A DNA stretch of 60,105 nucleotides from Bacteroidia bacterium (GTDB lineage: Bacteria > Bacteroidota > Bacteroidia > NS11-12g > UBA9320): positions 1-60,105 of the forward strand of contig JAFMCI010000008.1 of the NCBI GenBank assembly GCA_017857855.1, written 5' to 3'. The notes under the pieces were generated by a model. It worked only from the letters and a program-made list of their open reading frames with translations. It made no database searches and was not told the origin of the DNA. The first letter of the stretch is position 1. The number at the start of each line of letters is the position of its first letter. Position numbers and translations under genes: made by a program. Of this stretch, positions 1 to 60,105 are shown piece by piece.

Positions 1-636
1 CTTTTTGAAGCTGAAGTAATTCAATCAGGATTTTGGCATCAGTTTGCGCTTACCGCGCATAGTCCAGTGGGCTTAAATCCTGATGCATATGGAATTACAC
101 CTCATTTAGAAAAAATAAGCTTTGCCAACAACGATGTGCAATTTACCGACAGTACCGGTATAAATCACAGCGCCTTTAGCTTCGGACTTAAAAAATCGCT
201 GTACAATTACATGCACGGCATTTGTTTTGACACGCCCTTGCGCGAATGGTTTGATGCTGAAGAGTTTGAATTTGATTTACCCGCAACTACTATCCCTTCT
301 GATTTTATACTAAAGAGCCTTAATTCAGAAGAAGAAAAAATTCCTCGCTTAACCGATAAATTAGTTTGGATAGGTAACGCGCCTATTCTTAATGAGTTGG
401 ATGACTATATAACCCTCACTTTTCACCACAACAAAAGCAGTGAAACGTTAGAACTGGATACGGATCTGGGTTTGTGGCTTATGAATTGGATTACTAAACT
501 ACAAGATCATTCTTTGGGCATAACCACTTTTAAAGCATTTAAAGAATCGTTTGAAGAGGATTTTGAAGAAATAGAAAACCTTTGGTTTAGCGAAGAAATC
601 TATACCATAAGAGAAATGGGATTACTCATTTTGTAG
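1..636 (+). CDS. B12-binding-type radical SAM protein, C-terminal part (5' truncated)
   Basis: The open frame runs from the first base without a start codon, so the gene begins outside the window; a GTG at 67 is only an internal codon. The visible 211 residues open with a block containing SGFWHQFALTAHSPVG. I recognise this from the C-terminal domain of large B12-binding radical SAM proteins common in Bacteroidota. The iron-sulfur CxxxCxxC motif and B12 domain would lie upstream and cannot be seen. The remainder is acidic and ends about 30 bases before the convergent neighbour. The substrate is unknown; family assignment rests on recall of this one block. Confidence 0.6.
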   Translation, partial: LFEAEVIQSGFWHQFALTAHSPVGLNPDAYGITPHLEKISFANNDVQFTDSTGINHSAFSFGLKKSLYNYMHGICFDTPLREWFDAEEFEFDLPATTIPSDFILKSLNSEEEKIPRLTDKLVWIGNAPILNELDDYITLTFHHNKSSETLELDTDLGLWLMNWITKLQDHSLGITTFKAFKESFEEDFEEIENLWFSEEIYTIREMGLLIL

Positions 637-665
637 TAATACGGCTAGCATCTTACACTACCTTA

Positions 666-1280
666 TTATTTCTTAAAGTTACGGACGAGTCCTATACCTA
701 CTCCTGCTATAAAATGAGGATTAGACATTAGAGATTGCTTGTGAAAGTTGGTTTCTTCCCACTGATTATACAATTTTAGGTTAAACTCAGAACTGCTAAA
801 TCCAACGCCTATACCTGCGGTTGCTTTTAGGTCCCAGGCGGTATTTAGAATACTATGAACAAGTTTTATATTGGGTATTACCTGTAAAAAATGCTGTTGA
901 ATACGGATGTCTAATGCATTATCTTTAAAACGATAAACAGTCCATAAAGTAGATAGTCCCATACTTACACGAAGTGGCTTGCTCTGCTTAGTAGTATAAT
1001 AATAATCCAATTGAGCACCTGTAGTTTTTTCATTGCCGTTGAGCCAAAATCCACGAATACCAATTCCAAACGTACTGTTTTTAAACGTTTCCGTTCTCTT
1101 GAGAGTGCCCAAGTAGTTATAAGGCTGTCGATACTTGTTTTCAAAACTTCCTGGATTTGATATATCGTAATGCGCAATAGATACGGGGACAAAATCATAG
1201 CTAAATTCTAAGCCAGAACCAGCCTGACCAAAAGTCATCCATGTACTAAAAAGCGCGGAAAAGAATAGAGTATATCTCAT
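666..1280 (-). CDS. Small predicted outer-membrane beta-barrel or periplasmic protein, unknown function
   Basis: A 204-residue protein with a signal peptide (hydrophobic residues 4-18, likely cleavage after FGQA). The mature part is rich in alternating aromatic and polar stretches, glycines, and a C-terminal strand HFIAGVGIGLVRNF, which suits a small beta-barrel. I do not recognise a named family. Its ATG overlaps the stop of the upstream lipoprotein gene as ATGA (1277-1280), so the two are translationally coupled and probably act together at the envelope. It converges with the radical SAM gene. Confidence 0.6.
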   Translation of the reverse strand: MRYTLFFSALFSTWMTFGQAGSGLEFSYDFVPVSIAHYDISNPGSFENKYRQPYNYLGTLKRTETFKNSTFGIGIRGFWLNGNEKTTGAQLDYYYTTKQSKPLRVSMGLSTLWTVYRFKDNALDIRIQQHFLQVIPNIKLVHSILNTAWDLKATAGIGVGFSSSEFNLKLYNQWEETNFHKQSLMSNPHFIAGVGIGLVRNFKK

Positions 1281-1798
1281 TTCTTTTTTAATTTAAAGTG
1301 CGCTTGCTCAATAATACCATTAGATATAGATCCTAAGGAGCCTTGGTAAAGATTATCCCCAATAACCCAATACCCTTCAAGAGTTTTATTATCAAAGTCA
1401 ATTTTAAAAATAGGACTACCATTATTAAACGAATTTCCTTCGGGCGAAGAATAGTGGGTTCTGCCATGGTCAATAGATAAAGGTAAATGACTGGAACCAT
1501 AAAATACACTATCATAGATGAATCTATTTTGCTTAAGATAATATACACCTTGCAATTTAAAAATCCGCAATTCTCGGGTATACTGAAATGTAGATATCGA
1601 ACCCCAGCCTACTGCAGAATCCCCTCGTATATAAATTCCATGTACCTGATCGTCGCTATTTGCCTCGTTGGACAAGTAAGATCTTTTAATTACAGAGACC
1701 TCTGCTGTGTAATTCCCTTCTAATCCGATTGAAATTTCAGATTTGGTACAGGCAGAGAGCTCCACACTAAAAATTACCAGCATTGTTAGGTTTCTCAT
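1277..1798 (-). CDS. Predicted lipoprotein, unknown function
   Basis: A 173-residue protein starting at ATG 1798. The N-terminus is a short hydrophobic segment ending in a lipobox-like LSAC at about residues 14-17, followed by TKSE, so lipid modification at Cys17 is likely. The rest is beta-rich with Tyr/Gly/Ser stretches and no recognisable catalytic motif. It overlaps the next gene by four bases (ATGA), making a two-gene operon downstream of the heme locus. The 23-base gap to that locus leaves open that it is read from the same transcript. Confidence 0.6.
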   Translation of the reverse strand: MRNLTMLVIFSVELSACTKSEISIGLEGNYTAEVSVIKRSYLSNEANSDDQVHGIYIRGDSAVGWGSISTFQYTRELRIFKLQGVYYLKQNRFIYDSVFYGSSHLPLSIDHGRTHYSSPEGNSFNNGSPIFKIDFDNKTLEGYWVIGDNLYQGSLGSISNGIIEQAHFKLKKK

Positions 1799-1821
1799 CT
1801 AACAAAAATAGAAAATACTTT

Positions 1822-2742
1822 TTACAACAACTCCCACTCAAAAGTAGGATGACCAGATTGACCTGCGGTGTTGTAGAAATTCACAAAACGTAGTTTAAAT
1901 CGGTATCCAGCATTACTCATCACCAGGTACGTTCTATTGTCTACAATTTCATAAGCATTTTTGGGTCTGTTAAAATTTTTCCAATCCCACCCAATAACGT
2001 CTTTCTTCTCCATCAGTCTGATAACATCAAACTTATCTTGCTTTACATCTGCAAATGCCTCATTCACCGCATACGCTAGGGTACGACTTTGAATGGTACC
2101 GTATATTAAATAATCTTCTGTGATATTATCTACAGTAACCAAGTCTGTGTACTTCCCGAAAGCTAAGTCATACTCCAACTCGGTAGGTAGATCTAATGTC
2201 TTTTTTTCTCTGAGGTTATAGTAAAACGATGTGCTGCTTATCTCCTCAACTAACTCAAAATCTGACCCTAATGCATTGTACCAAATCTTCATTCCATTTG
2301 GTGTTCTTTCAAATTTAACACTCGTAAGTCCCATAGAATTGCCGGCATTATCAATGCCATAATCGACAACATAAATCTGATTTTCGGCAAGTTCCCACTG
2401 ACTTAAGCCAAGGTCATTGTCATAAGTTAAAAATCTAAATTGTAGGCCAACGGTATCTTCCAGTTTAGCCCAAGACTCGGTAAACAACGCGACGCGCATA
2501 CTGCGGAAATAATTGAGACGAATAACGTCTTCATCTATATAAAAATCCCAATCCAAAGGACTAGCCTCTGCTATTACTTCTGCCTTATCCAACGAATAAA
2601 AGGCAACCGCATTTTTATAAGGTCCCGCATCAAGCGAAACTGATTTATTTAACCGTATAATCGGTTCTATTGCATCTTCTTTTGGAAAACACGCTGCAAT
2701 AAACAGCAGCGATAAAAAACTAATCTTTTTTAAATAGCTCAT
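1822..2742 (-). CDS. HmuY-like heme-binding lipoprotein
   Basis: Surface lipoprotein resembling the HmuY family, which binds heme and passes it to a TonB receptor. I chose the ATG at 2742 rather than 2751 because it gives a clean lipoprotein signal with lipobox IAAC and Cys at about residue 18. The early part has the HmuY pattern of a predicted strand around YKNAVAFYSL followed by a WDF block. The C-terminal part contains IGWDWKNF and DNRTYLVMSNAGYRFKLRF, which closely match IGWDWKTF and PDRTYFIRTANGAVWKLWF in the T9SS-exported protein at 4728-5948. The two are therefore paralogs. It overlaps the receptor gene by 23 bases. Ligand identity is inferred from family and context. Confidence 0.72.
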   Translation of the reverse strand: MSYLKKISFLSLLFIAACFPKEDAIEPIIRLNKSVSLDAGPYKNAVAFYSLDKAEVIAEASPLDWDFYIDEDVIRLNYFRSMRVALFTESWAKLEDTVGLQFRFLTYDNDLGLSQWELAENQIYVVDYGIDNAGNSMGLTSVKFERTPNGMKIWYNALGSDFELVEEISSTSFYYNLREKKTLDLPTELEYDLAFGKYTDLVTVDNITEDYLIYGTIQSRTLAYAVNEAFADVKQDKFDVIRLMEKKDVIGWDWKNFNRPKNAYEIVDNRTYLVMSNAGYRFKLRFVNFYNTAGQSGHPTFEWELL

Positions 2743-4735
2743 AACGTACATTGATAAAATAGGTTCTGCCCGGACTTACCGAAATAAAGGTAGTGCTCGG
2801 TGTATGGGCACCTACTTCGGTGGTATTTGCATTGATATTGATTACACCAAGTATATTTCTAGCTCCGAGCGTTAATCTCAGTTTCTTATTCATAAACGAC
2901 TTATTTAAAGTGAAATCAAGCATAGAATAGGCGTCTTGTTGTTGAACATTAATATTGGCACTATCGGTATTGCTGAACACCCTAGAGATTCTACCAAAAT
3001 AATTATAAAAAAGGTTCACCGAAAGATCTTGTTTTTTCCAGGAATAGGTTGGGTTCACAACCAACTGCGGAGAAAAGAAGAATTCCTTTTTACTTCCATC
3101 TACACCATTGTAAATACCTGTATAATTAAACGAGCCATTTAGTCCAAAATCTTTGTACAAAATCTTCTGGCTGAGGTCACCTCCTACCGATTGATAGGTG
3201 CCGATATTTCCATATTTAGCTTGTATCGGACCCGTTACAATAAGTTCTATTTTATTGGCAATGTTATTGTAAAAACCGTCTACGGTTGTACTAAAATGAG
3301 CATCGCCTTTTTTTAGGTACTTGGTGTAAGATCCAGTAAATGAATGAGAGGTTTCTGAATTTAATGTGCTGTCTCCAAACACCTCGTGTCGGCTGTCATT
3401 AAAATCTAAGTATAACTCTTTGAGCGAAGGAGCCCTAAATCCTTTTCCATACGAGAACTTGACAAGCTGCGCGTTTTTCAAATCAAACTTGGTTTGCAAC
3501 GAATAAAGCAATGGCGATTGAAATGCAGAATTGTAGGCATAGCGTACACCTCCACGCGCCAAGAAATTCTTGGATATTTGTTTCTCTGCACTGGCAAATA
3601 AAGCCGCATCGAGTTGCTCTTGTTGGTTGTTTTTTATTCTGTTACCAGTACCCACTTCATAATTACCATCAAAACCCAATAGGGTTTCTATACCGAGTGT
3701 TCTAGCTTTATTCAGACCATAAATTGTTCTAAAAACAGAAGCATTAAAGGTTTGTGTATCTTGTTCTTCGTAGCCTTGTACCAATTCTTGCTCGAGAGTT
3801 ACTAGACTTTTATAGTACTTATTCTTAACTCTTTTAAAATTATTATTCCCGAGAATCATTTGAATGGAAGAGCCATGATCCCCTCCTATTTTATTTTGGT
3901 AGCTCAAGCTGTTATCAAACCGTTTGTTCGTATACCATTGGTCAATAGCCGCTTCCTTATAGGGCAATAGTGGCGCTCCTCTGTCTAGCAGCTTAGAATG
4001 AAGTAATTCGCTACGAACATTGATGATAGCATTTTTATGGGTATAGCTATACTGCATTCTTCCCGTATATTGCTCTTTGGGTAACCAGTCAAATGTTCGG
4101 TCTGTGTTGTTAGCACTCCATCCCGTAAACATAGTCCTGCCTCCACTTAGGGTAATGAAATTATTTTTAAATGATTTGGAAGCCGTAGCCGTTAGGGCGT
4201 ATTGTCCATCGGTTTCGTGATTTGCATTTAGATTAAATCGGGGCTTTGAATTCGTATTATTCGTAACAATATTAATTGTTCCGGCTAGTGCATTACTTCC
4301 GTATATAACCGACATAGGACCTTTTATAATCTCTATTTGCTTGACATTTTCGAGGTTAAATTGCTCCAGGTCCAATTGATTAAACAAGCGACCGATTACC
4401 GGTACGCCGTCAATCAGTAGTTTTACATTATCACCACCTATCCCCATCATAGTAAGCCCAGATGAGCCAATGGCATTATCTCTACTCAGTCGTATGTTAT
4501 TTTCAAAAGTAAGTGCGTCTCGTAAGTCTATCGCGCCTAGTTCTTCTATGCGTTTAGCGTTTATTTTTGAAATATTAAGTACTGTTTTGCTTAAATCTTT
4601 GTTGGAGTGAATATCGGTTACGATTACCTCTTTGAGTTTAGCCGTATCTTCAGCACCCGTTATATTACTAGTTTGTCCCCACGAAAGCGCAGGGACAAAC
4701 AGTAAAAATAGTATTATAAATAGTTGCTTATTCAA
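2720..4735 (-). CDS. TonB-dependent outer-membrane receptor (HmuR/BtuB-like)
   Basis: A 671-residue receptor. The signal peptide ends at about residue 20 (LSWGQ), followed by a TonB-box-like segment (LKEVIVT) and a plug domain (about 35-160) with KLLIDGVPV, VKQIEIIKGP and IYGSNALAGTINIVT. A 22-strand-type barrel follows, ending in YFINVRYELF. There is no N-terminal carboxypeptidase-like or STN domain, so it resembles classic heme or siderophore receptors rather than SusC. It overlaps both neighbours (8 bases with the upstream gene, 23 with the downstream one), giving a tight three-gene operon with two HmuY-like proteins. Heme as substrate is inferred from them. Confidence 0.85.
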   Translation of the reverse strand: MNKQLFIILFLLFVPALSWGQTSNITGAEDTAKLKEVIVTDIHSNKDLSKTVLNISKINAKRIEELGAIDLRDALTFENNIRLSRDNAIGSSGLTMMGIGGDNVKLLIDGVPVIGRLFNQLDLEQFNLENVKQIEIIKGPMSVIYGSNALAGTINIVTNNTNSKPRFNLNANHETDGQYALTATASKSFKNNFITLSGGRTMFTGWSANNTDRTFDWLPKEQYTGRMQYSYTHKNAIINVRSELLHSKLLDRGAPLLPYKEAAIDQWYTNKRFDNSLSYQNKIGGDHGSSIQMILGNNNFKRVKNKYYKSLVTLEQELVQGYEEQDTQTFNASVFRTIYGLNKARTLGIETLLGFDGNYEVGTGNRIKNNQQEQLDAALFASAEKQISKNFLARGGVRYAYNSAFQSPLLYSLQTKFDLKNAQLVKFSYGKGFRAPSLKELYLDFNDSRHEVFGDSTLNSETSHSFTGSYTKYLKKGDAHFSTTVDGFYNNIANKIELIVTGPIQAKYGNIGTYQSVGGDLSQKILYKDFGLNGSFNYTGIYNGVDGSKKEFFFSPQLVVNPTYSWKKQDLSVNLFYNYFGRISRVFSNTDSANINVQQQDAYSMLDFTLNKSFMNKKLRLTLGARNILGVININANTTEVGAHTPSTTFISVSPGRTYFINVRYELFKKD

Positions 4736-5948
4736 AGATTACTCTTTGGGTATTGCTTGTGGTAGAAGTACTTAACTGTAAAAAATAAATTCCTTTAGCA
4801 AAGTCTGACGTTGGAATCGTTTTAGCGGTAAATGCACTCAAATTATCTGTAAGAATTATTGCACCTTGCGCATTCATCAGTGTAGCTTTAAGTGATTCGT
4901 TCTCGTTGTTTCTAATCGTCAATGCATTACTTGCTGGATTAGGATAAACCTGCGTTTTCAACTGAACCATATTTTTTGAGCTCGCAGATTCTTTGATCAA
5001 TTTGGTATTAAAGGTTGAGTTAGATGTACCTACGGTAAAATCTGTAAACCACAGTTTCCAAACAGCACCATTTGCAGTTCTTATAAAATAGGTTCTATCA
5101 GGAACCATGATGTAACTGGTAGATGCCATATCAAATGTTTTCCAATCCCATCCAATTTCGGTAATAGTAGAATTCCATGATAATGAAGTAGTGTCATCAC
5201 TATCTATAGCAATACCATCACGTTGAGCAACTTCGCATCCAACATTCACTTTAACACCAGCAACAGGTTGGTATCTGCTGTTAGGTCCAGCCTGTACAAA
5301 CGTGATATATTTGGTGAACAGCATATCCCAATCTTTCTTATTTGGATTTGTAGAAATAGGTGCCGAAGCGTCATTTACTGTAATCAAGTGAAAGTTTTTA
5401 TCCTTAAAGTCCATTTTATTGAAGGTATAAGTCATTTCAGACGAGCCATCTACTTTAGCCATTCTTACGGCAAAATCACCATTAGCTTTCATAGCCGGCA
5501 CCATAACTTTCCAGAGTTCACCTAAAGTATTTTTGAGAATAAAAATACGATTACCTACAATGTCATGTGTAGTACTATTGTACACACCCCATCCGTAATC
5601 AGGATGATTAGTACCTTGATTAGCAAAGGCACCAGAAGCCCATGTAGTTTCTGAGTTGTAAATTTTTGTCCATTTCATACCTGCAGTATCCAAAGTACTC
5701 CATGCGCTAGTATCTGCTCCGTACAGATATACTTCGACTCCTCCGTTTTCGTTTATAATAATACTTGCACCTTGAGGATCTGTTGTTAAACCTATATCCC
5801 ATGTGCTTCTCGCAACTGCCGTTTTACTTTGTGTTTCGAAGTCATAGTAAACGTCGTTTACACCTCCTGCCGTTGCTACCACATCTTCTGTCTGAGCATA
5901 TATAGTTACACTTAGCAAAAGAAAAATACTTGAAATTATTTTTTCCAT
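4728..5948 (-). CDS. T9SS-exported HmuY-like protein
   Basis: A 406-residue protein with a signal peptide (residues 1-18, TIYAQ). Next comes a HmuY-like domain with VYYDFETQSK and the STWDIGL block. A second conserved part (IGWDWKTF, PDRTYFIRTANG) is shared with the lipoprotein at 1822-2742. The C-terminal 80 residues are a type A T9SS sorting domain: VYPNPASNALTI, then KGIYFLQLS, ending QRVIFE. It should be carried across the outer membrane and anchored or released, where it could scavenge heme for the TonB receptor encoded next. It is the first gene of the operon and is divergent from the AraC-type regulator. Confidence 0.75.
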   Translation of the reverse strand: MEKIISSIFLLLSVTIYAQTEDVVATAGGVNDVYYDFETQSKTAVARSTWDIGLTTDPQGASIIINENGGVEVYLYGADTSAWSTLDTAGMKWTKIYNSETTWASGAFANQGTNHPDYGWGVYNSTTHDIVGNRIFILKNTLGELWKVMVPAMKANGDFAVRMAKVDGSSEMTYTFNKMDFKDKNFHLITVNDASAPISTNPNKKDWDMLFTKYITFVQAGPNSRYQPVAGVKVNVGCEVAQRDGIAIDSDDTTSLSWNSTITEIGWDWKTFDMASTSYIMVPDRTYFIRTANGAVWKLWFTDFTVGTSNSTFNTKLIKESASSKNMVQLKTQVYPNPASNALTIRNNENESLKATLMNAQGAIILTDNLSAFTAKTIPTSDFAKGIYFLQLSTSTTSNTQRVIFE

Positions 5949-6089
5949 ATCTGTTTTATTTTATGGTGCAAATGTGAACCTCCCATAGATTACAAAATAA
6001 CCTATAAAGAAATAAAAATACCCCAAAACGAAAATAACACCTGAACTTAAATTATATTTTAAGAGCTTAATATCAGCTAATTACGTTAA

Positions 6090-6113
6090 TTACTTAAAAA
6101 GTAACTACTTTTG
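6090..6113 (+). promoter_or_regulatory. Promoter and candidate operator of the AraC-type gene
   Basis: A perfect Bacteroidota -7 box (TACTTTTG, 6106-6113) lies 29 bases before the regulator's ATG. Directly upstream is a perfect inverted repeat TTACTT-AAA-AAGTAA (6090-6104), placed between the expected -33 and -7 elements, where a bound protein could block RNA polymerase. No clear -33 TTG is seen. The operator role is inferred from position only. Confidence 0.5.
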
Positions 6114-6142
6114 CATTTCAATAAATAACCAAAAAAGAAGTC

Positions 6143-6958
6143 ATGGAACAATCAATAGAACTTAAAATACTGACTGTTAGCGATACTCCTGTCGCTTATT
6201 CCTTCACCAGTGGTTCTATTTGTCTTTTTATAACGGACTCACATAGCGTAGAAATGCCAATGGGCCAAAGAAGTGTTCCGCTTCCTGAGCATTCTGTTTA
6301 TTTGTTTTATGATCAAAATAGAAGTTTTGACTTAGCCTTTACCGCCACTCAAAAAACGCCCTTATTTATAATTCGATTATCTATAGATACGTTACACAGC
6401 ATCATAACTCACGGTGCAGATGAGCTTAACTTTTCGCAAGCAGCGATTTTTGAAAAAGAACAATATCACCATTTTCAGCCAGCAAGTACAACCATAAAAC
6501 GCTGCATACACGAAATGGCTGAAAACCAGGGTAACATGCTACTCAAAGAGGCAAAGAAATTCGCTATTCTTGACGATTACTTCAATACCTCCAATAGAAA
6601 GACAGCCTACCAATGTCCATTTTTAAATCAAAAGGAAAATGTAACTAAGGTAAGAGATGCTAAAGAATTCTTAATAAAAGACCTTCACAATGCTCCAACT
6701 ATAAAAGAACTTGCCAAAGAAGTAGCGCTCAATGAGCATAATTTAAAAACAGGTTTCAAGGAGATTTATGGTAAAACGATACACAGCTTTCTAAAAGACT
6801 ATAAAATGAGTAAAGCAAGAGAACTTATATTAAAGCGAGAATTTCAAATAGCCGAAATAGCAGACCAGTTGGGTTACACCAATGTAAGTCACTTTATAGA
6901 GGCATTTAAAAATAAATACGGTGTAACACCTAAGAAGTTTGAGATGAGCCTATCTTAA
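6143..6958 (+). CDS. AraC-family transcriptional regulator (PchR-like)
   Basis: A 271-residue regulator with an N-terminal effector domain (about 1-150) and two helix-turn-helix motifs at the C-terminus. The first is around PTIKELAKEVALNEHNLKTG and the second around IAEIADQLGYTNVSHFIEAF. It ends in GVTPKKF, the usual AraC tail. A YQCPFL segment lies before the DNA-binding domain, as in many Bacteroidota regulators of this type found beside TonB loci. It is divergent from the HmuY/TonB operon across a 194-base gap, so it probably controls that operon in response to iron or heme. The effector is not identifiable from sequence. Confidence 0.8.
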   Translation: MEQSIELKILTVSDTPVAYSFTSGSICLFITDSHSVEMPMGQRSVPLPEHSVYLFYDQNRSFDLAFTATQKTPLFIIRLSIDTLHSIITHGADELNFSQAAIFEKEQYHHFQPASTTIKRCIHEMAENQGNMLLKEAKKFAILDDYFNTSNRKTAYQCPFLNQKENVTKVRDAKEFLIKDLHNAPTIKELAKEVALNEHNLKTGFKEIYGKTIHSFLKDYKMSKARELILKREFQIAEIADQLGYTNVSHFIEAFKNKYGVTPKKFEMSLS

Positions 6959-7055
6959 TTTTGAATAACACCAGATCTGAACCAAAAGTAAATTAGAGAT
7001 TGATATCAACTGCACCTATTGTTGCACTTTGAATCATAACATAGCATTATAATCC

Positions 7056-8198
7056 ATGTCATTTGACTCCATAGGCATATCTCCCGCACTAATATCTGCA
7101 TTAGCAGCACAAAACATCACGGTGCCCACCCCTATTCAGGAACAAGCTATACCTGCAATCTTAGCTAAAAAAGATGTACTTGGTATTGCGCAAACAGGTT
7201 CTGGTAAAACAGCAAGTTATGTCTTACCCATACTGATGGACTTGGAAGGAAAGAATACCGGTGGAGGGAGAGAAATAAATGCCTTAGTACTTGTGCCAAC
7301 AAGAGAGCTCGCTTTGCAAGTAGATGAGGTTTTTACTAGTTTGGGTACATCACTTCGCTATCATGTGAAATCGAAAGCGGTATATGGTGGAGTTTCCATT
7401 AATCCACAAATGATGTCGATGCATAACATAAATGTACTAGTGGCAACACCAGGTAGATTACTAGAATTATACAGATCTAAAGCCGTAAAATTTAACAATA
7501 TAAATACGCTGGTTATAGATGAAGCTGACAAAATGCTTAATCTTGGCTTTAAGGAAGAACTTGATCGAATTTTATCGCTTCTCCCCAAGATAAAACAAAA
7601 CCTACTTTTCTCCGCAACGCTCAGCCCTGATGTACAAAACATTGAACGCTTGCACCTTCAAAATCCTATAGTCATTACTATTGCTCCTGTTGCCCAAAAC
7701 ATGGAGCTAATTAGTCAAATCGCCTATTTAGTAACCGAAGAACGCAAAGGACCCCTTCTTCGCTATTTAATAAAAACCGAAGAAATGAAGCAGGTACTTA
7801 TTTTTACCTCATCCATTTACCAAGCAGACTTGGTTGCAGACAAACTGAGAAATAACGGTATTAACGCACGAGCTATTCATGGCAAAAAAAGTCAAGGTAG
7901 CAGAAATGAATCTATGATTACCTTTAAAAACGGGAGTTTAACAGCACTTGTAGCAACGGATTTATTGGCAAGAGGAATTGATATTGAGTTTTTACCTTTT
8001 GTAATAAACTACGACTTGCCGCGAGGTCCTAAAGATTTTATACATCGAATAGGTCGTACGGGAAGAGCAGAAAATGCGGGTAAGGCAATTACATTTATTA
8101 CCATAGAAGACGACCATCATTTTGGAGTTATTCAAAAGAAAATGAAAAAACAAGTTGAAATACTTGAATCAGATGGATTTAAACTTCACGGCTACTAA
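7056..8198 (+). CDS. DEAD-box ATP-dependent RNA helicase (RhlE-like)
   Basis: A 380-residue helicase with all core motifs in order. These are the Q motif region (F3, PTPIQEQ), Walker A AQTGSGKT (45-52), PTRELA (81-86), TPGR (131-134), DEAD (155-158), SAT (186-188), ARGID (315-319) and HRIGRTGR (340-347). It stops soon after the second RecA domain, so it lacks the long basic or RNA-binding tail of many relatives. It probably unwinds RNA in ribosome assembly or mRNA turnover. It is a single-gene unit between the AraC gene and trxB. Confidence 0.92.
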   Translation: MSFDSIGISPALISALAAQNITVPTPIQEQAIPAILAKKDVLGIAQTGSGKTASYVLPILMDLEGKNTGGGREINALVLVPTRELALQVDEVFTSLGTSLRYHVKSKAVYGGVSINPQMMSMHNINVLVATPGRLLELYRSKAVKFNNINTLVIDEADKMLNLGFKEELDRILSLLPKIKQNLLFSATLSPDVQNIERLHLQNPIVITIAPVAQNMELISQIAYLVTEERKGPLLRYLIKTEEMKQVLIFTSSIYQADLVADKLRNNGINARAIHGKKSQGSRNESMITFKNGSLTALVATDLLARGIDIEFLPFVINYDLPRGPKDFIHRIGRTGRAENAGKAITFITIEDDHHFGVIQKKMKKQVEILESDGFKLHGY

Positions 8199-8329
8199 TT
8201 GAGTAACCTTATCGCTCTTTTACGTCTAACAAATAGGTAAATTTTACTTATACCCAAATTCTTAATGCGTATAAAGCATAACGTTTGTTTGCTTTTTATT
8301 TGCAGTTCTATTCAGCAATATTAAAGTAA

Positions 8330-9280
8330 ATGGAAAAAGTAGAATGCTTAATCATAGGCTCGGGACCAGCAGGGTATACCGCAGCAATATATGCCGCTCG
8401 TGCCGATATGAAACCAGTGGTGTATGAAGGACTTCAGCCAGGAGGTCAACTTACTATCACGACAGATGTAGAAAACTATCCAGGTTATCCGGATGGTATT
8501 ATGGGTCCTGAAATGATGGAAAATTTCAAGAAACAAGCCGTACGTTTAGGAACCGATGTGCGTTTCGGAATGATAACCAGCGTTGTTTTTGACAGAAATG
8601 GTGGAAATCATATTGTTACGGTGGATGGTAAAACAGAAATAGAGTGTGAAACAGTATTAATATCTACTGGCGCTAGTGCTAAATGGCTTGGCATACCCAG
8701 TGAACAAAGATTAAACGGAAGTGGCGTAAGTGCATGCGCAGTATGCGATGGATTCTTTTACAGAGGAGAAGATGTAGCTATTATAGGCGCAGGTGATACT
8801 GCTGCAGAAGAAGCTAGCTACCTCGCTAAAATCTGCAAAAAAGTATATATGATCGTTCGTAAGGAAGAGATGCGTGCATCAAAAGCTATGCAACATCGGG
8901 TGAAAAGTTTGGCCAATGTTGAAATTCTCTACAACACAGAAACAGACGAAATTTTAGGCGACATGACAGTTGAAGCTGTAAGAGTAGTAAATAACATAAA
9001 CGGCGAAAAAAGAGAAATACCTGTGAAAGGATTTTTTGTTGCCATCGGACATAAACCCAATACAGATATTTTTAAAGAATATTTAAAAATGGACGATTCT
9101 GGCTATATCATAACACATCCTGACAGTGCAAAAACAGACATCCCAGGTGTTTTTGTTTGTGGTGATGCACAAGATAAAATTTATCGTCAAGCAGTTACAG
9201 CCGCAGGTAGTGGATGTATGGCAGCCTTAGATGCAGAACGTTATTTAAGTGCCAGAGGCATGAGCGAAGAAGTCGAATAA
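8330..9280 (+). CDS. trxB: Thioredoxin reductase (NADPH)
   Basis: A 316-residue flavoprotein of normal length that passes electrons from NADPH through FAD to thioredoxin. It has the N-terminal FAD motif GSGPAG (10-15), the redox-active CAVC (136-139), the NADPH motif GAGDTA (153-158) and a C-terminal FAD-binding GDAQD block followed by RQAVTAAGSG. It is transcribed alone, with a hairpin terminator just downstream. A near-consensus -7 box lies in the short upstream gap. Confidence 0.95.
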   Translation: MEKVECLIIGSGPAGYTAAIYAARADMKPVVYEGLQPGGQLTITTDVENYPGYPDGIMGPEMMENFKKQAVRLGTDVRFGMITSVVFDRNGGNHIVTVDGKTEIECETVLISTGASAKWLGIPSEQRLNGSGVSACAVCDGFFYRGEDVAIIGAGDTAAEEASYLAKICKKVYMIVRKEEMRASKAMQHRVKSLANVEILYNTETDEILGDMTVEAVRVVNNINGEKREIPVKGFFVAIGHKPNTDIFKEYLKMDDSGYIITHPDSAKTDIPGVFVCGDAQDKIYRQAVTAAGSGCMAALDAERYLSARGMSEEVE

Positions 9281-9594
9281 TATTTAAACTGACTCAAAAA
9301 AGGGAGGCGCAAAAGTTTTGTTCCTTCCTTTTTGAATTAGTAAAAACCAAGATCACGAAAGATTTAGAGGAAAGTGACCACTTAAAAATACACTTAAATT
9401 ACACCATAAAAGACTGGTCATAAGGACTTAATAGTAACATCCCTTAATTACCGCCAATTGTCTGTTGACAACTCACTGTACAACTTCGTATTCATCCACT
9501 AGTTTTGCGAAATAAAAAAAAGAACTATCGGTATTTCTAAAATATGTTGAGACTAACTTAACAACACCGATCAAAAAAAAACAAACATATCTTC
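9281..9594. other. 314-base intergenic region after trxB
   Basis: Holds the trxB terminator at its left end and the leader of the lysozyme-fold gene at its right. The middle is AT-rich, and I see no small gene, RNA or repeat in it. An open frame crossing 9214-9423 overlaps trxB in another frame and has no coding character. Confidence 0.6.
9297..9334 (+). terminator. Rho-independent terminator of trxB
   Basis: The arms 9297-9307 and 9323-9333 pair over 11 positions with one G-T wobble. An inner CAAAA/TTTTG stem extends the hairpin, and the 3' arm ends in five T. It starts 16 bases after the trxB stop codon. Confidence 0.6.
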
Positions 9595-10143
9595 ATGAAA
9601 AATTTGAGTAAACACATCATAATGGTTATTTCATTGGTATTTATACTAATAGCAACCAGTTTTGTGAACAGACAAAGCGAGAAAAAAAGATTAATAAGAG
9701 AATTAGCGGTAGCTGAACTAAAGAAAGGTGAAATCGAAGTTAAATCTAAATCAGTTTTAGAAGTAGCCGATTCTATATGCCAAGAAGCAGGAGTACCTTT
9801 TGAACTAGTTAAACAAATAGGTCAAAACGAAAGCGGTTGGAGATACATCAAAAACAGCAATGGGGGAACAGATCACGGAGACTTGCAAGTTATAGATATT
9901 ACTTATTGGCATTATTATAAAAAACTAGGATTATCAGGTGGTAAAACACGTCGAAACTACCTTAAAGTAGCTATTTACTATCTCAAAGACTTACATAACA
10001 AGTACAACAGCTGGGAAAAAGCCAGATTTGCCTACGGACGTGGAAGTTGGAGAAATTCAACAACATGGACCCCACTTGAAAAAAAGTTTATGAGCAAAAT
10101 AGATTTTAGCCGTTTTGATGCCAAACCTAAATCAATAAAATAG
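9595..10143 (+). CDS. Membrane-anchored lytic-transglycosylase-like (lysozyme fold) protein
   Basis: A 182-residue protein with an N-terminal hydrophobic segment (about 8-24) that acts as signal or anchor. A single SLT-type domain spans about 55-165. The presumed catalytic glutamate is E79 in GQNESGW, followed by the family pattern DHGDLQVI (a variant of the usual G-x-x-Q-h) and AIYYLKDL with FAYGRGSW. Such enzymes cleave peptidoglycan glycan strands. The domain is short and lacks a substrate-binding LysM repeat. It stands alone, with lysA convergent 37 bases downstream. Confidence 0.7.
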   Translation: MKNLSKHIIMVISLVFILIATSFVNRQSEKKRLIRELAVAELKKGEIEVKSKSVLEVADSICQEAGVPFELVKQIGQNESGWRYIKNSNGGTDHGDLQVIDITYWHYYKKLGLSGGKTRRNYLKVAIYYLKDLHNKYNSWEKARFAYGRGSWRNSTTWTPLEKKFMSKIDFSRFDAKPKSIK

Positions 10144-10180
10144 GTTGGAAGAGCACTCCAAAAAAACTACTAACGAATAC

Positions 10181-11413
10181 TTATAACTCCAACTCTAACT
10201 GATTTTGGAGAATATAGGCTAGATCTTCACGCTTTCTTATCAAATATGCTTTTTTCTTATAGATCATAACCTCTGCAGGACGTGGTCTTGAGTTATAATT
10301 ACTACTCATACTAAAACCATAGGCTCCCGCATTGTGAATAGCTAAAATATCACCAACACGTACTTCATTTAAACGTCTATCAAAGCCAAATGTGTCAGAC
10401 TCACATATGTAACCAACTATAGAATAAATACGATCTGTACCTTTAGGATTCGATATATTCACAATATGGTGATACGCACCATACATCATTGGACGTAATA
10501 AGTGATTTTGACCTGAATTTACTCCCGCAAATACGGTAGAAGTAGTTTGCTTAACCACATTCACATCTACCAGTAAAAATCCTGCATTACTTACTAAAAA
10601 CTTACCGGGTTCAAACCAAAGTTGTAAATCTCTTCCGTAACTTTTGCAAAACTCCTTAAAACTGGCCACAATCTCTGCTCCTATTTTTTCTACATCTGCA
10701 GTTACGTCCCCTTCGCGATACTTCACTTTAAAACCACTTCCAAAGTCCATAAATTCTAACTCAGGAAATGAATTAGCAGCCTCATAAAGCAATTTAGCCC
10801 CACGTAAAAATACATCTGCATCTAGAATATCACTACCTGTGTGCATGTGTAAACCGTTTACTTTAATTCCGTAATTTTCTACAATACGCTTAATATGAGG
10901 AACTTGATATATACTTATACCAAACTTAGAATCAATGTGACCCACTGAAATATGACTATTACCTCCCGCCATAATGTGAGGATTAAGCCTTATGCAGCAA
11001 GGCACTTTACCACCAAACTCACTTCCAAATCGTTCTAAAGTACTTAACTCATCGATATTAATAATAAGTCCTAACTCTACGGCTTGTCTTATCTCATCAA
11101 AACCAATACAGTTTGGCGTAAACAAAATCTCACTGGGTTCGTAACCTGCTTGTATACCTGTTCTTGCTTCTTCTAAGGAAACGGTATCTAGACCCGCTCC
11201 TTCTTTTTTTAGAAGTTTGAGTATACTTATATTGGTGAGTGCTTTGCACGCATACTTTAAATGTACATCTACCCCTGAAAAAGCATTTTTAAGTTGGTGA
11301 TAATTAGCTACTATTTGATCTGCGTCATAAACGTAAAGTGGACTCCCAAATTCTTTTGCCACGCTTAATAAATCTACCCCTCCGAGAGTGTATCCTTTTG
11401 ATGTTAATTCCAT
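10181..11413 (-). CDS. lysA: Diaminopimelate decarboxylase
   Basis: A 410-residue PLP enzyme that makes L-lysine from meso-diaminopimelate. Visible motifs are the PLP-binding lysine in YACKA (K57), HMHTGSD, GSGFKV, FEPGKF, and the dimer-active-site CESDTFGFDR. Its length is normal. It is transcribed alone with a roughly 200-base leader, if the promoter at 11623-11630 is real. Neighbouring genes are not lysine-related. Confidence 0.93.
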   Translation of the reverse strand: MELTSKGYTLGGVDLLSVAKEFGSPLYVYDADQIVANYHQLKNAFSGVDVHLKYACKALTNISILKLLKKEGAGLDTVSLEEARTGIQAGYEPSEILFTPNCIGFDEIRQAVELGLIINIDELSTLERFGSEFGGKVPCCIRLNPHIMAGGNSHISVGHIDSKFGISIYQVPHIKRIVENYGIKVNGLHMHTGSDILDADVFLRGAKLLYEAANSFPELEFMDFGSGFKVKYREGDVTADVEKIGAEIVASFKEFCKSYGRDLQLWFEPGKFLVSNAGFLLVDVNVVKQTTSTVFAGVNSGQNHLLRPMMYGAYHHIVNISNPKGTDRIYSIVGYICESDTFGFDRRLNEVRVGDILAIHNAGAYGFSMSSNYNSRPRPAEVMIYKKKAYLIRKREDLAYILQNQLELEL

Positions 11414-11611
11414 TCTTATATTCTTATCCTATTTTAGCTAACTTGTATTCTTAGTGCCACTTTACCTAAGCTATGTACAACATATATTTTTCATTATTGT
11501 TTACCTTATTTACGTGCACTATCCTTTAATAATAAATTGAAAATGTAAATAAATTTGATCGTTAAACACGGTTTGTCCATTCATCTTAAATTTCCCAAAT
11601 ATTTTATCTAC

Positions 11612-11630
11612 TAAAAGGAGTGCAAGAATA
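11612..11630 (-). promoter_or_regulatory. Candidate lysA promoter with tRNA-type start sequence
   Basis: On the minus strand the sequence reads TATTCTTGCACTCCTTTTA. The first eight bases (11623-11630) are one mismatch from TAnnTTTG. The following GCACTCCTTTTA matches the start region of both tRNA transcription units in this window. Transcription would run toward lysA with a leader of about 200 bases. No better promoter is visible nearer to lysA. Confidence 0.45.
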
Positions 11631-11650
11631 AAATACTAAATGGATAAAAA

Positions 11651-13951
11651 CTAGAATGGAAAACCAATACCAAAATTAATTGCTGTATTGTTACTTATCC
11701 ACTTGGCTGATGCAAAATCTTGGATGACCCATCTATTACCCTCTAGTTTTGAAGGATCGTGTAAGGCAATTCCCCAATCTGTTCTGAAAATGATGTAGGT
11801 AAAATCAAACCGCAAGCCAAAGCCTGTATTCATGGCAATCTCTTTATAAAATCTATTCCACTTTAATTCAGCATTGGGAAAGCTTTCATCTTTCCTAAAG
11901 TTCCAAATATTTCCGGCATCTATAAATAATGCACCATTTAAGAATTTGTCTACGATGTCAAATCTATACTCAATACTACCTTGTAAGGCAAATTCTCCTG
12001 TTTTTTCAATTGTTATATCGCTGCTAGAATCGCTGTAACTCCCTGGACCAATGCTTCTAGCTCTCCAGGCTCTTAAACTATTGCCTCCCCCTACGAAAAA
12101 ACGACGTTCAAAAGGCAAAAACAAAGTATTGCCATAAGGCAGCCCCGCTCCTACATAACCTCGGTAGGCTAAAGAATTATTCTCGTTTATAACATTGGTT
12201 AAGATAATATTAAAATCAGATCGAGCATACTGAGCGTATTTAACATTAAATATTTCCTTATTGGCACTGTAGTCACCTTTTATTTGATTAAAATACAATG
12301 AGGCTAGATTACCAGATAACTCTACAGGATTTGACCGAATTTGTAAGAAATAATTGGGATTCTTGTCCCTATTACTCCAGTACAAAGAGGTAAGAGGACC
12401 TGCAACTATATTATTAGTTAAAAGCTGTTCTGTGTAATAACGTGTACTAGGATCTAGCGAAAGTAAGAAATCTGCATCTACACTTGACTGATTTATACTA
12501 AGCCTAAAAGGTGTTATACCAAAGGACGTGCGTCCTTTGGTAAACGCATAAGTAAACGTTAAGGGTATTACTTTTCTAGTAAAATTCTTATTCTGATCAA
12601 AAATTATTGAAGTGTTAATTTTAGTACTTTTTTTAATTAAAACTTGGCTAAATTTTTTACGCTCAAAGTATATCAAAGAAGGAATAACCAACTCTGCATT
12701 TAGACTCTGTCTAAAACTGGTAAAAGAGCCCTGATTATCTTTTTTTATTTGTGTTTCTAGTGCCGTATATGAGGTGAGATTAAAAGATTCTGCTCCGCCA
12801 AAAACATTACGGTTTATAAGTGACAAATTATTAGCAATACCAAAACTATTATTATTGGTTTCTAACCCTAAATTTTGTTGCGTATAAATAGCTTGTGGCT
12901 CAATTACAAAATCATGTTTTTTGGTGGTTTTTAAAAGAATTACGACATCAAGCCTAGTTAAACTATCTTCTAACGAAGGATTAAACCTAATGGTCACAAA
13001 GCTGAACAATCCCATAGACAACAGGTTAGAATATGTTTTTTGAACCAAATCAGCATTGTACACGTCTGAAGGCCTAAAAATGATATTCTTTGCTAAAACA
13101 GTTGGCTTTATTTTATAATCGCCTTCTAAAAATTGTAATCTATCGTATATAAGCGTATCCGTAAATATCGAGTCTCCTATTAAAACCTTTACACTATTTA
13201 TAGTTTGCTGATAATGTGGATTTAAATTTTTGTTATTCCTGATATTAACCACCACATCAGCGCTTTGCTGTGACTGATTGGTATCAATTTGAAAATCAAC
13301 AAATGAATTATTGAAGTAAAAATAGCCGTTATTTCTAAGTAGTTCTGTAATACGACTTCTTTCATCTTCTATTTTATCAAAATCGATTCGTTGATCTTTT
13401 TTTAATATTTGTTGATTGAATGTTTGCTTAAGTAAATCTGATATTCCCTTGGAAGCTGAATTATAGGAAAGACTATTGATTACGGTATAGTTATTTAGCT
13501 TCACCTGATACGTTACGAATGCCCTTTTCTTGAAAATCTTACGTGGGGTTATGTGATAACTTACGGTATTATTCAAAAAACCTTTGCTAAAATAGTAGTC
13601 AGAGAGCCTGGTAGCCGAAAGATCCATTTTATTGGTATCAATAAGCACGGGAGCTTCTCCCACATTTTCAGCAAGTTTACGCAGCCAAGGTTGTTTCTTA
13701 CGTATGCCCAAACCTTTTTTTCCGTACTGATAAGCCCAAAGATGAAACTTCACAAACCCAAGTAACTTTCTATTGGGTTTTTGCTTAAGGCTGGAGCGTT
13801 CATCTGTTAAGTTAACTCCATGATCATCTATACGTTCTATCTTATTTTTAACCAAAAGATACTCTCCCTCAGGCACAATACGTGTAATATTACACGCAGT
13901 ATTACCGAGTACAGTAAAAAGTATGAGACAATATTTTAGTTTTGTATTCAA
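11651..13951 (-). CDS. tamL: TamL-type BamA/TamA-family outer-membrane lipoprotein
   Basis: A 766-residue protein with a lipoprotein signal (lipobox GNTAC, Cys20) followed by ITRIVPEGEYLL, the signature opening of Bacteroidota TamL. POTRA-like repeats fill about residues 40-370. A 16-strand barrel follows, with FVGGGNSLRAWRARSIGPGS in the strand 11-14 region, ending IRFDFT...INFGIGFPF-like strands. It is likely an outer-membrane assembly partner of a TamB-like protein. The only possible start is TTG at 13951, because a TGA lies four codons upstream and no ATG is near. It is divergent from the RNA methyltransferase gene with 14 bases between start codons. Confidence 0.85.
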   Translation of the reverse strand: MNTKLKYCLILFTVLGNTACNITRIVPEGEYLLVKNKIERIDDHGVNLTDERSSLKQKPNRKLLGFVKFHLWAYQYGKKGLGIRKKQPWLRKLAENVGEAPVLIDTNKMDLSATRLSDYYFSKGFLNNTVSYHITPRKIFKKRAFVTYQVKLNNYTVINSLSYNSASKGISDLLKQTFNQQILKKDQRIDFDKIEDERSRITELLRNNGYFYFNNSFVDFQIDTNQSQQSADVVVNIRNNKNLNPHYQQTINSVKVLIGDSIFTDTLIYDRLQFLEGDYKIKPTVLAKNIIFRPSDVYNADLVQKTYSNLLSMGLFSFVTIRFNPSLEDSLTRLDVVILLKTTKKHDFVIEPQAIYTQQNLGLETNNNSFGIANNLSLINRNVFGGAESFNLTSYTALETQIKKDNQGSFTSFRQSLNAELVIPSLIYFERKKFSQVLIKKSTKINTSIIFDQNKNFTRKVIPLTFTYAFTKGRTSFGITPFRLSINQSSVDADFLLSLDPSTRYYTEQLLTNNIVAGPLTSLYWSNRDKNPNYFLQIRSNPVELSGNLASLYFNQIKGDYSANKEIFNVKYAQYARSDFNIILTNVINENNSLAYRGYVGAGLPYGNTLFLPFERRFFVGGGNSLRAWRARSIGPGSYSDSSSDITIEKTGEFALQGSIEYRFDIVDKFLNGALFIDAGNIWNFRKDESFPNAELKWNRFYKEIAMNTGFGLRFDFTYIIFRTDWGIALHDPSKLEGNRWVIQDFASAKWISNNTAINFGIGFPF
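13937..13944 (+). promoter_or_regulatory. -7 promoter box of the TrmH-family gene, inside tamL
   Basis: TAGTTTTG is a perfect TAnnTTTG match 21 bases before the TTG start at 13966. It lies within the first codons of tamL on the other strand. No clear -33 TTG is visible. Confidence 0.55.
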
Positions 13952-13965
13952 ATTAAGAAGTCAAA

Positions 13966-14685
13966 TTGCCAAGCAAAGCTAAATTAAAACTGTACCAACA
14001 ACTAACCAGCAAAAAGTTTCGTCAAAAGTATGGTCTATTTGTCGTAGAAGGGTTAAAATCTGTTAATGAATTAACCCAAAGCAATTGGCCTGTGGAGACT
14101 ATACTGTGCACTCCTGCTTTTTTGGAGCGATACGGAGAGCAAATAGACTTCACATTTGACCTGATAAGCAGCGAAGAATTTGCTGCTACATCGCACTTAA
14201 CCAACCCCCAAGAAATACTTGCAATTGCTAAGTTTCATGACACCAATGCGACTACTTCTCAATGGCAAATAGCCTTAGACGGAATAAACGATCCTGGTAA
14301 TTTAGGTACCATTATCAGAATTGCAGATTGGTATGGCATAAATACTATTTACTGCAGTGAGAATACTGTGGAATTTTATAATAGCAAGGTTATTCAAAGT
14401 ACTATGGGTTCATTTTTAAGGGTAAAAGTAATAGAAGGAAATCTTAGTGAACTCTTAGAAGGAAAAGATGTGTTTGCTACATTACTTAACGGAGAGAGCA
14501 TTAGAAGCATAGACAAGCCAACTAAAGGCGTTATTCTCATCGGTAACGAAGCAAATGGAATCGAACCTACTACTTTAGATGCCATCAAACATACGGCCAT
14601 TACTATACCAGGTAGTGGTAATACTGAAAGCCTAAACGCTGCAATGGCAACCGCCATATGTTGTGAGCGATTAGTCGCTGAATGA
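13966..14685 (+). CDS. TrmH/SpoU-family RNA 2'-O-methyltransferase
   Basis: A 239-residue SPOUT-fold methyltransferase using S-adenosylmethionine. The N-terminal substrate-binding domain has FVVEGLKSV. The catalytic part has the three SpoU motifs: NDPGNLGTIIRIADW, LIGNEANGI and SLNAAMATAI. Such enzymes methylate ribose in rRNA or tRNA, but the exact target cannot be told from sequence. The start must be TTG at 13966, because TAA lies four codons upstream and no ATG follows closely. It shares a compact head-to-head promoter region with tamL. Confidence 0.88.
   Translation: MPSKAKLKLYQQLTSKKFRQKYGLFVVEGLKSVNELTQSNWPVETILCTPAFLERYGEQIDFTFDLISSEEFAATSHLTNPQEILAIAKFHDTNATTSQWQIALDGINDPGNLGTIIRIADWYGINTIYCSENTVEFYNSKVIQSTMGSFLRVKVIEGNLSELLEGKDVFATLLNGESIRSIDKPTKGVILIGNEANGIEPTTLDAIKHTAITIPGSGNTESLNAAMATAICCERLVAE
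13974..14001 (-). promoter_or_regulatory. Promoter of tamL, inside the TrmH-family gene
   Basis: On the minus strand a TTG (13999-14001), 17 bases and a perfect TAGCTTTG (13974-13981) match the Bacteroidota -33/-7 pattern. The -7 box ends 22 bases before the tamL start and lies inside the opposing coding region. Confidence 0.6.
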
Positions 14686-14891
14686 TTATAGACAATAAAT
14701 TGCTGATCCATTTATTTAATTTTATTTAAATAATCAGTCGTAAATTCTCCTATTTCATCAGGCCGCTATAGCATTACTATTGTGTAAAAAAATCCCTTTT
14801 CTCAATTTAGGGCATAACACATTGCTCAATCAATAATTTGAATCCTGTATAATCTCGAGCTAAATTTAACTTAGCACACTTTAAAAAGGAC

Positions 14892-14923
14892 AAAAAAAAA
14901 GGCCTAGCTAATGCTAAACCTTT
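14892..14923 (-). terminator. Terminator of the tRNA operon
   Basis: Read on the minus strand, arms 14913-14923 and 14898-14908 pair over 11 positions with two G-T wobbles, loop ATTA. The 3' arm is followed by a run of T. It lies directly after tRNA-Pro. Confidence 0.65.
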
Positions 14924-14934
14924 GATTTTAATAG

Positions 14935-15008
14935 TCGGGGTGGCAGGATTCGAACCTACGACCTCCTGCTCCCAAAGCAGGCGCGATACCGGGCTACGCT
15001 ACACCCCG
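14935..15008 (-). tRNA. tRNA-Pro (anticodon UGG)
   Basis: A 74-base cloverleaf. The 7-base acceptor stem is CGGGGTG with CACCCCG and discriminator A. The anticodon loop TTTGGGA gives UGG, and the T-arm is GTTCGAATC. No CCA is encoded. Last gene of a three-tRNA unit. Confidence 0.95.
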
Positions 15009-15087
15009 AGGTGTATAATGAGTTGTCTATAAATTGGGATTAGACAACCCAAGCACTTATTTAAAGTTTAAACCTTAAAAAGTGATG

Positions 15088-15161
15088 TGGTCCCACCAGG
15101 ACTCGAACCTGGAACCTACGGTTTAGAAAACCGTTGCTCTATCCGGTTGAGCTATGGAACC
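15088..15161 (-). tRNA. tRNA-Arg (anticodon UCU)
   Basis: A 74-base cloverleaf with acceptor stem GGTTCCA/TGGGACC (one T-G pair). The anticodon loop TTTCTAA gives UCU, and the T-loop is GTTCGAGTC. Discriminator A, no encoded CCA. Confidence 0.95.
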
Positions 15162-15208
15162 ATTAACAATTGGTATTCAAAGAACATATCTTATACCTTT
15201 TCTCTATG

Positions 15209-15296
15209 CGGTGGGTCCGGGATTCGAACCCGGGGTACCCTTGAGAGGTACGGCAGTTTAGCAAACTACTGGTTTAAGCCGCTCACCCAACCCACC
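15209..15296 (-). tRNA. tRNA-Ser (anticodon GCU)
   Basis: An 88-base class II tRNA with acceptor stem GGTGGGT/ACCCACC and discriminator G. The anticodon loop TTGCTAA gives GCU, with a long variable arm and T-loop GTTCGAATC. First gene of the operon. Confidence 0.95.
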
Positions 15297-15297
15297 C

Positions 15298-15318
15298 TTT
15301 TAAAGGAGTGCAAAAATA
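15298..15318 (-). promoter_or_regulatory. Promoter and start region of the tRNA operon
   Basis: Minus strand: a perfect -7 box TATTTTTG (15311-15318) followed by CACTCCTTTAAAA just before tRNA-Ser. The same TTTGCACTCCTTTAAAA block stands before tRNA-Cys at 52644. Confidence 0.7.
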
Positions 15319-15444
15319 ACCAGATTTTTATATTCAGAAATCTTTTTTTAATAATTTTTCAGAATTATTAAATCCTTTATAAACACGTCATTTTTTCATG
15401 TGTTTGCGGACTATTTGAAAATTTATATTTAACCTTGAGCCCTA

Positions 15445-18048
15445 ATGGCAGCTAAACAAAATAACGATTACATCTTTAGAAATATGAAGGTGTATAGCTC
15501 TACAGAATGGCTAGCAGACAATAAGAAAAAGTATCGCTCTGTTTTTGACAAAAATGAGAGTACATATGTTTATACCGAATTTTCATTTTTCAATTTAAAT
15601 TTTAAAAAGAAAGATTGGGATATCAAACTGAATTTAATCTGTCGAAATGCTAATAAAGTCGAAGTATGTAGATTAGTTTGTGACAGAACAATATCTAAGA
15701 ATAGTAACCTCATTTTTATTAGGGAAGGCTGGGGAACCTTTAATAAAGGAGCATATTGGGACACGGGAACATACACTTGGTCTGCAGAAATAGATGGCGA
15801 TGTTATTGCTGAAAAAAACTTCTACATACAAGATATAGGAATAATAACACCCAAACATAATCCTTATTTCGATATCAAATCTATTCACTTCTACGAAGGC
15901 CCTTTTGACAATGTAAAAGAACCCAATAGAAGCTACTTTGAGCAATTTAGTGAACAAGAATCTCGCTACATCTACGCTGAAATAACTGCGGTAAACAAAA
16001 CGAAGAATGTAAATTTCTGGAGTTGTGAAATGATTTTTAATTTTTTCACAGAAACGAACCTGCTCAAAGGAACCATGACTAAACTAACGTTTGTTTATGA
16101 ACAAGACAATGAGTTTACTATGACCGTTGGTTGGGGAGCAGATAAACCAGGATGTTGGCTTACCGGCAAATACTACCTAGATATTATGTTTATGGACACA
16201 TTGATTCAGCGAAAATCTTTCCAGATAGGACAAGATTTCGTAGAATATGTGTTAAAAGACGACGGTGGCATTAAAAAACCGACAGCTGCTAGCCCCTTTG
16301 TAAACACTAAAACTACTATCGAAAACACCCTTGGTGAACTAGATGACCTTATCGGTCTAAATAGTGTGAAAGACAGAATAAAAGAATATGCTAACTACTT
16401 AGAATTCATATCTCTACGGCAAGATAAAGGATTGGCAGAGGAAGATAAAATCAACCTGAATTGTGTTTTTAAAGGCAATCCAGGCACTGGTAAAACAACC
16501 ATAGCACGCAAATTAGGCAAGATATATAAACAACTTGGCTTGCTCAGTAAAGGTCACGTACACGAAGTGGATAGAGGAGATCTAGTGGCAGAATTTATAG
16601 GACAAACAGCACCCAAAACAAAAGCGGCTATAAAAAAAGCCGAAGGCGGAATCTTATTTATAGACGAAGCATACTCCTTAGCTAGAAAAGATGACGACAG
16701 CAAAGATTTTGGAAAAGAAGCCATAGAAATACTCCTCAAAGAATTATCTGATGGAAAAGATATAGCCATAATTGCAGCTGGCTATCCAGATGAAATGGAT
16801 ACTTTCTTAGAATCTAATCCCGGCCTAAAATCTAGGTTCAGAATGATTTACGACTTCCCAGACTATGCTCCACAAGAACTAATGGAAATTGCAGAAATAC
16901 ATTCTGCGAAAAAAGGAATCGTTTTTTCCAAAGAAGCCAAAGATCTCTTTTATAAAAAAACGGTGGAAGCATATCGAAACCGAGATCAGTTTTTCGGAAA
17001 TGCGCGTCTCATGGTTTCGCTTATTGAAGAATCTAAATTAAATCTAGGTATTCGTGTTATGGGCACAGATCATCCAGCTGATTTATCTATTGAAGATTTA
17101 TCAACCATTCAGCTTGAAGATATTGAAAAACTAAGCTTAAGTCCTAAATCCGTAATTCCAGATATTCCAATTGATGAAGAGTTACTTGCTCTTTCTTTGA
17201 AAAAACTAGATGGTCTTATTGGCATATCTTCGGTAAAAAAAGAAATAAATAGCCTTGTTAAATTAGTTAGATACTACAAAGAAACAGGCCAAGATGTGCA
17301 GAATAATTTCAGTTTACATTCTGTCTTTACCGGCAATCCAGGTACAGGAAAAACAACAGTAGCACGCATCTTAGCTCAAATTTACAAAGCACTCGGTATA
17401 CTAGAAAAAGGTAATCTAGTAGAATGTGATAGACAATCCTTAATAGGTGGCTATATTGGCCAGACAGCTATCAAAACAGGCGATATTATAGATAAAGCTA
17501 TGGGTGGAGTTCTTTTTATCGACGAAGCATATTCGCTTACAGAAGGTGGTAATTCAGATTACGGGAAAGAAGCTATTGAGATTATCCTCAAGCGTATGGA
17601 AGATTATAGAGGTCAATTTATAGTAATAGCCGCGGGATACACAGATAACATGACGCGTTTCATAGAATCTAATCCAGGTTTAAAATCTCGATTTGATAAG
17701 GTATTTGAGTTTGAAGACTTTGACGGTGAGCTATTATTAGATATAGCGCTTAATCAATTAAGTGACGCTGGTTTTACGCTATCTAAAAACGTTAAAAAAA
17801 GTCTAGCAAGCTTAATAAATCGTATGTATGAATCTAAAGATCAATACTTTGGAAATGGACGTAGTATCCGAAAAATTGTAGAAGCTGCTATTCGCAATCA
17901 ACATCTTAGAATGAGTGAATTGGCTCCCGAAAAACGTACCGCCAAATCTATAAAAAGTTTAATGATAGACGACATAACTAGTATTACCTTTGAAGACAAA
18001 TCAAAACCAGATGTGATTCCTACATTAGGTTTTAGAATAAGCAACTAA
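15445..18048 (+). CDS. Tandem AAA+ ATPase (CbxX/SpoVK-like) with duplicated N-terminal beta domain
   Basis: An 867-residue protein. Residues about 9-128 and 142-262 are two copies of a beta-rich domain, aligning at ES-Y-Y-E and GWG...W-TG-Y...F-I. Two CbxX/SpoVK-type ATPase modules follow at about 290-570 and 590-855. Each has Walker A GNPGTGKTT (near 344 and 630), Walker B LFIDEAYSL, a pore-loop-like IGQTA and an NPGLKSRF arginine-finger region. Both sites look active, suggesting a hexameric remodelling motor with an N-terminal client-binding part. The substrate is unknown. A TAACCTTG box lies 7 bases before the ATG. A glycosyltransferase gene follows after 18 bases. Confidence 0.8.
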   Translation: MAAKQNNDYIFRNMKVYSSTEWLADNKKKYRSVFDKNESTYVYTEFSFFNLNFKKKDWDIKLNLICRNANKVEVCRLVCDRTISKNSNLIFIREGWGTFNKGAYWDTGTYTWSAEIDGDVIAEKNFYIQDIGIITPKHNPYFDIKSIHFYEGPFDNVKEPNRSYFEQFSEQESRYIYAEITAVNKTKNVNFWSCEMIFNFFTETNLLKGTMTKLTFVYEQDNEFTMTVGWGADKPGCWLTGKYYLDIMFMDTLIQRKSFQIGQDFVEYVLKDDGGIKKPTAASPFVNTKTTIENTLGELDDLIGLNSVKDRIKEYANYLEFISLRQDKGLAEEDKINLNCVFKGNPGTGKTTIARKLGKIYKQLGLLSKGHVHEVDRGDLVAEFIGQTAPKTKAAIKKAEGGILFIDEAYSLARKDDDSKDFGKEAIEILLKELSDGKDIAIIAAGYPDEMDTFLESNPGLKSRFRMIYDFPDYAPQELMEIAEIHSAKKGIVFSKEAKDLFYKKTVEAYRNRDQFFGNARLMVSLIEESKLNLGIRVMGTDHPADLSIEDLSTIQLEDIEKLSLSPKSVIPDIPIDEELLALSLKKLDGLIGISSVKKEINSLVKLVRYYKETGQDVQNNFSLHSVFTGNPGTGKTTVARILAQIYKALGILEKGNLVECDRQSLIGGYIGQTAIKTGDIIDKAMGGVLFIDEAYSLTEGGNSDYGKEAIEIILKRMEDYRGQFIVIAAGYTDNMTRFIESNPGLKSRFDKVFEFEDFDGELLLDIALNQLSDAGFTLSKNVKKSLASLINRMYESKDQYFGNGRSIRKIVEAAIRNQHLRMSELAPEKRTAKSIKSLMIDDITSITFEDKSKPDVIPTLGFRISN

Positions 18049-18066
18049 CTAAAACTACATTTTCGA

Positions 18067-19182
18067 ATGTTTAACATAGCAATTATTCCACTTATAACAC
18101 TTTGCTTTAGTGTTATATTTCTGTTAATATTACTTTTTTACTACTTCTATTTCTTTACCCAGCTAAAAGTAAGTGCAGAGCCTAAATCTGAAAGTAGACC
18201 TATATCCGTCATCGTTGCAGCACGTAACGAAAAAAAGAATCTAGAGCAATATTTGGAGTTACTTCTGAACCAAGAATACCCCGAATATGAAGTAGTAGTG
18301 ATAAACGATGGAAGCCATGACGGAACCAAGGCCTTTTTGAAAGAACTTGACGAAAAATATACAAAGCTTAAAATTGTTACCCTAGAATTGGACGAGCGGT
18401 TTCAAAAAGGTAAAAAGTTTGCTTTAACAATGGGTATAAAAGCATCTAAATACGAACATTTGCTCTTTACTGATGCAGACTGTTGGCCTGCTTCTAAAAA
18501 CTGGATTTCTAAAATGAGTCTGTCCTTTCAAGATAAAGACATTGTTTTAGGAGTATCTCCATTGGAAGTTCAAAAAAACATTCTAGGTTCTTTGATTAAA
18601 TATGAAACTTTTCATACCGCATTGCAATACATTACCTACGCCAATAGAGGATTTGCTTACATGGGTGTTGGACGAAATTTAGCTTATACAAAAACCTTAT
18701 TTTTTAAAAACAAAGGATTTGCAAGCCACCAACATATCTTATCAGGTGATGATGATTTGTTTGTTCAAGAGAATACAACTCCTCATAACCTTTCTATTTG
18801 TCTTCATCAAGAGTCATTTATGTACTCTAAATCACCTATCAATTTCGGATCTTGGCTGACCCAAAAGAAACGTCATTTTAGCACTAATAAAGCTTACAAA
18901 AGCAAGTTTATTCGTTTGCTTGGATTGTATAGTTTTGCCCAAGTCGGTCTTTATGCCAGTATTGTAACATGTTTCATTATTGCGCCAAGCATTTGGTTTA
19001 TACCTTTAGGAATTCTCCTATTGAAATGGATTATTCAATGGGCTGTAATGCTAAATCCAACTAAAGCGTTAAAAGCAGAAAGTATTGGTTGGGTCCTTCC
19101 CTACTATGACATCCTTTACACGTTTTTTCTATTCTTCTTCGCTTTCATAAAACCTTTTACCAGAAAACCTAAATGGAGTTAA
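18067..19182 (+). CDS. Membrane-associated family 2 glycosyltransferase
   Basis: A 371-residue GT-A enzyme. An N-terminal transmembrane helix (about 5-30) precedes the catalytic domain with VIVAARNE and VVINDGS. A metal-binding TDAD lies near 138-141, a GDDDLF acceptor motif follows, and QKKRHFS is the Q-x-x-R-W-like site. Two or three C-terminal helices fill about 290-365. It should add sugar from a nucleotide donor to a lipid or polysaccharide at the inner membrane. The stop overlaps the rsmG start by 10 bases, so the two are co-transcribed. Confidence 0.85.
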   Translation: MFNIAIIPLITLCFSVIFLLILLFYYFYFFTQLKVSAEPKSESRPISVIVAARNEKKNLEQYLELLLNQEYPEYEVVVINDGSHDGTKAFLKELDEKYTKLKIVTLELDERFQKGKKFALTMGIKASKYEHLLFTDADCWPASKNWISKMSLSFQDKDIVLGVSPLEVQKNILGSLIKYETFHTALQYITYANRGFAYMGVGRNLAYTKTLFFKNKGFASHQHILSGDDDLFVQENTTPHNLSICLHQESFMYSKSPINFGSWLTQKKRHFSTNKAYKSKFIRLLGLYSFAQVGLYASIVTCFIIAPSIWFIPLGILLLKWIIQWAVMLNPTKALKAESIGWVLPYYDILYTFFLFFFAFIKPFTRKPKWS

Positions 19183-19802
19183 TACATAAATACTTTCCAG
19201 AACTTACTAATGATCAACTTGAAAAATTTGACCAGTTAAAACCGTTGTATGAAGAATGGAACAGTAAAATAAATGTAATTAGCCGTAAGGATATGGACCA
19301 GTTTTACAGTAACCATGTGCTACATTCATTATCTATTGTCAAACTCTATGAATTTGAAGATGGCGAAATGGTTCTGGATATAGGTACTGGAGGTGGATTT
19401 CCAGGTATACCTTTAGCTATCTATTATCCAAACGTATCATTTACCTTAATAGACAGTATAAAGAAAAAAACAACAGTAGTGCAAGCAGTTGTAGATGCAT
19501 TAGAATTAAAAAATGTGAAGGTTTTAAATGATCGTTTCGAAAACATAAATGATCCGTTTAATACCATTGTTTCTAGAGCTGTTGCACCCGCAGCCAAGCT
19601 AGTTAGCCTTACTAAAAAAGCGATGCAAAAAGGAGGAAGTCATATTTTCCTAAAAGGGGGCGATCTAGCTTTAGAAAAAGCAGAATTACTTGCTAGTTAC
19701 CGCTCTTTACGATGGTACGAAACTGAGCTAAGCACCTTATTTGAGGAAGCGTTTTTCGAGACTAAAAAAATAATAAATCTTACAGGAGTTGTAAAAAAAT
19801 AA
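19173..19802 (+). CDS. rsmG: 16S rRNA m7G527 methyltransferase
   Basis: A 209-residue enzyme of the usual length. The SAM-binding motif is VLDIGTGGGFPGIPLAI, with the NVISRKD segment upstream and VSRAVAP downstream, all typical of RsmG/GidB. It methylates N7 of G527 in 16S rRNA. It starts inside the end of the glycosyltransferase gene, and its stop abuts the stop of the convergent giant surface protein gene. Confidence 0.93.
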   Translation: MELIHKYFPELTNDQLEKFDQLKPLYEEWNSKINVISRKDMDQFYSNHVLHSLSIVKLYEFEDGEMVLDIGTGGGFPGIPLAIYYPNVSFTLIDSIKKKTTVVQAVVDALELKNVKVLNDRFENINDPFNTIVSRAVAPAAKLVSLTKKAMQKGGSHIFLKGGDLALEKAELLASYRSLRWYETELSTLFEEAFFETKKIINLTGVVKK

Positions 19803-22800
19803 TCAACGTAGTAAGTTGATGGTTCCTGTCTTTTGGAACACTTTATTTTCGAAGTTGGTGTACTGTATTACATAAATATACGTACCCATTGGGACATCCT
19901 CATTTCTGTAGGTTGGCATCCATTTTTCATCAATATTAGATGATTCGTACAACTGCTCTCCCCAACGATTATAAATCTTAATCGTAAACTCATTAATAGC
20001 GGTGCCTACTACCCCAAAACCATCATTAAGCCCGTCATTATTGACAGTGAAAGCATTAGGCACATATACTTCTGGAGAGAAAAAGAAACAAACCTCATTG
20101 CTCCAAGACTCTGTATTTTCACCTTCTTTTTCATACGCTCTTATTCTATAACACTTCCTATACTCGCTTGGCTGCTGCACAGATAGTATAGCTTGTCCTG
20201 GATTTACATTCGACTCTAAAAGTGAGTATGCTTTAGAATTAGACGAGGTATATGCATTATACTGAGAAACTCCCATCACCCATCCAACGTAGGCACTAAA
20301 ATCTAATGACGTTGAAAAATCTACATTTTGAATCCCTTGAAGTAGAATACTCGTATGCGTTTCTGAAGTAATTAAGGTGCCACATAAATTTATCGCTGAA
20401 ATCCTATAATCGTAAGCCTGATTATCGGTATTGATGTCGGTCTCGAGGTAATTATAAACATTGCCAGAAACGGTGGCTACCGTTTGCCATGGGTTGGCAG
20501 ATAAAGCTATCTTTTTTTGGATGTCAAATGAAGACGTTTGAGATTTATTAATCAATTTCCAATCAATAATCATACGATCATCTGGCGTACCCACGCTTAC
20601 GTAGCGTAAATCAATACCTAACGCATCTACTTTTATAGTTAAGGTTTGAACCTCACCCTCACATCCTTTGTCCGAAGTTTCAATCACAGAAAGGTAGGTT
20701 GCCAAAAGACTTTCTTTCCAATCTACGGCAATGGCAGGTGTGCCATCCCCTGTAAATCCAGCAGCACCTTTTACCGTCCATCTATAAGTAGACGCGGGCA
20801 ATCCGGTTACAGCATAATTCTTACCTAAAAGATCTTCTACGCAGATCACAGATGGTCCTGTAATGGCCGTTGTAAACGGCTTAGGATTGACCAAAACAGT
20901 GGTGTCTATTATCACGCCAATGCAACCCGTTGACGTGGTTTCTTTTACCGCAAGTAGATAAGTGCCTGCATTATTCCAAAAAACAGCAATCTGATTGGTT
21001 CCTTGTCCTAGAATATTGGAAGAATTACCGTTTATACTCCATTCATACGTACTGCCAGCAAAACCCGCTAAAACGTATATTACGGTATCTGCTTGCTGAC
21101 AAACTTCCATTTGTCCAACAATGGGCACCTTCTTTGGAATTGGATTTATAATTACGTTTAGCACTACAGGATTACTTAAGCATACTTTGTTATTTACCTT
21201 ATCATATGCTTTTTGAAACATACGTACAGCTCCAGCTCCAGCGCTTCCCCAGTTTACACCAATCTGAAAACTACTGTCTCCGGATACCTGAGATCCTCCG
21301 GTTACACTCCAGTCATAAACAACTCCATTCACCTTTAAGGTAGTGTACGGAATATTAGATACAAATTCACAAATACTGGTAGGCCCTGTAATTAGTGCAG
21401 ATGTGAGAGTATATGTTTTGGTAACTAAGTGTATTTGCGATGTGCTTATACAACCAAATTTATTGGTTTCCGTAACGCGAACCTCCCCCGCTCCTTCGTT
21501 CCCCCAATTAACCTTGATCCCATCGGTATTACCCCCCGAAATTTGTAAACCTCCAATTATAGACCATGTATAAGTTGAACCATTTTGAGGATTTTCTATC
21601 TTATATTCTACATCACTAGCATTCGGACAAATACTTGTCGGGCCAACAATAGTAGGGTTCGGTTCACTCACAAAAACAGTCAGTTTGGCCGTATCGCTCG
21701 TACATCCAAATTCATTTGTCTCCGAAATTTTCAAGGTAAAACTAGGCTTACCATATTGTCCTAATTGAATAGTATTTCTATTGGTAAAGTATAACGGTGT
21801 GTTAGTAACCTGCCACAAATAGGTATTTGTAGCAGTATACGTAACGGTGTAAATCAAATTAGGCTCGTCAGCACAAACGGTATCTTTCCCAAGGATAATA
21901 GGTAGCGGCGGACTGGGTCTTATGATAATATTTAGATTAATCCACTCGCCTAAACATCCATTTTCGCTAACTTCCCGCACACGGATACTGCCGGCAGTTG
22001 GATTATTCCAATCTATAGAAACCATGGCTTTATTAGATGCTCCAATTATGTCTCCACCAGTAACCTCCCATTCGAAGGAAGATTTTAATTTACCATCAGT
22101 AACTGTATAGTCAAATTGGTTATATCTACAAGCATCTGTTGGACCAATCAATTTTTTTGCCCCGACAAAGGGAGTCACATATATTTCTACATCCAAGTTA
22201 TTAAATTTGGGTGGACATCCGTCATCCTCAGCAGTAAAATATACAAAATAGGGTATGCTTCGCGCCATATCACAGTCAGGTGTCCAACAAAACTCACTCG
22301 TAGCTGTTGGGATACCCGAAGTATCCCTAAATGTGGCTTTGGTCCCTGATATAGTTGGCCCAGAGCCAGGACTTCCAAGTATTCCTCCACGACCATTTAG
22401 CTTAACACGATCACCGTCAGGATCTGTTGCTGTAACATCAAAGCATAACGCGTCCCCTGCCTCTATTGTAAATCTACTTCCCTTATCCGAGCCAATATCA
22501 GGTGCATTGTTGGGAGTACAATCCAAGACTAATATTTGAAGATCCATCCTAATATTACCTAGCAACACACCGTTTCGGTACTCAAGTACTTCTACTCCAA
22601 CAACAAAGCGACCAGATTGAGGACTATAAAAGTGTGTGTGTGCCGTGCGAGCGTCTATGTCTATGTATCCAGCAGTCCCAAATGGATTGAGATAATTATA
22701 GCCTGGTTTATAAACCACCTGATCTAACCTTATAGTATTGGGAGGATCTGGGCTTACAGCACCTAGTGAACCTCCTTGATAGGGACGCATAAAACGATAC

Positions 22801-23399
22801 ACTAGACTATCACCATCTTTATCGATGGCATCAAAAAGAAATGAAGTAGTGTCATTATTGCACATGTATGGACTTGGCACTCCATAAAAAGTAGGTGAAT
22901 TATTTTTAAGACTGGTATCCGGAATTTTACAATAATAGGTTTGTCCTTGATCTGGAGAACCACCGCCATCGGTAAGGTTATCTTGAAAATTACGACAACA
23001 CCGTGAATACGTTATTTGATAACCACTCGTATTGGGTGCTACTTCAATAAAACCCTCGTAAAAACCATATTCAATACAAACATTTTTCTTGAAGATATCG
23101 CAATCAATAGAACCCGGTGGATCCACATTATTCTTTATAATTAAAGGAATTTTTACCCGATTATAGATGTTACCATCAGAAGTGTATACACCCAGTGTTA
23201 TTTCAGAGTCTAATGGAACATTAACCCCACCAAAACAGTCCCTATACACATTAAAAGTAACCTTATACACAAAATTACCTGCGGCATTAACATAGGCGAA
23301 TTCATAGTTCATATAACCACCAACGAGATGCGTCGAATAAGCACTATTCGTGAAAACAAGCAGTGTGGCTAACAGTATTATTTTTTGAACTAATCTCAA
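19803..23399 (-). CDS. Giant Ig/PKD-repeat surface protein with gliding-type T9SS C-terminal domain
   Basis: A 1,198-residue secreted protein with a signal peptide (SAYST at about 18-22). A Cys-rich N-terminal domain (about 23-410) follows, then roughly six Ig/PKD-like repeats of 75-90 residues marked by GP-x-x-C near the start and Y-W-V-x-G-G...V-W in the middle. A fibronectin-like part comes next. The last 85 residues are a gliding-motility-associated type B T9SS domain (VPNAFTVNNDGLNDGF, YNRWGEQLYES, GTYIYVI). The start is TTG at 23399: a perfect -7 box at 23416-23423 leaves no room for an earlier start. Probably an adhesin or matrix protein. It is convergent with rsmG. Confidence 0.85.
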   Translation of the reverse strand: MRLVQKIILLATLLVFTNSAYSTHLVGGYMNYEFAYVNAAGNFVYKVTFNVYRDCFGGVNVPLDSEITLGVYTSDGNIYNRVKIPLIIKNNVDPPGSIDCDIFKKNVCIEYGFYEGFIEVAPNTSGYQITYSRCCRNFQDNLTDGGGSPDQGQTYYCKIPDTSLKNNSPTFYGVPSPYMCNNDTTSFLFDAIDKDGDSLVYRFMRPYQGGSLGAVSPDPPNTIRLDQVVYKPGYNYLNPFGTAGYIDIDARTAHTHFYSPQSGRFVVGVEVLEYRNGVLLGNIRMDLQILVLDCTPNNAPDIGSDKGSRFTIEAGDALCFDVTATDPDGDRVKLNGRGGILGSPGSGPTISGTKATFRDTSGIPTATSEFCWTPDCDMARSIPYFVYFTAEDDGCPPKFNNLDVEIYVTPFVGAKKLIGPTDACRYNQFDYTVTDGKLKSSFEWEVTGGDIIGASNKAMVSIDWNNPTAGSIRVREVSENGCLGEWINLNIIIRPSPPLPIILGKDTVCADEPNLIYTVTYTATNTYLWQVTNTPLYFTNRNTIQLGQYGKPSFTLKISETNEFGCTSDTAKLTVFVSEPNPTIVGPTSICPNASDVEYKIENPQNGSTYTWSIIGGLQISGGNTDGIKVNWGNEGAGEVRVTETNKFGCISTSQIHLVTKTYTLTSALITGPTSICEFVSNIPYTTLKVNGVVYDWSVTGGSQVSGDSSFQIGVNWGSAGAGAVRMFQKAYDKVNNKVCLSNPVVLNVIINPIPKKVPIVGQMEVCQQADTVIYVLAGFAGSTYEWSINGNSSNILGQGTNQIAVFWNNAGTYLLAVKETTSTGCIGVIIDTTVLVNPKPFTTAITGPSVICVEDLLGKNYAVTGLPASTYRWTVKGAAGFTGDGTPAIAVDWKESLLATYLSVIETSDKGCEGEVQTLTIKVDALGIDLRYVSVGTPDDRMIIDWKLINKSQTSSFDIQKKIALSANPWQTVATVSGNVYNYLETDINTDNQAYDYRISAINLCGTLITSETHTSILLQGIQNVDFSTSLDFSAYVGWVMGVSQYNAYTSSNSKAYSLLESNVNPGQAILSVQQPSEYRKCYRIRAYEKEGENTESWSNEVCFFFSPEVYVPNAFTVNNDGLNDGFGVVGTAINEFTIKIYNRWGEQLYESSNIDEKWMPTYRNEDVPMGTYIYVIQYTNFENKVFQKTGTINLLR

Positions 23400-23415
23400 T
23401 GGTTGTAAGGTTTTA

Positions 23416-23423
23416 CAAAAATA
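23416..23423 (-). promoter_or_regulatory. -7 promoter box of the giant surface protein gene
   Basis: TATTTTTG on the minus strand, a perfect TAnnTTTG match 16 bases before the TTG start codon at 23399. It fixes that unusual start. Confidence 0.6.
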
Positions 23424-23476
23424 TAGTACTTACCATTCGAAAACGATTAATACTTATGAATAGTTTCCTAATAACC

Positions 23477-24037
23477 TTATTTTGACATGGCTGCTACAAA
23501 CGAACCTAAATCGGGATACGTATAATCCTGATTGTCAAATAAAAACTGCGGGTTTGCTATTTTAACCTTAGTAATTCCTAGCGTATCTGCCAATTGCATG
23601 TCTCCAGGAGAGTCTCCTACCATAATAGCTTTAGTCCAATCAATATCCGGAAAATAAGACTTTGCTTTTAAGAGCATTCCATTTTTGGGCTTACGCCATT
23701 CATGACTTTCTTCTTTTAAATACGGAGCATAAAACGAAGCATCGAAATAAGATAAACCTTTGTTTTTGAGACTATTGTACAATTTAAGATGAACATTTTC
23801 TAAGTCTTTTTCACTCATTACCTTACGATGTACGCCTTGCTGATTGGTAACCATCACGACGCGTTTGACCATTTGTTGTAATTTTCCCAATGCATCTAGA
23901 ACTCCATCCACAAGAATAAAATCACTAGGCTGTTTGGCATAATCATCCACTATAGGAAGATTTATCACACCATCTCTATCCAAAAAAATGGTAAAATCCG
24001 TTAAACTTTCAGGCGAAAATGGTTTGTGCTCGTTCAT
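23477..24037 (-). CDS. gmhB: HAD-family heptose-1,7-bisphosphate phosphatase (GmhB-like)
   Basis: A 186-residue HAD phosphatase with the nucleophile motif FLDRDGVIN (about 17-25), VTNQQG, RKPKNGM and MVGDSPGDM. It should remove the 7-phosphate of D-glycero-D-manno-heptose-1,7-bisphosphate. The Cys/His zinc loop that precedes RKP in E. coli GmhB is absent; here the stretch reads YAPYLKEESHEWRKP with no Cys. It overlaps the upstream nucleotidyltransferase gene by 29 bases and is the last gene of the heptose module. Confidence 0.82.
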   Translation of the reverse strand: MNEHKPFSPESLTDFTIFLDRDGVINLPIVDDYAKQPSDFILVDGVLDALGKLQQMVKRVVMVTNQQGVHRKVMSEKDLENVHLKLYNSLKNKGLSYFDASFYAPYLKEESHEWRKPKNGMLLKAKSYFPDIDWTKAIMVGDSPGDMQLADTLGITKVKIANPQFLFDNQDYTYPDLGSFVAAMSK

Positions 24038-24701
24038 AATCTGTGGGTATGCCTATGTCTATAAATAATCCTTTAGAGATGTATCCAGCTAAAAATCCTT
24101 TTTCTACATTCATTTCTAAAACTTCTTTTTCAAATGAGAATTTTGTTGCGTCTGGTAAAAGATCTTTAATCGCTGCACTAATAGCGTATACGCCCCCATT
24201 TATCAGTCCGGTTTTTATACCCAATACTTTTTCTTGAAAACGAACTATTTTAGACTTGTCCAGCAATACCGTTCCGTATCTATCTGGATTTTCTATCTGC
24301 TTAAGCGCTAATGTAATATGGCAATTTGAATCACGATGCACCTCTAGCAGTTCTTCGTAATTTACATCAAAATAAGTATCTCCATTTAAAATTACACCAT
24401 GCTCACTTGTCATTTTTTCAAGCGCTAGGGCTATGCCTCCTCCGGTACCCAAAGGTTCTTTTTCTATAGAATAAATAATAGGAACATTCTGATATTGATG
24501 GCCATAATATTCTTCTATTTTCTCGTATTTGTATCCTACAGCAAGTATTATTTGATTCACATTCTGCATTGGTAATTTGCATAATAGGTGATCCAAAAAG
24601 GGTTTACCTGCAACAGGCGCCATTGGTTTGGGAACCTCACTTACCACAGATGCTAGTCTTGTTCCTAATCCACCAGCTAGTATGATTATATCTATACTCA
24701 T
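24009..24701 (-). CDS. hddC: Heptose-1-phosphate nucleotidyltransferase (HddC-like)
   Basis: A 230-residue sugar-phosphate nucleotidyltransferase starting MSIDIIILAGG. The open frame extends upstream to 24812, but I chose ATG 24701 because it puts the LAGGLGTRL motif at the N-terminus and gives an ATGA overlap with the kinase gene. Other motifs are VPKPMAPVAGKPFL, GTGGGIA and ILNGDTYFD. Sitting between kinase and phosphatase, it probably couples heptose-1-phosphate to GTP, although other sugar specificities cannot be excluded. Confidence 0.82.
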   Translation of the reverse strand: MSIDIIILAGGLGTRLASVVSEVPKPMAPVAGKPFLDHLLCKLPMQNVNQIILAVGYKYEKIEEYYGHQYQNVPIIYSIEKEPLGTGGGIALALEKMTSEHGVILNGDTYFDVNYEELLEVHRDSNCHITLALKQIENPDRYGTVLLDKSKIVRFQEKVLGIKTGLINGGVYAISAAIKDLLPDATKFSFEKEVLEMNVEKGFLAGYISKGLFIDIGIPTDYERAQTIFA

Positions 24702-25726
24702 CTGTTTACCGTATAGGTATATAATCCTTCTTTGGTAAAATGATATTGTTGAACAGTTATCCCGAACGGAACTAGACTTTCTATTAAGCGAGTTCGTGAC
24801 ACCAAAGGGCAATAGAAAAAGAAATATCCTCCGCCACCAGCTCCGCTTATTTTTCCTCCTGTGGCACCGTTTTGCATGGCTGTTTCATAAATGGCATCTA
24901 TTTCCGAGTTACTAATCCCATTTGCCATCATTTTTTTAAACTGCCATCCATCGTGCATTATTTTACCGAGTTGATCTATTTCTCCCATAAGAATAGCCTC
25001 TTTCATCTTAACACTTTGCGCTTTGAGCTGATGGGTAGCCTCAAGTGCATCTAAATTACTATTCGTAATATTAGCTGTTTGTTTCTCAATAATACCAGCC
25101 GATTCTCTACTAGTTCCCATATAAAACAAGACCAAGTTATGCTCTATTTCGGCGGCATACTTTTGCTTAACACGAAGTGGATTTACAATCACCTTATCCT
25201 CTTTCGAGAATTCCATAAAATTAAACCCTCCAAACGTAGCCGCGTACTGATCTTGACGACCACCTGCTAAGCCTAGATCTATTCGTTCTATTTCATACGC
25301 CAAGTGCGCTATATCATACTCTCCTAAAGGTATATTAAGCCATTCCGCAAAAGCTCCTAAAATACTAACCACCAATGTACTACTTGTACCTAAACCTGAA
25401 CCTGGAGGTGCATCTACTCGTGTATAAATCTCAAAAGAGAGAGGTTCTTTTAAGTAGGTTTTTATAATTCTATTGTACACTCCTTTAACCAGCGCTAAAG
25501 GACCATCGGGTTCTAAATAGTTCGCAGAATCTAGCGTTTCACTTATTCCTAAATCTTGAGATTCTAAGTATATTTTACCATTCTTAGTGGGAACGATAGT
25601 CGTATGCGCAAACATATTGATGGTTGCATTCAATATAGAACCACCATGCAAGTCTGCATAAGGACTTACATCCGTACCGCCACCCGCTAATCCAAGCCTC
25701 AATGGAGCTTTGCTTCTAATGATCAT
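24698..25726 (-). CDS. hddA: D-glycero-D-manno-heptose 7-phosphate kinase (GHMP family)
   Basis: A 342-residue GHMP kinase. It has RSKAPLRLGLAGGGTDV at the N-terminus, the ATP loop PPGSGLGTSS (about 108-117), RQDQYAATFGG and the C-terminal KISGAGGGGYF. It should phosphorylate C1 of heptose-7-phosphate, feeding the phosphatase and nucleotidyltransferase downstream. First gene of a three-gene operon for GDP-D-glycero-alpha-D-manno-heptose, used in surface glycans. The isomerase GmhA is not in the window. Confidence 0.87.
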   Translation of the reverse strand: MIIRSKAPLRLGLAGGGTDVSPYADLHGGSILNATINMFAHTTIVPTKNGKIYLESQDLGISETLDSANYLEPDGPLALVKGVYNRIIKTYLKEPLSFEIYTRVDAPPGSGLGTSSTLVVSILGAFAEWLNIPLGEYDIAHLAYEIERIDLGLAGGRQDQYAATFGGFNFMEFSKEDKVIVNPLRVKQKYAAEIEHNLVLFYMGTSRESAGIIEKQTANITNSNLDALEATHQLKAQSVKMKEAILMGEIDQLGKIMHDGWQFKKMMANGISNSEIDAIYETAMQNGATGGKISGAGGGGYFFFYCPLVSRTRLIESLVPFGITVQQYHFTKEGLYTYTVNR

Positions 25727-25859
25727 TGGAACAAAACAACATATTTTTTTTCATTTAACTCTTGTTTTATACCAAACAAGATAACCCCAATTATTAATAT
25801 ATGTTAATAGCATCCATAAAAATAAAGACAAAACATTACTTGTATAGTCGCTTTACAGG

Positions 25860-27479
25860 TCACTCAGTTTGAGACCACTTAATGGTTTGTTGGCGCCCAT
25901 TGCTATTTATTATCAAAAAATAAAGCCCTTTAGGATAAATATTTTTGTGTATAACCAATTCCTCTTGAAAAGAACCTCTTGCCAAAACAGATCCGTTCGT
26001 AGTAGTTAAAATATAGTCAGTTGGATACTCTGAAAGGCTACTCACATTGCACTGTAAGAAAGTGTTTTGGATTTTAAAAAATGCGGGCAATTGCATCATT
26101 TTGATGATTTTAGATAAAGAGAATACACCGTCATAATCTACCTGTTTTAGTTGATAATACGCTACGGGAAATATAACATCATCTATATAAGTGTAAGTGG
26201 ATAGTTCATTAGTTGTTCCTTTGCCGGAAACCTGACCAATCGTGCTGAATAAAATGCCATCTGTGGATTTTTGAACCTCAAAGTAGTTGTTATTTAATTC
26301 GGATGCTGTGCGCCAATGCAACTCAATATTTGTGTTAGGTTGTGTAGCCGTAAACGATATTAACGTTACGGGTAAAGCCATGGATCCAATGGCGCCTGAG
26401 CTCCATGAACTAAACGCTGTGTACACCTTATAAAAAAAAGTGCCCGATGTAGGCAGATTTGTAATTGTAACACTGGTTCCACTGCCTCTGTATAAAACAA
26501 ACTCGGTTGTAGACCCACTGCCCATTTGAGAGTAAACACTTACCGGGTTACTCCAATCAGCAGACGCTGACCATGCCGAAGGATCTACGCTTGCAGCCGG
26601 CGCTGTAGTAACTGAGCTCGCGGATCCTATCACAACTATATTCGAGAAACAACTTGGATTATTCCAAGAAATCACACTAGAATTACCCGTAAGTGAGCTG
26701 TTACTTACAGAGGTAGGGTCAACTGGCAGTGAACACCCTTTAAACGCAATACCAGGACTGGTAATTGAAGGGGTCCATCCGTTTGCGGAATAAGAAGAAC
26801 TAAATCCTTCAACGTCCAAAGTACCATTAGTAGCAGTTGCTCCCCACGCATAAATTCTAAACGTAATCACAGCGCCCGCAGATAGCGTGGAAATCCCTGT
26901 AAGGCTTATAGTATGAATAGACCCCGATACACGTATGCTGTCAGAATTAAGACTAACTGATGAAGAATTAAAGGCATTAAGCGAATACTCCAATTGAAAC
27001 TTTCGAGGACCCGACGGGCTTCGGTCCAAGCGGATTTTCATTTCATTTAAATCCAACACACTTCCGGTATTCACTTCCAATGAAAACTGCAGATAATCAT
27101 TATTGGTTTTTGCATTTGTCAATGAAGTATCAACAAACCCTCTAGAATTATAATTACCACTTAACGTTTCTTGAATAATTCCCGCACCTCTTGATAGTCC
27201 AACTGCACTTATCCCAAAGCCTTCAGCCGTTGTTGTACCAGCAGTATTTTGTCGGTCGACTAACCCAATTAACCCTTGGGCAAATGTTAAGTGGCATGAC
27301 AATACGAACCATCCAACTAACACTATTTTTTTACGCAGCAATAGCTGCTTAATTCTGTTTAAAGTAAAAATAAACGTTTGTTTAAAAGCACCCTTAAGAT
27401 TGTAACGGACGGATACTGCGGCATACAATAGGCAAAAAAATGCCCGAGTTAGCCCAAAAAGCGATAATAGAGTTTTCAT
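25860..27479 (-). CDS. Secreted protein with fibronectin-like region and T9SS-type tail
   Basis: A 539-residue protein. The ATG at 27479 gives a strange 68-residue N-terminus with two hydrophobic stretches. A TTG at 27341 would instead give a clean signal peptide (LRKKIVLVGWFVLSC... ending TFAQ), and I suspect it is the real start. The mature part has a lamin-tail or discoidin-like beta domain (about 70-250), a Ser/Thr-rich middle, the block VTLISFTATQPNTNIELHWRT typical before T9SS tails, and a degenerate type A sorting domain (KGLYFLIINS). Probably a cell-surface or released protein of unknown role. It is monocistronic. Confidence 0.68.
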   Translation of the reverse strand: MKTLLSLFGLTRAFFCLLYAAVSVRYNLKGAFKQTFIFTLNRIKQLLLRKKIVLVGWFVLSCHLTFAQGLIGLVDRQNTAGTTTAEGFGISAVGLSRGAGIIQETLSGNYNSRGFVDTSLTNAKTNNDYLQFSLEVNTGSVLDLNEMKIRLDRSPSGPRKFQLEYSLNAFNSSSVSLNSDSIRVSGSIHTISLTGISTLSAGAVITFRIYAWGATATNGTLDVEGFSSSYSANGWTPSITSPGIAFKGCSLPVDPTSVSNSSLTGNSSVISWNNPSCFSNIVVIGSASSVTTAPAASVDPSAWSASADWSNPVSVYSQMGSGSTTEFVLYRGSGTSVTITNLPTSGTFFYKVYTAFSSWSSGAIGSMALPVTLISFTATQPNTNIELHWRTASELNNNYFEVQKSTDGILFSTIGQVSGKGTTNELSTYTYIDDVIFPVAYYQLKQVDYDGVFSLSKIIKMMQLPAFFKIQNTFLQCNVSSLSEYPTDYILTTTNGSVLARGSFQEELVIHKNIYPKGLYFLIINSNGRQQTIKWSQTE

Positions 27480-27560
27480 TTCTAGTCTTTTCTAACTTTT
27501 CAAAAGTAGAAAAGATTTTGTAGAGATTCAAGTACCTCTACAAAAAAAGAAATGAGAAAT

Positions 27561-29264
27561 TTAATTTAGGTTCTCACCACTTACATATTCTGAGACGCTT
27601 AACACGTAATCACCAATTTTTTCTATACTGGAAAACAAGTTATTATAAATCAATCCACTCTTATAATTATACTCTTGTTTCTCAATGCTTTTAAGGTGTT
27701 TTTTACGCAATTTATCTCTTGTATCATCTATCCCTTGCTCTATGCTAATTGCCTTAGTCAAGTTTATCTTTACCTGGCCTTTCTCAAGATTTAATATCAT
27801 CTCTTGGTGGCCATCCTTAAGTTGATCAAAATAACTCATAAGGTTGTCTCGTTGTTTTTGATCAAACCAAACTTTGTCATCTGACTTTCTATCGAGCTGA
27901 GTTGCCATATTGTAATAAATATCACCTATACTTTCTAACTCATTGCAAGCACCAATCAAACCACGAATTTGTTCTGACGTCTTCTCACTTACTTCTTTGG
28001 CACTTACCTTGGCCAAAAAGCTATTTATTTCGTGATGAATTCTGTCTGTTATTTCTTCGTAATGTTTAATCTTATCAAATAGTTTCTTTTGTTCTTTTCT
28101 TTCTGTGGTATTAACTAGCTTTTGCGTTCGCTGATGCATTCTCAGTATAATTTGACCAAATTTTACCAGCTCTTTTTTAGCCTCTAATACAGACAACTCT
28201 GGCGTGCCTACCAACCCAGAACCAATATACTCTAATTTAAAGACCTCATCTTCTTCTCCTTTAGATGGAGTAATCTTGATCACCGTTTTTTCTATTAGCT
28301 CTACAAACCAGACAAGGATTAGCGTATTAATGATATTAAACACAGTATGAAAAGCAGATAACGAATACCGTATAGATTCGTCATTAGCTCCTGCAAATGG
28401 GCTTCCCCATCGTGTATTTTCCATAAGCAAACCAATTCCTTTGGTAAACCAATGAAATATCAATAACATCCAAACAACACCAAAAATATTAAATATAAAG
28501 TGTGCACGGGCAGCTCGTTTTGCATGTACATTGCCTACAAGTGCCGCAAGATTTGCCGTGATTGTTGTTCCTATATTTTCACCTAAAACAATAGCTGCAG
28601 CCATTTCAAAAGGCAAGCCCATCGTTCCACAAAGGGATAAGGTTAATGCCATAGCTGCACTGCTACTTTGAACTACAACAGTTACCAAAGTACCCACCAT
28701 AACTAAAACTACAATACCGAAAAATCCTTGTGCAGCTAAAAAACCAATCATACTCCGAAATCCTTCACTCTCGGCAAGATTTAAGCCTTCAACGGCATCC
28801 TTCATCCCGCTTAAACCCAAAAACAATAAAGAAAAACCCACTAAAAATTCTCCTAGATTTTTTAGACTTCCCCTATTCACAAAAAGCAAAGGAACACCAA
28901 CGGCTAAAATAGGAAATACATAATCACCTAAACTAAACTTTGAAAATCCAAAAATGACAAGTAACCAAGCCGTCATGGTAGTGCCAATATTAGCTCCCAT
29001 TATAACGCCTATGGCTTGTCTTAAATTTAGCAAGCCTGCATTCACAAAACTTACAATCATTACCGTTGTAGCGCTGCTGCTTTGGATTAATGAAGTAGTA
29101 AAAAACCCTGTAAAAATCCCTTTGAATCTACTAGAAGTTATCGAGCTAAGTATACTTTGCATGCGAGCTCCAGCCATTTTTTGAATGCCATCACTCATGA
29201 CCATCATACCGTAAATAAACAGTCCTAATGCTCCTATTAATTTAAATATTTCTGAAAACTCCAT
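27561..29264 (-). CDS. Na/Pi symporter family protein with PhoU-like domain
   Basis: A 567-residue membrane protein. About eight helices fill residues 1-330 and carry the duplicated family motif QSSSA (IQSSSATT and VVQSSSAA) and GANIGTT/GENIGTT. The C-terminal 220 residues are a cytosolic helical PhoU-like domain. Members take up phosphate with sodium, although some handle other anions. It is transcribed alone, divergent from the acetyltransferase gene. Confidence 0.9.
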   Translation of the reverse strand: MEFSEIFKLIGALGLFIYGMMVMSDGIQKMAGARMQSILSSITSSRFKGIFTGFFTTSLIQSSSATTVMIVSFVNAGLLNLRQAIGVIMGANIGTTMTAWLLVIFGFSKFSLGDYVFPILAVGVPLLFVNRGSLKNLGEFLVGFSLLFLGLSGMKDAVEGLNLAESEGFRSMIGFLAAQGFFGIVVLVMVGTLVTVVVQSSSAAMALTLSLCGTMGLPFEMAAAIVLGENIGTTITANLAALVGNVHAKRAARAHFIFNIFGVVWMLLIFHWFTKGIGLLMENTRWGSPFAGANDESIRYSLSAFHTVFNIINTLILVWFVELIEKTVIKITPSKGEEDEVFKLEYIGSGLVGTPELSVLEAKKELVKFGQIILRMHQRTQKLVNTTERKEQKKLFDKIKHYEEITDRIHHEINSFLAKVSAKEVSEKTSEQIRGLIGACNELESIGDIYYNMATQLDRKSDDKVWFDQKQRDNLMSYFDQLKDGHQEMILNLEKGQVKINLTKAISIEQGIDDTRDKLRKKHLKSIEKQEYNYKSGLIYNNLFSSIEKIGDYVLSVSEYVSGENLN

Positions 29265-29345
29265 CCGTTGCTAAGTTTGCGTACCTTAATTTGTAGTGCA
29301 AGTAAAGTAAAAGCATATTACCTCAACATTAAAATTGAATAAGTA

Positions 29346-29801
29346 GTGAATAAAAAAATAAACATTAGACAAGCCACCAAAGCAGATATCCCATATTTAC
29401 TTGACCTTATCAAGGAATTAGCCATTTTTGAAAAAGCACCTAATCAAGTTATAAATACTCCCGAGTTAATGGAAAAAGATGGATTTGGGGAAAATAGCAT
29501 TTTTGATGCCTTTGTTGCTGAGACAGATGATCACGTTATAGGAATGGCAATTACCTATTTTAGATATAGCACCTGGAAAGGAAAACGTCTCTATTTGGAG
29601 GATTTGATAGTAACTGAAAAAAGTAGAGGATTAGGTGCAGGACAATTATTATTTCAGCATTGCATCCAATTTGGTAAAGAAAGTGAGTGTAATGGCATGG
29701 TTTGGCAAGTGCTGGATTGGAATGAACCTGCCATTGACTTTTATAAATCCTACAATGCAGATTTAGATGGAGGCTGGATTAACGGGACACTGGAATTCTA
29801 G
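29346..29801 (+). CDS. GNAT-family N-acetyltransferase
   Basis: A 151-residue GNAT enzyme starting at GTG 29346. It has the opening INIRQATKADIPYLLDLI and the acetyl-CoA site region LYLEDLIVTEKSRGLGAGQLL, with GLGAGQ as the Q/RxxGxG/A loop. It resembles the diamine acetyltransferase (SSAT-like) group, with VWQVLDWNEPAIDFYKSY near the end. A polyamine or thialysine substrate is possible but unproven. It converges with the GT39 gene 12 bases downstream. Confidence 0.82.
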   Translation: MNKKINIRQATKADIPYLLDLIKELAIFEKAPNQVINTPELMEKDGFGENSIFDAFVAETDDHVIGMAITYFRYSTWKGKRLYLEDLIVTEKSRGLGAGQLLFQHCIQFGKESECNGMVWQVLDWNEPAIDFYKSYNADLDGGWINGTLEF

Positions 29802-29813
29802 CTTTATTGGAAT

Positions 29814-31523
29814 TTATTTAGGGGCATTTCTCTCCCAAATACCGTAACCATTGCCTTCGAAAACCATTGTAAGCTCTGGATAATTGTTACCCATTTCTTC
29901 AAACTTTTGCACTTTGGCAGATATGGAAACGGGGATATTGGTATGATGAATCACGAAATCTCGAACTTCATTGTCAAACTCGTTTTTTGCAAACTGATCT
30001 AATTCCGTGATACTCATAATTTTCTTCTGAGCTAAAAGTTGTTGCTTGACCTCTCTTAGTTCATTCAAATCCTGATGTGAGGTGTAATAAAAGTGAGCGT
30101 AGCTTTTAAAGCCGTAGGTAAAATGGGCCATTTTAACTCCTTGATATGTTGCCAGCTTAGCTTTCCACTTTCCTTGGATATTATATTCGATTGCAGGCAC
30201 TACAGATGATAGTAAAAGTGTGATTAGCAGCATCTGGATAACGAGTAGTTGAGAAATTGCTAGCTTGCTCGGCTTTGAGACAACTTTAAGTATCGTGAGT
30301 GCCATTACAATTCCCAATATCAACGGAACCCAATTCCAGTCGGTTATGCTTCTAATTTGTGCTAGTGCAAAATCATCTTTGATATAAGGACTAACCCAAG
30401 CTATTAATTGTTCGGGAATAAGGGCTAGTAAACCCAAAACACTCAACAACACTACCCAAATTAAGCCAACGAGCGCCAACAAAAACTTAATTATTCCTGA
30501 AATACCCTCATAGCGTGAGAGCCAAATACCACTCACTGCTGCTATTGGCAAATAGCATAAACTACTGTAGTGCACAATCTTTGTAGTAACCATTGAAAAT
30601 ACAATGAGCACCACCCAAAACAGCACTTTTAACCAACGGTAATAAGTACTATCGCCCGATACATTTTGCTTTCCCAGTAAACCAGGCAACGCAAGAATAA
30701 ACATGGGGAAACAACCTATCAGTAAAACTACCAAATGATAGTAAAATGGCTGTCCGTGCGATGCAATAGGATAGCGAAATAAGTCCACTTGATACACGAT
30801 AAACTCACGTAAAAACCAAGTACCCATGTGGGCAATTTGCACACCAAAATACAATCCTGTTACCAGAAAAAATCCCAATATCAGTAGCAGTATATCTTTG
30901 AAAGCATAAAAATTTATCCGATAAATGAGTTGATAAAAAAGTCCTGTGAGTCCTACAAGCAAAAGCGCCGTAGGTCCCTTTGTGAGTACCGCGAGACCCA
31001 ACCATAATCCTGCATAGAAAAAATAGGTACGCTTTTGAGTTTCTACACTTTTTACCAAGTGTATAATACTGCCGAATATCAGCAGATTGAAAAGTGGATC
31101 AATGATTCCGCTTTTAAAATAAAAGTGGGATGTAAATGAACCCAAATAAAAAAGAACACTAAAAATACCAGCTTGTTTACCGTATCGTTTAAGTAGTGTC
31201 GCATACAAAACAACCAGAGTAATAAGCCCGATTAACACATTAGGCAAACGCGCAGCAAACTCATTTACCCCAACAAGGGTCATACAAATTGCCTGTAACC
31301 AGATAAACAGCGGAGGTTTCTCCCAAAATGGTTCAAATCCAATTTGTACATTAAGCCAATCTCCCGTCACAATCATCTCGCGTGCCGCTTCTGCAAAATT
31401 TATCTCATCCCAATCAAATAAAGGTACAGTACCCACAAAAGGTAAAAATAAGATGAGGTAAGCGATTATAAGCGTAATAAAGACAGAGTGTTGCTTGAGC
31501 TTATCCATTTTTATTTTGGCCAT
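29814..31523 (-). CDS. Polytopic glycosyltransferase, GT39/ArnT-like
   Basis: A 569-residue membrane enzyme with about 11-12 helices and a C-terminal periplasmic part (about 445-569). The first periplasmic loop has FDWDEINFAEAAREM, whose acidic pair is the catalytic signature of ArnT and PMT-type enzymes, followed by KPPLFIWLQ. They move sugar from a polyprenyl-phosphate donor to lipid A or protein. Two starts are possible: ATG 31523 and ATG 31508 (MDKLKQ). Both overlap the PAP2 gene, by 23 or 8 bases, so the pair is one operon. Confidence 0.85.
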   Translation of the reverse strand: MAKIKMDKLKQHSVFITLIIAYLILFLPFVGTVPLFDWDEINFAEAAREMIVTGDWLNVQIGFEPFWEKPPLFIWLQAICMTLVGVNEFAARLPNVLIGLITLVVLYATLLKRYGKQAGIFSVLFYLGSFTSHFYFKSGIIDPLFNLLIFGSIIHLVKSVETQKRTYFFYAGLWLGLAVLTKGPTALLLVGLTGLFYQLIYRINFYAFKDILLLILGFFLVTGLYFGVQIAHMGTWFLREFIVYQVDLFRYPIASHGQPFYYHLVVLLIGCFPMFILALPGLLGKQNVSGDSTYYRWLKVLFWVVLIVFSMVTTKIVHYSSLCYLPIAAVSGIWLSRYEGISGIIKFLLALVGLIWVVLLSVLGLLALIPEQLIAWVSPYIKDDFALAQIRSITDWNWVPLILGIVMALTILKVVSKPSKLAISQLLVIQMLLITLLLSSVVPAIEYNIQGKWKAKLATYQGVKMAHFTYGFKSYAHFYYTSHQDLNELREVKQQLLAQKKIMSITELDQFAKNEFDNEVRDFVIHHTNIPVSISAKVQKFEEMGNNYPELTMVFEGNGYGIWERNAPK

Positions 31524-32112
31524 AAAGAGCGTAAAAATAAACTACCCAAACGGATGTAAACAAACCAATAATGGCACCTGTAACCACATCACTTAGATAA
31601 TGTTGACCTAGATACATACGACTTATTCCTACAAGAACAGCGAGCATAGCCCCCAAAAAAGGCACCCCTTTCTTGGGATAAGCAATGGCTAGTATCGTAA
31701 ATATGGCAAAGGCAGTTGAAGTGTGTCCACTTGGAAACGAATGGTGTTTGTGATGCTCTAGTCCTTCTATTTTTTCCAATTGCTCATAGGTGTATGAGGG
31801 TCTGTTTTCGTGTTCAAAAACAAATAGTTTTAACCCTTGGCTTACCAAGAAAGTAATTAGCAGTGCTATCAAATAAACCGGAATAAAATGTTTACCCGTA
31901 AAAAACAAGAAAACCAAAACTAAAATTACGCCAACATATTCACCCAAAAGCGTTGTTACCATGAAAAAAGTATTCAATCCAGGAGAATGCATTCCATCTA
32001 AAATAAGTACTAACTCTCCTTTCTCGAGCAACAGTAATAAAATGAGACCTGCCAGAATAGAAAGCAGTGCCGATATAAAAAAAATGCTGTTATTTCGTAA
32101 AATAGTGATCAA
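31501..32112 (-). CDS. PAP2-family membrane phosphatase
   Basis: A 203-residue protein with about six helices and the three PAP2 motifs: K-x6-RP (KLFVFEHENRP), PSGH (PSGHTSTAFA) and SR-x5-H-x3-D (SRMYLGQHYLSD). It probably dephosphorylates undecaprenyl pyrophosphate or a lipid phosphate. With the GT39 enzyme it forms a lipid-linked sugar module. The start appears to be TTG 32112, and a perfect -7 box TATTTTTG (32118-32125) lies only five bases before it, so the mRNA may be almost leaderless. Confidence 0.87.
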   Translation of the reverse strand: MITILRNNSIFFISALLSILAGLILLLLLEKGELVLILDGMHSPGLNTFFMVTTLLGEYVGVILVLVFLFFTGKHFIPVYLIALLITFLVSQGLKLFVFEHENRPSYTYEQLEKIEGLEHHKHHSFPSGHTSTAFAIFTILAIAYPKKGVPFLGAMLAVLVGISRMYLGQHYLSDVVTGAIIGLFTSVWVVYFYALYGQNKNG

Positions 32113-32190
32113 TGGGTCAAAAATAGTACGGGATAAATAGTTTATACCTTAAAAAATTGTTTATTTGAAAAATCTTAGAAAAAAGAAAAA

Positions 32191-32574
32191 GTGGAAAGAG
32201 TAAAAATAGATTTAGAATTTGTAATAAAGTCGTCACCTACAATACTTTACCAGTATTTAACTACGCCTTCAGGCTTGGTAGAGTGGTTTTGCGATGATGT
32301 AAATATCAAAGGAAGTAAATTATATAGTTTTTTTTGGGATGGCGAGGAGTTTAAAGCTGAATTAACTAAGAAAATCAACGGCAAATTAGTGAAATTCAAA
32401 TTCCTTGAAAGAGCAGAAGAAGAATACTTCCAATTTGAAGTTACCAAAGATGAGCTTACTGGTGATATCGGTCTCCTTATTACCGATTTTGTCGATGATG
32501 ACGAAGTAGAAGCAATGACACTACTCTGGGAAAGTCAGGTACAAGACTTGAAGCACGCCTTAGGCCTAGCCTAA
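32191..32574 (+). CDS. START-like domain protein
   Basis: A 127-residue single-domain protein starting at GTG 32191, of the small START-like (SRPBCC fold) family widespread in Bacteroidota. Typical parts are LEFVIKSSPTILYQYLTTPSGLVEWFCDDV at the start and LWESQVQDLKHALG at the end. The fold encloses a hydrophobic pocket, but ligand and function are unknown. Its stop overlaps the convergent hypothetical gene by four bases. Confidence 0.85.
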   Translation: MERVKIDLEFVIKSSPTILYQYLTTPSGLVEWFCDDVNIKGSKLYSFFWDGEEFKAELTKKINGKLVKFKFLERAEEEYFQFEVTKDELTGDIGLLITDFVDDDEVEAMTLLWESQVQDLKHALGLA

Positions 32575-33110
32575 TATTTATCATCTATACTTTTTTTACT
32601 TTCTTGAAAGGATGTTACCTCATCCTTTACAGCTCCCGTTAATTCGTCTACTTTATCTTCCGCAAAAATTAGGTATTTGTTCTCAATAGGAATAAAATCA
32701 TGGATAAACTGCTTATATTTTTCAGTAGCATTTCTTTTTTCAAGACAACTTAGCGCTTGTTCCTTGGTTTTATTCATGCTCTTTTTTAAGACATAAGCTG
32801 CTTTTATTCGTTGCGCAGAGAGTATCTTTAGTTCATCAGGTGTAAAACGTTGAATCATATCACGCTCGATAGGTTGCACGATACAATCACAAATATCCCC
32901 GTCAGCATCGCTAACACAGTACTTGTCCTGCAGGTGAGATAACTCGGCTATATTGTGTTCAAACGGACCCCAAGAATTATAGTACATCAGTCCTATAACC
33001 GCGGCTGAGATCAAAAGGAAGCCAATGAGTTTAACAACTATTTTTTTAGCAAATCTCAATACGAAAAAAGCGAGCATAATGGCTCCTAAAACACTTAATG
33101 AAAAATTCAT
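32571..33110 (-). CDS. Hypothetical protein with two N-terminal membrane helices
   Basis: A 179-residue protein I do not recognise. Two adjacent hydrophobic segments (about 3-20 and 25-45) are followed by a mainly helical charged region of about 130 residues containing a CVSDADGDICDCIV stretch with three Cys. A lone Cys lies further on in ALSCLEK. The pattern suggests a membrane-anchored extracytoplasmic protein with possible disulfides. It lies 15 bases downstream of the secreted protein gene at 33126-34439 and is probably in its operon. Confidence 0.6.
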   Translation of the reverse strand: MNFSLSVLGAIMLAFFVLRFAKKIVVKLIGFLLISAAVIGLMYYNSWGPFEHNIAELSHLQDKYCVSDADGDICDCIVQPIERDMIQRFTPDELKILSAQRIKAAYVLKKSMNKTKEQALSCLEKRNATEKYKQFIHDFIPIENKYLIFAEDKVDELTGAVKDEVTSFQESKKSIDDKY

Positions 33111-33125
33111 ATGGGACGAAATTAC

Positions 33126-34439
33126 TTATTTCCTTTTACTCAGAAGCGACTCATACATAGCTTTGGGCGTAATATTATCATTTTTAAGTACACGATGTTT
33201 ACCTATATAGAAACCTCGATTTACGTCTTCTAAGAAATATTTAGCACCTATCTCACTATTGCTATATCCCACGGGCCACTCTATCTTATCGTAATAATAG
33301 GTGATACGTACCTGCTTTGGCTCGTCACCGTGGTTTAAGGTTATAATTTTAATTTCTTCACTAAACTCAGTATTGATTTTGGAAAGATAGGTTCTATCCT
33401 CTTCACTCAGTGTTTCCTTATCCCAGAAAAACAAAAAAACTTCTTTTTTTCGGTATTCTTTAAGGCTGTGTTTCTTACTTAAAATATTGAAGTAATCAAA
33501 ACCCGGCACTTTCTTATCCAGCTCTAATTTGTTACTTAGCTGCGCGTTCACATCTTCTTTTATATCGATGTAGCTTCCCGTACTTTCAATGCTCAGAATT
33601 CGATATTTTTTTCCACCCCATTCAAAGGCATTATTTGAAATTACGGGTATTATACTAAACAGCTCATCAGAAGCTATTTGACTCTTATAAGGACCTACAT
33701 AAAGCATGTCGGTACAACTTTCATTGTAAATACCGTTCACATTCATATCCTTTATACCAATGGTAAATGAATCGTTTTCACCTCTATAGTCTGCAGAAAT
33801 AGCATTGTACCGCTGTTCCCTAAAGCAATAATTTATATTGGTAAACTTTTTGGCTCCGCTATGGGCTTTGTAATGGCTTGTAAGCAAATTTTTATACGCC
33901 ATATTCTCTCCATATAAAAATCGACTTAGCTTTATGGCATAGGTTGCTCCTTTTACGTTTGTATTTTCTAGTTCTATTTGAAAATCATTCTGCTGAACGG
34001 TAATACTGTCAGGCGCTCCATCATTGGTAAAATCAAAATCATTGTTTCTATCAATGTAAAAATACATAGTTCTGCGAGAACGCACATAATTCCCAATAAG
34101 GGTAAGCAGATATCCCTTATTTATTGCATTATCAGAACCAGAAAAATAGATGTAGGTATACCCGGTATCTTTACAGCCCGCCATATCGGGCAACTGCTTA
34201 ATGGTGTACCATGCTTGATTCTTGCCCATATCTACCCCAAATTTCGCATAAGGTTCTATACGCATACTGTCAAACTTATACACCGGCAATATGCTTTGGC
34301 TCTTGGCAAATGCGTCGTCCATTACATTCTTTCTGGCTTCAATTCGTATGGTTTGCGCTGATACCGTAATTCCTATCCAAAGCAAGGAGACCAAGCTTAG
34401 ATAACTTCTTAAATTTAGTTTTTGACCTCTCCCTTTCAT
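33126..34439 (-). CDS. Secreted hypothetical protein
   Basis: A 437-residue protein with a signal peptide (hydrophobic about 12-26, cleavage near VSAQ). The middle contains MYFYIDRNNDFDFTNDG, an Asp/Asn-rich calcium-loop-like stretch (about 126-142). The C-terminal 120 residues include EVFLFFWDKETLSEEDRTYL, which is weakly reminiscent of a TlpA-type thioredoxin fold but has no CxxC, so redox activity is unlikely. No T9SS tail is seen. The function is unknown. It is the first gene of a likely two-gene operon. Confidence 0.62.
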   Translation of the reverse strand: MKGRGQKLNLRSYLSLVSLLWIGITVSAQTIRIEARKNVMDDAFAKSQSILPVYKFDSMRIEPYAKFGVDMGKNQAWYTIKQLPDMAGCKDTGYTYIYFSGSDNAINKGYLLTLIGNYVRSRRTMYFYIDRNNDFDFTNDGAPDSITVQQNDFQIELENTNVKGATYAIKLSRFLYGENMAYKNLLTSHYKAHSGAKKFTNINYCFREQRYNAISADYRGENDSFTIGIKDMNVNGIYNESCTDMLYVGPYKSQIASDELFSIIPVISNNAFEWGGKKYRILSIESTGSYIDIKEDVNAQLSNKLELDKKVPGFDYFNILSKKHSLKEYRKKEVFLFFWDKETLSEEDRTYLSKINTEFSEEIKIITLNHGDEPKQVRITYYYDKIEWPVGYSNSEIGAKYFLEDVNRGFYIGKHRVLKNDNITPKAMYESLLSKRK

Positions 34440-34503
34440 TTAGTGATAAAAAGCTGTGTATTCGCCATAGGATAGGTAATCAAACGATTTTATCGGCCAA
34501 TAA

Positions 34504-34656
34504 TTATCTTGTTATTTTAATAACCAAATAGATAATTGCCACTAAAAACATAAGCAACGATAGCTTATTAATGAGGTGCATTGACTTTAAAAATGAACCT
34601 TCTCCTGTATCTTTTTTGAAGGTTAGGTAACCGAATATTTTTTTTAATACTTCCAT
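34504..34656 (-). CDS. Small single-helix membrane protein coupled to purD (DUF6728-like)
   Basis: A 50-codon gene reading MEVLKKIFGYLTFKKD at the start. A hydrophobic helix at residues about 31-46 (KLSLLMFLVAIIYLVI) precedes the end KITR. Its ATG shares one base with the purD stop codon (TAATG), the usual arrangement for translational coupling. The layout of a short amphipathic start, an MHLINK segment and one helix reminds me of the small Bacteroidota family DUF6728, but that is from memory. Function unknown. Confidence 0.6.
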   Translation of the reverse strand: MEVLKKIFGYLTFKKDTGEGSFLKSMHLINKLSLLMFLVAIIYLVIKITR

Positions 34657-35936
34657 TATTTAATAAATTTTTCTAAATCGTTTCCTATGTCTTTTCTATA
34701 ATATTTTCCTTCAAAGGTGATGGATTCTATTTCTTCATAACTTGCATTTAGGGCTTCTCGCATGGTTGCGCCATAACACGTAGCTGCCAAAACTCTTCCG
34801 CCACTGGTAAGTAACGCATCACCTACCATTTTAGTTCCGGCATGAAACAAGGTTTCACTGGCGTCGTTTATGGTAATCACTTTATCTTTATCATAATCCT
34901 CTGGATATCCGCCAGATACCGCAAATACCGTTGTGGCGAATGCTGGATTTGCAGCCGCTATACGGTTGGTTAATTGACCATTTTTGGCATCTATAATTAG
35001 CTGAGAAAGGGACTCTGCAAGACGTGGAATAACCACTTCTGTTTCAGGATCTCCCATTCTAACGTTATACTCTATTACAAATGGATCGTTATTTACCACA
35101 ATAAGTCCAAAGAAAACAAAACCACGGTAATTAAGTTTCTGTTTTTTTAAACCCTTAATAGTTGGTTCTACCACATCTCTTATAGTTTTTAGTTTTAGTT
35201 CGTCGTCAAAGAAAGGCACTGGACTTACAGCACCCATCCCTCCAGTATTTAAACCCGTATCGCCCTCTCCTATTCGCTTATAATCTTTTGCTTCTGGCAA
35301 GAGCACATAATTATCCCCATCTGTAAGCGCAAAAACACTAAACTCTATTCCGTCTAAAAACTCTTCTATGACCACAGTACTGCTTGCTGCGCCAAATTTA
35401 GCATCTACCAGCATACTGCTCAACTCGTCTTTTGCTTCCTGCAAATCATTTAGAATTAAAACGCCCTTTCCAGCTGCTAAACCGTCTGCTTTTAACACGT
35501 AAGGAGGCTTTAGTGAGGCTAAAAACAAATGGCCTTCTTCTACCGTTTCAGCCGTAAAAGATTGATAGGCTGCTGTTGGAATCCCTTCCTTTGCCATAAA
35601 CTCTTTTGCAAATGCTTTACTACTTTCTAATTGGCCGGCATGTTTATCGGGAGAAAACACAAATACATCCTTCACCTCGCTATCTGCCTCCATAAAGTCT
35701 CGTATCCCGGCATCTATGGCTTCTTCAGAACCTGGTATTAAAACCTCTATCTGTTCTTGCAGGCAAAAAGCCTTTACTTTATCAAAATCCTTGAACGTGA
35801 AATCGACGTTACTACTGCAGTTTTGTGTACCACCGTTTCCGGGTGCCACAAATACATTCTCCTTGCCTATTTCTTTGCTCAGTTTTAAAGCTATAGCGTG
35901 CTCTCTTGCACCAGATCCTAAGATTAATATTCGCAT
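34656..35936 (-). CDS. purD: Phosphoribosylamine-glycine ligase (GAR synthetase)
   Basis: A 426-residue ATP-grasp enzyme of purine synthesis that joins glycine to phosphoribosylamine. It has the N-terminal ILGSGAREHAIALKL, the ATP-grasp part LKADGLAAGKGV, and the metal-site block RMGDPETEVVIPRL. Its length is normal. A perfect -7 box lies 17 bases before the ATG. The stop overlaps the start of a 50-codon gene. Confidence 0.94.
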   Translation of the reverse strand: MRILILGSGAREHAIALKLSKEIGKENVFVAPGNGGTQNCSSNVDFTFKDFDKVKAFCLQEQIEVLIPGSEEAIDAGIRDFMEADSEVKDVFVFSPDKHAGQLESSKAFAKEFMAKEGIPTAAYQSFTAETVEEGHLFLASLKPPYVLKADGLAAGKGVLILNDLQEAKDELSSMLVDAKFGAASSTVVIEEFLDGIEFSVFALTDGDNYVLLPEAKDYKRIGEGDTGLNTGGMGAVSPVPFFDDELKLKTIRDVVEPTIKGLKKQKLNYRGFVFFGLIVVNNDPFVIEYNVRMGDPETEVVIPRLAESLSQLIIDAKNGQLTNRIAAANPAFATTVFAVSGGYPEDYDKDKVITINDASETLFHAGTKMVGDALLTSGGRVLAATCYGATMREALNASYEEIESITFEGKYYRKDIGNDLEKFIK

Positions 35937-35952
35937 TGTTTATTAGATGGTT

Positions 35953-35960
35953 CAAAGATA
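35953..35960 (-). promoter_or_regulatory. -7 promoter box of purD
   Basis: TATCTTTG on the minus strand, a perfect TAnnTTTG match 17 bases before the purD start codon. No convincing -33 TTG or PurR-like palindrome was seen. Confidence 0.5.
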
Positions 35961-36125
35961 AATATGGTTACTTTTGAACCTCATTTTTTAGGTTAAATAT
36001 ATAAACAACTTGACCTCTTTTGGTGGAATACGTTTAAGAAATGCACTAAAAATGAAGAACATAAAGAAATAAGCCCTGTTAACGCTTGGCATACTTATAG
36101 AACAACGAATAAGAAATAGATACAA

Positions 36126-39100
36126 ATGCTCAATTCAATATTAGGAGGAATTTCAAAATTTTTTGGTAACAAAGCAGATAAAGACGTCAAGGAAATAACG
36201 CCTTACGTAGGAAAAATAAACGCTGAGTTTGATAAACTAAAAGACCTATCCAACGACCAACTAAGGGCCAAGACTGCCGAGTTTAAAAGCCGAGTTAACG
36301 ACTATTTGTCAGAAATAGACTCCGAAGTTGCTGACTTAAGGGCAGAAATAGAAAAGGCAAATATTACTGAAATAGAAAAGAAAGAAACCGCTTACGATCG
36401 TATAGATGAGCTTGAAAAAGAACGTGATGAAAAACTAGAAGAAATTCTAGAACAATTGCTTCCGGAGGCGTTTGCTGTGGTTAAAGAAACCGCACGTAGA
36501 TTTACCGAAATGGATACCTTGGTGGCTACGGCAACCGATATGGATAGAAACCTCGCTGCTCAAAAAGCAAATATTCTTATTTCAGGAAATGAGGTTATTT
36601 ACCAAACATCATGGGATGCGGCAGGACAAGAAGTTACTTGGAACATGGTGCACTATGACGTACAGCTTATAGGTGGTGTTGCCTTGCACAAAGGAAATGT
36701 AGCAGAGATGCAAACAGGAGAAGGTAAAACCTTGGTGTCTACCCTACCCGCATACCTCAATGCCCTGGGACAACGTGGCGTACACATTGTAACCGTGAAT
36801 GATTATCTAGCACGACGAGATGCTGAATGGAATGCCCCTATTTTTCAGTTTCATGGCCTTTCAGTAGATTGTTTAGATTATTACAGACCACACTCACCTG
36901 AGCGTAAAAATGCGTATTTAGCAGATATCACTTACGGAACCAATAATGAGTTTGGTTTTGACTACTTAAGAGATAACATGGCGCATAGCCCTGAGGAGCA
37001 AGTGCAGCAAAAACATCACTTTGCGATGATTGATGAGGTAGATTCTGTTTTGATAGATGACGCACGTACTCCTTTAATTATAAGTGGCCCCACACCTAAA
37101 GGCGATATCCATGAATTTAATGAGTTAAAACCAAAAATCCAAAAGGTAGTAGATGCGCAAAAACGGTACCTAACCACTGCCCTTGCCGATGCTAAGAAAC
37201 TTATTGCCGAAGGTAAAACAGGCGAAAAAGATGCTGGATTACTCTTATTTAGATGTCAACGAGGTTTCCCTAAAAACAAGCAGTTGATTAAGTACCTAGG
37301 AGAAACAGGCAATAAGATGTTAATGACCAAAGCCGAAAACTACTACTTGCAAGACCAGCAAAAGGAAATGCATATCGTAGACGCGGAATTGTATTTTACC
37401 ATTGATGAAAAAAACAACCAAATTGAGCTGACGGATAAAGGGATTGACCTAATTACCGATAACAGTGACGATAAAGACTTTTTCGTGCTTCCTGACGTGG
37501 GTTCTGCCATTGCTGATTTAGAAAAATCTGAGCATACCGAAGCAGAAAAATTGAAGCAAAAAGATGAGTTGATGCGTAACTTCTCTGTAAAATCTGAGCG
37601 TATACACAGCATAAACCAATTGCTTAAAGCATACACCATGTTTGAAATAGATGTAGAATACATTATTCAAGATGGTAAGATTAAAATAGTAGATGAGCAA
37701 ACAGGCCGTGTAATGGATGGCAGAAGATACTCTGATGGTTTACATCAGGCTATTGAGGCAAAAGAAAATGTAAAAGTAGAGGCTGCGACACAAACCTTTG
37801 CAACCATTACCCTTCAGAACTTCTTCCGTATGTACCACAAACTTTCAGGTATGACGGGTACTGCAGAAACAGAAGCAGGCGAGTTATGGGAAATATACAA
37901 ACTGGATGTAGTGGTAATACCTACCAACAGAGCTATCTCTAGAGCAGATAAAGACGACTTGGTTTACAAGACCGTTCGGGAGAAATTTAATGCCGTAGCA
38001 GAAGAGATTATTCGCTTACAAGCCGAAGGAAGACCCGTGTTAGTGGGTACTACTTCTGTAGAAATATCGGAGTTACTGAGTAGAATGCTGAACATGCGTA
38101 AGATCAAACACAACGTATTGAATGCCAAACAGCACCAGCGTGAGGCCGATATTGTGGCTGAGGCAGGACAACCCGGGAGTGTAACCTTGGCCACCAACAT
38201 GGCGGGTCGTGGTACAGACATCAAACTAGGTAAAGGCGTAAAAGAAGTAGGCGGACTTGCCATTATAGGTACAGAGCGTCATGATAGCAGACGGGTAGAC
38301 AGACAGTTACGAGGTAGAGCCGGGCGTCAAGGTGATCCTGGATCATCTCAATTCTTTGTATCCTTAGAAGATAACTTGATGCGTCTTTTTGGCTCTGACA
38401 GAGTCTCTAAAGTAATGGATAGATTTGGCTACGAAGAAGGCGAAGTTATTCAGCATTCCATGATTTCAAAAACCATTGAGCGTTCGCAGAAAAAAGTAGA
38501 ACAAAATAACTTTGGGGTACGTAAACGACTATTGGAGTATGACGATGTAATGAACAAGCAACGTGTCGTTATTTACACCCGTCGAAAAAATGCGCTGTAT
38601 GGCGAGCGATTATCTGTGGACATTAACAATGCGATGTATGACTGGGTAGAAGAACATGTTTCTGAATTTAAGGCCGCAGGTGATTTCGAAGGATTTAAGT
38701 TTGAATCTATACGTCAATTGGCGTTTGAGCCTAGCCTATCGGCAGCAGACTTTGCCAATGCAAAACAAGATGATCTTGTTCAAAGGGTATTTGATGAATT
38801 GCTAGCTGCTTACGACCGTAAGAATAAAGATATTGCCGAGCGTGCCTTAGCCGTATTTAAAAATATACAACGAGACAGAGGAAGTGAAGTGAAAAACATT
38901 TTGGTTCCTTTCTCTGATGGAAAGAAAACCATCAATATCTCTGTAAATCTAGAGAAAGCGATTGCGACCCATGGCGCCGAAATAACCAATGCCTTCGAGC
39001 GTTTTGTGGCACTCGACAGTATTGATGATCATTGGAAAGAGCATTTAAGAGAGTTAGACGATTTAAAGCAAACTGCCAATAATGCTTCTTACGAACAAAA

Positions 39101-39443
39101 AGATCCGTTGCTTATTTACAAACTGGAATCATTTAACCTTTTCCAAACGATGATCAACACCTTGAATAGTGAGATTATATCGCTACTGATGAAAGGAAAT
39201 ATAGCTGTGCAAGAGGCAGACTCCATGAAAGAAGCCAAAGAGCAAAAGCGAGAAGACTTAAGCAAAATGAAAACCAGTCGTGCCGCAGAAGCCTTGCTAG
39301 CACAAGACGGAAACGCCGCTGTAGATAATGAGCCTAAGCCTGTAGCTGTGCCTATACGCAGTGAGATAAAAGTGGGTAGAAACGACGATTGCCCTTGTGG
39401 TAGTGGTAAAAAATATAAGAAATGCCATGGTAAAGAAAGTTAA
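36126..39443 (+). CDS. secA: Preprotein translocase ATPase SecA
   Basis: A 1,105-residue motor that drives proteins through SecYEG. It has Walker A MQTGEGKT (about 196-203), IDEVDSVLIDDARTPLI, the GTSVEISE and TNMAGRGTDI helicase-like motifs, and the C-terminal zinc site CPCGSGKKYKKCHG near 1,088-1,101. It is about 200 residues longer than E. coli SecA, with extra coiled-coil sequence near residues 55-105 and an insert around 330-500. Long SecA proteins are normal in Bacteroidota. Its 3' end overlaps the SPOR-like gene by 17 bases. Confidence 0.95.
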   Translation: MLNSILGGISKFFGNKADKDVKEITPYVGKINAEFDKLKDLSNDQLRAKTAEFKSRVNDYLSEIDSEVADLRAEIEKANITEIEKKETAYDRIDELEKERDEKLEEILEQLLPEAFAVVKETARRFTEMDTLVATATDMDRNLAAQKANILISGNEVIYQTSWDAAGQEVTWNMVHYDVQLIGGVALHKGNVAEMQTGEGKTLVSTLPAYLNALGQRGVHIVTVNDYLARRDAEWNAPIFQFHGLSVDCLDYYRPHSPERKNAYLADITYGTNNEFGFDYLRDNMAHSPEEQVQQKHHFAMIDEVDSVLIDDARTPLIISGPTPKGDIHEFNELKPKIQKVVDAQKRYLTTALADAKKLIAEGKTGEKDAGLLLFRCQRGFPKNKQLIKYLGETGNKMLMTKAENYYLQDQQKEMHIVDAELYFTIDEKNNQIELTDKGIDLITDNSDDKDFFVLPDVGSAIADLEKSEHTEAEKLKQKDELMRNFSVKSERIHSINQLLKAYTMFEIDVEYIIQDGKIKIVDEQTGRVMDGRRYSDGLHQAIEAKENVKVEAATQTFATITLQNFFRMYHKLSGMTGTAETEAGELWEIYKLDVVVIPTNRAISRADKDDLVYKTVREKFNAVAEEIIRLQAEGRPVLVGTTSVEISELLSRMLNMRKIKHNVLNAKQHQREADIVAEAGQPGSVTLATNMAGRGTDIKLGKGVKEVGGLAIIGTERHDSRRVDRQLRGRAGRQGDPGSSQFFVSLEDNLMRLFGSDRVSKVMDRFGYEEGEVIQHSMISKTIERSQKKVEQNNFGVRKRLLEYDDVMNKQRVVIYTRRKNALYGERLSVDINNAMYDWVEEHVSEFKAAGDFEGFKFESIRQLAFEPSLSAADFANAKQDDLVQRVFDELLAAYDRKNKDIAERALAVFKNIQRDRGSEVKNILVPFSDGKKTINISVNLEKAIATHGAEITNAFERFVALDSIDDHWKEHLRELDDLKQTANNASYEQKDPLLIYKLESFNLFQTMINTLNSEIISLLMKGNIAVQEADSMKEAKEQKREDLSKMKTSRAAEALLAQDGNAAVDNEPKPVAVPIRSEIKVGRNDDCPCGSGKKYKKCHGKES

Positions 39444-39825
39444 GTACACCCTACTTGTTTCCCTTAGCTTGTTTGCGTGTATGAGTTACGGACAAGTAGC
39501 TATAAAAATAGACGAGACCATTAACGAACAGCTGCGCATAAAAAATGCGAGTATAGATAGTACCAAAATAACAGGTTACCGTATTCAAATAGCATTTTTT
39601 ACAGATAGGAATCAAGCGAGAATATCAGAGAATAAGTTTACATTAGAATTTGCAGACTATAACGTCAAAACCTACAGCTTGTATCAGCAGCCGTATTGGA
39701 AAATACGAGTAGGTGATTATTATCATGAGATAGACGCCCAACAATTACTGGTGGATGTACGCCGTATTTTTCCGGAAGCCATTGTAGTAAAGGACTACAT
39801 CAGCAGACCGCCGCTTAAGCAGTAG
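39427..39825 (+). CDS. Secreted SPOR-like domain protein
   Basis: A 132-residue protein starting at ATG 39427, inside the end of secA. The frame also has an earlier start at 39397, but MVKKVKYTLLVSLSLFACMSYGQ is a proper signal peptide. The C-terminal 75 residues look like a SPOR domain: GYRIQIAFFTDRNQA, then PYWKIRVGDYYHEIDAQQLL. SPOR domains bind denuded peptidoglycan. Co-transcription with secA is suggested by the overlap; a functional link is not shown. Confidence 0.75.
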   Translation: MVKKVKYTLLVSLSLFACMSYGQVAIKIDETINEQLRIKNASIDSTKITGYRIQIAFFTDRNQARISENKFTLEFADYNVKTYSLYQQPYWKIRVGDYYHEIDAQQLLVDVRRIFPEAIVVKDYISRPPLKQ

Positions 39826-40357
39826 TACGCTATCTTTTGGCTGGTAACGGCTCGAATAAACACACGTGCTGCATAGACTGTTGGGCAGGCTTGCGGCGGC
39901 ATCGCAATTACATATATTGGTGATTTGTTTATCTATTTTTTGTTATGTAACTATAAATATACCTGACAATTAAAAAAATAAATACAAAAATAAAAATAGT
40001 CCAAAGACTAAATATATGCTATGTTGCTTTTCATTAGTGTATCGAAATTGATTTCCAAGTTTTTGTTACTGGATCATATACTGCTTTGTATTTCGTAATC
40101 TTATTGTTTAAACAAAAAGTAGTTCGGCACTTTTTAATATCCATACATTAGCATTTTATTTTATTACTTTTTTAATCTACTACAGGTTTGTTTATTTTAG
40201 AAAAAAAACGGAGTTCGATCGTTAAACAGGAACTCGCATGTCCCTCAAATTTTGCACTTATTACACTTTGTTTACAAAAGCTTAATATCTATATGTAGGC
40301 GTATTCGCACACTCCCAAAGATTTATTAGATTTGCCTTACTTCTGAAAAAGTACTTT
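39826..40357. other. 532-base gene-poor region between the SPOR-like gene and the hydrolase pair
   Basis: The first part (39837-39905) is about 54 percent G+C, clearly richer than the following 350 bases, and reads like an intergenic repeat or remnant. The rest is very AT-rich. A 36-codon open frame at 40034-40144 (minus) contains YKAVYDPVTKTW and could be a gene fragment, but there is no supporting context. No terminator or tRNA is seen. Confidence 0.5.
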
Positions 40358-41275
40358 ATGCAAATCAACATTCCCAATGAATATTCAAGACTAAAGCAAG
40401 TAATATTAGGAACAGCAAAGGACTGCGGAGGACCACCGCACTTAGACGATACCTACGACCCAAAAACCAAAGAGTTTTTACGAAAAGGAATGTATCCCTA
40501 TGAAAAAAATATGGTGGCCGAAATAGAATGTTTTGCCAAAATACTTAAAAAACACCACGTCGAAGTACTACGCCCCAACAATATTAAGCACTTAAACCAG
40601 ATTTTTACGCGGGATATCTGCTTCGTTATTGAAGACAAATTGGTGATTCCTGAAATACTTCAAGAACGTGAAGATGAAATAGATGGTATCCAAAACTACC
40701 TGAATCAATTAACCAAAAAACAAATACTAGACTCGCCACTAGGCGTAAGAATAGAAGGTGGAGACGTAATAGTTCACAACGAATACTTATTTGTAGGCTA
40801 CGCCAATGAAAAAGACTTTTATGGATACAAAACCGCTCGTACCAATGAGAATGGACTTAACTACCTGAAAGAGAAATTCCCTGCTAAAAAAGTAATTGGC
40901 ATAGAGCTAAACAAATCTGACTACGAACCCCGAGAGAATGCACTTCACTTGGATTGCTGCTTTCAGCCACTTGGCCTGGGGCACGCCTTAATCTTTGAAG
41001 ACGGATTTAAAAATCAGTCTTCTTTAGATACCATTAAAGATATTTTTGGCGCCGATAAGCTGATTAAAGTAAATAGAGAAGAAATGTATTCTATGGGATG
41101 TAATGTGTTTTCTATAGACAGAGATATTGTGGTAAGCGAGCGTGGTTTTGTGCGTATCAACGAAAAATTAAAAGAGAGAGGGTACACCGTAGAAGAAATA
41201 CCTTATTACCAGATTTCTAAACTGGAGGGTTTACTGCGATGTTCTACTTTACCTACCCTACGAGAAAATGATTAA
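40358..41275 (+). CDS. Arginine deiminase/DDAH-superfamily hydrolase
   Basis: A 305-residue guanidino-group-modifying enzyme. It has FTRDICFVI (about 88-96), EGGDVI, the presumed catalytic His in LHLDCCFQPL, MGCNVFSI and the presumed nucleophile Cys near the C-terminus in LLRCSTLPT. The pattern fits dimethylarginine dimethylaminohydrolases and arginine-deiminase-related proteins more than glycine amidinotransferases. The natural substrate is unclear. It overlaps the paralogous ctlX gene by 8 bases, so the two are co-translated. Confidence 0.8.
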   Translation: MQINIPNEYSRLKQVILGTAKDCGGPPHLDDTYDPKTKEFLRKGMYPYEKNMVAEIECFAKILKKHHVEVLRPNNIKHLNQIFTRDICFVIEDKLVIPEILQEREDEIDGIQNYLNQLTKKQILDSPLGVRIEGGDVIVHNEYLFVGYANEKDFYGYKTARTNENGLNYLKEKFPAKKVIGIELNKSDYEPRENALHLDCCFQPLGLGHALIFEDGFKNQSSLDTIKDIFGADKLIKVNREEMYSMGCNVFSIDRDIVVSERGFVRINEKLKERGYTVEEIPYYQISKLEGLLRCSTLPTLREND

Positions 41276-42188
41276 TACTATTCCTAAAAGTGTGGCTATG
41301 GTGAGACCTAAGAGTTTTGCTTTCAATCCACAAACCGCAGAAAATAACGCTTTTCAACACGAATTAGCCCATTTCACTCCAGCTCAAATACAAGATATTG
41401 CTGCCCTAGAATTTGATAATATGGTAGCTATGCTCAAGGCAAAAGGCATTAAAGTGATGGTATTTCAGGAACAAGATAGCAATACCCCAGATTCTATTTT
41501 TCCCAACAACTGGTTTAGCACGTTTACCCATGAAGTGGTTTTGTACCCTATGTACACCCCCAACAGAAGGCTAGAGCGTAAATCTGCAGTGTACAAAAAA
41601 ATAGCAAACGACTTACGTAAGCCACTTAATACCCAGCTGCTCAAGGAGGAAAAGAAAGGTGAAATACTAGAAGGCACCGGAAGCTTGGTTTGTGATTATG
41701 CTTCTAAAACTGCTTTTGCGGCTATTTCGCCGCGAACCACGCATGAGGCACTCGATCGTTTTGAGCAGGTGTCAGGCTATTCTACCGTGCGGTTTGACGC
41801 AATGGGTCCTGATGGTAATTTAATATACCACACCAACGTAATGATGACCATGGGTAACACCTTCGTGATTATTGGGCTGGATACCATAGCAGAAGAGCAT
41901 AAAACAAGCGTTGCTGGGCAACTAACCTCTTTAGGCAAAGATATTATTGCACTTACCAATGAGCAAGTATATGCTCATTTTGCCGGAAACATGTTACAGT
42001 TACAAAACGCTAAAGGAAAACAGTTTTTAGTAATGTCTAGCGAAGCATTCTCTTGCTTAACTAGCGAGCAAAAAGACCTCATCCAAAACAAGCATCAAAA
42101 TGAAATAATAGCCGTACCCATACACCTTATCGAGAAGATAGGCGGCGGCAGTGCCAGATGTATGATGGCCGAACTTTTTCACGTATAA
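41268..42188 (+). CDS. ctlX: CtlX-type arginine-deiminase-superfamily hydrolase
   Basis: A 306-residue protein matching the CtlX pattern: VAMVRPKSFAFNPQTA at the start, TPDSIFPNNW (about 73-82), EGTGSLVCDY, a central FDAMGPDGNLIYHTNVMM with the active-site His, and the terminal GGGSARCMMAE carrying the catalytic Cys. CtlX is reported as a citrulline-utilisation hydrolase. Lying between another member of the superfamily and comB, it may act on a guanidino or ureido compound, but no arginine-pathway genes are adjacent. Confidence 0.82.
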   Translation: MINTIPKSVAMVRPKSFAFNPQTAENNAFQHELAHFTPAQIQDIAALEFDNMVAMLKAKGIKVMVFQEQDSNTPDSIFPNNWFSTFTHEVVLYPMYTPNRRLERKSAVYKKIANDLRKPLNTQLLKEEKKGEILEGTGSLVCDYASKTAFAAISPRTTHEALDRFEQVSGYSTVRFDAMGPDGNLIYHTNVMMTMGNTFVIIGLDTIAEEHKTSVAGQLTSLGKDIIALTNEQVYAHFAGNMLQLQNAKGKQFLVMSSEAFSCLTSEQKDLIQNKHQNEIIAVPIHLIEKIGGGSARCMMAELFHV

Positions 42189-42195
42189 ATTACCC

Positions 42196-42894
42196 ATGAA
42201 GGTAGAAACAATACTCACTCCTGCCCTATTTTACCAAGTAGAAAACGTAGAAGAGAAAATAGTAGTTGTTATTGACATACTAAGAGCGACATCCACTATA
42301 ACCACTATTTTACACAATGGCGCAACGGCCGTTATTCCGGTAAAGGAAGAGACCGAAGCAGAGACCTATAAAGCCAACGGGTTCTTAGTAGGCGGCGAAC
42401 GCGGCGGCGAAACCATTCCCGGTTTTCACTTTGGAAACTCTCCTTTTCACTACGCACCTGAACTGGTTGCGGGTAACGAAGTAGTGCTCACCACCACCAA
42501 CGGTACCAAGTGTATCGAAATGGCAAAAATGGCACATCAAGTGGCAATCGGTTCCTTTTTGAACCTAGAAGCGTTAATTAAACATTTAAAAAACAGCCAA
42601 AGGGATGTTGTACTTTTTTGTGCCGGCTGGAAAGACAGGATCAATTTAGAAGATAGTCTATTTGCAGGAGCTGTGGCGGCGTCATATCCTGTGCGCGATT
42701 GCGATGATGCTACACTAATGGCTAGAGATGCTTTTGAGCTGGCCAAGGACAATATCTTCGAAACCTTACAAAATTCTAATCACTTTAAAAGACTTGCTAG
42801 CAAAGGAGTAACCAAAGATATAGCCTATTGCTGCGAAGTGAATGTATTGCACATCGTACCTGTGCTACAAGAAGGTAAGCTAGTTATAGCCTAG
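42196..42894 (+). CDS. comB: 2-phosphosulfolactate phosphatase-like protein
   Basis: A 232-residue protein of the ComB family with VVVIDILRATSTI (about 23-35), VGGERGGETIPGFHFGNSP, and the catalytic-region TTTNGTKCI. ComB removes phosphate from 2-phosphosulfolactate in coenzyme M synthesis. In Bacteroidota comB is common without methanogenesis genes, and its true role there is uncertain. It follows ctlX after seven bases and is probably the third gene of that operon. Confidence 0.85.
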   Translation: MKVETILTPALFYQVENVEEKIVVVIDILRATSTITTILHNGATAVIPVKEETEAETYKANGFLVGGERGGETIPGFHFGNSPFHYAPELVAGNEVVLTTTNGTKCIEMAKMAHQVAIGSFLNLEALIKHLKNSQRDVVLFCAGWKDRINLEDSLFAGAVAASYPVRDCDDATLMARDAFELAKDNIFETLQNSNHFKRLASKGVTKDIAYCCEVNVLHIVPVLQEGKLVIA

Positions 42895-42912
42895 CGCCAC
42901 GTTACTATAATC

Positions 42913-43347
42913 TTAACACGGAATCTTATCGATTCTGGTCTGGTGTCTACCACCTTCAAAAACCTCATCCAAATACGTTTGGAATACTTCTAAGGCTTCA
43001 TCTTCGCTTAAAAAACGAGCAGGTAAACAGATTATATTGGCATTGTTGTGTTGCTTAACAAGTGCTGCTACTTCCTTATTCCAAGCTAATCCAGCTCGAA
43101 TACCTTGGTGTTTATTGGCCGTCATACACACGCCATTGGCACTCCCACAAATCAAAATACCAAATGCTGCCGTCCCTTTTTCTACATCCAGGGCTACAGG
43201 ATGTACGTAGTCAGGATAGTCTACAGAGGAAGAATCATCTGTACCGTGATTTACAAACGTAAATTGGTCAGCGTATTCTTTGATAATTCTATTTTTTAGA
43301 TCTGTTCCTGCGTGATCGTTTCCTATGGATACTGTTATTGTTGTCAT
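42913..43347 (-). CDS. rpiB: Ribose-5-phosphate isomerase B
   Basis: A 144-residue RpiB/LacAB-family isomerase that interconverts ribose-5-phosphate and ribulose-5-phosphate. It has SIGNDHAG at the N-terminus, DYPDYVHPVA, and the active-site block ILICGSANGVCMTANKHQGIRAGL. ATG 43347 overlaps the tatC stop by four bases, so it is coupled to tatC despite unrelated function. Confidence 0.92.
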   Translation of the reverse strand: MTTITVSIGNDHAGTDLKNRIIKEYADQFTFVNHGTDDSSSVDYPDYVHPVALDVEKGTAAFGILICGSANGVCMTANKHQGIRAGLAWNKEVAALVKQHNNANIICLPARFLSEDEALEVFQTYLDEVFEGGRHQTRIDKIPC

Positions 43348-44180
43348 TCTTCGGTTAATTCTATGGGGGCTGGCGCTACTTTGCGTGCTATGATGATTCC
43401 TACTTCATAAAGAATCATAATGGGTATACTTAATATTAATTGACTAGCCACATCTGGAGGTGTAACAATAGCTGCTATTACCAAAATAATTACGAGGGCA
43501 ACTCGTCTGTATTCTTTCATATTTTGGGCGGTAAGTAGTCCTATTTTTGCTAAGAAATACACTACAATAGGCAACTCAAATAGTATTCCTGCGCCTAAGG
43601 TTAGCATGGTTATAAAACTGATCACAGAACTCACTTTAAAGTTGCGTTCTATATCTGGGCTAAGGCTATAGTTGGCTAAAAAATTAACAGAAATAGGTGA
43701 TAAGATATAATACCCAAAAAGAATTCCGGTAAAGAAAAGCATTGAGGCAAATCCAATGACCAAACCTGAATAACGTTTTTCAGTTGATTTTAACGCAGGT
43801 TTTATAAATCGATAAATCTCAAAAAGGATGTACGGAACGGCTATGATTAATCCACCAATGATTGCGATCATAAAATGCTGATAGAACTGTTCTTGAATAT
43901 CCAGCGCTTGCAACTTAAAATCCATCTCATTAATACAAATCCGATCGTCTTGATAAAGATATTGACTCAACTCACACATTCTCTGGTAGGTCCAGAAATT
44001 AGGTTTGGTAGAGCCTAGCAGGATTTTATCAAAGATATATCTTCCGTTAATGAAGGAGAAAATGGAACCTACTACCACGGCAACCACAGATCTCACCAGA
44101 TGCCAACGCAATGCTTCTAAATGCTCCAAAAAGGACATTTGTGCATCATATTCGTCTACATCTATTTGGTCTAACGCCAT
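43344..44180 (-). CDS. tatC: Twin-arginine translocase subunit TatC
   Basis: A 278-residue membrane protein with six helices and the conserved N-terminal MSFLEHLEALRWHLVRS. The FxxxxF and E residues of the signal-peptide-binding face lie around FELPIVVYFLAKIG. It has a periplasmic loop insert (about 50-80) seen in Bacteroidota TatC. TatA/B is not in the window. It sits between fabG (7-base gap) and rpiB (4-base overlap). Confidence 0.93.
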   Translation of the reverse strand: MALDQIDVDEYDAQMSFLEHLEALRWHLVRSVVAVVVGSIFSFINGRYIFDKILLGSTKPNFWTYQRMCELSQYLYQDDRICINEMDFKLQALDIQEQFYQHFMIAIIGGLIIAVPYILFEIYRFIKPALKSTEKRYSGLVIGFASMLFFTGILFGYYILSPISVNFLANYSLSPDIERNFKVSSVISFITMLTLGAGILFELPIVVYFLAKIGLLTAQNMKEYRRVALVIILVIAAIVTPPDVASQLILSIPIMILYEVGIIIARKVAPAPIELTEE

Positions 44181-44187
44181 TGTTTAT

Positions 44188-44937
44188 TTACATTAACATG
44201 CCACCACATACACTAAGCACTTGTCCGCTTACGTATGTAGACATGTCACTTCCAAGGTAAACGCACGCATTGGCCACATCATCTGTAGTTCCTCCGCGTT
44301 TCAATGGAATACCATCTGTCCATTTTTTAAGTGCGTCCTCTCCCAATTCTGCTGTCATTTCGGTTTCTATAAAACCAGGAGTTATGACATTACATCTAAC
44401 GCCCCTACTTCCTAATTCTTTCGCCATCGACTTTGAAAATCCAATAATTCCAGCTTTTGAAGCTGCGTAATTGCTTTGACCGGCATTACCCATCACGCCC
44501 ACAACGCTACTCATATTTATAATGCTACCGCTTTTCTGACCAAGGAAGGTTCTTAAGCTCGCTTTGGTAAGGTTAAAAACAGACTTTAAGTTTACGTTCA
44601 TTACCTCATCCCATTGCTCTTCGCTCATTCGCATAAGCAAGTTATCACGTGTAATGCCCGCATTGTTTATTAAGATATCTATCCTTCCAAACTCTGCAAC
44701 TACTGCGTCTATAAATGTTTGCGCAGATTTAAAATCAGCTGCATCACTTTGAAAACCTTTTACTTTAACGCCATATTTAGAAGATAATTCTTCTTCAAGT
44801 GCCTTTGCTTTTTCTACAGAACTGGCAAAGCTAAAAGCGATATTACAACCTTCAGCGGCATACTTCTCAGCTATTCCTCTTCCAATGCCTCTGCTGGCTC
44901 CAGTGATAACTGCTGTTTTATTTTCTAGTAACTTCAT
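44188..44937 (-). CDS. fabG: 3-oxoacyl-[acyl-carrier-protein] reductase
   Basis: A 249-residue short-chain dehydrogenase that reduces 3-oxoacyl-ACP in fatty acid synthesis. Motifs: NADP site TGASRGIGRGIA (about 13-24), NNAGITRDNLL, Ser in NMSSVVG, and the catalytic YAASK. The frame extends to 45012, but a perfect -7 promoter box at 44957-44964 and normal family length support the ATG at 44937. First gene of the fabG-tatC-rpiB run. Confidence 0.92.
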   Translation of the reverse strand: MKLLENKTAVITGASRGIGRGIAEKYAAEGCNIAFSFASSVEKAKALEEELSSKYGVKVKGFQSDAADFKSAQTFIDAVVAEFGRIDILINNAGITRDNLLMRMSEEQWDEVMNVNLKSVFNLTKASLRTFLGQKSGSIINMSSVVGVMGNAGQSNYAASKAGIIGFSKSMAKELGSRGVRCNVITPGFIETEMTAELGEDALKKWTDGIPLKRGGTTDDVANACVYLGSDMSTYVSGQVLSVCGGMLM

Positions 44938-44956
44938 TTTTTGGATCTTGGTGCAG

Positions 44957-44964
44957 CAAAGGTA
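44957..44964 (-). promoter_or_regulatory. -7 promoter box of fabG
   Basis: TACCTTTG on the minus strand, a perfect TAnnTTTG match 19 bases before the ATG at 44937. It excludes the longer reading frame start. Confidence 0.55.
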
Positions 44965-45053
44965 TTTCAAGCATTCACATTTCATAGTACGAATAATCCC
45001 TATTTCTTGCACATTTCAACAAAACTATTACCGCACATTATCGTTTGACTAAT

Positions 45054-45518
45054 ATGGGTTTTTACAGCATCACATCCGAGCAAACGTTACCTATAACGTT
45101 AGACGAAGCTTGGGATTTCTTTTCATCACCGCGCAACTTGAGTAAAATAACGCCGAAGGAAATGGGATTTATTATCACCAATACCCCTTCTCCTAAAATG
45201 TTTGAAGGTCAGATTATTACGTACAAAGTCAGTCCTGTATTGGGTGTCAAAATAAACTGGATGACAGAAATAACCACGGTAAAAGAAGGAGAATATTTTA
45301 TAGACGAACAACGCTTCGGACCTTATGCCTTGTGGCATCACAGACACGGTTTTAAAGCAGTACCCGGCGGCGTACAGATGAATGACGAGGTAAATTATAA
45401 ATTACCTTTTGGCATTCTAGGTGATATTGCACACGCACTTTTTGTAAAAAATAAACTCAAACACATCTTCGCTTACCGGGAAAAAGTACTGGTAGAAATG
45501 TTTGGGGCTTTGGAATAA
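45054..45518 (+). CDS. SRPBCC-family protein
   Basis: A 154-residue protein of the SRPBCC (cyclase/dehydrase-like) fold. It begins FYSITSEQTLPITLDEAWDFFSSPRNLSKITP and ends with VKNKLKHIFAYREKVL, as in the cell-division-inhibitor-like ligand-binding proteins often annotated in Bacteroidota. ATG 45054 is preferred over TTG 45045. The ligand is unknown. It is convergent with cdd and divergent from fabG. Confidence 0.82.
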   Translation: MGFYSITSEQTLPITLDEAWDFFSSPRNLSKITPKEMGFIITNTPSPKMFEGQIITYKVSPVLGVKINWMTEITTVKEGEYFIDEQRFGPYALWHHRHGFKAVPGGVQMNDEVNYKLPFGILGDIAHALFVKNKLKHIFAYREKVLVEMFGALE

Positions 45519-45528
45519 AAAGGAATTC

Positions 45529-45999
45529 TTATTTTTTGTGAAGCTCAAAGTGAAAAGGTAGGAACTGGCCAGCATCTTGCGCTCGATACACGGTATCTCC
45601 TCCATCCCACATCCAAATTTTGATGGGTGCTTTTTGTCTATTTTGTATATCGGAAATAACCTGCAGGCAACCTGCACAAGGAACTAGCATTTGTGGCACT
45701 TCATACTTTGTAGATCTAGCATAAACAGCTAATTCCGTTACCTTATTGGCATCCAGTGTTTTTGCACTTTCAAACAGAGCCACTCGCTCAGCACATAATC
45801 CACTAGGAAATGATGCATTTTCTTGATTACTACCAAGTATTAACTTACCGTTTTGGTGATATACAGAACAACCTACATAAAACTCAGAATAAGGTGCGTG
45901 TGACTGCTTACTTGCTTCTACAGCTTGATTTAAAAACACTTTCTCCTCTTGAGTGAGGTCTTGGTATAAAAACTCTTCTATACGTACTGTTTTTTCCAT
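45529..45999 (-). CDS. cdd: Cytidine deaminase
   Basis: A 156-residue zinc enzyme converting cytidine to uridine. It has NASFPSGLCAERVAL (zinc Cys and catalytic Glu, about 61-75) and VPCAGCLQVI (two zinc Cys). It is slightly longer than B. subtilis Cdd, with an N-terminal extension typical of Bacteroidota. It lies divergent from the saccharopine dehydrogenase gene. Confidence 0.93.
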   Translation of the reverse strand: MEKTVRIEEFLYQDLTQEEKVFLNQAVEASKQSHAPYSEFYVGCSVYHQNGKLILGSNQENASFPSGLCAERVALFESAKTLDANKVTELAVYARSTKYEVPQMLVPCAGCLQVISDIQNRQKAPIKIWMWDGGDTVYRAQDAGQFLPFHFELHKK

Positions 46000-46067
46000 C
46001 TGTTCTAAATTGATACTGCAATATCTAAATATTTAGAGAACTGAGATACGAAAACAGAAAAATAATG

Positions 46068-46075
46068 TAGGTTTG
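46068..46075 (+). promoter_or_regulatory. -7 promoter box of the saccharopine dehydrogenase gene
   Basis: TAGGTTTG, a perfect TAnnTTTG match 13 bases before the ATG at 46089. Confidence 0.5.
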
Positions 46076-46088
46076 ACGCATTACCACC

Positions 46089-47423
46089 ATGAAAAAAATA
46101 GTCGTCTTTGGTGCTGGACTCTCAGCCACCTACCTGATTTCTTACCTCGAGAGTAATGCTGAAAAGTTTTCATGGGAACTTGTGGTGGCCGATATGAATT
46201 TAGAATTAGCCAAGTCAAAGTGTAAAAACAATGCCACTACCTGTGTCCAAATCGATATTCACAACGAGGACAAGGTAATTGAATTACTACAAGGAAGTGC
46301 ACTAGCAGTTAGCATGTTACCTGCAAGTTTACATCTAACCATTGCCCATAATTGCTTGGAAATGGGTATACACTTAGCTACAGCCTCTTATTTATCGGAT
46401 GAACTAAAAGCACTTTCTGAAGTGGTAGAGCAAAAAGATTTGGTATTTCTGAATGAGTGTGGACTAGACCCAGGAATAGATCACCTTTCTGCCATGAAAC
46501 TCTTGGATGAGATAAGAGAAAATGGCAATACAATTACCGAGTTTGAGAGCTTTACAGGAGGACTAGTGGCACCTGAGTGCGAGGACAACCCGTGGAAATA
46601 CAAATTCACATGGAACCCCCGAAACGTGATTTTGGCGGGTAGCGGTGGATCGGTAAAGTTTATACATAATGGTCAGTATAAGTTTATACCTTATCACCGT
46701 GTCTTTAGGCGGACCGAACTGGTAGAAATAGAAGGTTATGGCAAGTTTGAAGGTTATGCCAACAGAGATAGTTTGAAATACAGGGGTACCTATGGATTAA
46801 GTGATGTAAAAACGATGTACCGTGGCACTTTTAGAAGACCTGGATTTTCGAAGGCATGGAACTGTTTTGTGCAAATAGGCGCTACAGATGATTCGTATAT
46901 TCTACCCTATTCCGCCAATATGAACCACCGCGAATTTATCAATACTTTTTTAGCCTATCACCCTACAGACAGTATCGAATTAAAATTTAAATCTTACTTG
47001 GGAATTGATCAAGATGATATCTATGTTTGGGAAAAAATAGAGAGTACAGGTGTATTTTCTGAAGAAAAAATAGGGTTAGAAAACGATGCTACTCCTGCAC
47101 AAATACTTGAACATATTTTGAAAAAGAAGTGGAGTATGAAAGATACCGATCGAGATATGATTGTGATGTGGCATAAAGTAAGCTACGAAAAAAATCAGCA
47201 AACCATGTGTGCTGAAAGCAGCCTCGTTATAGAAGGAGAAGACCGCATGCACACCGCCATGGCACAAACCGTCGGATTACCACTGGCTATAGCGTGTAAA
47301 CTAATCCTTGAAAATAAAATTGCTGCTAAAGGTTGTATTCTACCCACTACCAAGGATGTATATATCCCTATTTTAAAGGAGCTAGAGGAATTTGGTATTA
47401 TCTTTAAAGAAATGCACTACTAG
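46089..47423 (+). CDS. Saccharopine dehydrogenase family protein
   Basis: A 444-residue enzyme with an N-terminal Rossmann motif VVFGAGLSATYL (about 4-15), the conserved ECGLDPGIDHLSA, GGLVAPE and WNPRNVILAG. These are hallmarks of the saccharopine dehydrogenase (glutamate-forming) half of eukaryotic AASS. It would take part in lysine breakdown via saccharopine. No lysine-ketoglutarate reductase gene is adjacent. Its stop overlaps the convergent DUF4249 gene by four bases. Confidence 0.87.
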   Translation: MKKIVVFGAGLSATYLISYLESNAEKFSWELVVADMNLELAKSKCKNNATTCVQIDIHNEDKVIELLQGSALAVSMLPASLHLTIAHNCLEMGIHLATASYLSDELKALSEVVEQKDLVFLNECGLDPGIDHLSAMKLLDEIRENGNTITEFESFTGGLVAPECEDNPWKYKFTWNPRNVILAGSGGSVKFIHNGQYKFIPYHRVFRRTELVEIEGYGKFEGYANRDSLKYRGTYGLSDVKTMYRGTFRRPGFSKAWNCFVQIGATDDSYILPYSANMNHREFINTFLAYHPTDSIELKFKSYLGIDQDDIYVWEKIESTGVFSEEKIGLENDATPAQILEHILKKKWSMKDTDRDMIVMWHKVSYEKNQQTMCAESSLVIEGEDRMHTAMAQTVGLPLAIACKLILENKIAAKGCILPTTKDVYIPILKELEEFGIIFKEMHY

Positions 47424-48295
47424 CGAAGTGGTATTTCTTTTTGAGTGAAGGTATAAAAACTAAAAATACCTAAGCCTTGATCTACATTACTGTATTGTCC
47501 GAAACCATTAGCCAGCGGCCCACCATAAATATGGGTATTCTCCAATATACTTTTATAATACGAAAACATATTTTCTGATATACAACTGAGCCGAAGCACT
47601 ATACGTTGAGGTTTAAAAGAATTGACGGTAAATTGGTCTTTGGGAATCACTAATTCAAACCCCTTCTTTTGCCCCTCGAATAAAGCATCATCAAAAAGGG
47701 AATAGCTATTATCCAAAATAACTGTACGTAAGGTGGACAGAAAAACCTTATCACTTGAGGTAAAATCAGTAGGAATTTGAGTATCTAACGAATCGTTTTC
47801 AACTAATTGCTTGCCTTGTGACGATAATTGCAATAAATATTTATGGGATCCAGGAGGGTCTTTTAGGCTAAATTTTAACCTATATGACACACTCTGCTCA
47901 ATAATAGTATCCATTTCAACAACTAGGCTATTCGCAGGCACAAGATCCTTCGCTTTTACCGCAGGGAAATCACCAAAGACTACCTGCAACTCATACTCAC
48001 TATTTACTTTTGCGATATAGGGCAATGAAAATCTACCACTATCTAATATCGCAGCATCGCTATACAATAATATGCCGTTTCTTTTAAGCACGATATTCAT
48101 ACTTCCAGACAATGAATTGAGTGAGGGTACAGAGAGTAGACCCACGGATTGGCTAAGCTTACCTTGTATCAGACTGTCCTTTGCTATGATACAATTAAGA
48201 ACCAGTTTTTTCTCAAACTGCGTTTTGTCAAGGCTCAATTCTTTTTCACAGCTGGCCAGTGTAAGAGCTAAAAATAGGTAACCAATTATTTTCAC
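47420..48295 (-). CDS. DUF4249-family lipoprotein
   Basis: A 291-residue lipoprotein (lipobox LASC, Cys16) with the family pattern QFEKKLVLNCIIAKDS near the start and beta-rich repeats after. It starts with GTG at 48295, overlapping the receptor stop as GTGA. DUF4249 proteins are usually encoded next to STN-type TonB receptors, where they probably play the surface-lipoprotein part that SusD plays in glycan systems. The ligand is unknown. Confidence 0.82.
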   Translation of the reverse strand: MKIIGYLFLALTLASCEKELSLDKTQFEKKLVLNCIIAKDSLIQGKLSQSVGLLSVPSLNSLSGSMNIVLKRNGILLYSDAAILDSGRFSLPYIAKVNSEYELQVVFGDFPAVKAKDLVPANSLVVEMDTIIEQSVSYRLKFSLKDPPGSHKYLLQLSSQGKQLVENDSLDTQIPTDFTSSDKVFLSTLRTVILDNSYSLFDDALFEGQKKGFELVIPKDQFTVNSFKPQRIVLRLSCISENMFSYYKSILENTHIYGGPLANGFGQYSNVDQGLGIFSFYTFTQKEIPLR

Positions 48296-50859
48296 AGCGA
48301 GAGCGTATACTTAAACATGGGCATAACAGGCAAATATGATCTAGACTTCAAACTGGGCTCGTCATTTTTATTAACACCCAAATACACCATAAATGGATTA
48401 TGCTGATTATAGATATTATAAATACCCAGAATTAGCGTAGACCTGAATCTAGCATAGGATTTGGTATGCACATACGATATATCCACATGATGAGTGCTTG
48501 GTAGTCTGAAATTATTAATTTTCTCAAACTCTTCTATAATTACCTGCTCACCGTTAACCAATGCCATATAACGACTACTTGGAATTGTAATGGGATTACC
48601 ACTTGCATAAGAGAATGAAACGATCAGTTTGTCCTTTGCATTTAACTTATGTTCAGCCAAAATATTAACCTCATTAGGCCTGTCATACCTTGAAAAATAA
48701 GCCAGATTATCATTAATTCCCGCAACGGTAAGTAAACTCCTACAATACGTATATGCAGCATAAATGCTATAATCTGATTTACTATATTTAGAAGCTAACT
48801 CAAGTCCATAGGCTCTACCTATACCACTTACTAAATTCTTGGTAAGATCGCCTTCTCCTTTTAAAGGACCTCCGTTAGCAAACTCAAGCATATTGGTATA
48901 GTACTTGTTAAACACTCCGGCAGACGATTCAAAAGAGGTTTTTTTAAGGACGTATTTACTACTTAATTGAGTCACATTCATTGGTTTAAATTGAGCAGAT
49001 ATGGGTAGCCAAATATCGATCGGCAAACCCAGATTATTATTAGGAGCTTGATGAATAAACTGATTGACCACCGAAAAACCAAATTTAAGTTGATTATATC
49101 TATTTATATTTTGCGTAAGAATAAACTTAGGTTGTAACCTAATATAGTTAAAGGTATCGCTATTAAAATACCGTATGCCCATACCATAAACCACGTTACC
49201 GCCTTTAAAATAGGTTTTGTTCTCCGCAAAAACCATGGATTCAGTGGCTGTAACACCCTGAGTAGTTAATAGAGTATCGAACGAGCTGATTAAGTTCTTC
49301 GTATTATAATTCTGTTTAAACGGCTCAAAAGTGTAGCGTATAAATCCTGTTCCCACTTGCAGCATATTATTTTTGTTCAAAATAATATCAGCATCCATGG
49401 TTATTCTGTTGTCTGACAGACCATTGCTATAGCTCAATTCGTTTACCAGTTCCAATTCTTTTTGGTAGAGTGAATATCGATCTAAGAAATTGAGATTGTA
49501 AGTACTTCTGGATACCTCTAGATTTGTTTGTATTCTGCTGTTAGCCATATAATGCCACTGGAAACCGACTAAATTATTACGCCAGCCTAGCCCACTTTTC
49601 GTTTGTTCATCCGTTTGTTTTTCATTATCAACTAAAAACCTTGTTTCAAAATTTAATTGATCTCCTCCATTATAGGACATTAAGCTAAATTGGTTTTTGT
49701 AATTCGGTTGAAAATGAATTTTACCAAAAATATCAAAACACCATAACCTGTTGGTACTCTTCAGATCACTGTTTCTATCTACCAATCGCTGAATCGGTAG
49801 GCTCAAGAGATCAAAATACGTTCTTCGCGCAGTAAGCGCATAGCTTAATTTATCTTTTAAAATAGGGCCATTGATACTAAACCCGCTGGATAAGATGCCT
49901 ATATCTGCCTCCGCACTTGTTTTTTGTTTATTCCCATTGTTTAATCCCACATCAATAACACTGCTTAATCTATTGCTGTACTTCAATGGCAATCCATCTT
50001 TATGCACTTTGATGTTATTGATACTACTAGAATTGAGTACTGAAAACAAGCCCAAAAGATGAAACGTCTTATACACAGGAACCCCATCTATAAGCGTACT
50101 GCTTTGATCTGGACCGCCTCCGCGTACTATTAATCCTCTGTTACCAAAAGAAACATTACTAACGCCAGGGAGAAGTTTTATATTATTAAATGCATCGGTC
50201 TCTCCTCCTACCGTCGGCACTATTTTTTGTGATGGGCTAAGTTCGTCGAAGCTTTTGAAGGGAAGTTTTATACTATCGAGTTGATTTACTTCTATCTCGT
50301 TAAGTGCGACTATAGGTGTCAGTTTAATATAGATAAACTTGTTCTCTGACGGCTTAATAACCACTTTGATAAGCTGAAAAAGAGGGTGATAAGCGATTAT
50401 CTCGAGCTCATCTTGTGTTGTATAGATGCTAAATAATCCATTTTTGTCGCTTTCCAATGGTAGCCTTTGTGAGGTGTATGTAATACTTACTCCAGATAGA
50501 CGCTCGCTTGATGTAGCATGGACTAAAGATCCTAGAACATAGAACTTAGGCCGTTGCACCAATGTAATTCCTATTGCATTACTGTAAGCATAATCAATAT
50601 CACATTTTTCGCGCACTTCATCGAGAACAGCTCTAAGCGTGGTGTTTTGTACTTTAATTTGAAATTTAGATTTTTCTATTACATCATTTTTATAATTAAA
50701 CGACACATTGGTTTGATTGGTAAGCAGATCTAGACATTTAGAGAGGTTGCCTTTACACTCCAATGCACTAATTGGGGCATCGAGATTTGATTGCGCTTCG
50801 GCATGAACCGCACCTAAAAAAAATAGAGCTATGTAACAAAGAATTCGCAACCACCGCAA
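48292..50859 (-). CDS. TonB-dependent transducer receptor with STN domain
   Basis: An 855-residue receptor. A signal peptide (to about residue 22) is followed by an STN secretin/TonB short domain (about 30-95, LECKGNLSKCLDLL to IDYAYSNAIGITLVQ) for signalling to FecR. A carboxypeptidase-like beta domain (about 110-180) precedes a plug with RGGGPDQSSTLIDGVPVYKTFHLLG (about 270-290) and the barrel. The start seems to be TTG 50859, as no ATG is near. With sigma, FecR and DUF4249 it forms a cell-surface signalling and uptake system. The substrate is unknown. Confidence 0.88.
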   Translation of the reverse strand: MRWLRILCYIALFFLGAVHAEAQSNLDAPISALECKGNLSKCLDLLTNQTNVSFNYKNDVIEKSKFQIKVQNTTLRAVLDEVREKCDIDYAYSNAIGITLVQRPKFYVLGSLVHATSSERLSGVSITYTSQRLPLESDKNGLFSIYTTQDELEIIAYHPLFQLIKVVIKPSENKFIYIKLTPIVALNEIEVNQLDSIKLPFKSFDELSPSQKIVPTVGGETDAFNNIKLLPGVSNVSFGNRGLIVRGGGPDQSSTLIDGVPVYKTFHLLGLFSVLNSSSINNIKVHKDGLPLKYSNRLSSVIDVGLNNGNKQKTSAEADIGILSSGFSINGPILKDKLSYALTARRTYFDLLSLPIQRLVDRNSDLKSTNRLWCFDIFGKIHFQPNYKNQFSLMSYNGGDQLNFETRFLVDNEKQTDEQTKSGLGWRNNLVGFQWHYMANSRIQTNLEVSRSTYNLNFLDRYSLYQKELELVNELSYSNGLSDNRITMDADIILNKNNMLQVGTGFIRYTFEPFKQNYNTKNLISSFDTLLTTQGVTATESMVFAENKTYFKGGNVVYGMGIRYFNSDTFNYIRLQPKFILTQNINRYNQLKFGFSVVNQFIHQAPNNNLGLPIDIWLPISAQFKPMNVTQLSSKYVLKKTSFESSAGVFNKYYTNMLEFANGGPLKGEGDLTKNLVSGIGRAYGLELASKYSKSDYSIYAAYTYCRSLLTVAGINDNLAYFSRYDRPNEVNILAEHKLNAKDKLIVSFSYASGNPITIPSSRYMALVNGEQVIIEEFEKINNFRLPSTHHVDISYVHTKSYARFRSTLILGIYNIYNQHNPFMVYLGVNKNDEPSLKSRSYLPVMPMFKYTLSL

Positions 50860-50874
50860 AGTAATTGCAATTGG

Positions 50875-51789
50875 TTATTTCACCACAATAGTATTTCCTA
50901 TTAATGCGAAATTTTTACCAGAAACTTGATTAAGAATGGATAGACATGCGGCTAAATCATCTTTAGGAAGATTTAACGTATAACGTTCTTTCAATAATCT
51001 TGAACTAATGTTAAACTGAACGTTGTATGAAAGTTTTATTTGCCCAAGAACGTAAGAAAGCGGTGCGTCCTGACACGAGATCATATCTAACCACACAACA
51101 GGCGCTTTAAATGAAGAGATTGCTAAAACGTCATCTGAAAGGATAAGACGCTGACCGGGTTTTAAGATCTTTACTTCATCTTTAAAGCTAAAACCAATAG
51201 AGCCTTCGTATAATTCGATAAGTGTAAAATTTGATTTTGAATCTGTAAAAACGTTAAACTCGGTACCGTATACTTCTATATCTCCATTGCATGTGTGCAC
51301 TACAAAATTATTTTCACCCTTGGTAACCTTAAACTTTGCTTCACCATCAAGGCTTAGTTCACGATGATTCTTGTTAAATTTTTCAGAAAAAATATGAGAG
51401 TTCGAGTTTAATATAATGGTAGACCCATCGGTTAATACTTCTTGGGTTACTACTTTACCAGATGTAAGAGAAATATCTGTAGAACCAAAAAACCACATTC
51501 CAAAGGTTAGCACTGCGAGTAATAAAATGCTTGCAGCCACCTTAATCCAGCTAATTCTAAATGCCTTTTGAGGTTGTGTAATTTTGTTTTGAAACGCATT
51601 CCAAGAATTATCTACCTCACTTGTTTCATAGGTAACTTGACCGGTCAGTGTATAGAGTTCTCGGTATTCCTCATAGAGATGATTCATTTCCTTATCTACT
51701 TCGAGCTCTTTTTCAAAAGCACGCGCTTTTTCATCAGACATATTGCCAATGAGATAGTTAAGGATGATATCTTCTCTTGTATTATTCAT
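50875..51789 (-). CDS. FecR-family anti-sigma/transmembrane regulator
   Basis: A 304-residue protein. A cytoplasmic N-terminal anti-sigma domain (about 1-75, ILNYLIGNMSDEKARAFEKE) is followed by one transmembrane helix (about 84-100). The periplasmic FecR domain (about 110-215) has TDGSTIILNSNSH, LDGEAKFKV and VYGTEFNVF, and the C-terminal DUF4974-like domain ends in FALIGNTIVVK. It should pass the signal from the STN domain of the receptor to the ECF sigma factor. Its ATG shares a base with the stop of the small ORF upstream (TAATG). Confidence 0.9.
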   Translation of the reverse strand: MNNTREDIILNYLIGNMSDEKARAFEKELEVDKEMNHLYEEYRELYTLTGQVTYETSEVDNSWNAFQNKITQPQKAFRISWIKVAASILLLAVLTFGMWFFGSTDISLTSGKVVTQEVLTDGSTIILNSNSHIFSEKFNKNHRELSLDGEAKFKVTKGENNFVVHTCNGDIEVYGTEFNVFTDSKSNFTLIELYEGSIGFSFKDEVKILKPGQRLILSDDVLAISSFKAPVVWLDMISCQDAPLSYVLGQIKLSYNVQFNISSRLLKERYTLNLPKDDLAACLSILNQVSGKNFALIGNTIVVK

Positions 51790-51977
51790 TATAGCTGAGC
51801 AGCTACTGTTGTTTTAAGGTATGTTAATGTTTGTTTATTGTAGTCGCTCTCTTTTACCCAAAGGTTAATTTCTTTGGTTTCTTCTTCGGTGCATTTTCCA
51901 AATAAGAACTTTAGTAAGATGTTAGATTCCCAAATCATAAATTTTCTATTAGTTATTAGGTAGTACACTATTTTCAT
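51789..51977 (-). CDS. Free-standing anti-sigma N-terminal domain mini-protein
   Basis: A 62-codon gene (or 49 from an internal ATG at 51938) between the sigma factor and FecR genes. From residue 14 it reads WESNILLKFLFGKCTEEETK, which aligns with REDIILNYLIGNMSDEKAR at the FecR N-terminus, and the similarity continues for about 30 residues. It has no transmembrane helix and no periplasmic domain. The stop overlaps the FecR start (TAATG), and it starts nine bases after the sigma stop, so all three are one operon. I infer a soluble sigma-binding domain. Confidence 0.65.
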   Translation of the reverse strand: MKIVYYLITNRKFMIWESNILLKFLFGKCTEEETKEINLWVKESDYNKQTLTYLKTTVAAQL

Positions 51978-51986
51978 TCTACACCC

Positions 51987-52481
51987 TTACTTTAGTTTTA
52001 AATTTTCTCTGCATATTTTTAAGGCCTTTGTAATTTGGGCTTCGACAGTCTTGGTAGAAATATCCAAAAGTGCAGCTATTTGACTATACGTTAGTTCATC
52101 AATCCTACTCATGGCAAAGATTTGTCGACATTTAGGAGGCAACTTATTCATAATATAAGCTAATTTTAACGCTTGTTCTTTTTCAAGCATTACACCATCT
52201 GCGGTAAAAGAACTTTTGGCTTCATCTGGGAAAACAGAGAGTGTTTCTATTTTTTTTTGCCTGTTAAAATTAAAGCAACGATTCTTTACCGCTGTAAAAA
52301 GATAAGATTTGAGACTCTCGTCGATTTGAAGTTCATCTCGCTTATGCCATATTGTGACAAATACGTCGTTTACAATTTCAACAGCATCTGAAGAACTATG
52401 GGTGAGGTAGGTCGCAAAATGAACCAGCGAAGGCTGATGCTTTTTATAAAAAACCTCAAAATAATTTGTATTCTGCTCCAA
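51987..52481 (-). CDS. ECF RNA polymerase sigma factor (FecI-like)
   Basis: A 164-residue ECF sigma factor. The region 2 part has FVTIWHKRDELQI and SYLFTAVKNRCFNF, and region 4 has LPPKCRQIFAMSRIDELTYSQIAALLDISTKTVEAQITKAL. It starts with TTG at 52481. It heads the operon sigma, mini anti-sigma, FecR, STN-TonB receptor, DUF4249. It should direct transcription of its own operon when the receptor is occupied. Confidence 0.92.
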   Translation of the reverse strand: MEQNTNYFEVFYKKHQPSLVHFATYLTHSSSDAVEIVNDVFVTIWHKRDELQIDESLKSYLFTAVKNRCFNFNRQKKIETLSVFPDEAKSSFTADGVMLEKEQALKLAYIMNKLPPKCRQIFAMSRIDELTYSQIAALLDISTKTVEAQITKALKICRENLKLK

Positions 52482-52639
52482 TTTTGTGTTGAACTGAGGT
52501 TCAAAACAACATCTTTTTTTAATAAAAACTCATCGGTTGATGCATATTCTTATCAAAAGTCATTTTTGCATGTAATAATGATAAAATACATTCACTAAAA
52601 ATGATCTAAATAATTATTAGGAATACATTTCATAAATTT

Positions 52640-52660
52640 TAACTTTGCACTCCTTTAAAA
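52640..52660 (+). promoter_or_regulatory. Promoter and start region of tRNA-Cys
   Basis: A perfect -7 box TAACTTTG (52640-52647) followed by CACTCCTTTAAAA. The same start region lies before the tRNA operon at 15298-15318. Confidence 0.7.
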
Positions 52661-52679
52661 AAGGACTTATTACAACAAT

Positions 52680-52750
52680 GGTCAGATGGCCGAGTGGCTA
52701 GGCACAGCTCTGCAAAAGCTGCTACACCGGTTCGAATCCGGTTCTGACCT
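52680..52750 (+). tRNA. tRNA-Cys (anticodon GCA)
   Basis: A 71-base cloverleaf with acceptor stem GGTCAGA/TCTGACC and discriminator U73, as expected for Cys. The anticodon loop CTGCAAA gives GCA, and the T-loop is GTTCGAATC. No CCA is encoded. It has its own promoter and terminator. Confidence 0.96.
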
Positions 52751-52760
52751 CCCAAATTAA

Positions 52761-52791
52761 AAACCTAATCCTTAGCGGATTAGGTTTTTTT
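52761..52791 (+). terminator. Rho-independent terminator of tRNA-Cys
   Basis: An 11-base perfect stem (52761-52771 with 52777-52787), loop TTAGC, followed by a T run to 52791. Confidence 0.85.
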
Positions 52792-52845
52792 GTTTCTTTA
52801 TATCAAAAATCGTTGTTACTTTTAGTTTACCAAATCACAATAATT

Positions 52846-55533
52846 ATGAAGAAATACATACTCCTCTCCGCTTATCTTATTATTCAGCTAGCTACTTTTG
52901 CGCAATTTCAGGTAATTCCTGTCAATATTACTGACAACCTAACCAAGCCATCAATTACTTTTGATAATCTGAAAAGCAAAAGTTCTGCGCAACCTAAATC
53001 ATGTGATGAGGATACGCTTGAATATGCCAGATACAAAGCGTCATCCTTTCAAGCTATTTCTATTTCTGATGGATTTGCACTGGGTCAGTATTACGATGCT
53101 CCAGACAGCGTAGAAATAACTGGAGCCACTTTCTATGGTTGGGTTATATCAACTAGTAATGACAAAGTAGATATAACAGTTCGCATATATGAAGTAGGAA
53201 CAGACTCACTTCCTACAGGAAGTGCTGTCAGAACTAAAACCATACAGGTTGATACTACTTTTGGTGGAGGAGTACTTACCGTTCTCAGAAAAAGTCTAAC
53301 TTTTGATACCGCATTTATAACCGACAGGCCTTATTTGCTAACTATTTCGTCTACCAATTCTATACGAACGGGAATCGTTTGCAACGGTTTTGCCGCGGGA
53401 GACGGTTCAGGTGAGAATCTGATGTGCGGTACCGTTTCTAATATTTGGTACCGAGGTCTTAACTTGAACATTTCTGGCACCTCGCTGGATTGTGACTTAT
53501 TGTTAGAACCACATGTAAAATATGAAACGTATGCTGACTTTAGTCTCGCCAATTGTTACAACTACCAAGACTCCTTGGCACCTAACAATGTAAGTTCTCC
53601 ATTTTTAAAACATAGAATGTATAATCGATATATGAGTTATGGTCTTGGACAGTATTCGTATTATTGGTATTACGGTGCTGGAACCAGCTCACTTTATGGG
53701 GAAAATGCTAAACAGAAATTAGCTTACCCTAGCAATAGAAATGTAATGCTTATTACTACGATGTATGGATATAGAAATGGTGCAAACTGTAAAGACACTG
53801 CTTACCAGCAAATAGATTACAAACCAAGCACGCTTACCTATTTTGTCGATACGCCTGTATGTGCCGGGAATAGTACTACTATACTAGCGAGTTCTGACGC
53901 TCAGGTTTATTGGTACGAAAACTCGTCTTCTTTACCTATAGATTCCGGAAAACAGTTTACTACACCCATACTAACAGGCAATACTAATTATAAAATCCAA
54001 GCCAGGAACAAATCGTGCTCAAGTAGCGTAAAACAGATTCTTGTTGCGGTAGCAGAACAGCCTTCTACACCCATAACAATCAATGATAGTATTTGCCTAA
54101 ATGCTAAGGCAAACCTTTCAGCTTCTGCAGATTACGGACAAATTATTTGGTGGACCGATTCTGTGGGTGGAACCGCTGTGGACACAGGTGAAGTGTATAT
54201 TACTGATGTACTTCAATATTCTAAACAATACTATGCTGAAGCCAATAATCGTGGTTGTATTAGCAGCAAAAGAGCAATAACCTTTGCCAATGTAAATGCG
54301 AATAATGCCCCGGCTGACCCCATAACAAATGAAGACAGCACCATATGTATACATGATGGAACAACAGAATTGACGGCAACTACGATTAGTTCATCTAACA
54401 TACTGTGGTACTCGGTAGCTTCTGGAGGAACACCTTTACACAATGGAAGCGCGTATAGTTTCACACCTACTAAAACTGGCGCTACTATTTTTTATGTAGA
54501 AGCCTACGACGGACAGTGTGCCAGTACTCGGGTACAGAAAAGAGTGCTCGTGTGGAATTTTCCTAGTGTCACCATTCAAGATAAAGATACGCTTTGTATT
54601 GGCGACACTTTGAACGTTATTTATTCTAATTTCAGTGGCTCTATACGATGGTTTGATCAAGCTAATGGTGGCGTCACTCTTTATGATAATGATACGGTAA
54701 AATTATTCAATCTTTCAGGTAATCGCATCTTTTACTTAGAACCATATAGCCTTGTATGCAGAGACACCTTACGCCATCCACTAAATATCAGTGAATTAAG
54801 CCCTGGAATACTAAGTAACATTAAAGGAGCTTCTATTTGCTCCAATGAAACTGCTACTTTATCAGCTGCCACCACGGACGGATCTGTTATATGGATGTCG
54901 CAGCCAAATTTGAGCACGATTGTATCCACAGGGAATAGTTACACAACAGGTTCACTAACTTCTAACTCAGAATATTTTGTAGCAAGTAAAAACTACCAAT
55001 GTTTAAGTGAAATTAACTCCGTGATGGTAGCGGTTAAACCATTACCTAGCTCTTCCTATAATTATCAAGTTAATACCATTGGAAATTTTTCATTCACAGC
55101 AGACAACGCAGGACTCATTTATGCATGGGATCTTGGAGATGGAACGACCAAGAATACAAGAAGTGTAACCCATCAATACACTAAAAACGGTAATTTTGAT
55201 GTGGTACTAACAACCACTGGAACCAATGGATGTTTAGCTCAAACCACTAAAAGTATCAAGGTTGCGGGGCTTACCAATGCTATCGATGATAAAGATTTAA
55301 TAAATACCATTATTTGGCCAAACCCAAGTAATGACATTATACACGTAAGTAGTAATTTAAACAACGGTCAACTGAATGTTATGGATGCCTTTGGCAAGAT
55401 TATAGAGAGTAAAGCATTAATCAATGGTAAGGCAGATATAGATGTCAAAAAAGCTAACCTTAAAGCAGGTATATATTACCTTAAACTTAGTACCGACATC
55501 GAAACTCAATTCCATAAGATAGTTGTAGAATAG
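52846..55533 (+). CDS. Large secreted protein with Ig-like repeats and T9SS sorting domain
   Basis: An 895-residue protein from ATG 52846 (the frame reaches back to 52813, but MKKYILLSAYLIIQLATFAQ is the signal peptide). After a beta-sandwich region (about 40-260) come about five Ig-like repeats of 80-85 residues marked by C near the start and W-x-x-x-x-G-G or IWW/IRWF cores. A PKD domain (WDLGDGTTKNTRSVTHQYT) follows, and a type A T9SS tail (IWPNPSNDIIHVSS, KAGIYYLKLS) ends the protein. The PKD and repeats suggest adhesion or polymer binding. It is monocistronic between two terminators. Confidence 0.85.
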   Translation: MKKYILLSAYLIIQLATFAQFQVIPVNITDNLTKPSITFDNLKSKSSAQPKSCDEDTLEYARYKASSFQAISISDGFALGQYYDAPDSVEITGATFYGWVISTSNDKVDITVRIYEVGTDSLPTGSAVRTKTIQVDTTFGGGVLTVLRKSLTFDTAFITDRPYLLTISSTNSIRTGIVCNGFAAGDGSGENLMCGTVSNIWYRGLNLNISGTSLDCDLLLEPHVKYETYADFSLANCYNYQDSLAPNNVSSPFLKHRMYNRYMSYGLGQYSYYWYYGAGTSSLYGENAKQKLAYPSNRNVMLITTMYGYRNGANCKDTAYQQIDYKPSTLTYFVDTPVCAGNSTTILASSDAQVYWYENSSSLPIDSGKQFTTPILTGNTNYKIQARNKSCSSSVKQILVAVAEQPSTPITINDSICLNAKANLSASADYGQIIWWTDSVGGTAVDTGEVYITDVLQYSKQYYAEANNRGCISSKRAITFANVNANNAPADPITNEDSTICIHDGTTELTATTISSSNILWYSVASGGTPLHNGSAYSFTPTKTGATIFYVEAYDGQCASTRVQKRVLVWNFPSVTIQDKDTLCIGDTLNVIYSNFSGSIRWFDQANGGVTLYDNDTVKLFNLSGNRIFYLEPYSLVCRDTLRHPLNISELSPGILSNIKGASICSNETATLSAATTDGSVIWMSQPNLSTIVSTGNSYTTGSLTSNSEYFVASKNYQCLSEINSVMVAVKPLPSSSYNYQVNTIGNFSFTADNAGLIYAWDLGDGTTKNTRSVTHQYTKNGNFDVVLTTTGTNGCLAQTTKSIKVAGLTNAIDDKDLINTIIWPNPSNDIIHVSSNLNNGQLNVMDAFGKIIESKALINGKADIDVKKANLKAGIYYLKLSTDIETQFHKIVVE

Positions 55534-55553
55534 CTAACGCTTTTAACAATAAC

Positions 55554-55589
55554 AAAAAAAGGGTTCTGAATATTCAGAACCCTTTTTTT
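55554..55589. terminator. Bidirectional terminator between convergent genes
   Basis: A perfect palindrome GGGTTCTGAATATTCAGAACCC (55561-55582, 11-base arms with no loop bases to spare) with A7 before and T7 after. It can stop transcription from the T9SS cargo gene and from the opposite direction. Confidence 0.85.
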
Positions 55590-55608
55590 ATGCTTAAATA
55601 GCTTTTTT

Positions 55609-56163
55609 TTATTGATCTGTTTCTCGTGTAACCGAAAAGACACCTAGAGTTACAGGTACAGATTGACCGGTTTTAAGATTTTTTACAGTACCACTAAAAG
55701 TACCTTTTATTTTTCCACCTACAGGTCCATATTCTGTAATATCTACTGTAAAAATAGAACCAGCAGCACCAAATTCTTCACGGTAAACCGTATTCAGTTC
55801 ACCTCTTCCGCAAGCAAACTCTAGATTACCGCCTGTTACAGTAAATGTTCCTGCCTTAGTTCCTGTAAATTTAATATCAAAATTAGCTGGACCATTTTTA
55901 GAATCAGTGCCATCTACAGATATCGTTGTTTTACTTGTTGACACAGAATATCCGCCTTTAGCTCCTTCTTTAGAAGTGACCAATTTATACAGTTTTATGC
56001 CTATGTTAATTTGATTGTCTGTTACCACATTTCCAGAAGTATCACCGGTAGTTGTCGTATCTTTCGGTACAGGCGTAGCTACGGGTTTGTCAGAGCACCC
56101 TGTCGAAATACTTCCTATATAAACGGTAGAAAGTACGATTAAAATTAAACTGATTTTTTTCAT
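55609..56163 (-). CDS. Predicted lipoprotein, unknown function
   Basis: A 184-residue protein from ATG 56163 (the frame extends to 56199). The signal ends in a lipobox ISTGC (Cys at about 22), followed by a Thr/Pro/Asp-rich linker (about 27-45). A beta-rich domain rich in Gly, Thr and Ser fills the rest, containing FKFTGT-like and GGKIKGTFSGTVKN strands. This hints at a small calycin-like or immunoglobulin-like fold. I do not recognise a family. A near-consensus -7 box (TATAATTG) lies upstream. Confidence 0.6.
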   Translation of the reverse strand: MKKISLILIVLSTVYIGSISTGCSDKPVATPVPKDTTTTGDTSGNVVTDNQINIGIKLYKLVTSKEGAKGGYSVSTSKTTISVDGTDSKNGPANFDIKFTGTKAGTFTVTGGNLEFACGRGELNTVYREEFGAAGSIFTVDITEYGPVGGKIKGTFSGTVKNLKTGQSVPVTLGVFSVTRETDQ

Positions 56164-56239
56164 GATGTAAATTATTTGTTGTGCAATTATACAAATCATT
56201 TTAATAAAAGAGGTTAGTGACTCATATCTCAGTTATCAC

Positions 56240-56935
56240 TCAAATGATGGGCGTGCCATCCTTTAGAGATAACTCAGCATTAAGAGATAGCAATTTGCCA
56301 TGCGAGCTTCCTTTGTAAGTCATAGAATCTCCTTCTACTTCCAAATAAGTAGCCTCTGGCAAGCAAATTACTTTTGAATTTTGATTGGCCACTAAATACT
56401 CCTGTAGGCGCTGTTTTCTGGTCTCCCCTCCGTGATTATCTAAAACAGCCTCGGTATAATGGGGATTTAATTGAAAAGGAATAAGATGAAGTGAATTAAA
56501 AGAAGTGGGTTGTACTATAGGCATATCGTTAGTCGTGCAAATAGTAGGACCAGCAATGTTAGAACCTGCGCTCCAACCTACATAAGGTATTCCTGCGGTA
56601 ACTGCCTCTTGAATAGCGTTTAGAATATCTAAATCTTGTAATGATTTTAATAAGTGGAAAGTATTGCCACCTCCTACAAAAATCGCAGTGGCGTAAGATA
56701 TAGCTTCTCTTTTGTCTTCGAAATCATTCAGATTACGCACTTGAATACCCACAGCGCTCAATGCTTCATTAACCTTGTCGGTATATTCTTGGTATGAAAA
56801 TCCCACCGCTGCAAAAGGAACAAAGAGTACGTTTTCGTTGTGCCCATTAACAAAATATGCAATGATGCTTTTGCACCATTGCATATAATTTTCTTGATAA
56901 TTAGTAGAGTTACTAAGTAACAGAAGTTTACTCAA
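56240..56935 (-). CDS. pepE: Peptidase E (Asp dipeptidase, S51 family)
   Basis: A 231-residue peptidase that cleaves dipeptides with N-terminal aspartate. It has FVGGGNTFHLL (about 91-101), the nucleophile Ser in GWSAGSNIAG, and FQLNPHY with the family's His. The length matches E. coli PepE. The apparent start is TTG 56935, eight bases after the FKBP gene upstream, so it is likely co-transcribed with it. Confidence 0.88.
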   Translation of the reverse strand: MSKLLLLSNSTNYQENYMQWCKSIIAYFVNGHNENVLFVPFAAVGFSYQEYTDKVNEALSAVGIQVRNLNDFEDKREAISYATAIFVGGGNTFHLLKSLQDLDILNAIQEAVTAGIPYVGWSAGSNIAGPTICTTNDMPIVQPTSFNSLHLIPFQLNPHYTEAVLDNHGGETRKQRLQEYLVANQNSKVICLPEATYLEVEGDSMTYKGSSHGKLLSLNAELSLKDGTPII

Positions 56936-56943
56936 ATCTTTTG

Positions 56944-57636
56944 TTACTTAGAAATCTCCAAAAGTTCTACTTCAAACACTAATGTAGCATTTGCTGGTAT
57001 AGGGCCTGTAGCTCTTGAACCGTATGCTAAATCACTTGGTATTACTAGTTCCCACTTAGAGCCTACCGGCATCATTAACAATGCTTCTGTCCATCCTGGA
57101 ATAACTTGATCTGTTTTAAACTTAGCAGGTTCACCTCTATCAATTGAACTGTCAAATACTGTTCCGTCAATCAATTTACCTGTGTAATGCACACTTACTT
57201 CTTGACCAGCTTTTGGTATTTCTCCAGTGCCTTCAGTTAATATTTTGTATTGAAGGCCACTTTCAGTTACCTTAACATCTGCTTTTGCCTTATTTGCGTT
57301 ACAAAATGAATCAGAAGCTGCTTTTTCAACCGCACCTTTAGCTTCATCTAGTTTACCAAAGAAAGAACGCATAAATGTCCCAGCTACCTCTTCACTAATC
57401 TCTACCTCTTTTCCCTCAAACACTCTTTGCATTCCAGTTAGAAATGATTTAAAATCAATTTCTGATAGTCCTGCTTTGGTTTTTAACCCTTCCGCATAAT
57501 CTGCTCCTAAAAGATAACTTACTGAATCTAATTCAGTGGCTAGTTCTGTTTCTTTAGAAGTATCAACGCTCATTCCCGATTTGCTACAAGCACTAATCAT
57601 TAGTGCTACACCAGCTAGTATTACGATTTTTTTCAT
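56944..57636 (-). CDS. FKBP-type peptidyl-prolyl isomerase lipoprotein (Mip/FkpA-like)
   Basis: A 230-residue protein with lipobox ISAC (Cys17). An N-terminal helical dimerisation domain (about 25-120) precedes an FKBP domain (about 125-230) with VSVHYTGKLIDGTVFDSS and VIPGWTEALLMMPVGSKW, and it ends with NATLVFEVELLEI. It folds periplasmic or outer-membrane proteins. Active-site aromatics (Y, F, W) are retained. It precedes pepE by eight bases. Confidence 0.92.
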   Translation of the reverse strand: MKKIVILAGVALMISACSKSGMSVDTSKETELATELDSVSYLLGADYAEGLKTKAGLSEIDFKSFLTGMQRVFEGKEVEISEEVAGTFMRSFFGKLDEAKGAVEKAASDSFCNANKAKADVKVTESGLQYKILTEGTGEIPKAGQEVSVHYTGKLIDGTVFDSSIDRGEPAKFKTDQVIPGWTEALLMMPVGSKWELVIPSDLAYGSRATGPIPANATLVFEVELLEISK

Positions 57637-57672
57637 GTATATATTTGTTAAAATTCTTTGTTCTACGATAAA

Positions 57673-59295
57673 TTAAATAGTCTCTAATGTTAGACCTTCA
57701 TACAATGCCTCTCTTCTTTCTTTCAATTCAGAATCTTCACGATAAGAATCATAATCGGTAGGTTTATCTATTACGCCGTGTGGCCCAATTTCTAATACTC
57801 TATCAGCAATGCTTTGAATGAAATGATGATCATGAGAGGTAAAAAGTACTGTTCCTTTATAATCCTTCAAACTGTTATTAAATGCTGTAATAGATTCTAA
57901 GTCTAGGTGATTCAAAGGCTCATCAAGTAAAAGCATATTGGGATTGGCGAGCATTAAGCGCGAAATCATGCACCTTACTTTTTCCCCACCACTCAATACG
58001 TTACATTGTTTTAATGCCTCATCTCCACTAAATAACATTTTACCTAAGAAACCTCTTATGAATGTTTCATCTTTCTCGTCAGAATACTGACGTAACCAAT
58101 CTACTAAACTAAGTGATGACGTAAAGTACTCATCATTATGATTTGGGAGATATGCATTATTAATGGTAATGCCCCACTCTACAGATCCGCTATCTGGTTC
58201 TATCTCACCGTTTAAAACTTGATAAAATTTAGAGGTGATAATGCTATGTTTTGAATATAAAAATACTTTATCTCCTTTGTTTACACTAAAGGAAACATTG
58301 TTGAAGTAAGGAGCTAAGGATAGATTACTCACATTCAGAATTTGATCTCCGGCCTCTCTTTCTTGCACAAAGATAATCGCTGGATACTTTCTGCTGGACG
58401 GTTTGATTTCGTCCAAGTTTAAGTTCTCCAACATTTTTTTACGCGATGTTGCTTGTTTAGATTTTTTAACGTTAGCACTAAAACGAGCAATGAATTCTTG
58501 AAGCTCTTTCTTACGCTCTTCCGATTTTTTATTTTGGTTCTGTTGTTGTCTCAGCGCTAATTGTGAACTTTCGTACCAGAAAGTATAGTTACCCCCAAAT
58601 TGGTTAATTTTATTAAAATCTATGTCAACTACTTGCGTACAAACAGAGTCTAAGAAATGCCTATCGTGTGAAACAACTATAACCAAGTTAGGGAAGTTTA
58701 CGATAAAGTTTTCTAACCAAGACACGGTTTCAATGTCCAAGTCGTTGGTAGGCTCATCCATTACTAAGATATCAGGATTACCAAAAAGAGCTTGAGCAAT
58801 CAGCACACGTACCTTTTCATTGTTACTCAAATCTTTCATCAGCATTTGGTGCTTTTCTTGCACAATACCAAGACCCCCTAATAACTCTCCTGCTTCACTT
58901 TCGGCCATCCAGCCATTCATTTCTGCAAATTTTTCCTCCAGATCTGCCGCTTTAATGCCGTCCTCTTCATTGAAATCTGGCTTCATGTACAATTCATCTT
59001 TTTCAAGCATGATGGCATACATTTCTTTATGCCCTTGTAAAACAGCATTCAACACAGGAACATTATCAAAAGCAAAGTGATCTTGACTAAGAACCGCCAT
59101 ACGCTTTCCTTTCTCAATAGAAACATGGCCATTTGTACTTTCCATTTCACCAGTAAGTACTTTTAAGAAAGTAGATTTACCAGCACCATTTGCCCCAATA
59201 ATGCCGTAGCAATTATTAGTGGTAAACTTTAAATTTACTTCTTCAAATAGAATTCTTTTTCCGAAACGGATAGATAAATCGTTAACTGTAATCAT
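57673..59295 (-). CDS. ABC-F family ATPase (ribosome-associated), second ATP site degenerate
   Basis: A 540-residue protein with two ABC domains and a linker rich in Lys/Gln (about 245-290), as in YbiT/Uup-type ABC-F factors that act on the ribosome. NBD1 has Walker A GANGAGKST (about 34-42), signature LSNNEK and Walker B VMDEPTNDLD. NBD2 has signature LSGGEK and LLLDEPLNHLD, but its Walker A position reads LYSKHSIITSKF, with no G-x4-GK-S/T. A promoter-like box (TAATATTG) lies upstream. No membrane domain genes are adjacent. Confidence 0.88.
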   Translation of the reverse strand: MITVNDLSIRFGKRILFEEVNLKFTTNNCYGIIGANGAGKSTFLKVLTGEMESTNGHVSIEKGKRMAVLSQDHFAFDNVPVLNAVLQGHKEMYAIMLEKDELYMKPDFNEEDGIKAADLEEKFAEMNGWMAESEAGELLGGLGIVQEKHQMLMKDLSNNEKVRVLIAQALFGNPDILVMDEPTNDLDIETVSWLENFIVNFPNLVIVVSHDRHFLDSVCTQVVDIDFNKINQFGGNYTFWYESSQLALRQQQNQNKKSEERKKELQEFIARFSANVKKSKQATSRKKMLENLNLDEIKPSSRKYPAIIFVQEREAGDQILNVSNLSLAPYFNNVSFSVNKGDKVFLYSKHSIITSKFYQVLNGEIEPDSGSVEWGITINNAYLPNHNDEYFTSSLSLVDWLRQYSDEKDETFIRGFLGKMLFSGDEALKQCNVLSGGEKVRCMISRLMLANPNMLLLDEPLNHLDLESITAFNNSLKDYKGTVLFTSHDHHFIQSIADRVLEIGPHGVIDKPTDYDSYREDSELKERREALYEGLTLETI

Positions 59296-59640
59296 GTATT
59301 GCTAAAAGGGTGCAATATTAGGGCTTTAAATCGGGAATATATACATGTTTAGGGCAGATTACATTGAAGTTCTTCTTCCAATCCATACTCAAAGCCCTAA
59401 TCACTTAAGACTGAGGTGTGACTATTCAAATTTAAAGTGATTTGTGTACGGGAAAGCCGTTTAAGAAAGCCAAATAATTGGTCATTTTTAGCATCACCGA
59501 AATAAAAATCATTATTTAAATATTTTTTAGCTTATGTTTGTGTTAATACAAAAGGAACAAAAATGGCTTTCGTTTATATTTCTATTAGCTTTTGCCATGG
59601 CAGTAACCTGTAATTTCAACTTATTTTTTAATTAAACACA
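59296..59640. other. 345-base divergent regulatory region between ABC-F and RRM genes
   Basis: Contains the ABC-F promoter (59313-59320, minus) and an 11-base inverted repeat with arms 59317-59327 and 59391-59401. A perfect -7 box TATGTTTG (59533-59540) for the RRM gene leaves it a leader of about 95 bases. Such long leaders are common for cold-inducible RRM genes. No small gene is seen. Confidence 0.55.
59533..59540 (+). promoter_or_regulatory. -7 promoter box of the RRM gene
   Basis: TATGTTTG, a perfect TAnnTTTG match 100 bases before the ATG. Confidence 0.5.
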
Positions 59641-59907
59641 ATGAACATTTTCGTAGCAAGTTTGCCATTTAGTGCAGACGACCAAGACCTTAGAGAAATT
59701 TTTGAACCATTTGGTGAAGTAACTTCTGCTAAAGTAATTTTTGACCGTGACAGAAACAGATCTAAAGGATTTGGCTTTGTAGAGATGGCTGACAAAGCAG
59801 CTGCTCAAAACGCTATCAGTGAGCTTAACGATTCTACTTACGAGGGAAGACCTTTAGTAGTAAAAGAAGCAGAAGATAGACCACAACGTACCGAAAGAAG
59901 ATACTAA
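59641..59907 (+). CDS. RRM-domain RNA-binding protein
   Basis: An 88-residue protein consisting of one RNA recognition motif. RNP2 is NIFVASL (about 2-8), RNP1 is KGFGFVEM (about 41-48), and a short Arg-rich tail (RPQRTERRY) follows. These single-RRM proteins bind RNA in Bacteroidota and cyanobacteria, and some are cold-induced. The long leader and strong terminator suggest an abundant monocistronic mRNA. Confidence 0.93.
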   Translation: MNIFVASLPFSADDQDLREIFEPFGEVTSAKVIFDRDRNRSKGFGFVEMADKAAAQNAISELNDSTYEGRPLVVKEAEDRPQRTERRY

Positions 59908-59941
59908 GAATATATTTTTTAAGAAATTCTTTAATGAAGAT

Positions 59942-59977
59942 GCCCATCCCACTTTTGTGGTGATGGGCTTTTTTTTT
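59942..59977 (+). terminator. Rho-independent terminator of the RRM gene
   Basis: The stem GCCCATC...GATGGGC extends with CCAC/GTGG (one bulged T), loop TTTT (59942-59968), followed by nine T. Confidence 0.88.
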
Positions 59978-60066
59978 GGAGAATCGTCAAACCCTTCATA
60001 GCTTAAGTTATTCACTAAATATCGTTGACGGCATTCAATTTTTAAGGATAATGCTAACCTTGTAAC

Positions 60067-60105
60067 ATGCTAGCATATTCCGATACCAAAATACAAGAGG
60101 TCGTA
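60067..60105 (+). CDS. Possible start of a gene cut by the window edge
   Basis: An ATG at 60067 opens 13 codons (MLAYSDTKIQEVV) without a stop before the window ends. A TAACCTTG box (60055-60062) stands only four bases upstream. Too short to identify. Confidence 0.35.
   Translation, partial: MLAYSDTKIQEVV

Follow-up and report, generated by a model that had tools for sequence, protein, structure and literature searches.

The tamL gene and a SpoU/TrmH-family RNA methyltransferase gene of a Bacteroidia genome diverge from one another and form what is probably a compact head-to-head pair with mutually embedded sigma-A promoters, the crossing of which would stem from compaction. The putative −7 element of the methyltransferase gene lies in the first codons of tamL, and two candidate −7 elements of tamL, an old distal one and a genus-level proximal one, lie inside the methyltransferase gene. 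We analyzed a stretch of 60,105 nt (the window) together with a comparison set of about 150 related junctions. The name trmH is a working name for the SpoU-family gene at 13966-14685. The features of the junction are as follows:

11651-13951, minus strand: tamL, translocation and assembly module lipoprotein, TTG start (NF052279, 602 bits, cut-off 400)
13966-14685, plus strand: trmH, SpoU/TrmH-family RNA 2′-O-methyltransferase gene, TTG start (Pfam SpoU_methylase, 102 bits)
13937-13944, plus strand: candidate trmH −7 box (plus box), TAGTTTTG, inside tamL codons 3-5, perfect TAnnTTTG
13919-13945, plus strand: extended constrained region of the putative trmH promoter, tamL codons 3-11
13974-13981, minus strand: candidate proximal tamL −7 box, TAGCTTTG, inside trmH codons 3-6, the box of the initial annotation
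14023-14030, minus strand: candidate distal tamL −7 box, TACTTTTG, inside trmH codons 20-22 (Gln-Lys-Tyr), perfect
13949-13969, no strand: predicted overlap of the trmH mRNA 5′ end with the tamL mRNA from the proximal promoter, 21 nt (spacing of PMC9723704)
13949-14018, no strand: predicted overlap of the trmH mRNA with the tamL mRNA from the distal promoter, 70 nt (spacing of PMC9723704)

The family assignment is firm for TamL, which exceeds the cut-off of the NCBIfam lipoprotein profile lipo_TamL and has both POTRA and Omp85 barrel domains; the N-terminus and the lipobox are conserved among its relatives. The SpoU fold of the trmH product is equally firm and is accompanied by an MRM3-like substrate-binding domain. 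The methyltransferase reaches no equivalog cut-off among the NCBIfam profiles, and its nearest solved chain, 2i6d, carries no annotation beyond TrmH-family RNA methyltransferase. As the initial annotation had stated, both genes start with TTG, 14 bp separate the start codons, and upstream stops are present, namely an in-frame TGA four codons upstream of the tamL TTG at 13951 and an in-frame TAA four codons upstream of the trmH TTG at 13966. When 588 kb of the same genome were surveyed (40 contig stretches plus the window, with crude gene calls taken from the longest ORFs), none of 66 divergent pairs had a positive gap below 35 bp. The two genes were divergent in all 133 Bacteroidota loci that hold both, mostly with a gap of 5-45 bp, the gaps outside the genus of the window being approximate, as tamL starts were there extrapolated from the profile. 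Judged by this distribution, the divergent arrangement is old. Two papers on TamL, examined for gene order and for a trmH neighbour, give no description of the pair. In four Weeksellaceae-like loci (L050, L060, L061 and L062; the label is inferred from matching the named record L050) the two genes share 15 nt of coding sequence in a head-to-head overlap, and each start codon sits inside the opposing gene. In the window, trmH is followed by a minus-strand tRNA-Pro/Arg/Ser cluster (14934-15296), through two tRNAs of which a plus-strand 94-aa GTG ORF (15087-15371), probably not a gene, runs antisense, and by a reading frame at 15445-18048 for an 867-aa protein with two AAA+ ATPase repeats, which by eye resembles CbxX/CfxQ-type proteins.

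In Flavobacterium psychrophilum the TAnnTTTG box spans −12 to −5, with a median 5′ UTR of 24 nt (PMC9723704), and in Bacteroides thetaiotaomicron the median 5′ UTR is 32 nt (PMC7366714). The bare motif is not rare in the window, which is rich in A and T and where 91 copies were observed and 82 expected; the motif count was rejected as evidence, and position relative to start codons was therefore used instead. In the 588 kb, a perfect TAnnTTTG began 11-30 nt before the start codon in 41 cases for 207 first genes, compared with about 1.6 per 10-nt bin further upstream. The boxes at 13937-13944 and 13974-13981, which the initial annotation had correctly placed as perfect matches inside the opposing genes, begin 29-30 nt before their own start codons, that is, at the typical distance. 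At 79 nt from the tamL start, the distal box falls beyond the main peak of enrichment. With a weight matrix built from 46 promoters of the same genome, in which the fixed box letters were not scored, the plus box ranked at the 99th percentile of coding-region boxes with its own site left out of training, and the two minus boxes only at the 83rd and 86th percentiles of the coding background. No −33 element was recognisable at the distal box or at the plus box, and a TTG 17 nt upstream was present only at the proximal minus box; the TTTG/TTG element is barely enriched in this genome (28% vs 20%), and was rejected as a discriminator as too weak. With the box at −12 to −5, transcription is predicted to start at about 13949 (plus) for trmH and about 13969 (minus) for tamL, positions that replace the 13951 and 13967 proposed initially.

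Conservation of the boxes in close relatives had been set beforehand as a test, and both boxes passed it. All 14 same-genus genomes with the junction had a perfect TAnnTTTG as plus box, the only changes being at the two free letters; loci of family f2 were mostly without a perfect plus box. Synonymous variation was compared in six-codon windows among 14 genomes of the genus and two from sister genera (16 in all), the tamL portion covering the first ~460 codons; as the regions were found during the same analysis, the window ranks are descriptive. Codons 3-8 of tamL, which carry the plus box, had the lowest synonymous difference (0.07, mean 0.49), codons 6-11 had 0.12 against the same mean, and the next-lowest overlapping windows reached codon 11. 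The argument from constraint at the tamL 5′ end is weakened by the fact that start-proximal codons can be constrained for translation.

The proximal minus box kept at least 7 of its 8 bases in 15 of 15 same-genus genomes, being perfect in L001-L004 and L009-L015 and reading TAnnTTTA in L005-L008. Codons 4-9 of trmH, which hold most of it, had the second-lowest synonymous difference of the gene (0.20 vs 0.50, 16 genomes). At a free letter of the box, trmH codon 5 switches between Ala, Val and Gly, and it ended in T, the letter that the box calls for, in all 15 same-genus genomes, whereas the T-ending share of such codons is 39%. The proximal box is largely a genus-level feature.

The distal box, 49 bp further on and overlooked in the initial annotation, is the better conserved of the two and, from its distribution, the older tamL box. 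Its sequence, CAA-Ann-TAY, translates as Gln-[Lys/Arg/Asn/Met]-Tyr, and it was found in 60 of 97 distinct short-gap loci, belonging to families f1, f2, f5 and f7 and to some records without a family code. Codons 20-25 showed the lowest synonymous difference in trmH (0.10 vs 0.50, 16 genomes). In all 60 short-gap loci with Gln20 and Tyr22, a set conditioned on these two residues only and not on the codon, Gln20 was encoded by CAA, whereas 38 were expected from the same genes. A third of the other glutamines of these genes are CAG, and some genes strongly prefer CAG; even so, CAA is used at Gln20 in L114 (7 CAA to 33 CAG elsewhere) and L062 (5 to 23). When one draw per genus was compared with the CAA share before A-starting codons, the probability was 10^-5.2, a value for 27 genera or single records that does not correct for how the site was chosen. 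Gln20 was the most codon-biased of 53 scored columns, a descriptive rank obtained on loci carrying the distal box. Residue 21 varies between Lys, Arg, Asn and Met, its codon always starting with A and Arg being only AGA, in keeping with the A at the fourth letter of the box. Among the loci of one f1 genus (g4; L025, L028, L131, L134 and L135) residue 21 was Arg in four of five, always AGA, and the box was kept. Of 88 genomes of the order, 61 had the trmH-type peptide pattern with CAA and two had it with CAG, neither of the CAG cases being trmH. The initial choice of the tamL box therefore stood in part: 13974-13981 is kept in the genus, but the widely conserved box is the one at 14023-14030, with which the overlap would be 70 and not 21 nt.

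Box positions differ between clades. Many f6 genomes carry the minus box just before the trmH start, the f10 genus g34 has it at trmH position +8, and three f4 loci have it near +20; in all these groups Gln-x-Tyr is lost, which fits a release of constraint where the box lies elsewhere. The distal box was gained or lost only about 4 times on the tree, and an independent-pairs test of whether a box elsewhere frees the residue gave a consistent direction, not significant with only 3-4 independent changes. Neither minus box was present in 19 of 116 loci. In a control group of loci with no tamL found in their stretch, the distal box was present in 1 of 32 with the site aligned, namely L010, a same-genus contig that ends at the junction; this control group falls mostly outside the class of the window, and phylogeny confounds the comparison.

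Crossed promoters, and hence complementary 5′ RNA ends, had been proposed for the pair from the window, and as a prediction from box positions this proposal is well supported by the conservation of the boxes. The constraint on synonymous codons, and partly on amino acids, matches the boxes in position. The trmH and tamL promoters would face each other, and their mRNAs would be complementary over the first 21 or 70 nt, depending on the tamL box. Both start codons fall inside either predicted overlap, and the 70-nt duplex has a computed energy of about −114 kcal/mol. Other short-gap clades, with different box positions, also gave predicted overlaps, of 26-96 nt: 26-32 nt in most of f6, 30 nt in the f10 genus g34, 64 nt in f5 and 61-71 nt in most of f1. 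Among wide-gap loci, both boxes could be placed in three (L053, L098 and L113), and there the predicted promoters lie back to back without overlap; on these loci, promoter overlap is not obligatory. The simplest cause of the crossing would be that the very short gap leaves no other room for promoters, since the wide-gap loci have them back to back. An RNA polymerase at one promoter would also occupy the region where the other starts, and initiation should then be mutually exclusive from moment to moment. Mutual promoter occlusion would be a likely consequence of this geometry, and RNA pairing may be another.

Compaction has to be weighed against other explanations of the same boxes. If the Gln-Lys-Tyr segment and the first TamL residues were kept only for protein or translation reasons, the TAnnTTTG matches would be by-products. 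The boxes do fall in conserved protein segments, and gene starts are often codon-biased. However, a requirement for the protein does not account for CAA at every Gln20, even in the CAG-preferring L114 and L062, nor for the free letters being exactly the nn of the box; codon 5 of trmH changes its amino acid and keeps its final T, and Gln-x-Tyr disappears in f6, f10 and f4, where the box is elsewhere. We therefore regard the protein-only reading as improbable. A further possibility, to which we give some weight while finding it rather doubtful, is that only the proximal box drives tamL in the genus, the distal box being a decaying remnant or driving an antisense trmH transcript. The proximal box has the favoured distance of 30 nt from the start and the upstream TTG; against it, the distal box region is the least variable trmH window in the same genus, and the distal box is perfect in L005-L008 despite the degraded proximal box in these genomes.

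The overlap itself might have been selected, with one gene, when transcribed, repressing or timing the other through polymerase occlusion or because RNase III cuts the paired 5′ ends; outer-membrane assembly would thereby be linked to RNA modification, e.g., by growth phase. The predicted face-to-face promoters and the 70-nt duplex are in line with this, as are the overlaps predicted in several clades despite their different box positions, and in Flavobacterium johnsoniae the TamL protein was seen only in exponential phase (PMC12045153). Nevertheless, short gaps force an overlap by geometry, the wide-gap loci lack it, and the F. johnsoniae finding does not suggest transcriptional control, its authors suspecting regulation at the protein level (PMC12045153). 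A selected overlap is thus unlikely, and the coupling of outer-membrane biogenesis to RNA modification suggested in the initial annotation found no support, the promoters of L053, L098 and L113 being back to back. The most far-reaching version, in which a core-gene promoter dictates codons and amino acids (Gln-x-Tyr) in the divergent neighbour across several Bacteroidota families, and vice versa, and the complementary 5′ ends balance outer-membrane assembly against RNA modification during growth, must be considered quite unlikely as a whole. The compact pair with embedded promoters, crossed through lack of space, remains the explanation that we favour.

The analysis provides a concrete candidate location for the tamL promoter. 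Regulation of this promoter would matter, since F. johnsoniae cannot do without TamL and the protein was found there only in exponential growth (PMC12045153); edits to the first part of the adjacent methyltransferase gene could interfere with tamL. Among known systems, the pair resembles the bidirectional promoters with a shared symmetrical −10 element (PMC12825309) in having close predicted starts on opposite strands, where the binding of one polymerase excludes the other. It is not a promoter of that kind, however: there the starts flank one shared element or fall within it, whereas the tamL/trmH boxes are separate, and because they face inwards the transcripts are predicted to overlap. As in an excludon (PMC7154746), the mRNA of one gene would be antisense to its divergent neighbour; excludons combine a long overlapping transcript with repression of the neighbour, whereas the overlap predicted here is at most 70 nt, and the pair would resemble a small excludon if repression held. 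The layout would parallel that of the scbA/scbR pair of Streptomyces coelicolor, with divergent genes whose promoters overlap by 53 bp (PMC7384680): crossed promoters and complementary mRNA 5′ ends, here predicted from box positions, would be common to both, and interference and antisense pairing are both possible. The scbA/scbR pair is a circuit of a regulator and a synthase with a proposed switch function (PMC7384680), whereas tamL/trmH joins a membrane-assembly gene to an RNA methyltransferase gene, with no known regulator. Crossed promoters are thus already known. What differs from scbA/scbR is that each tamL/trmH box is translated as part of the opposing gene, so that both putative promoters would double as codons of a core gene, with a signature at the codon level in many genera; if true, the junction would show cleanly, in a natural bacterial case, how regulatory DNA shapes the sequence of proteins.
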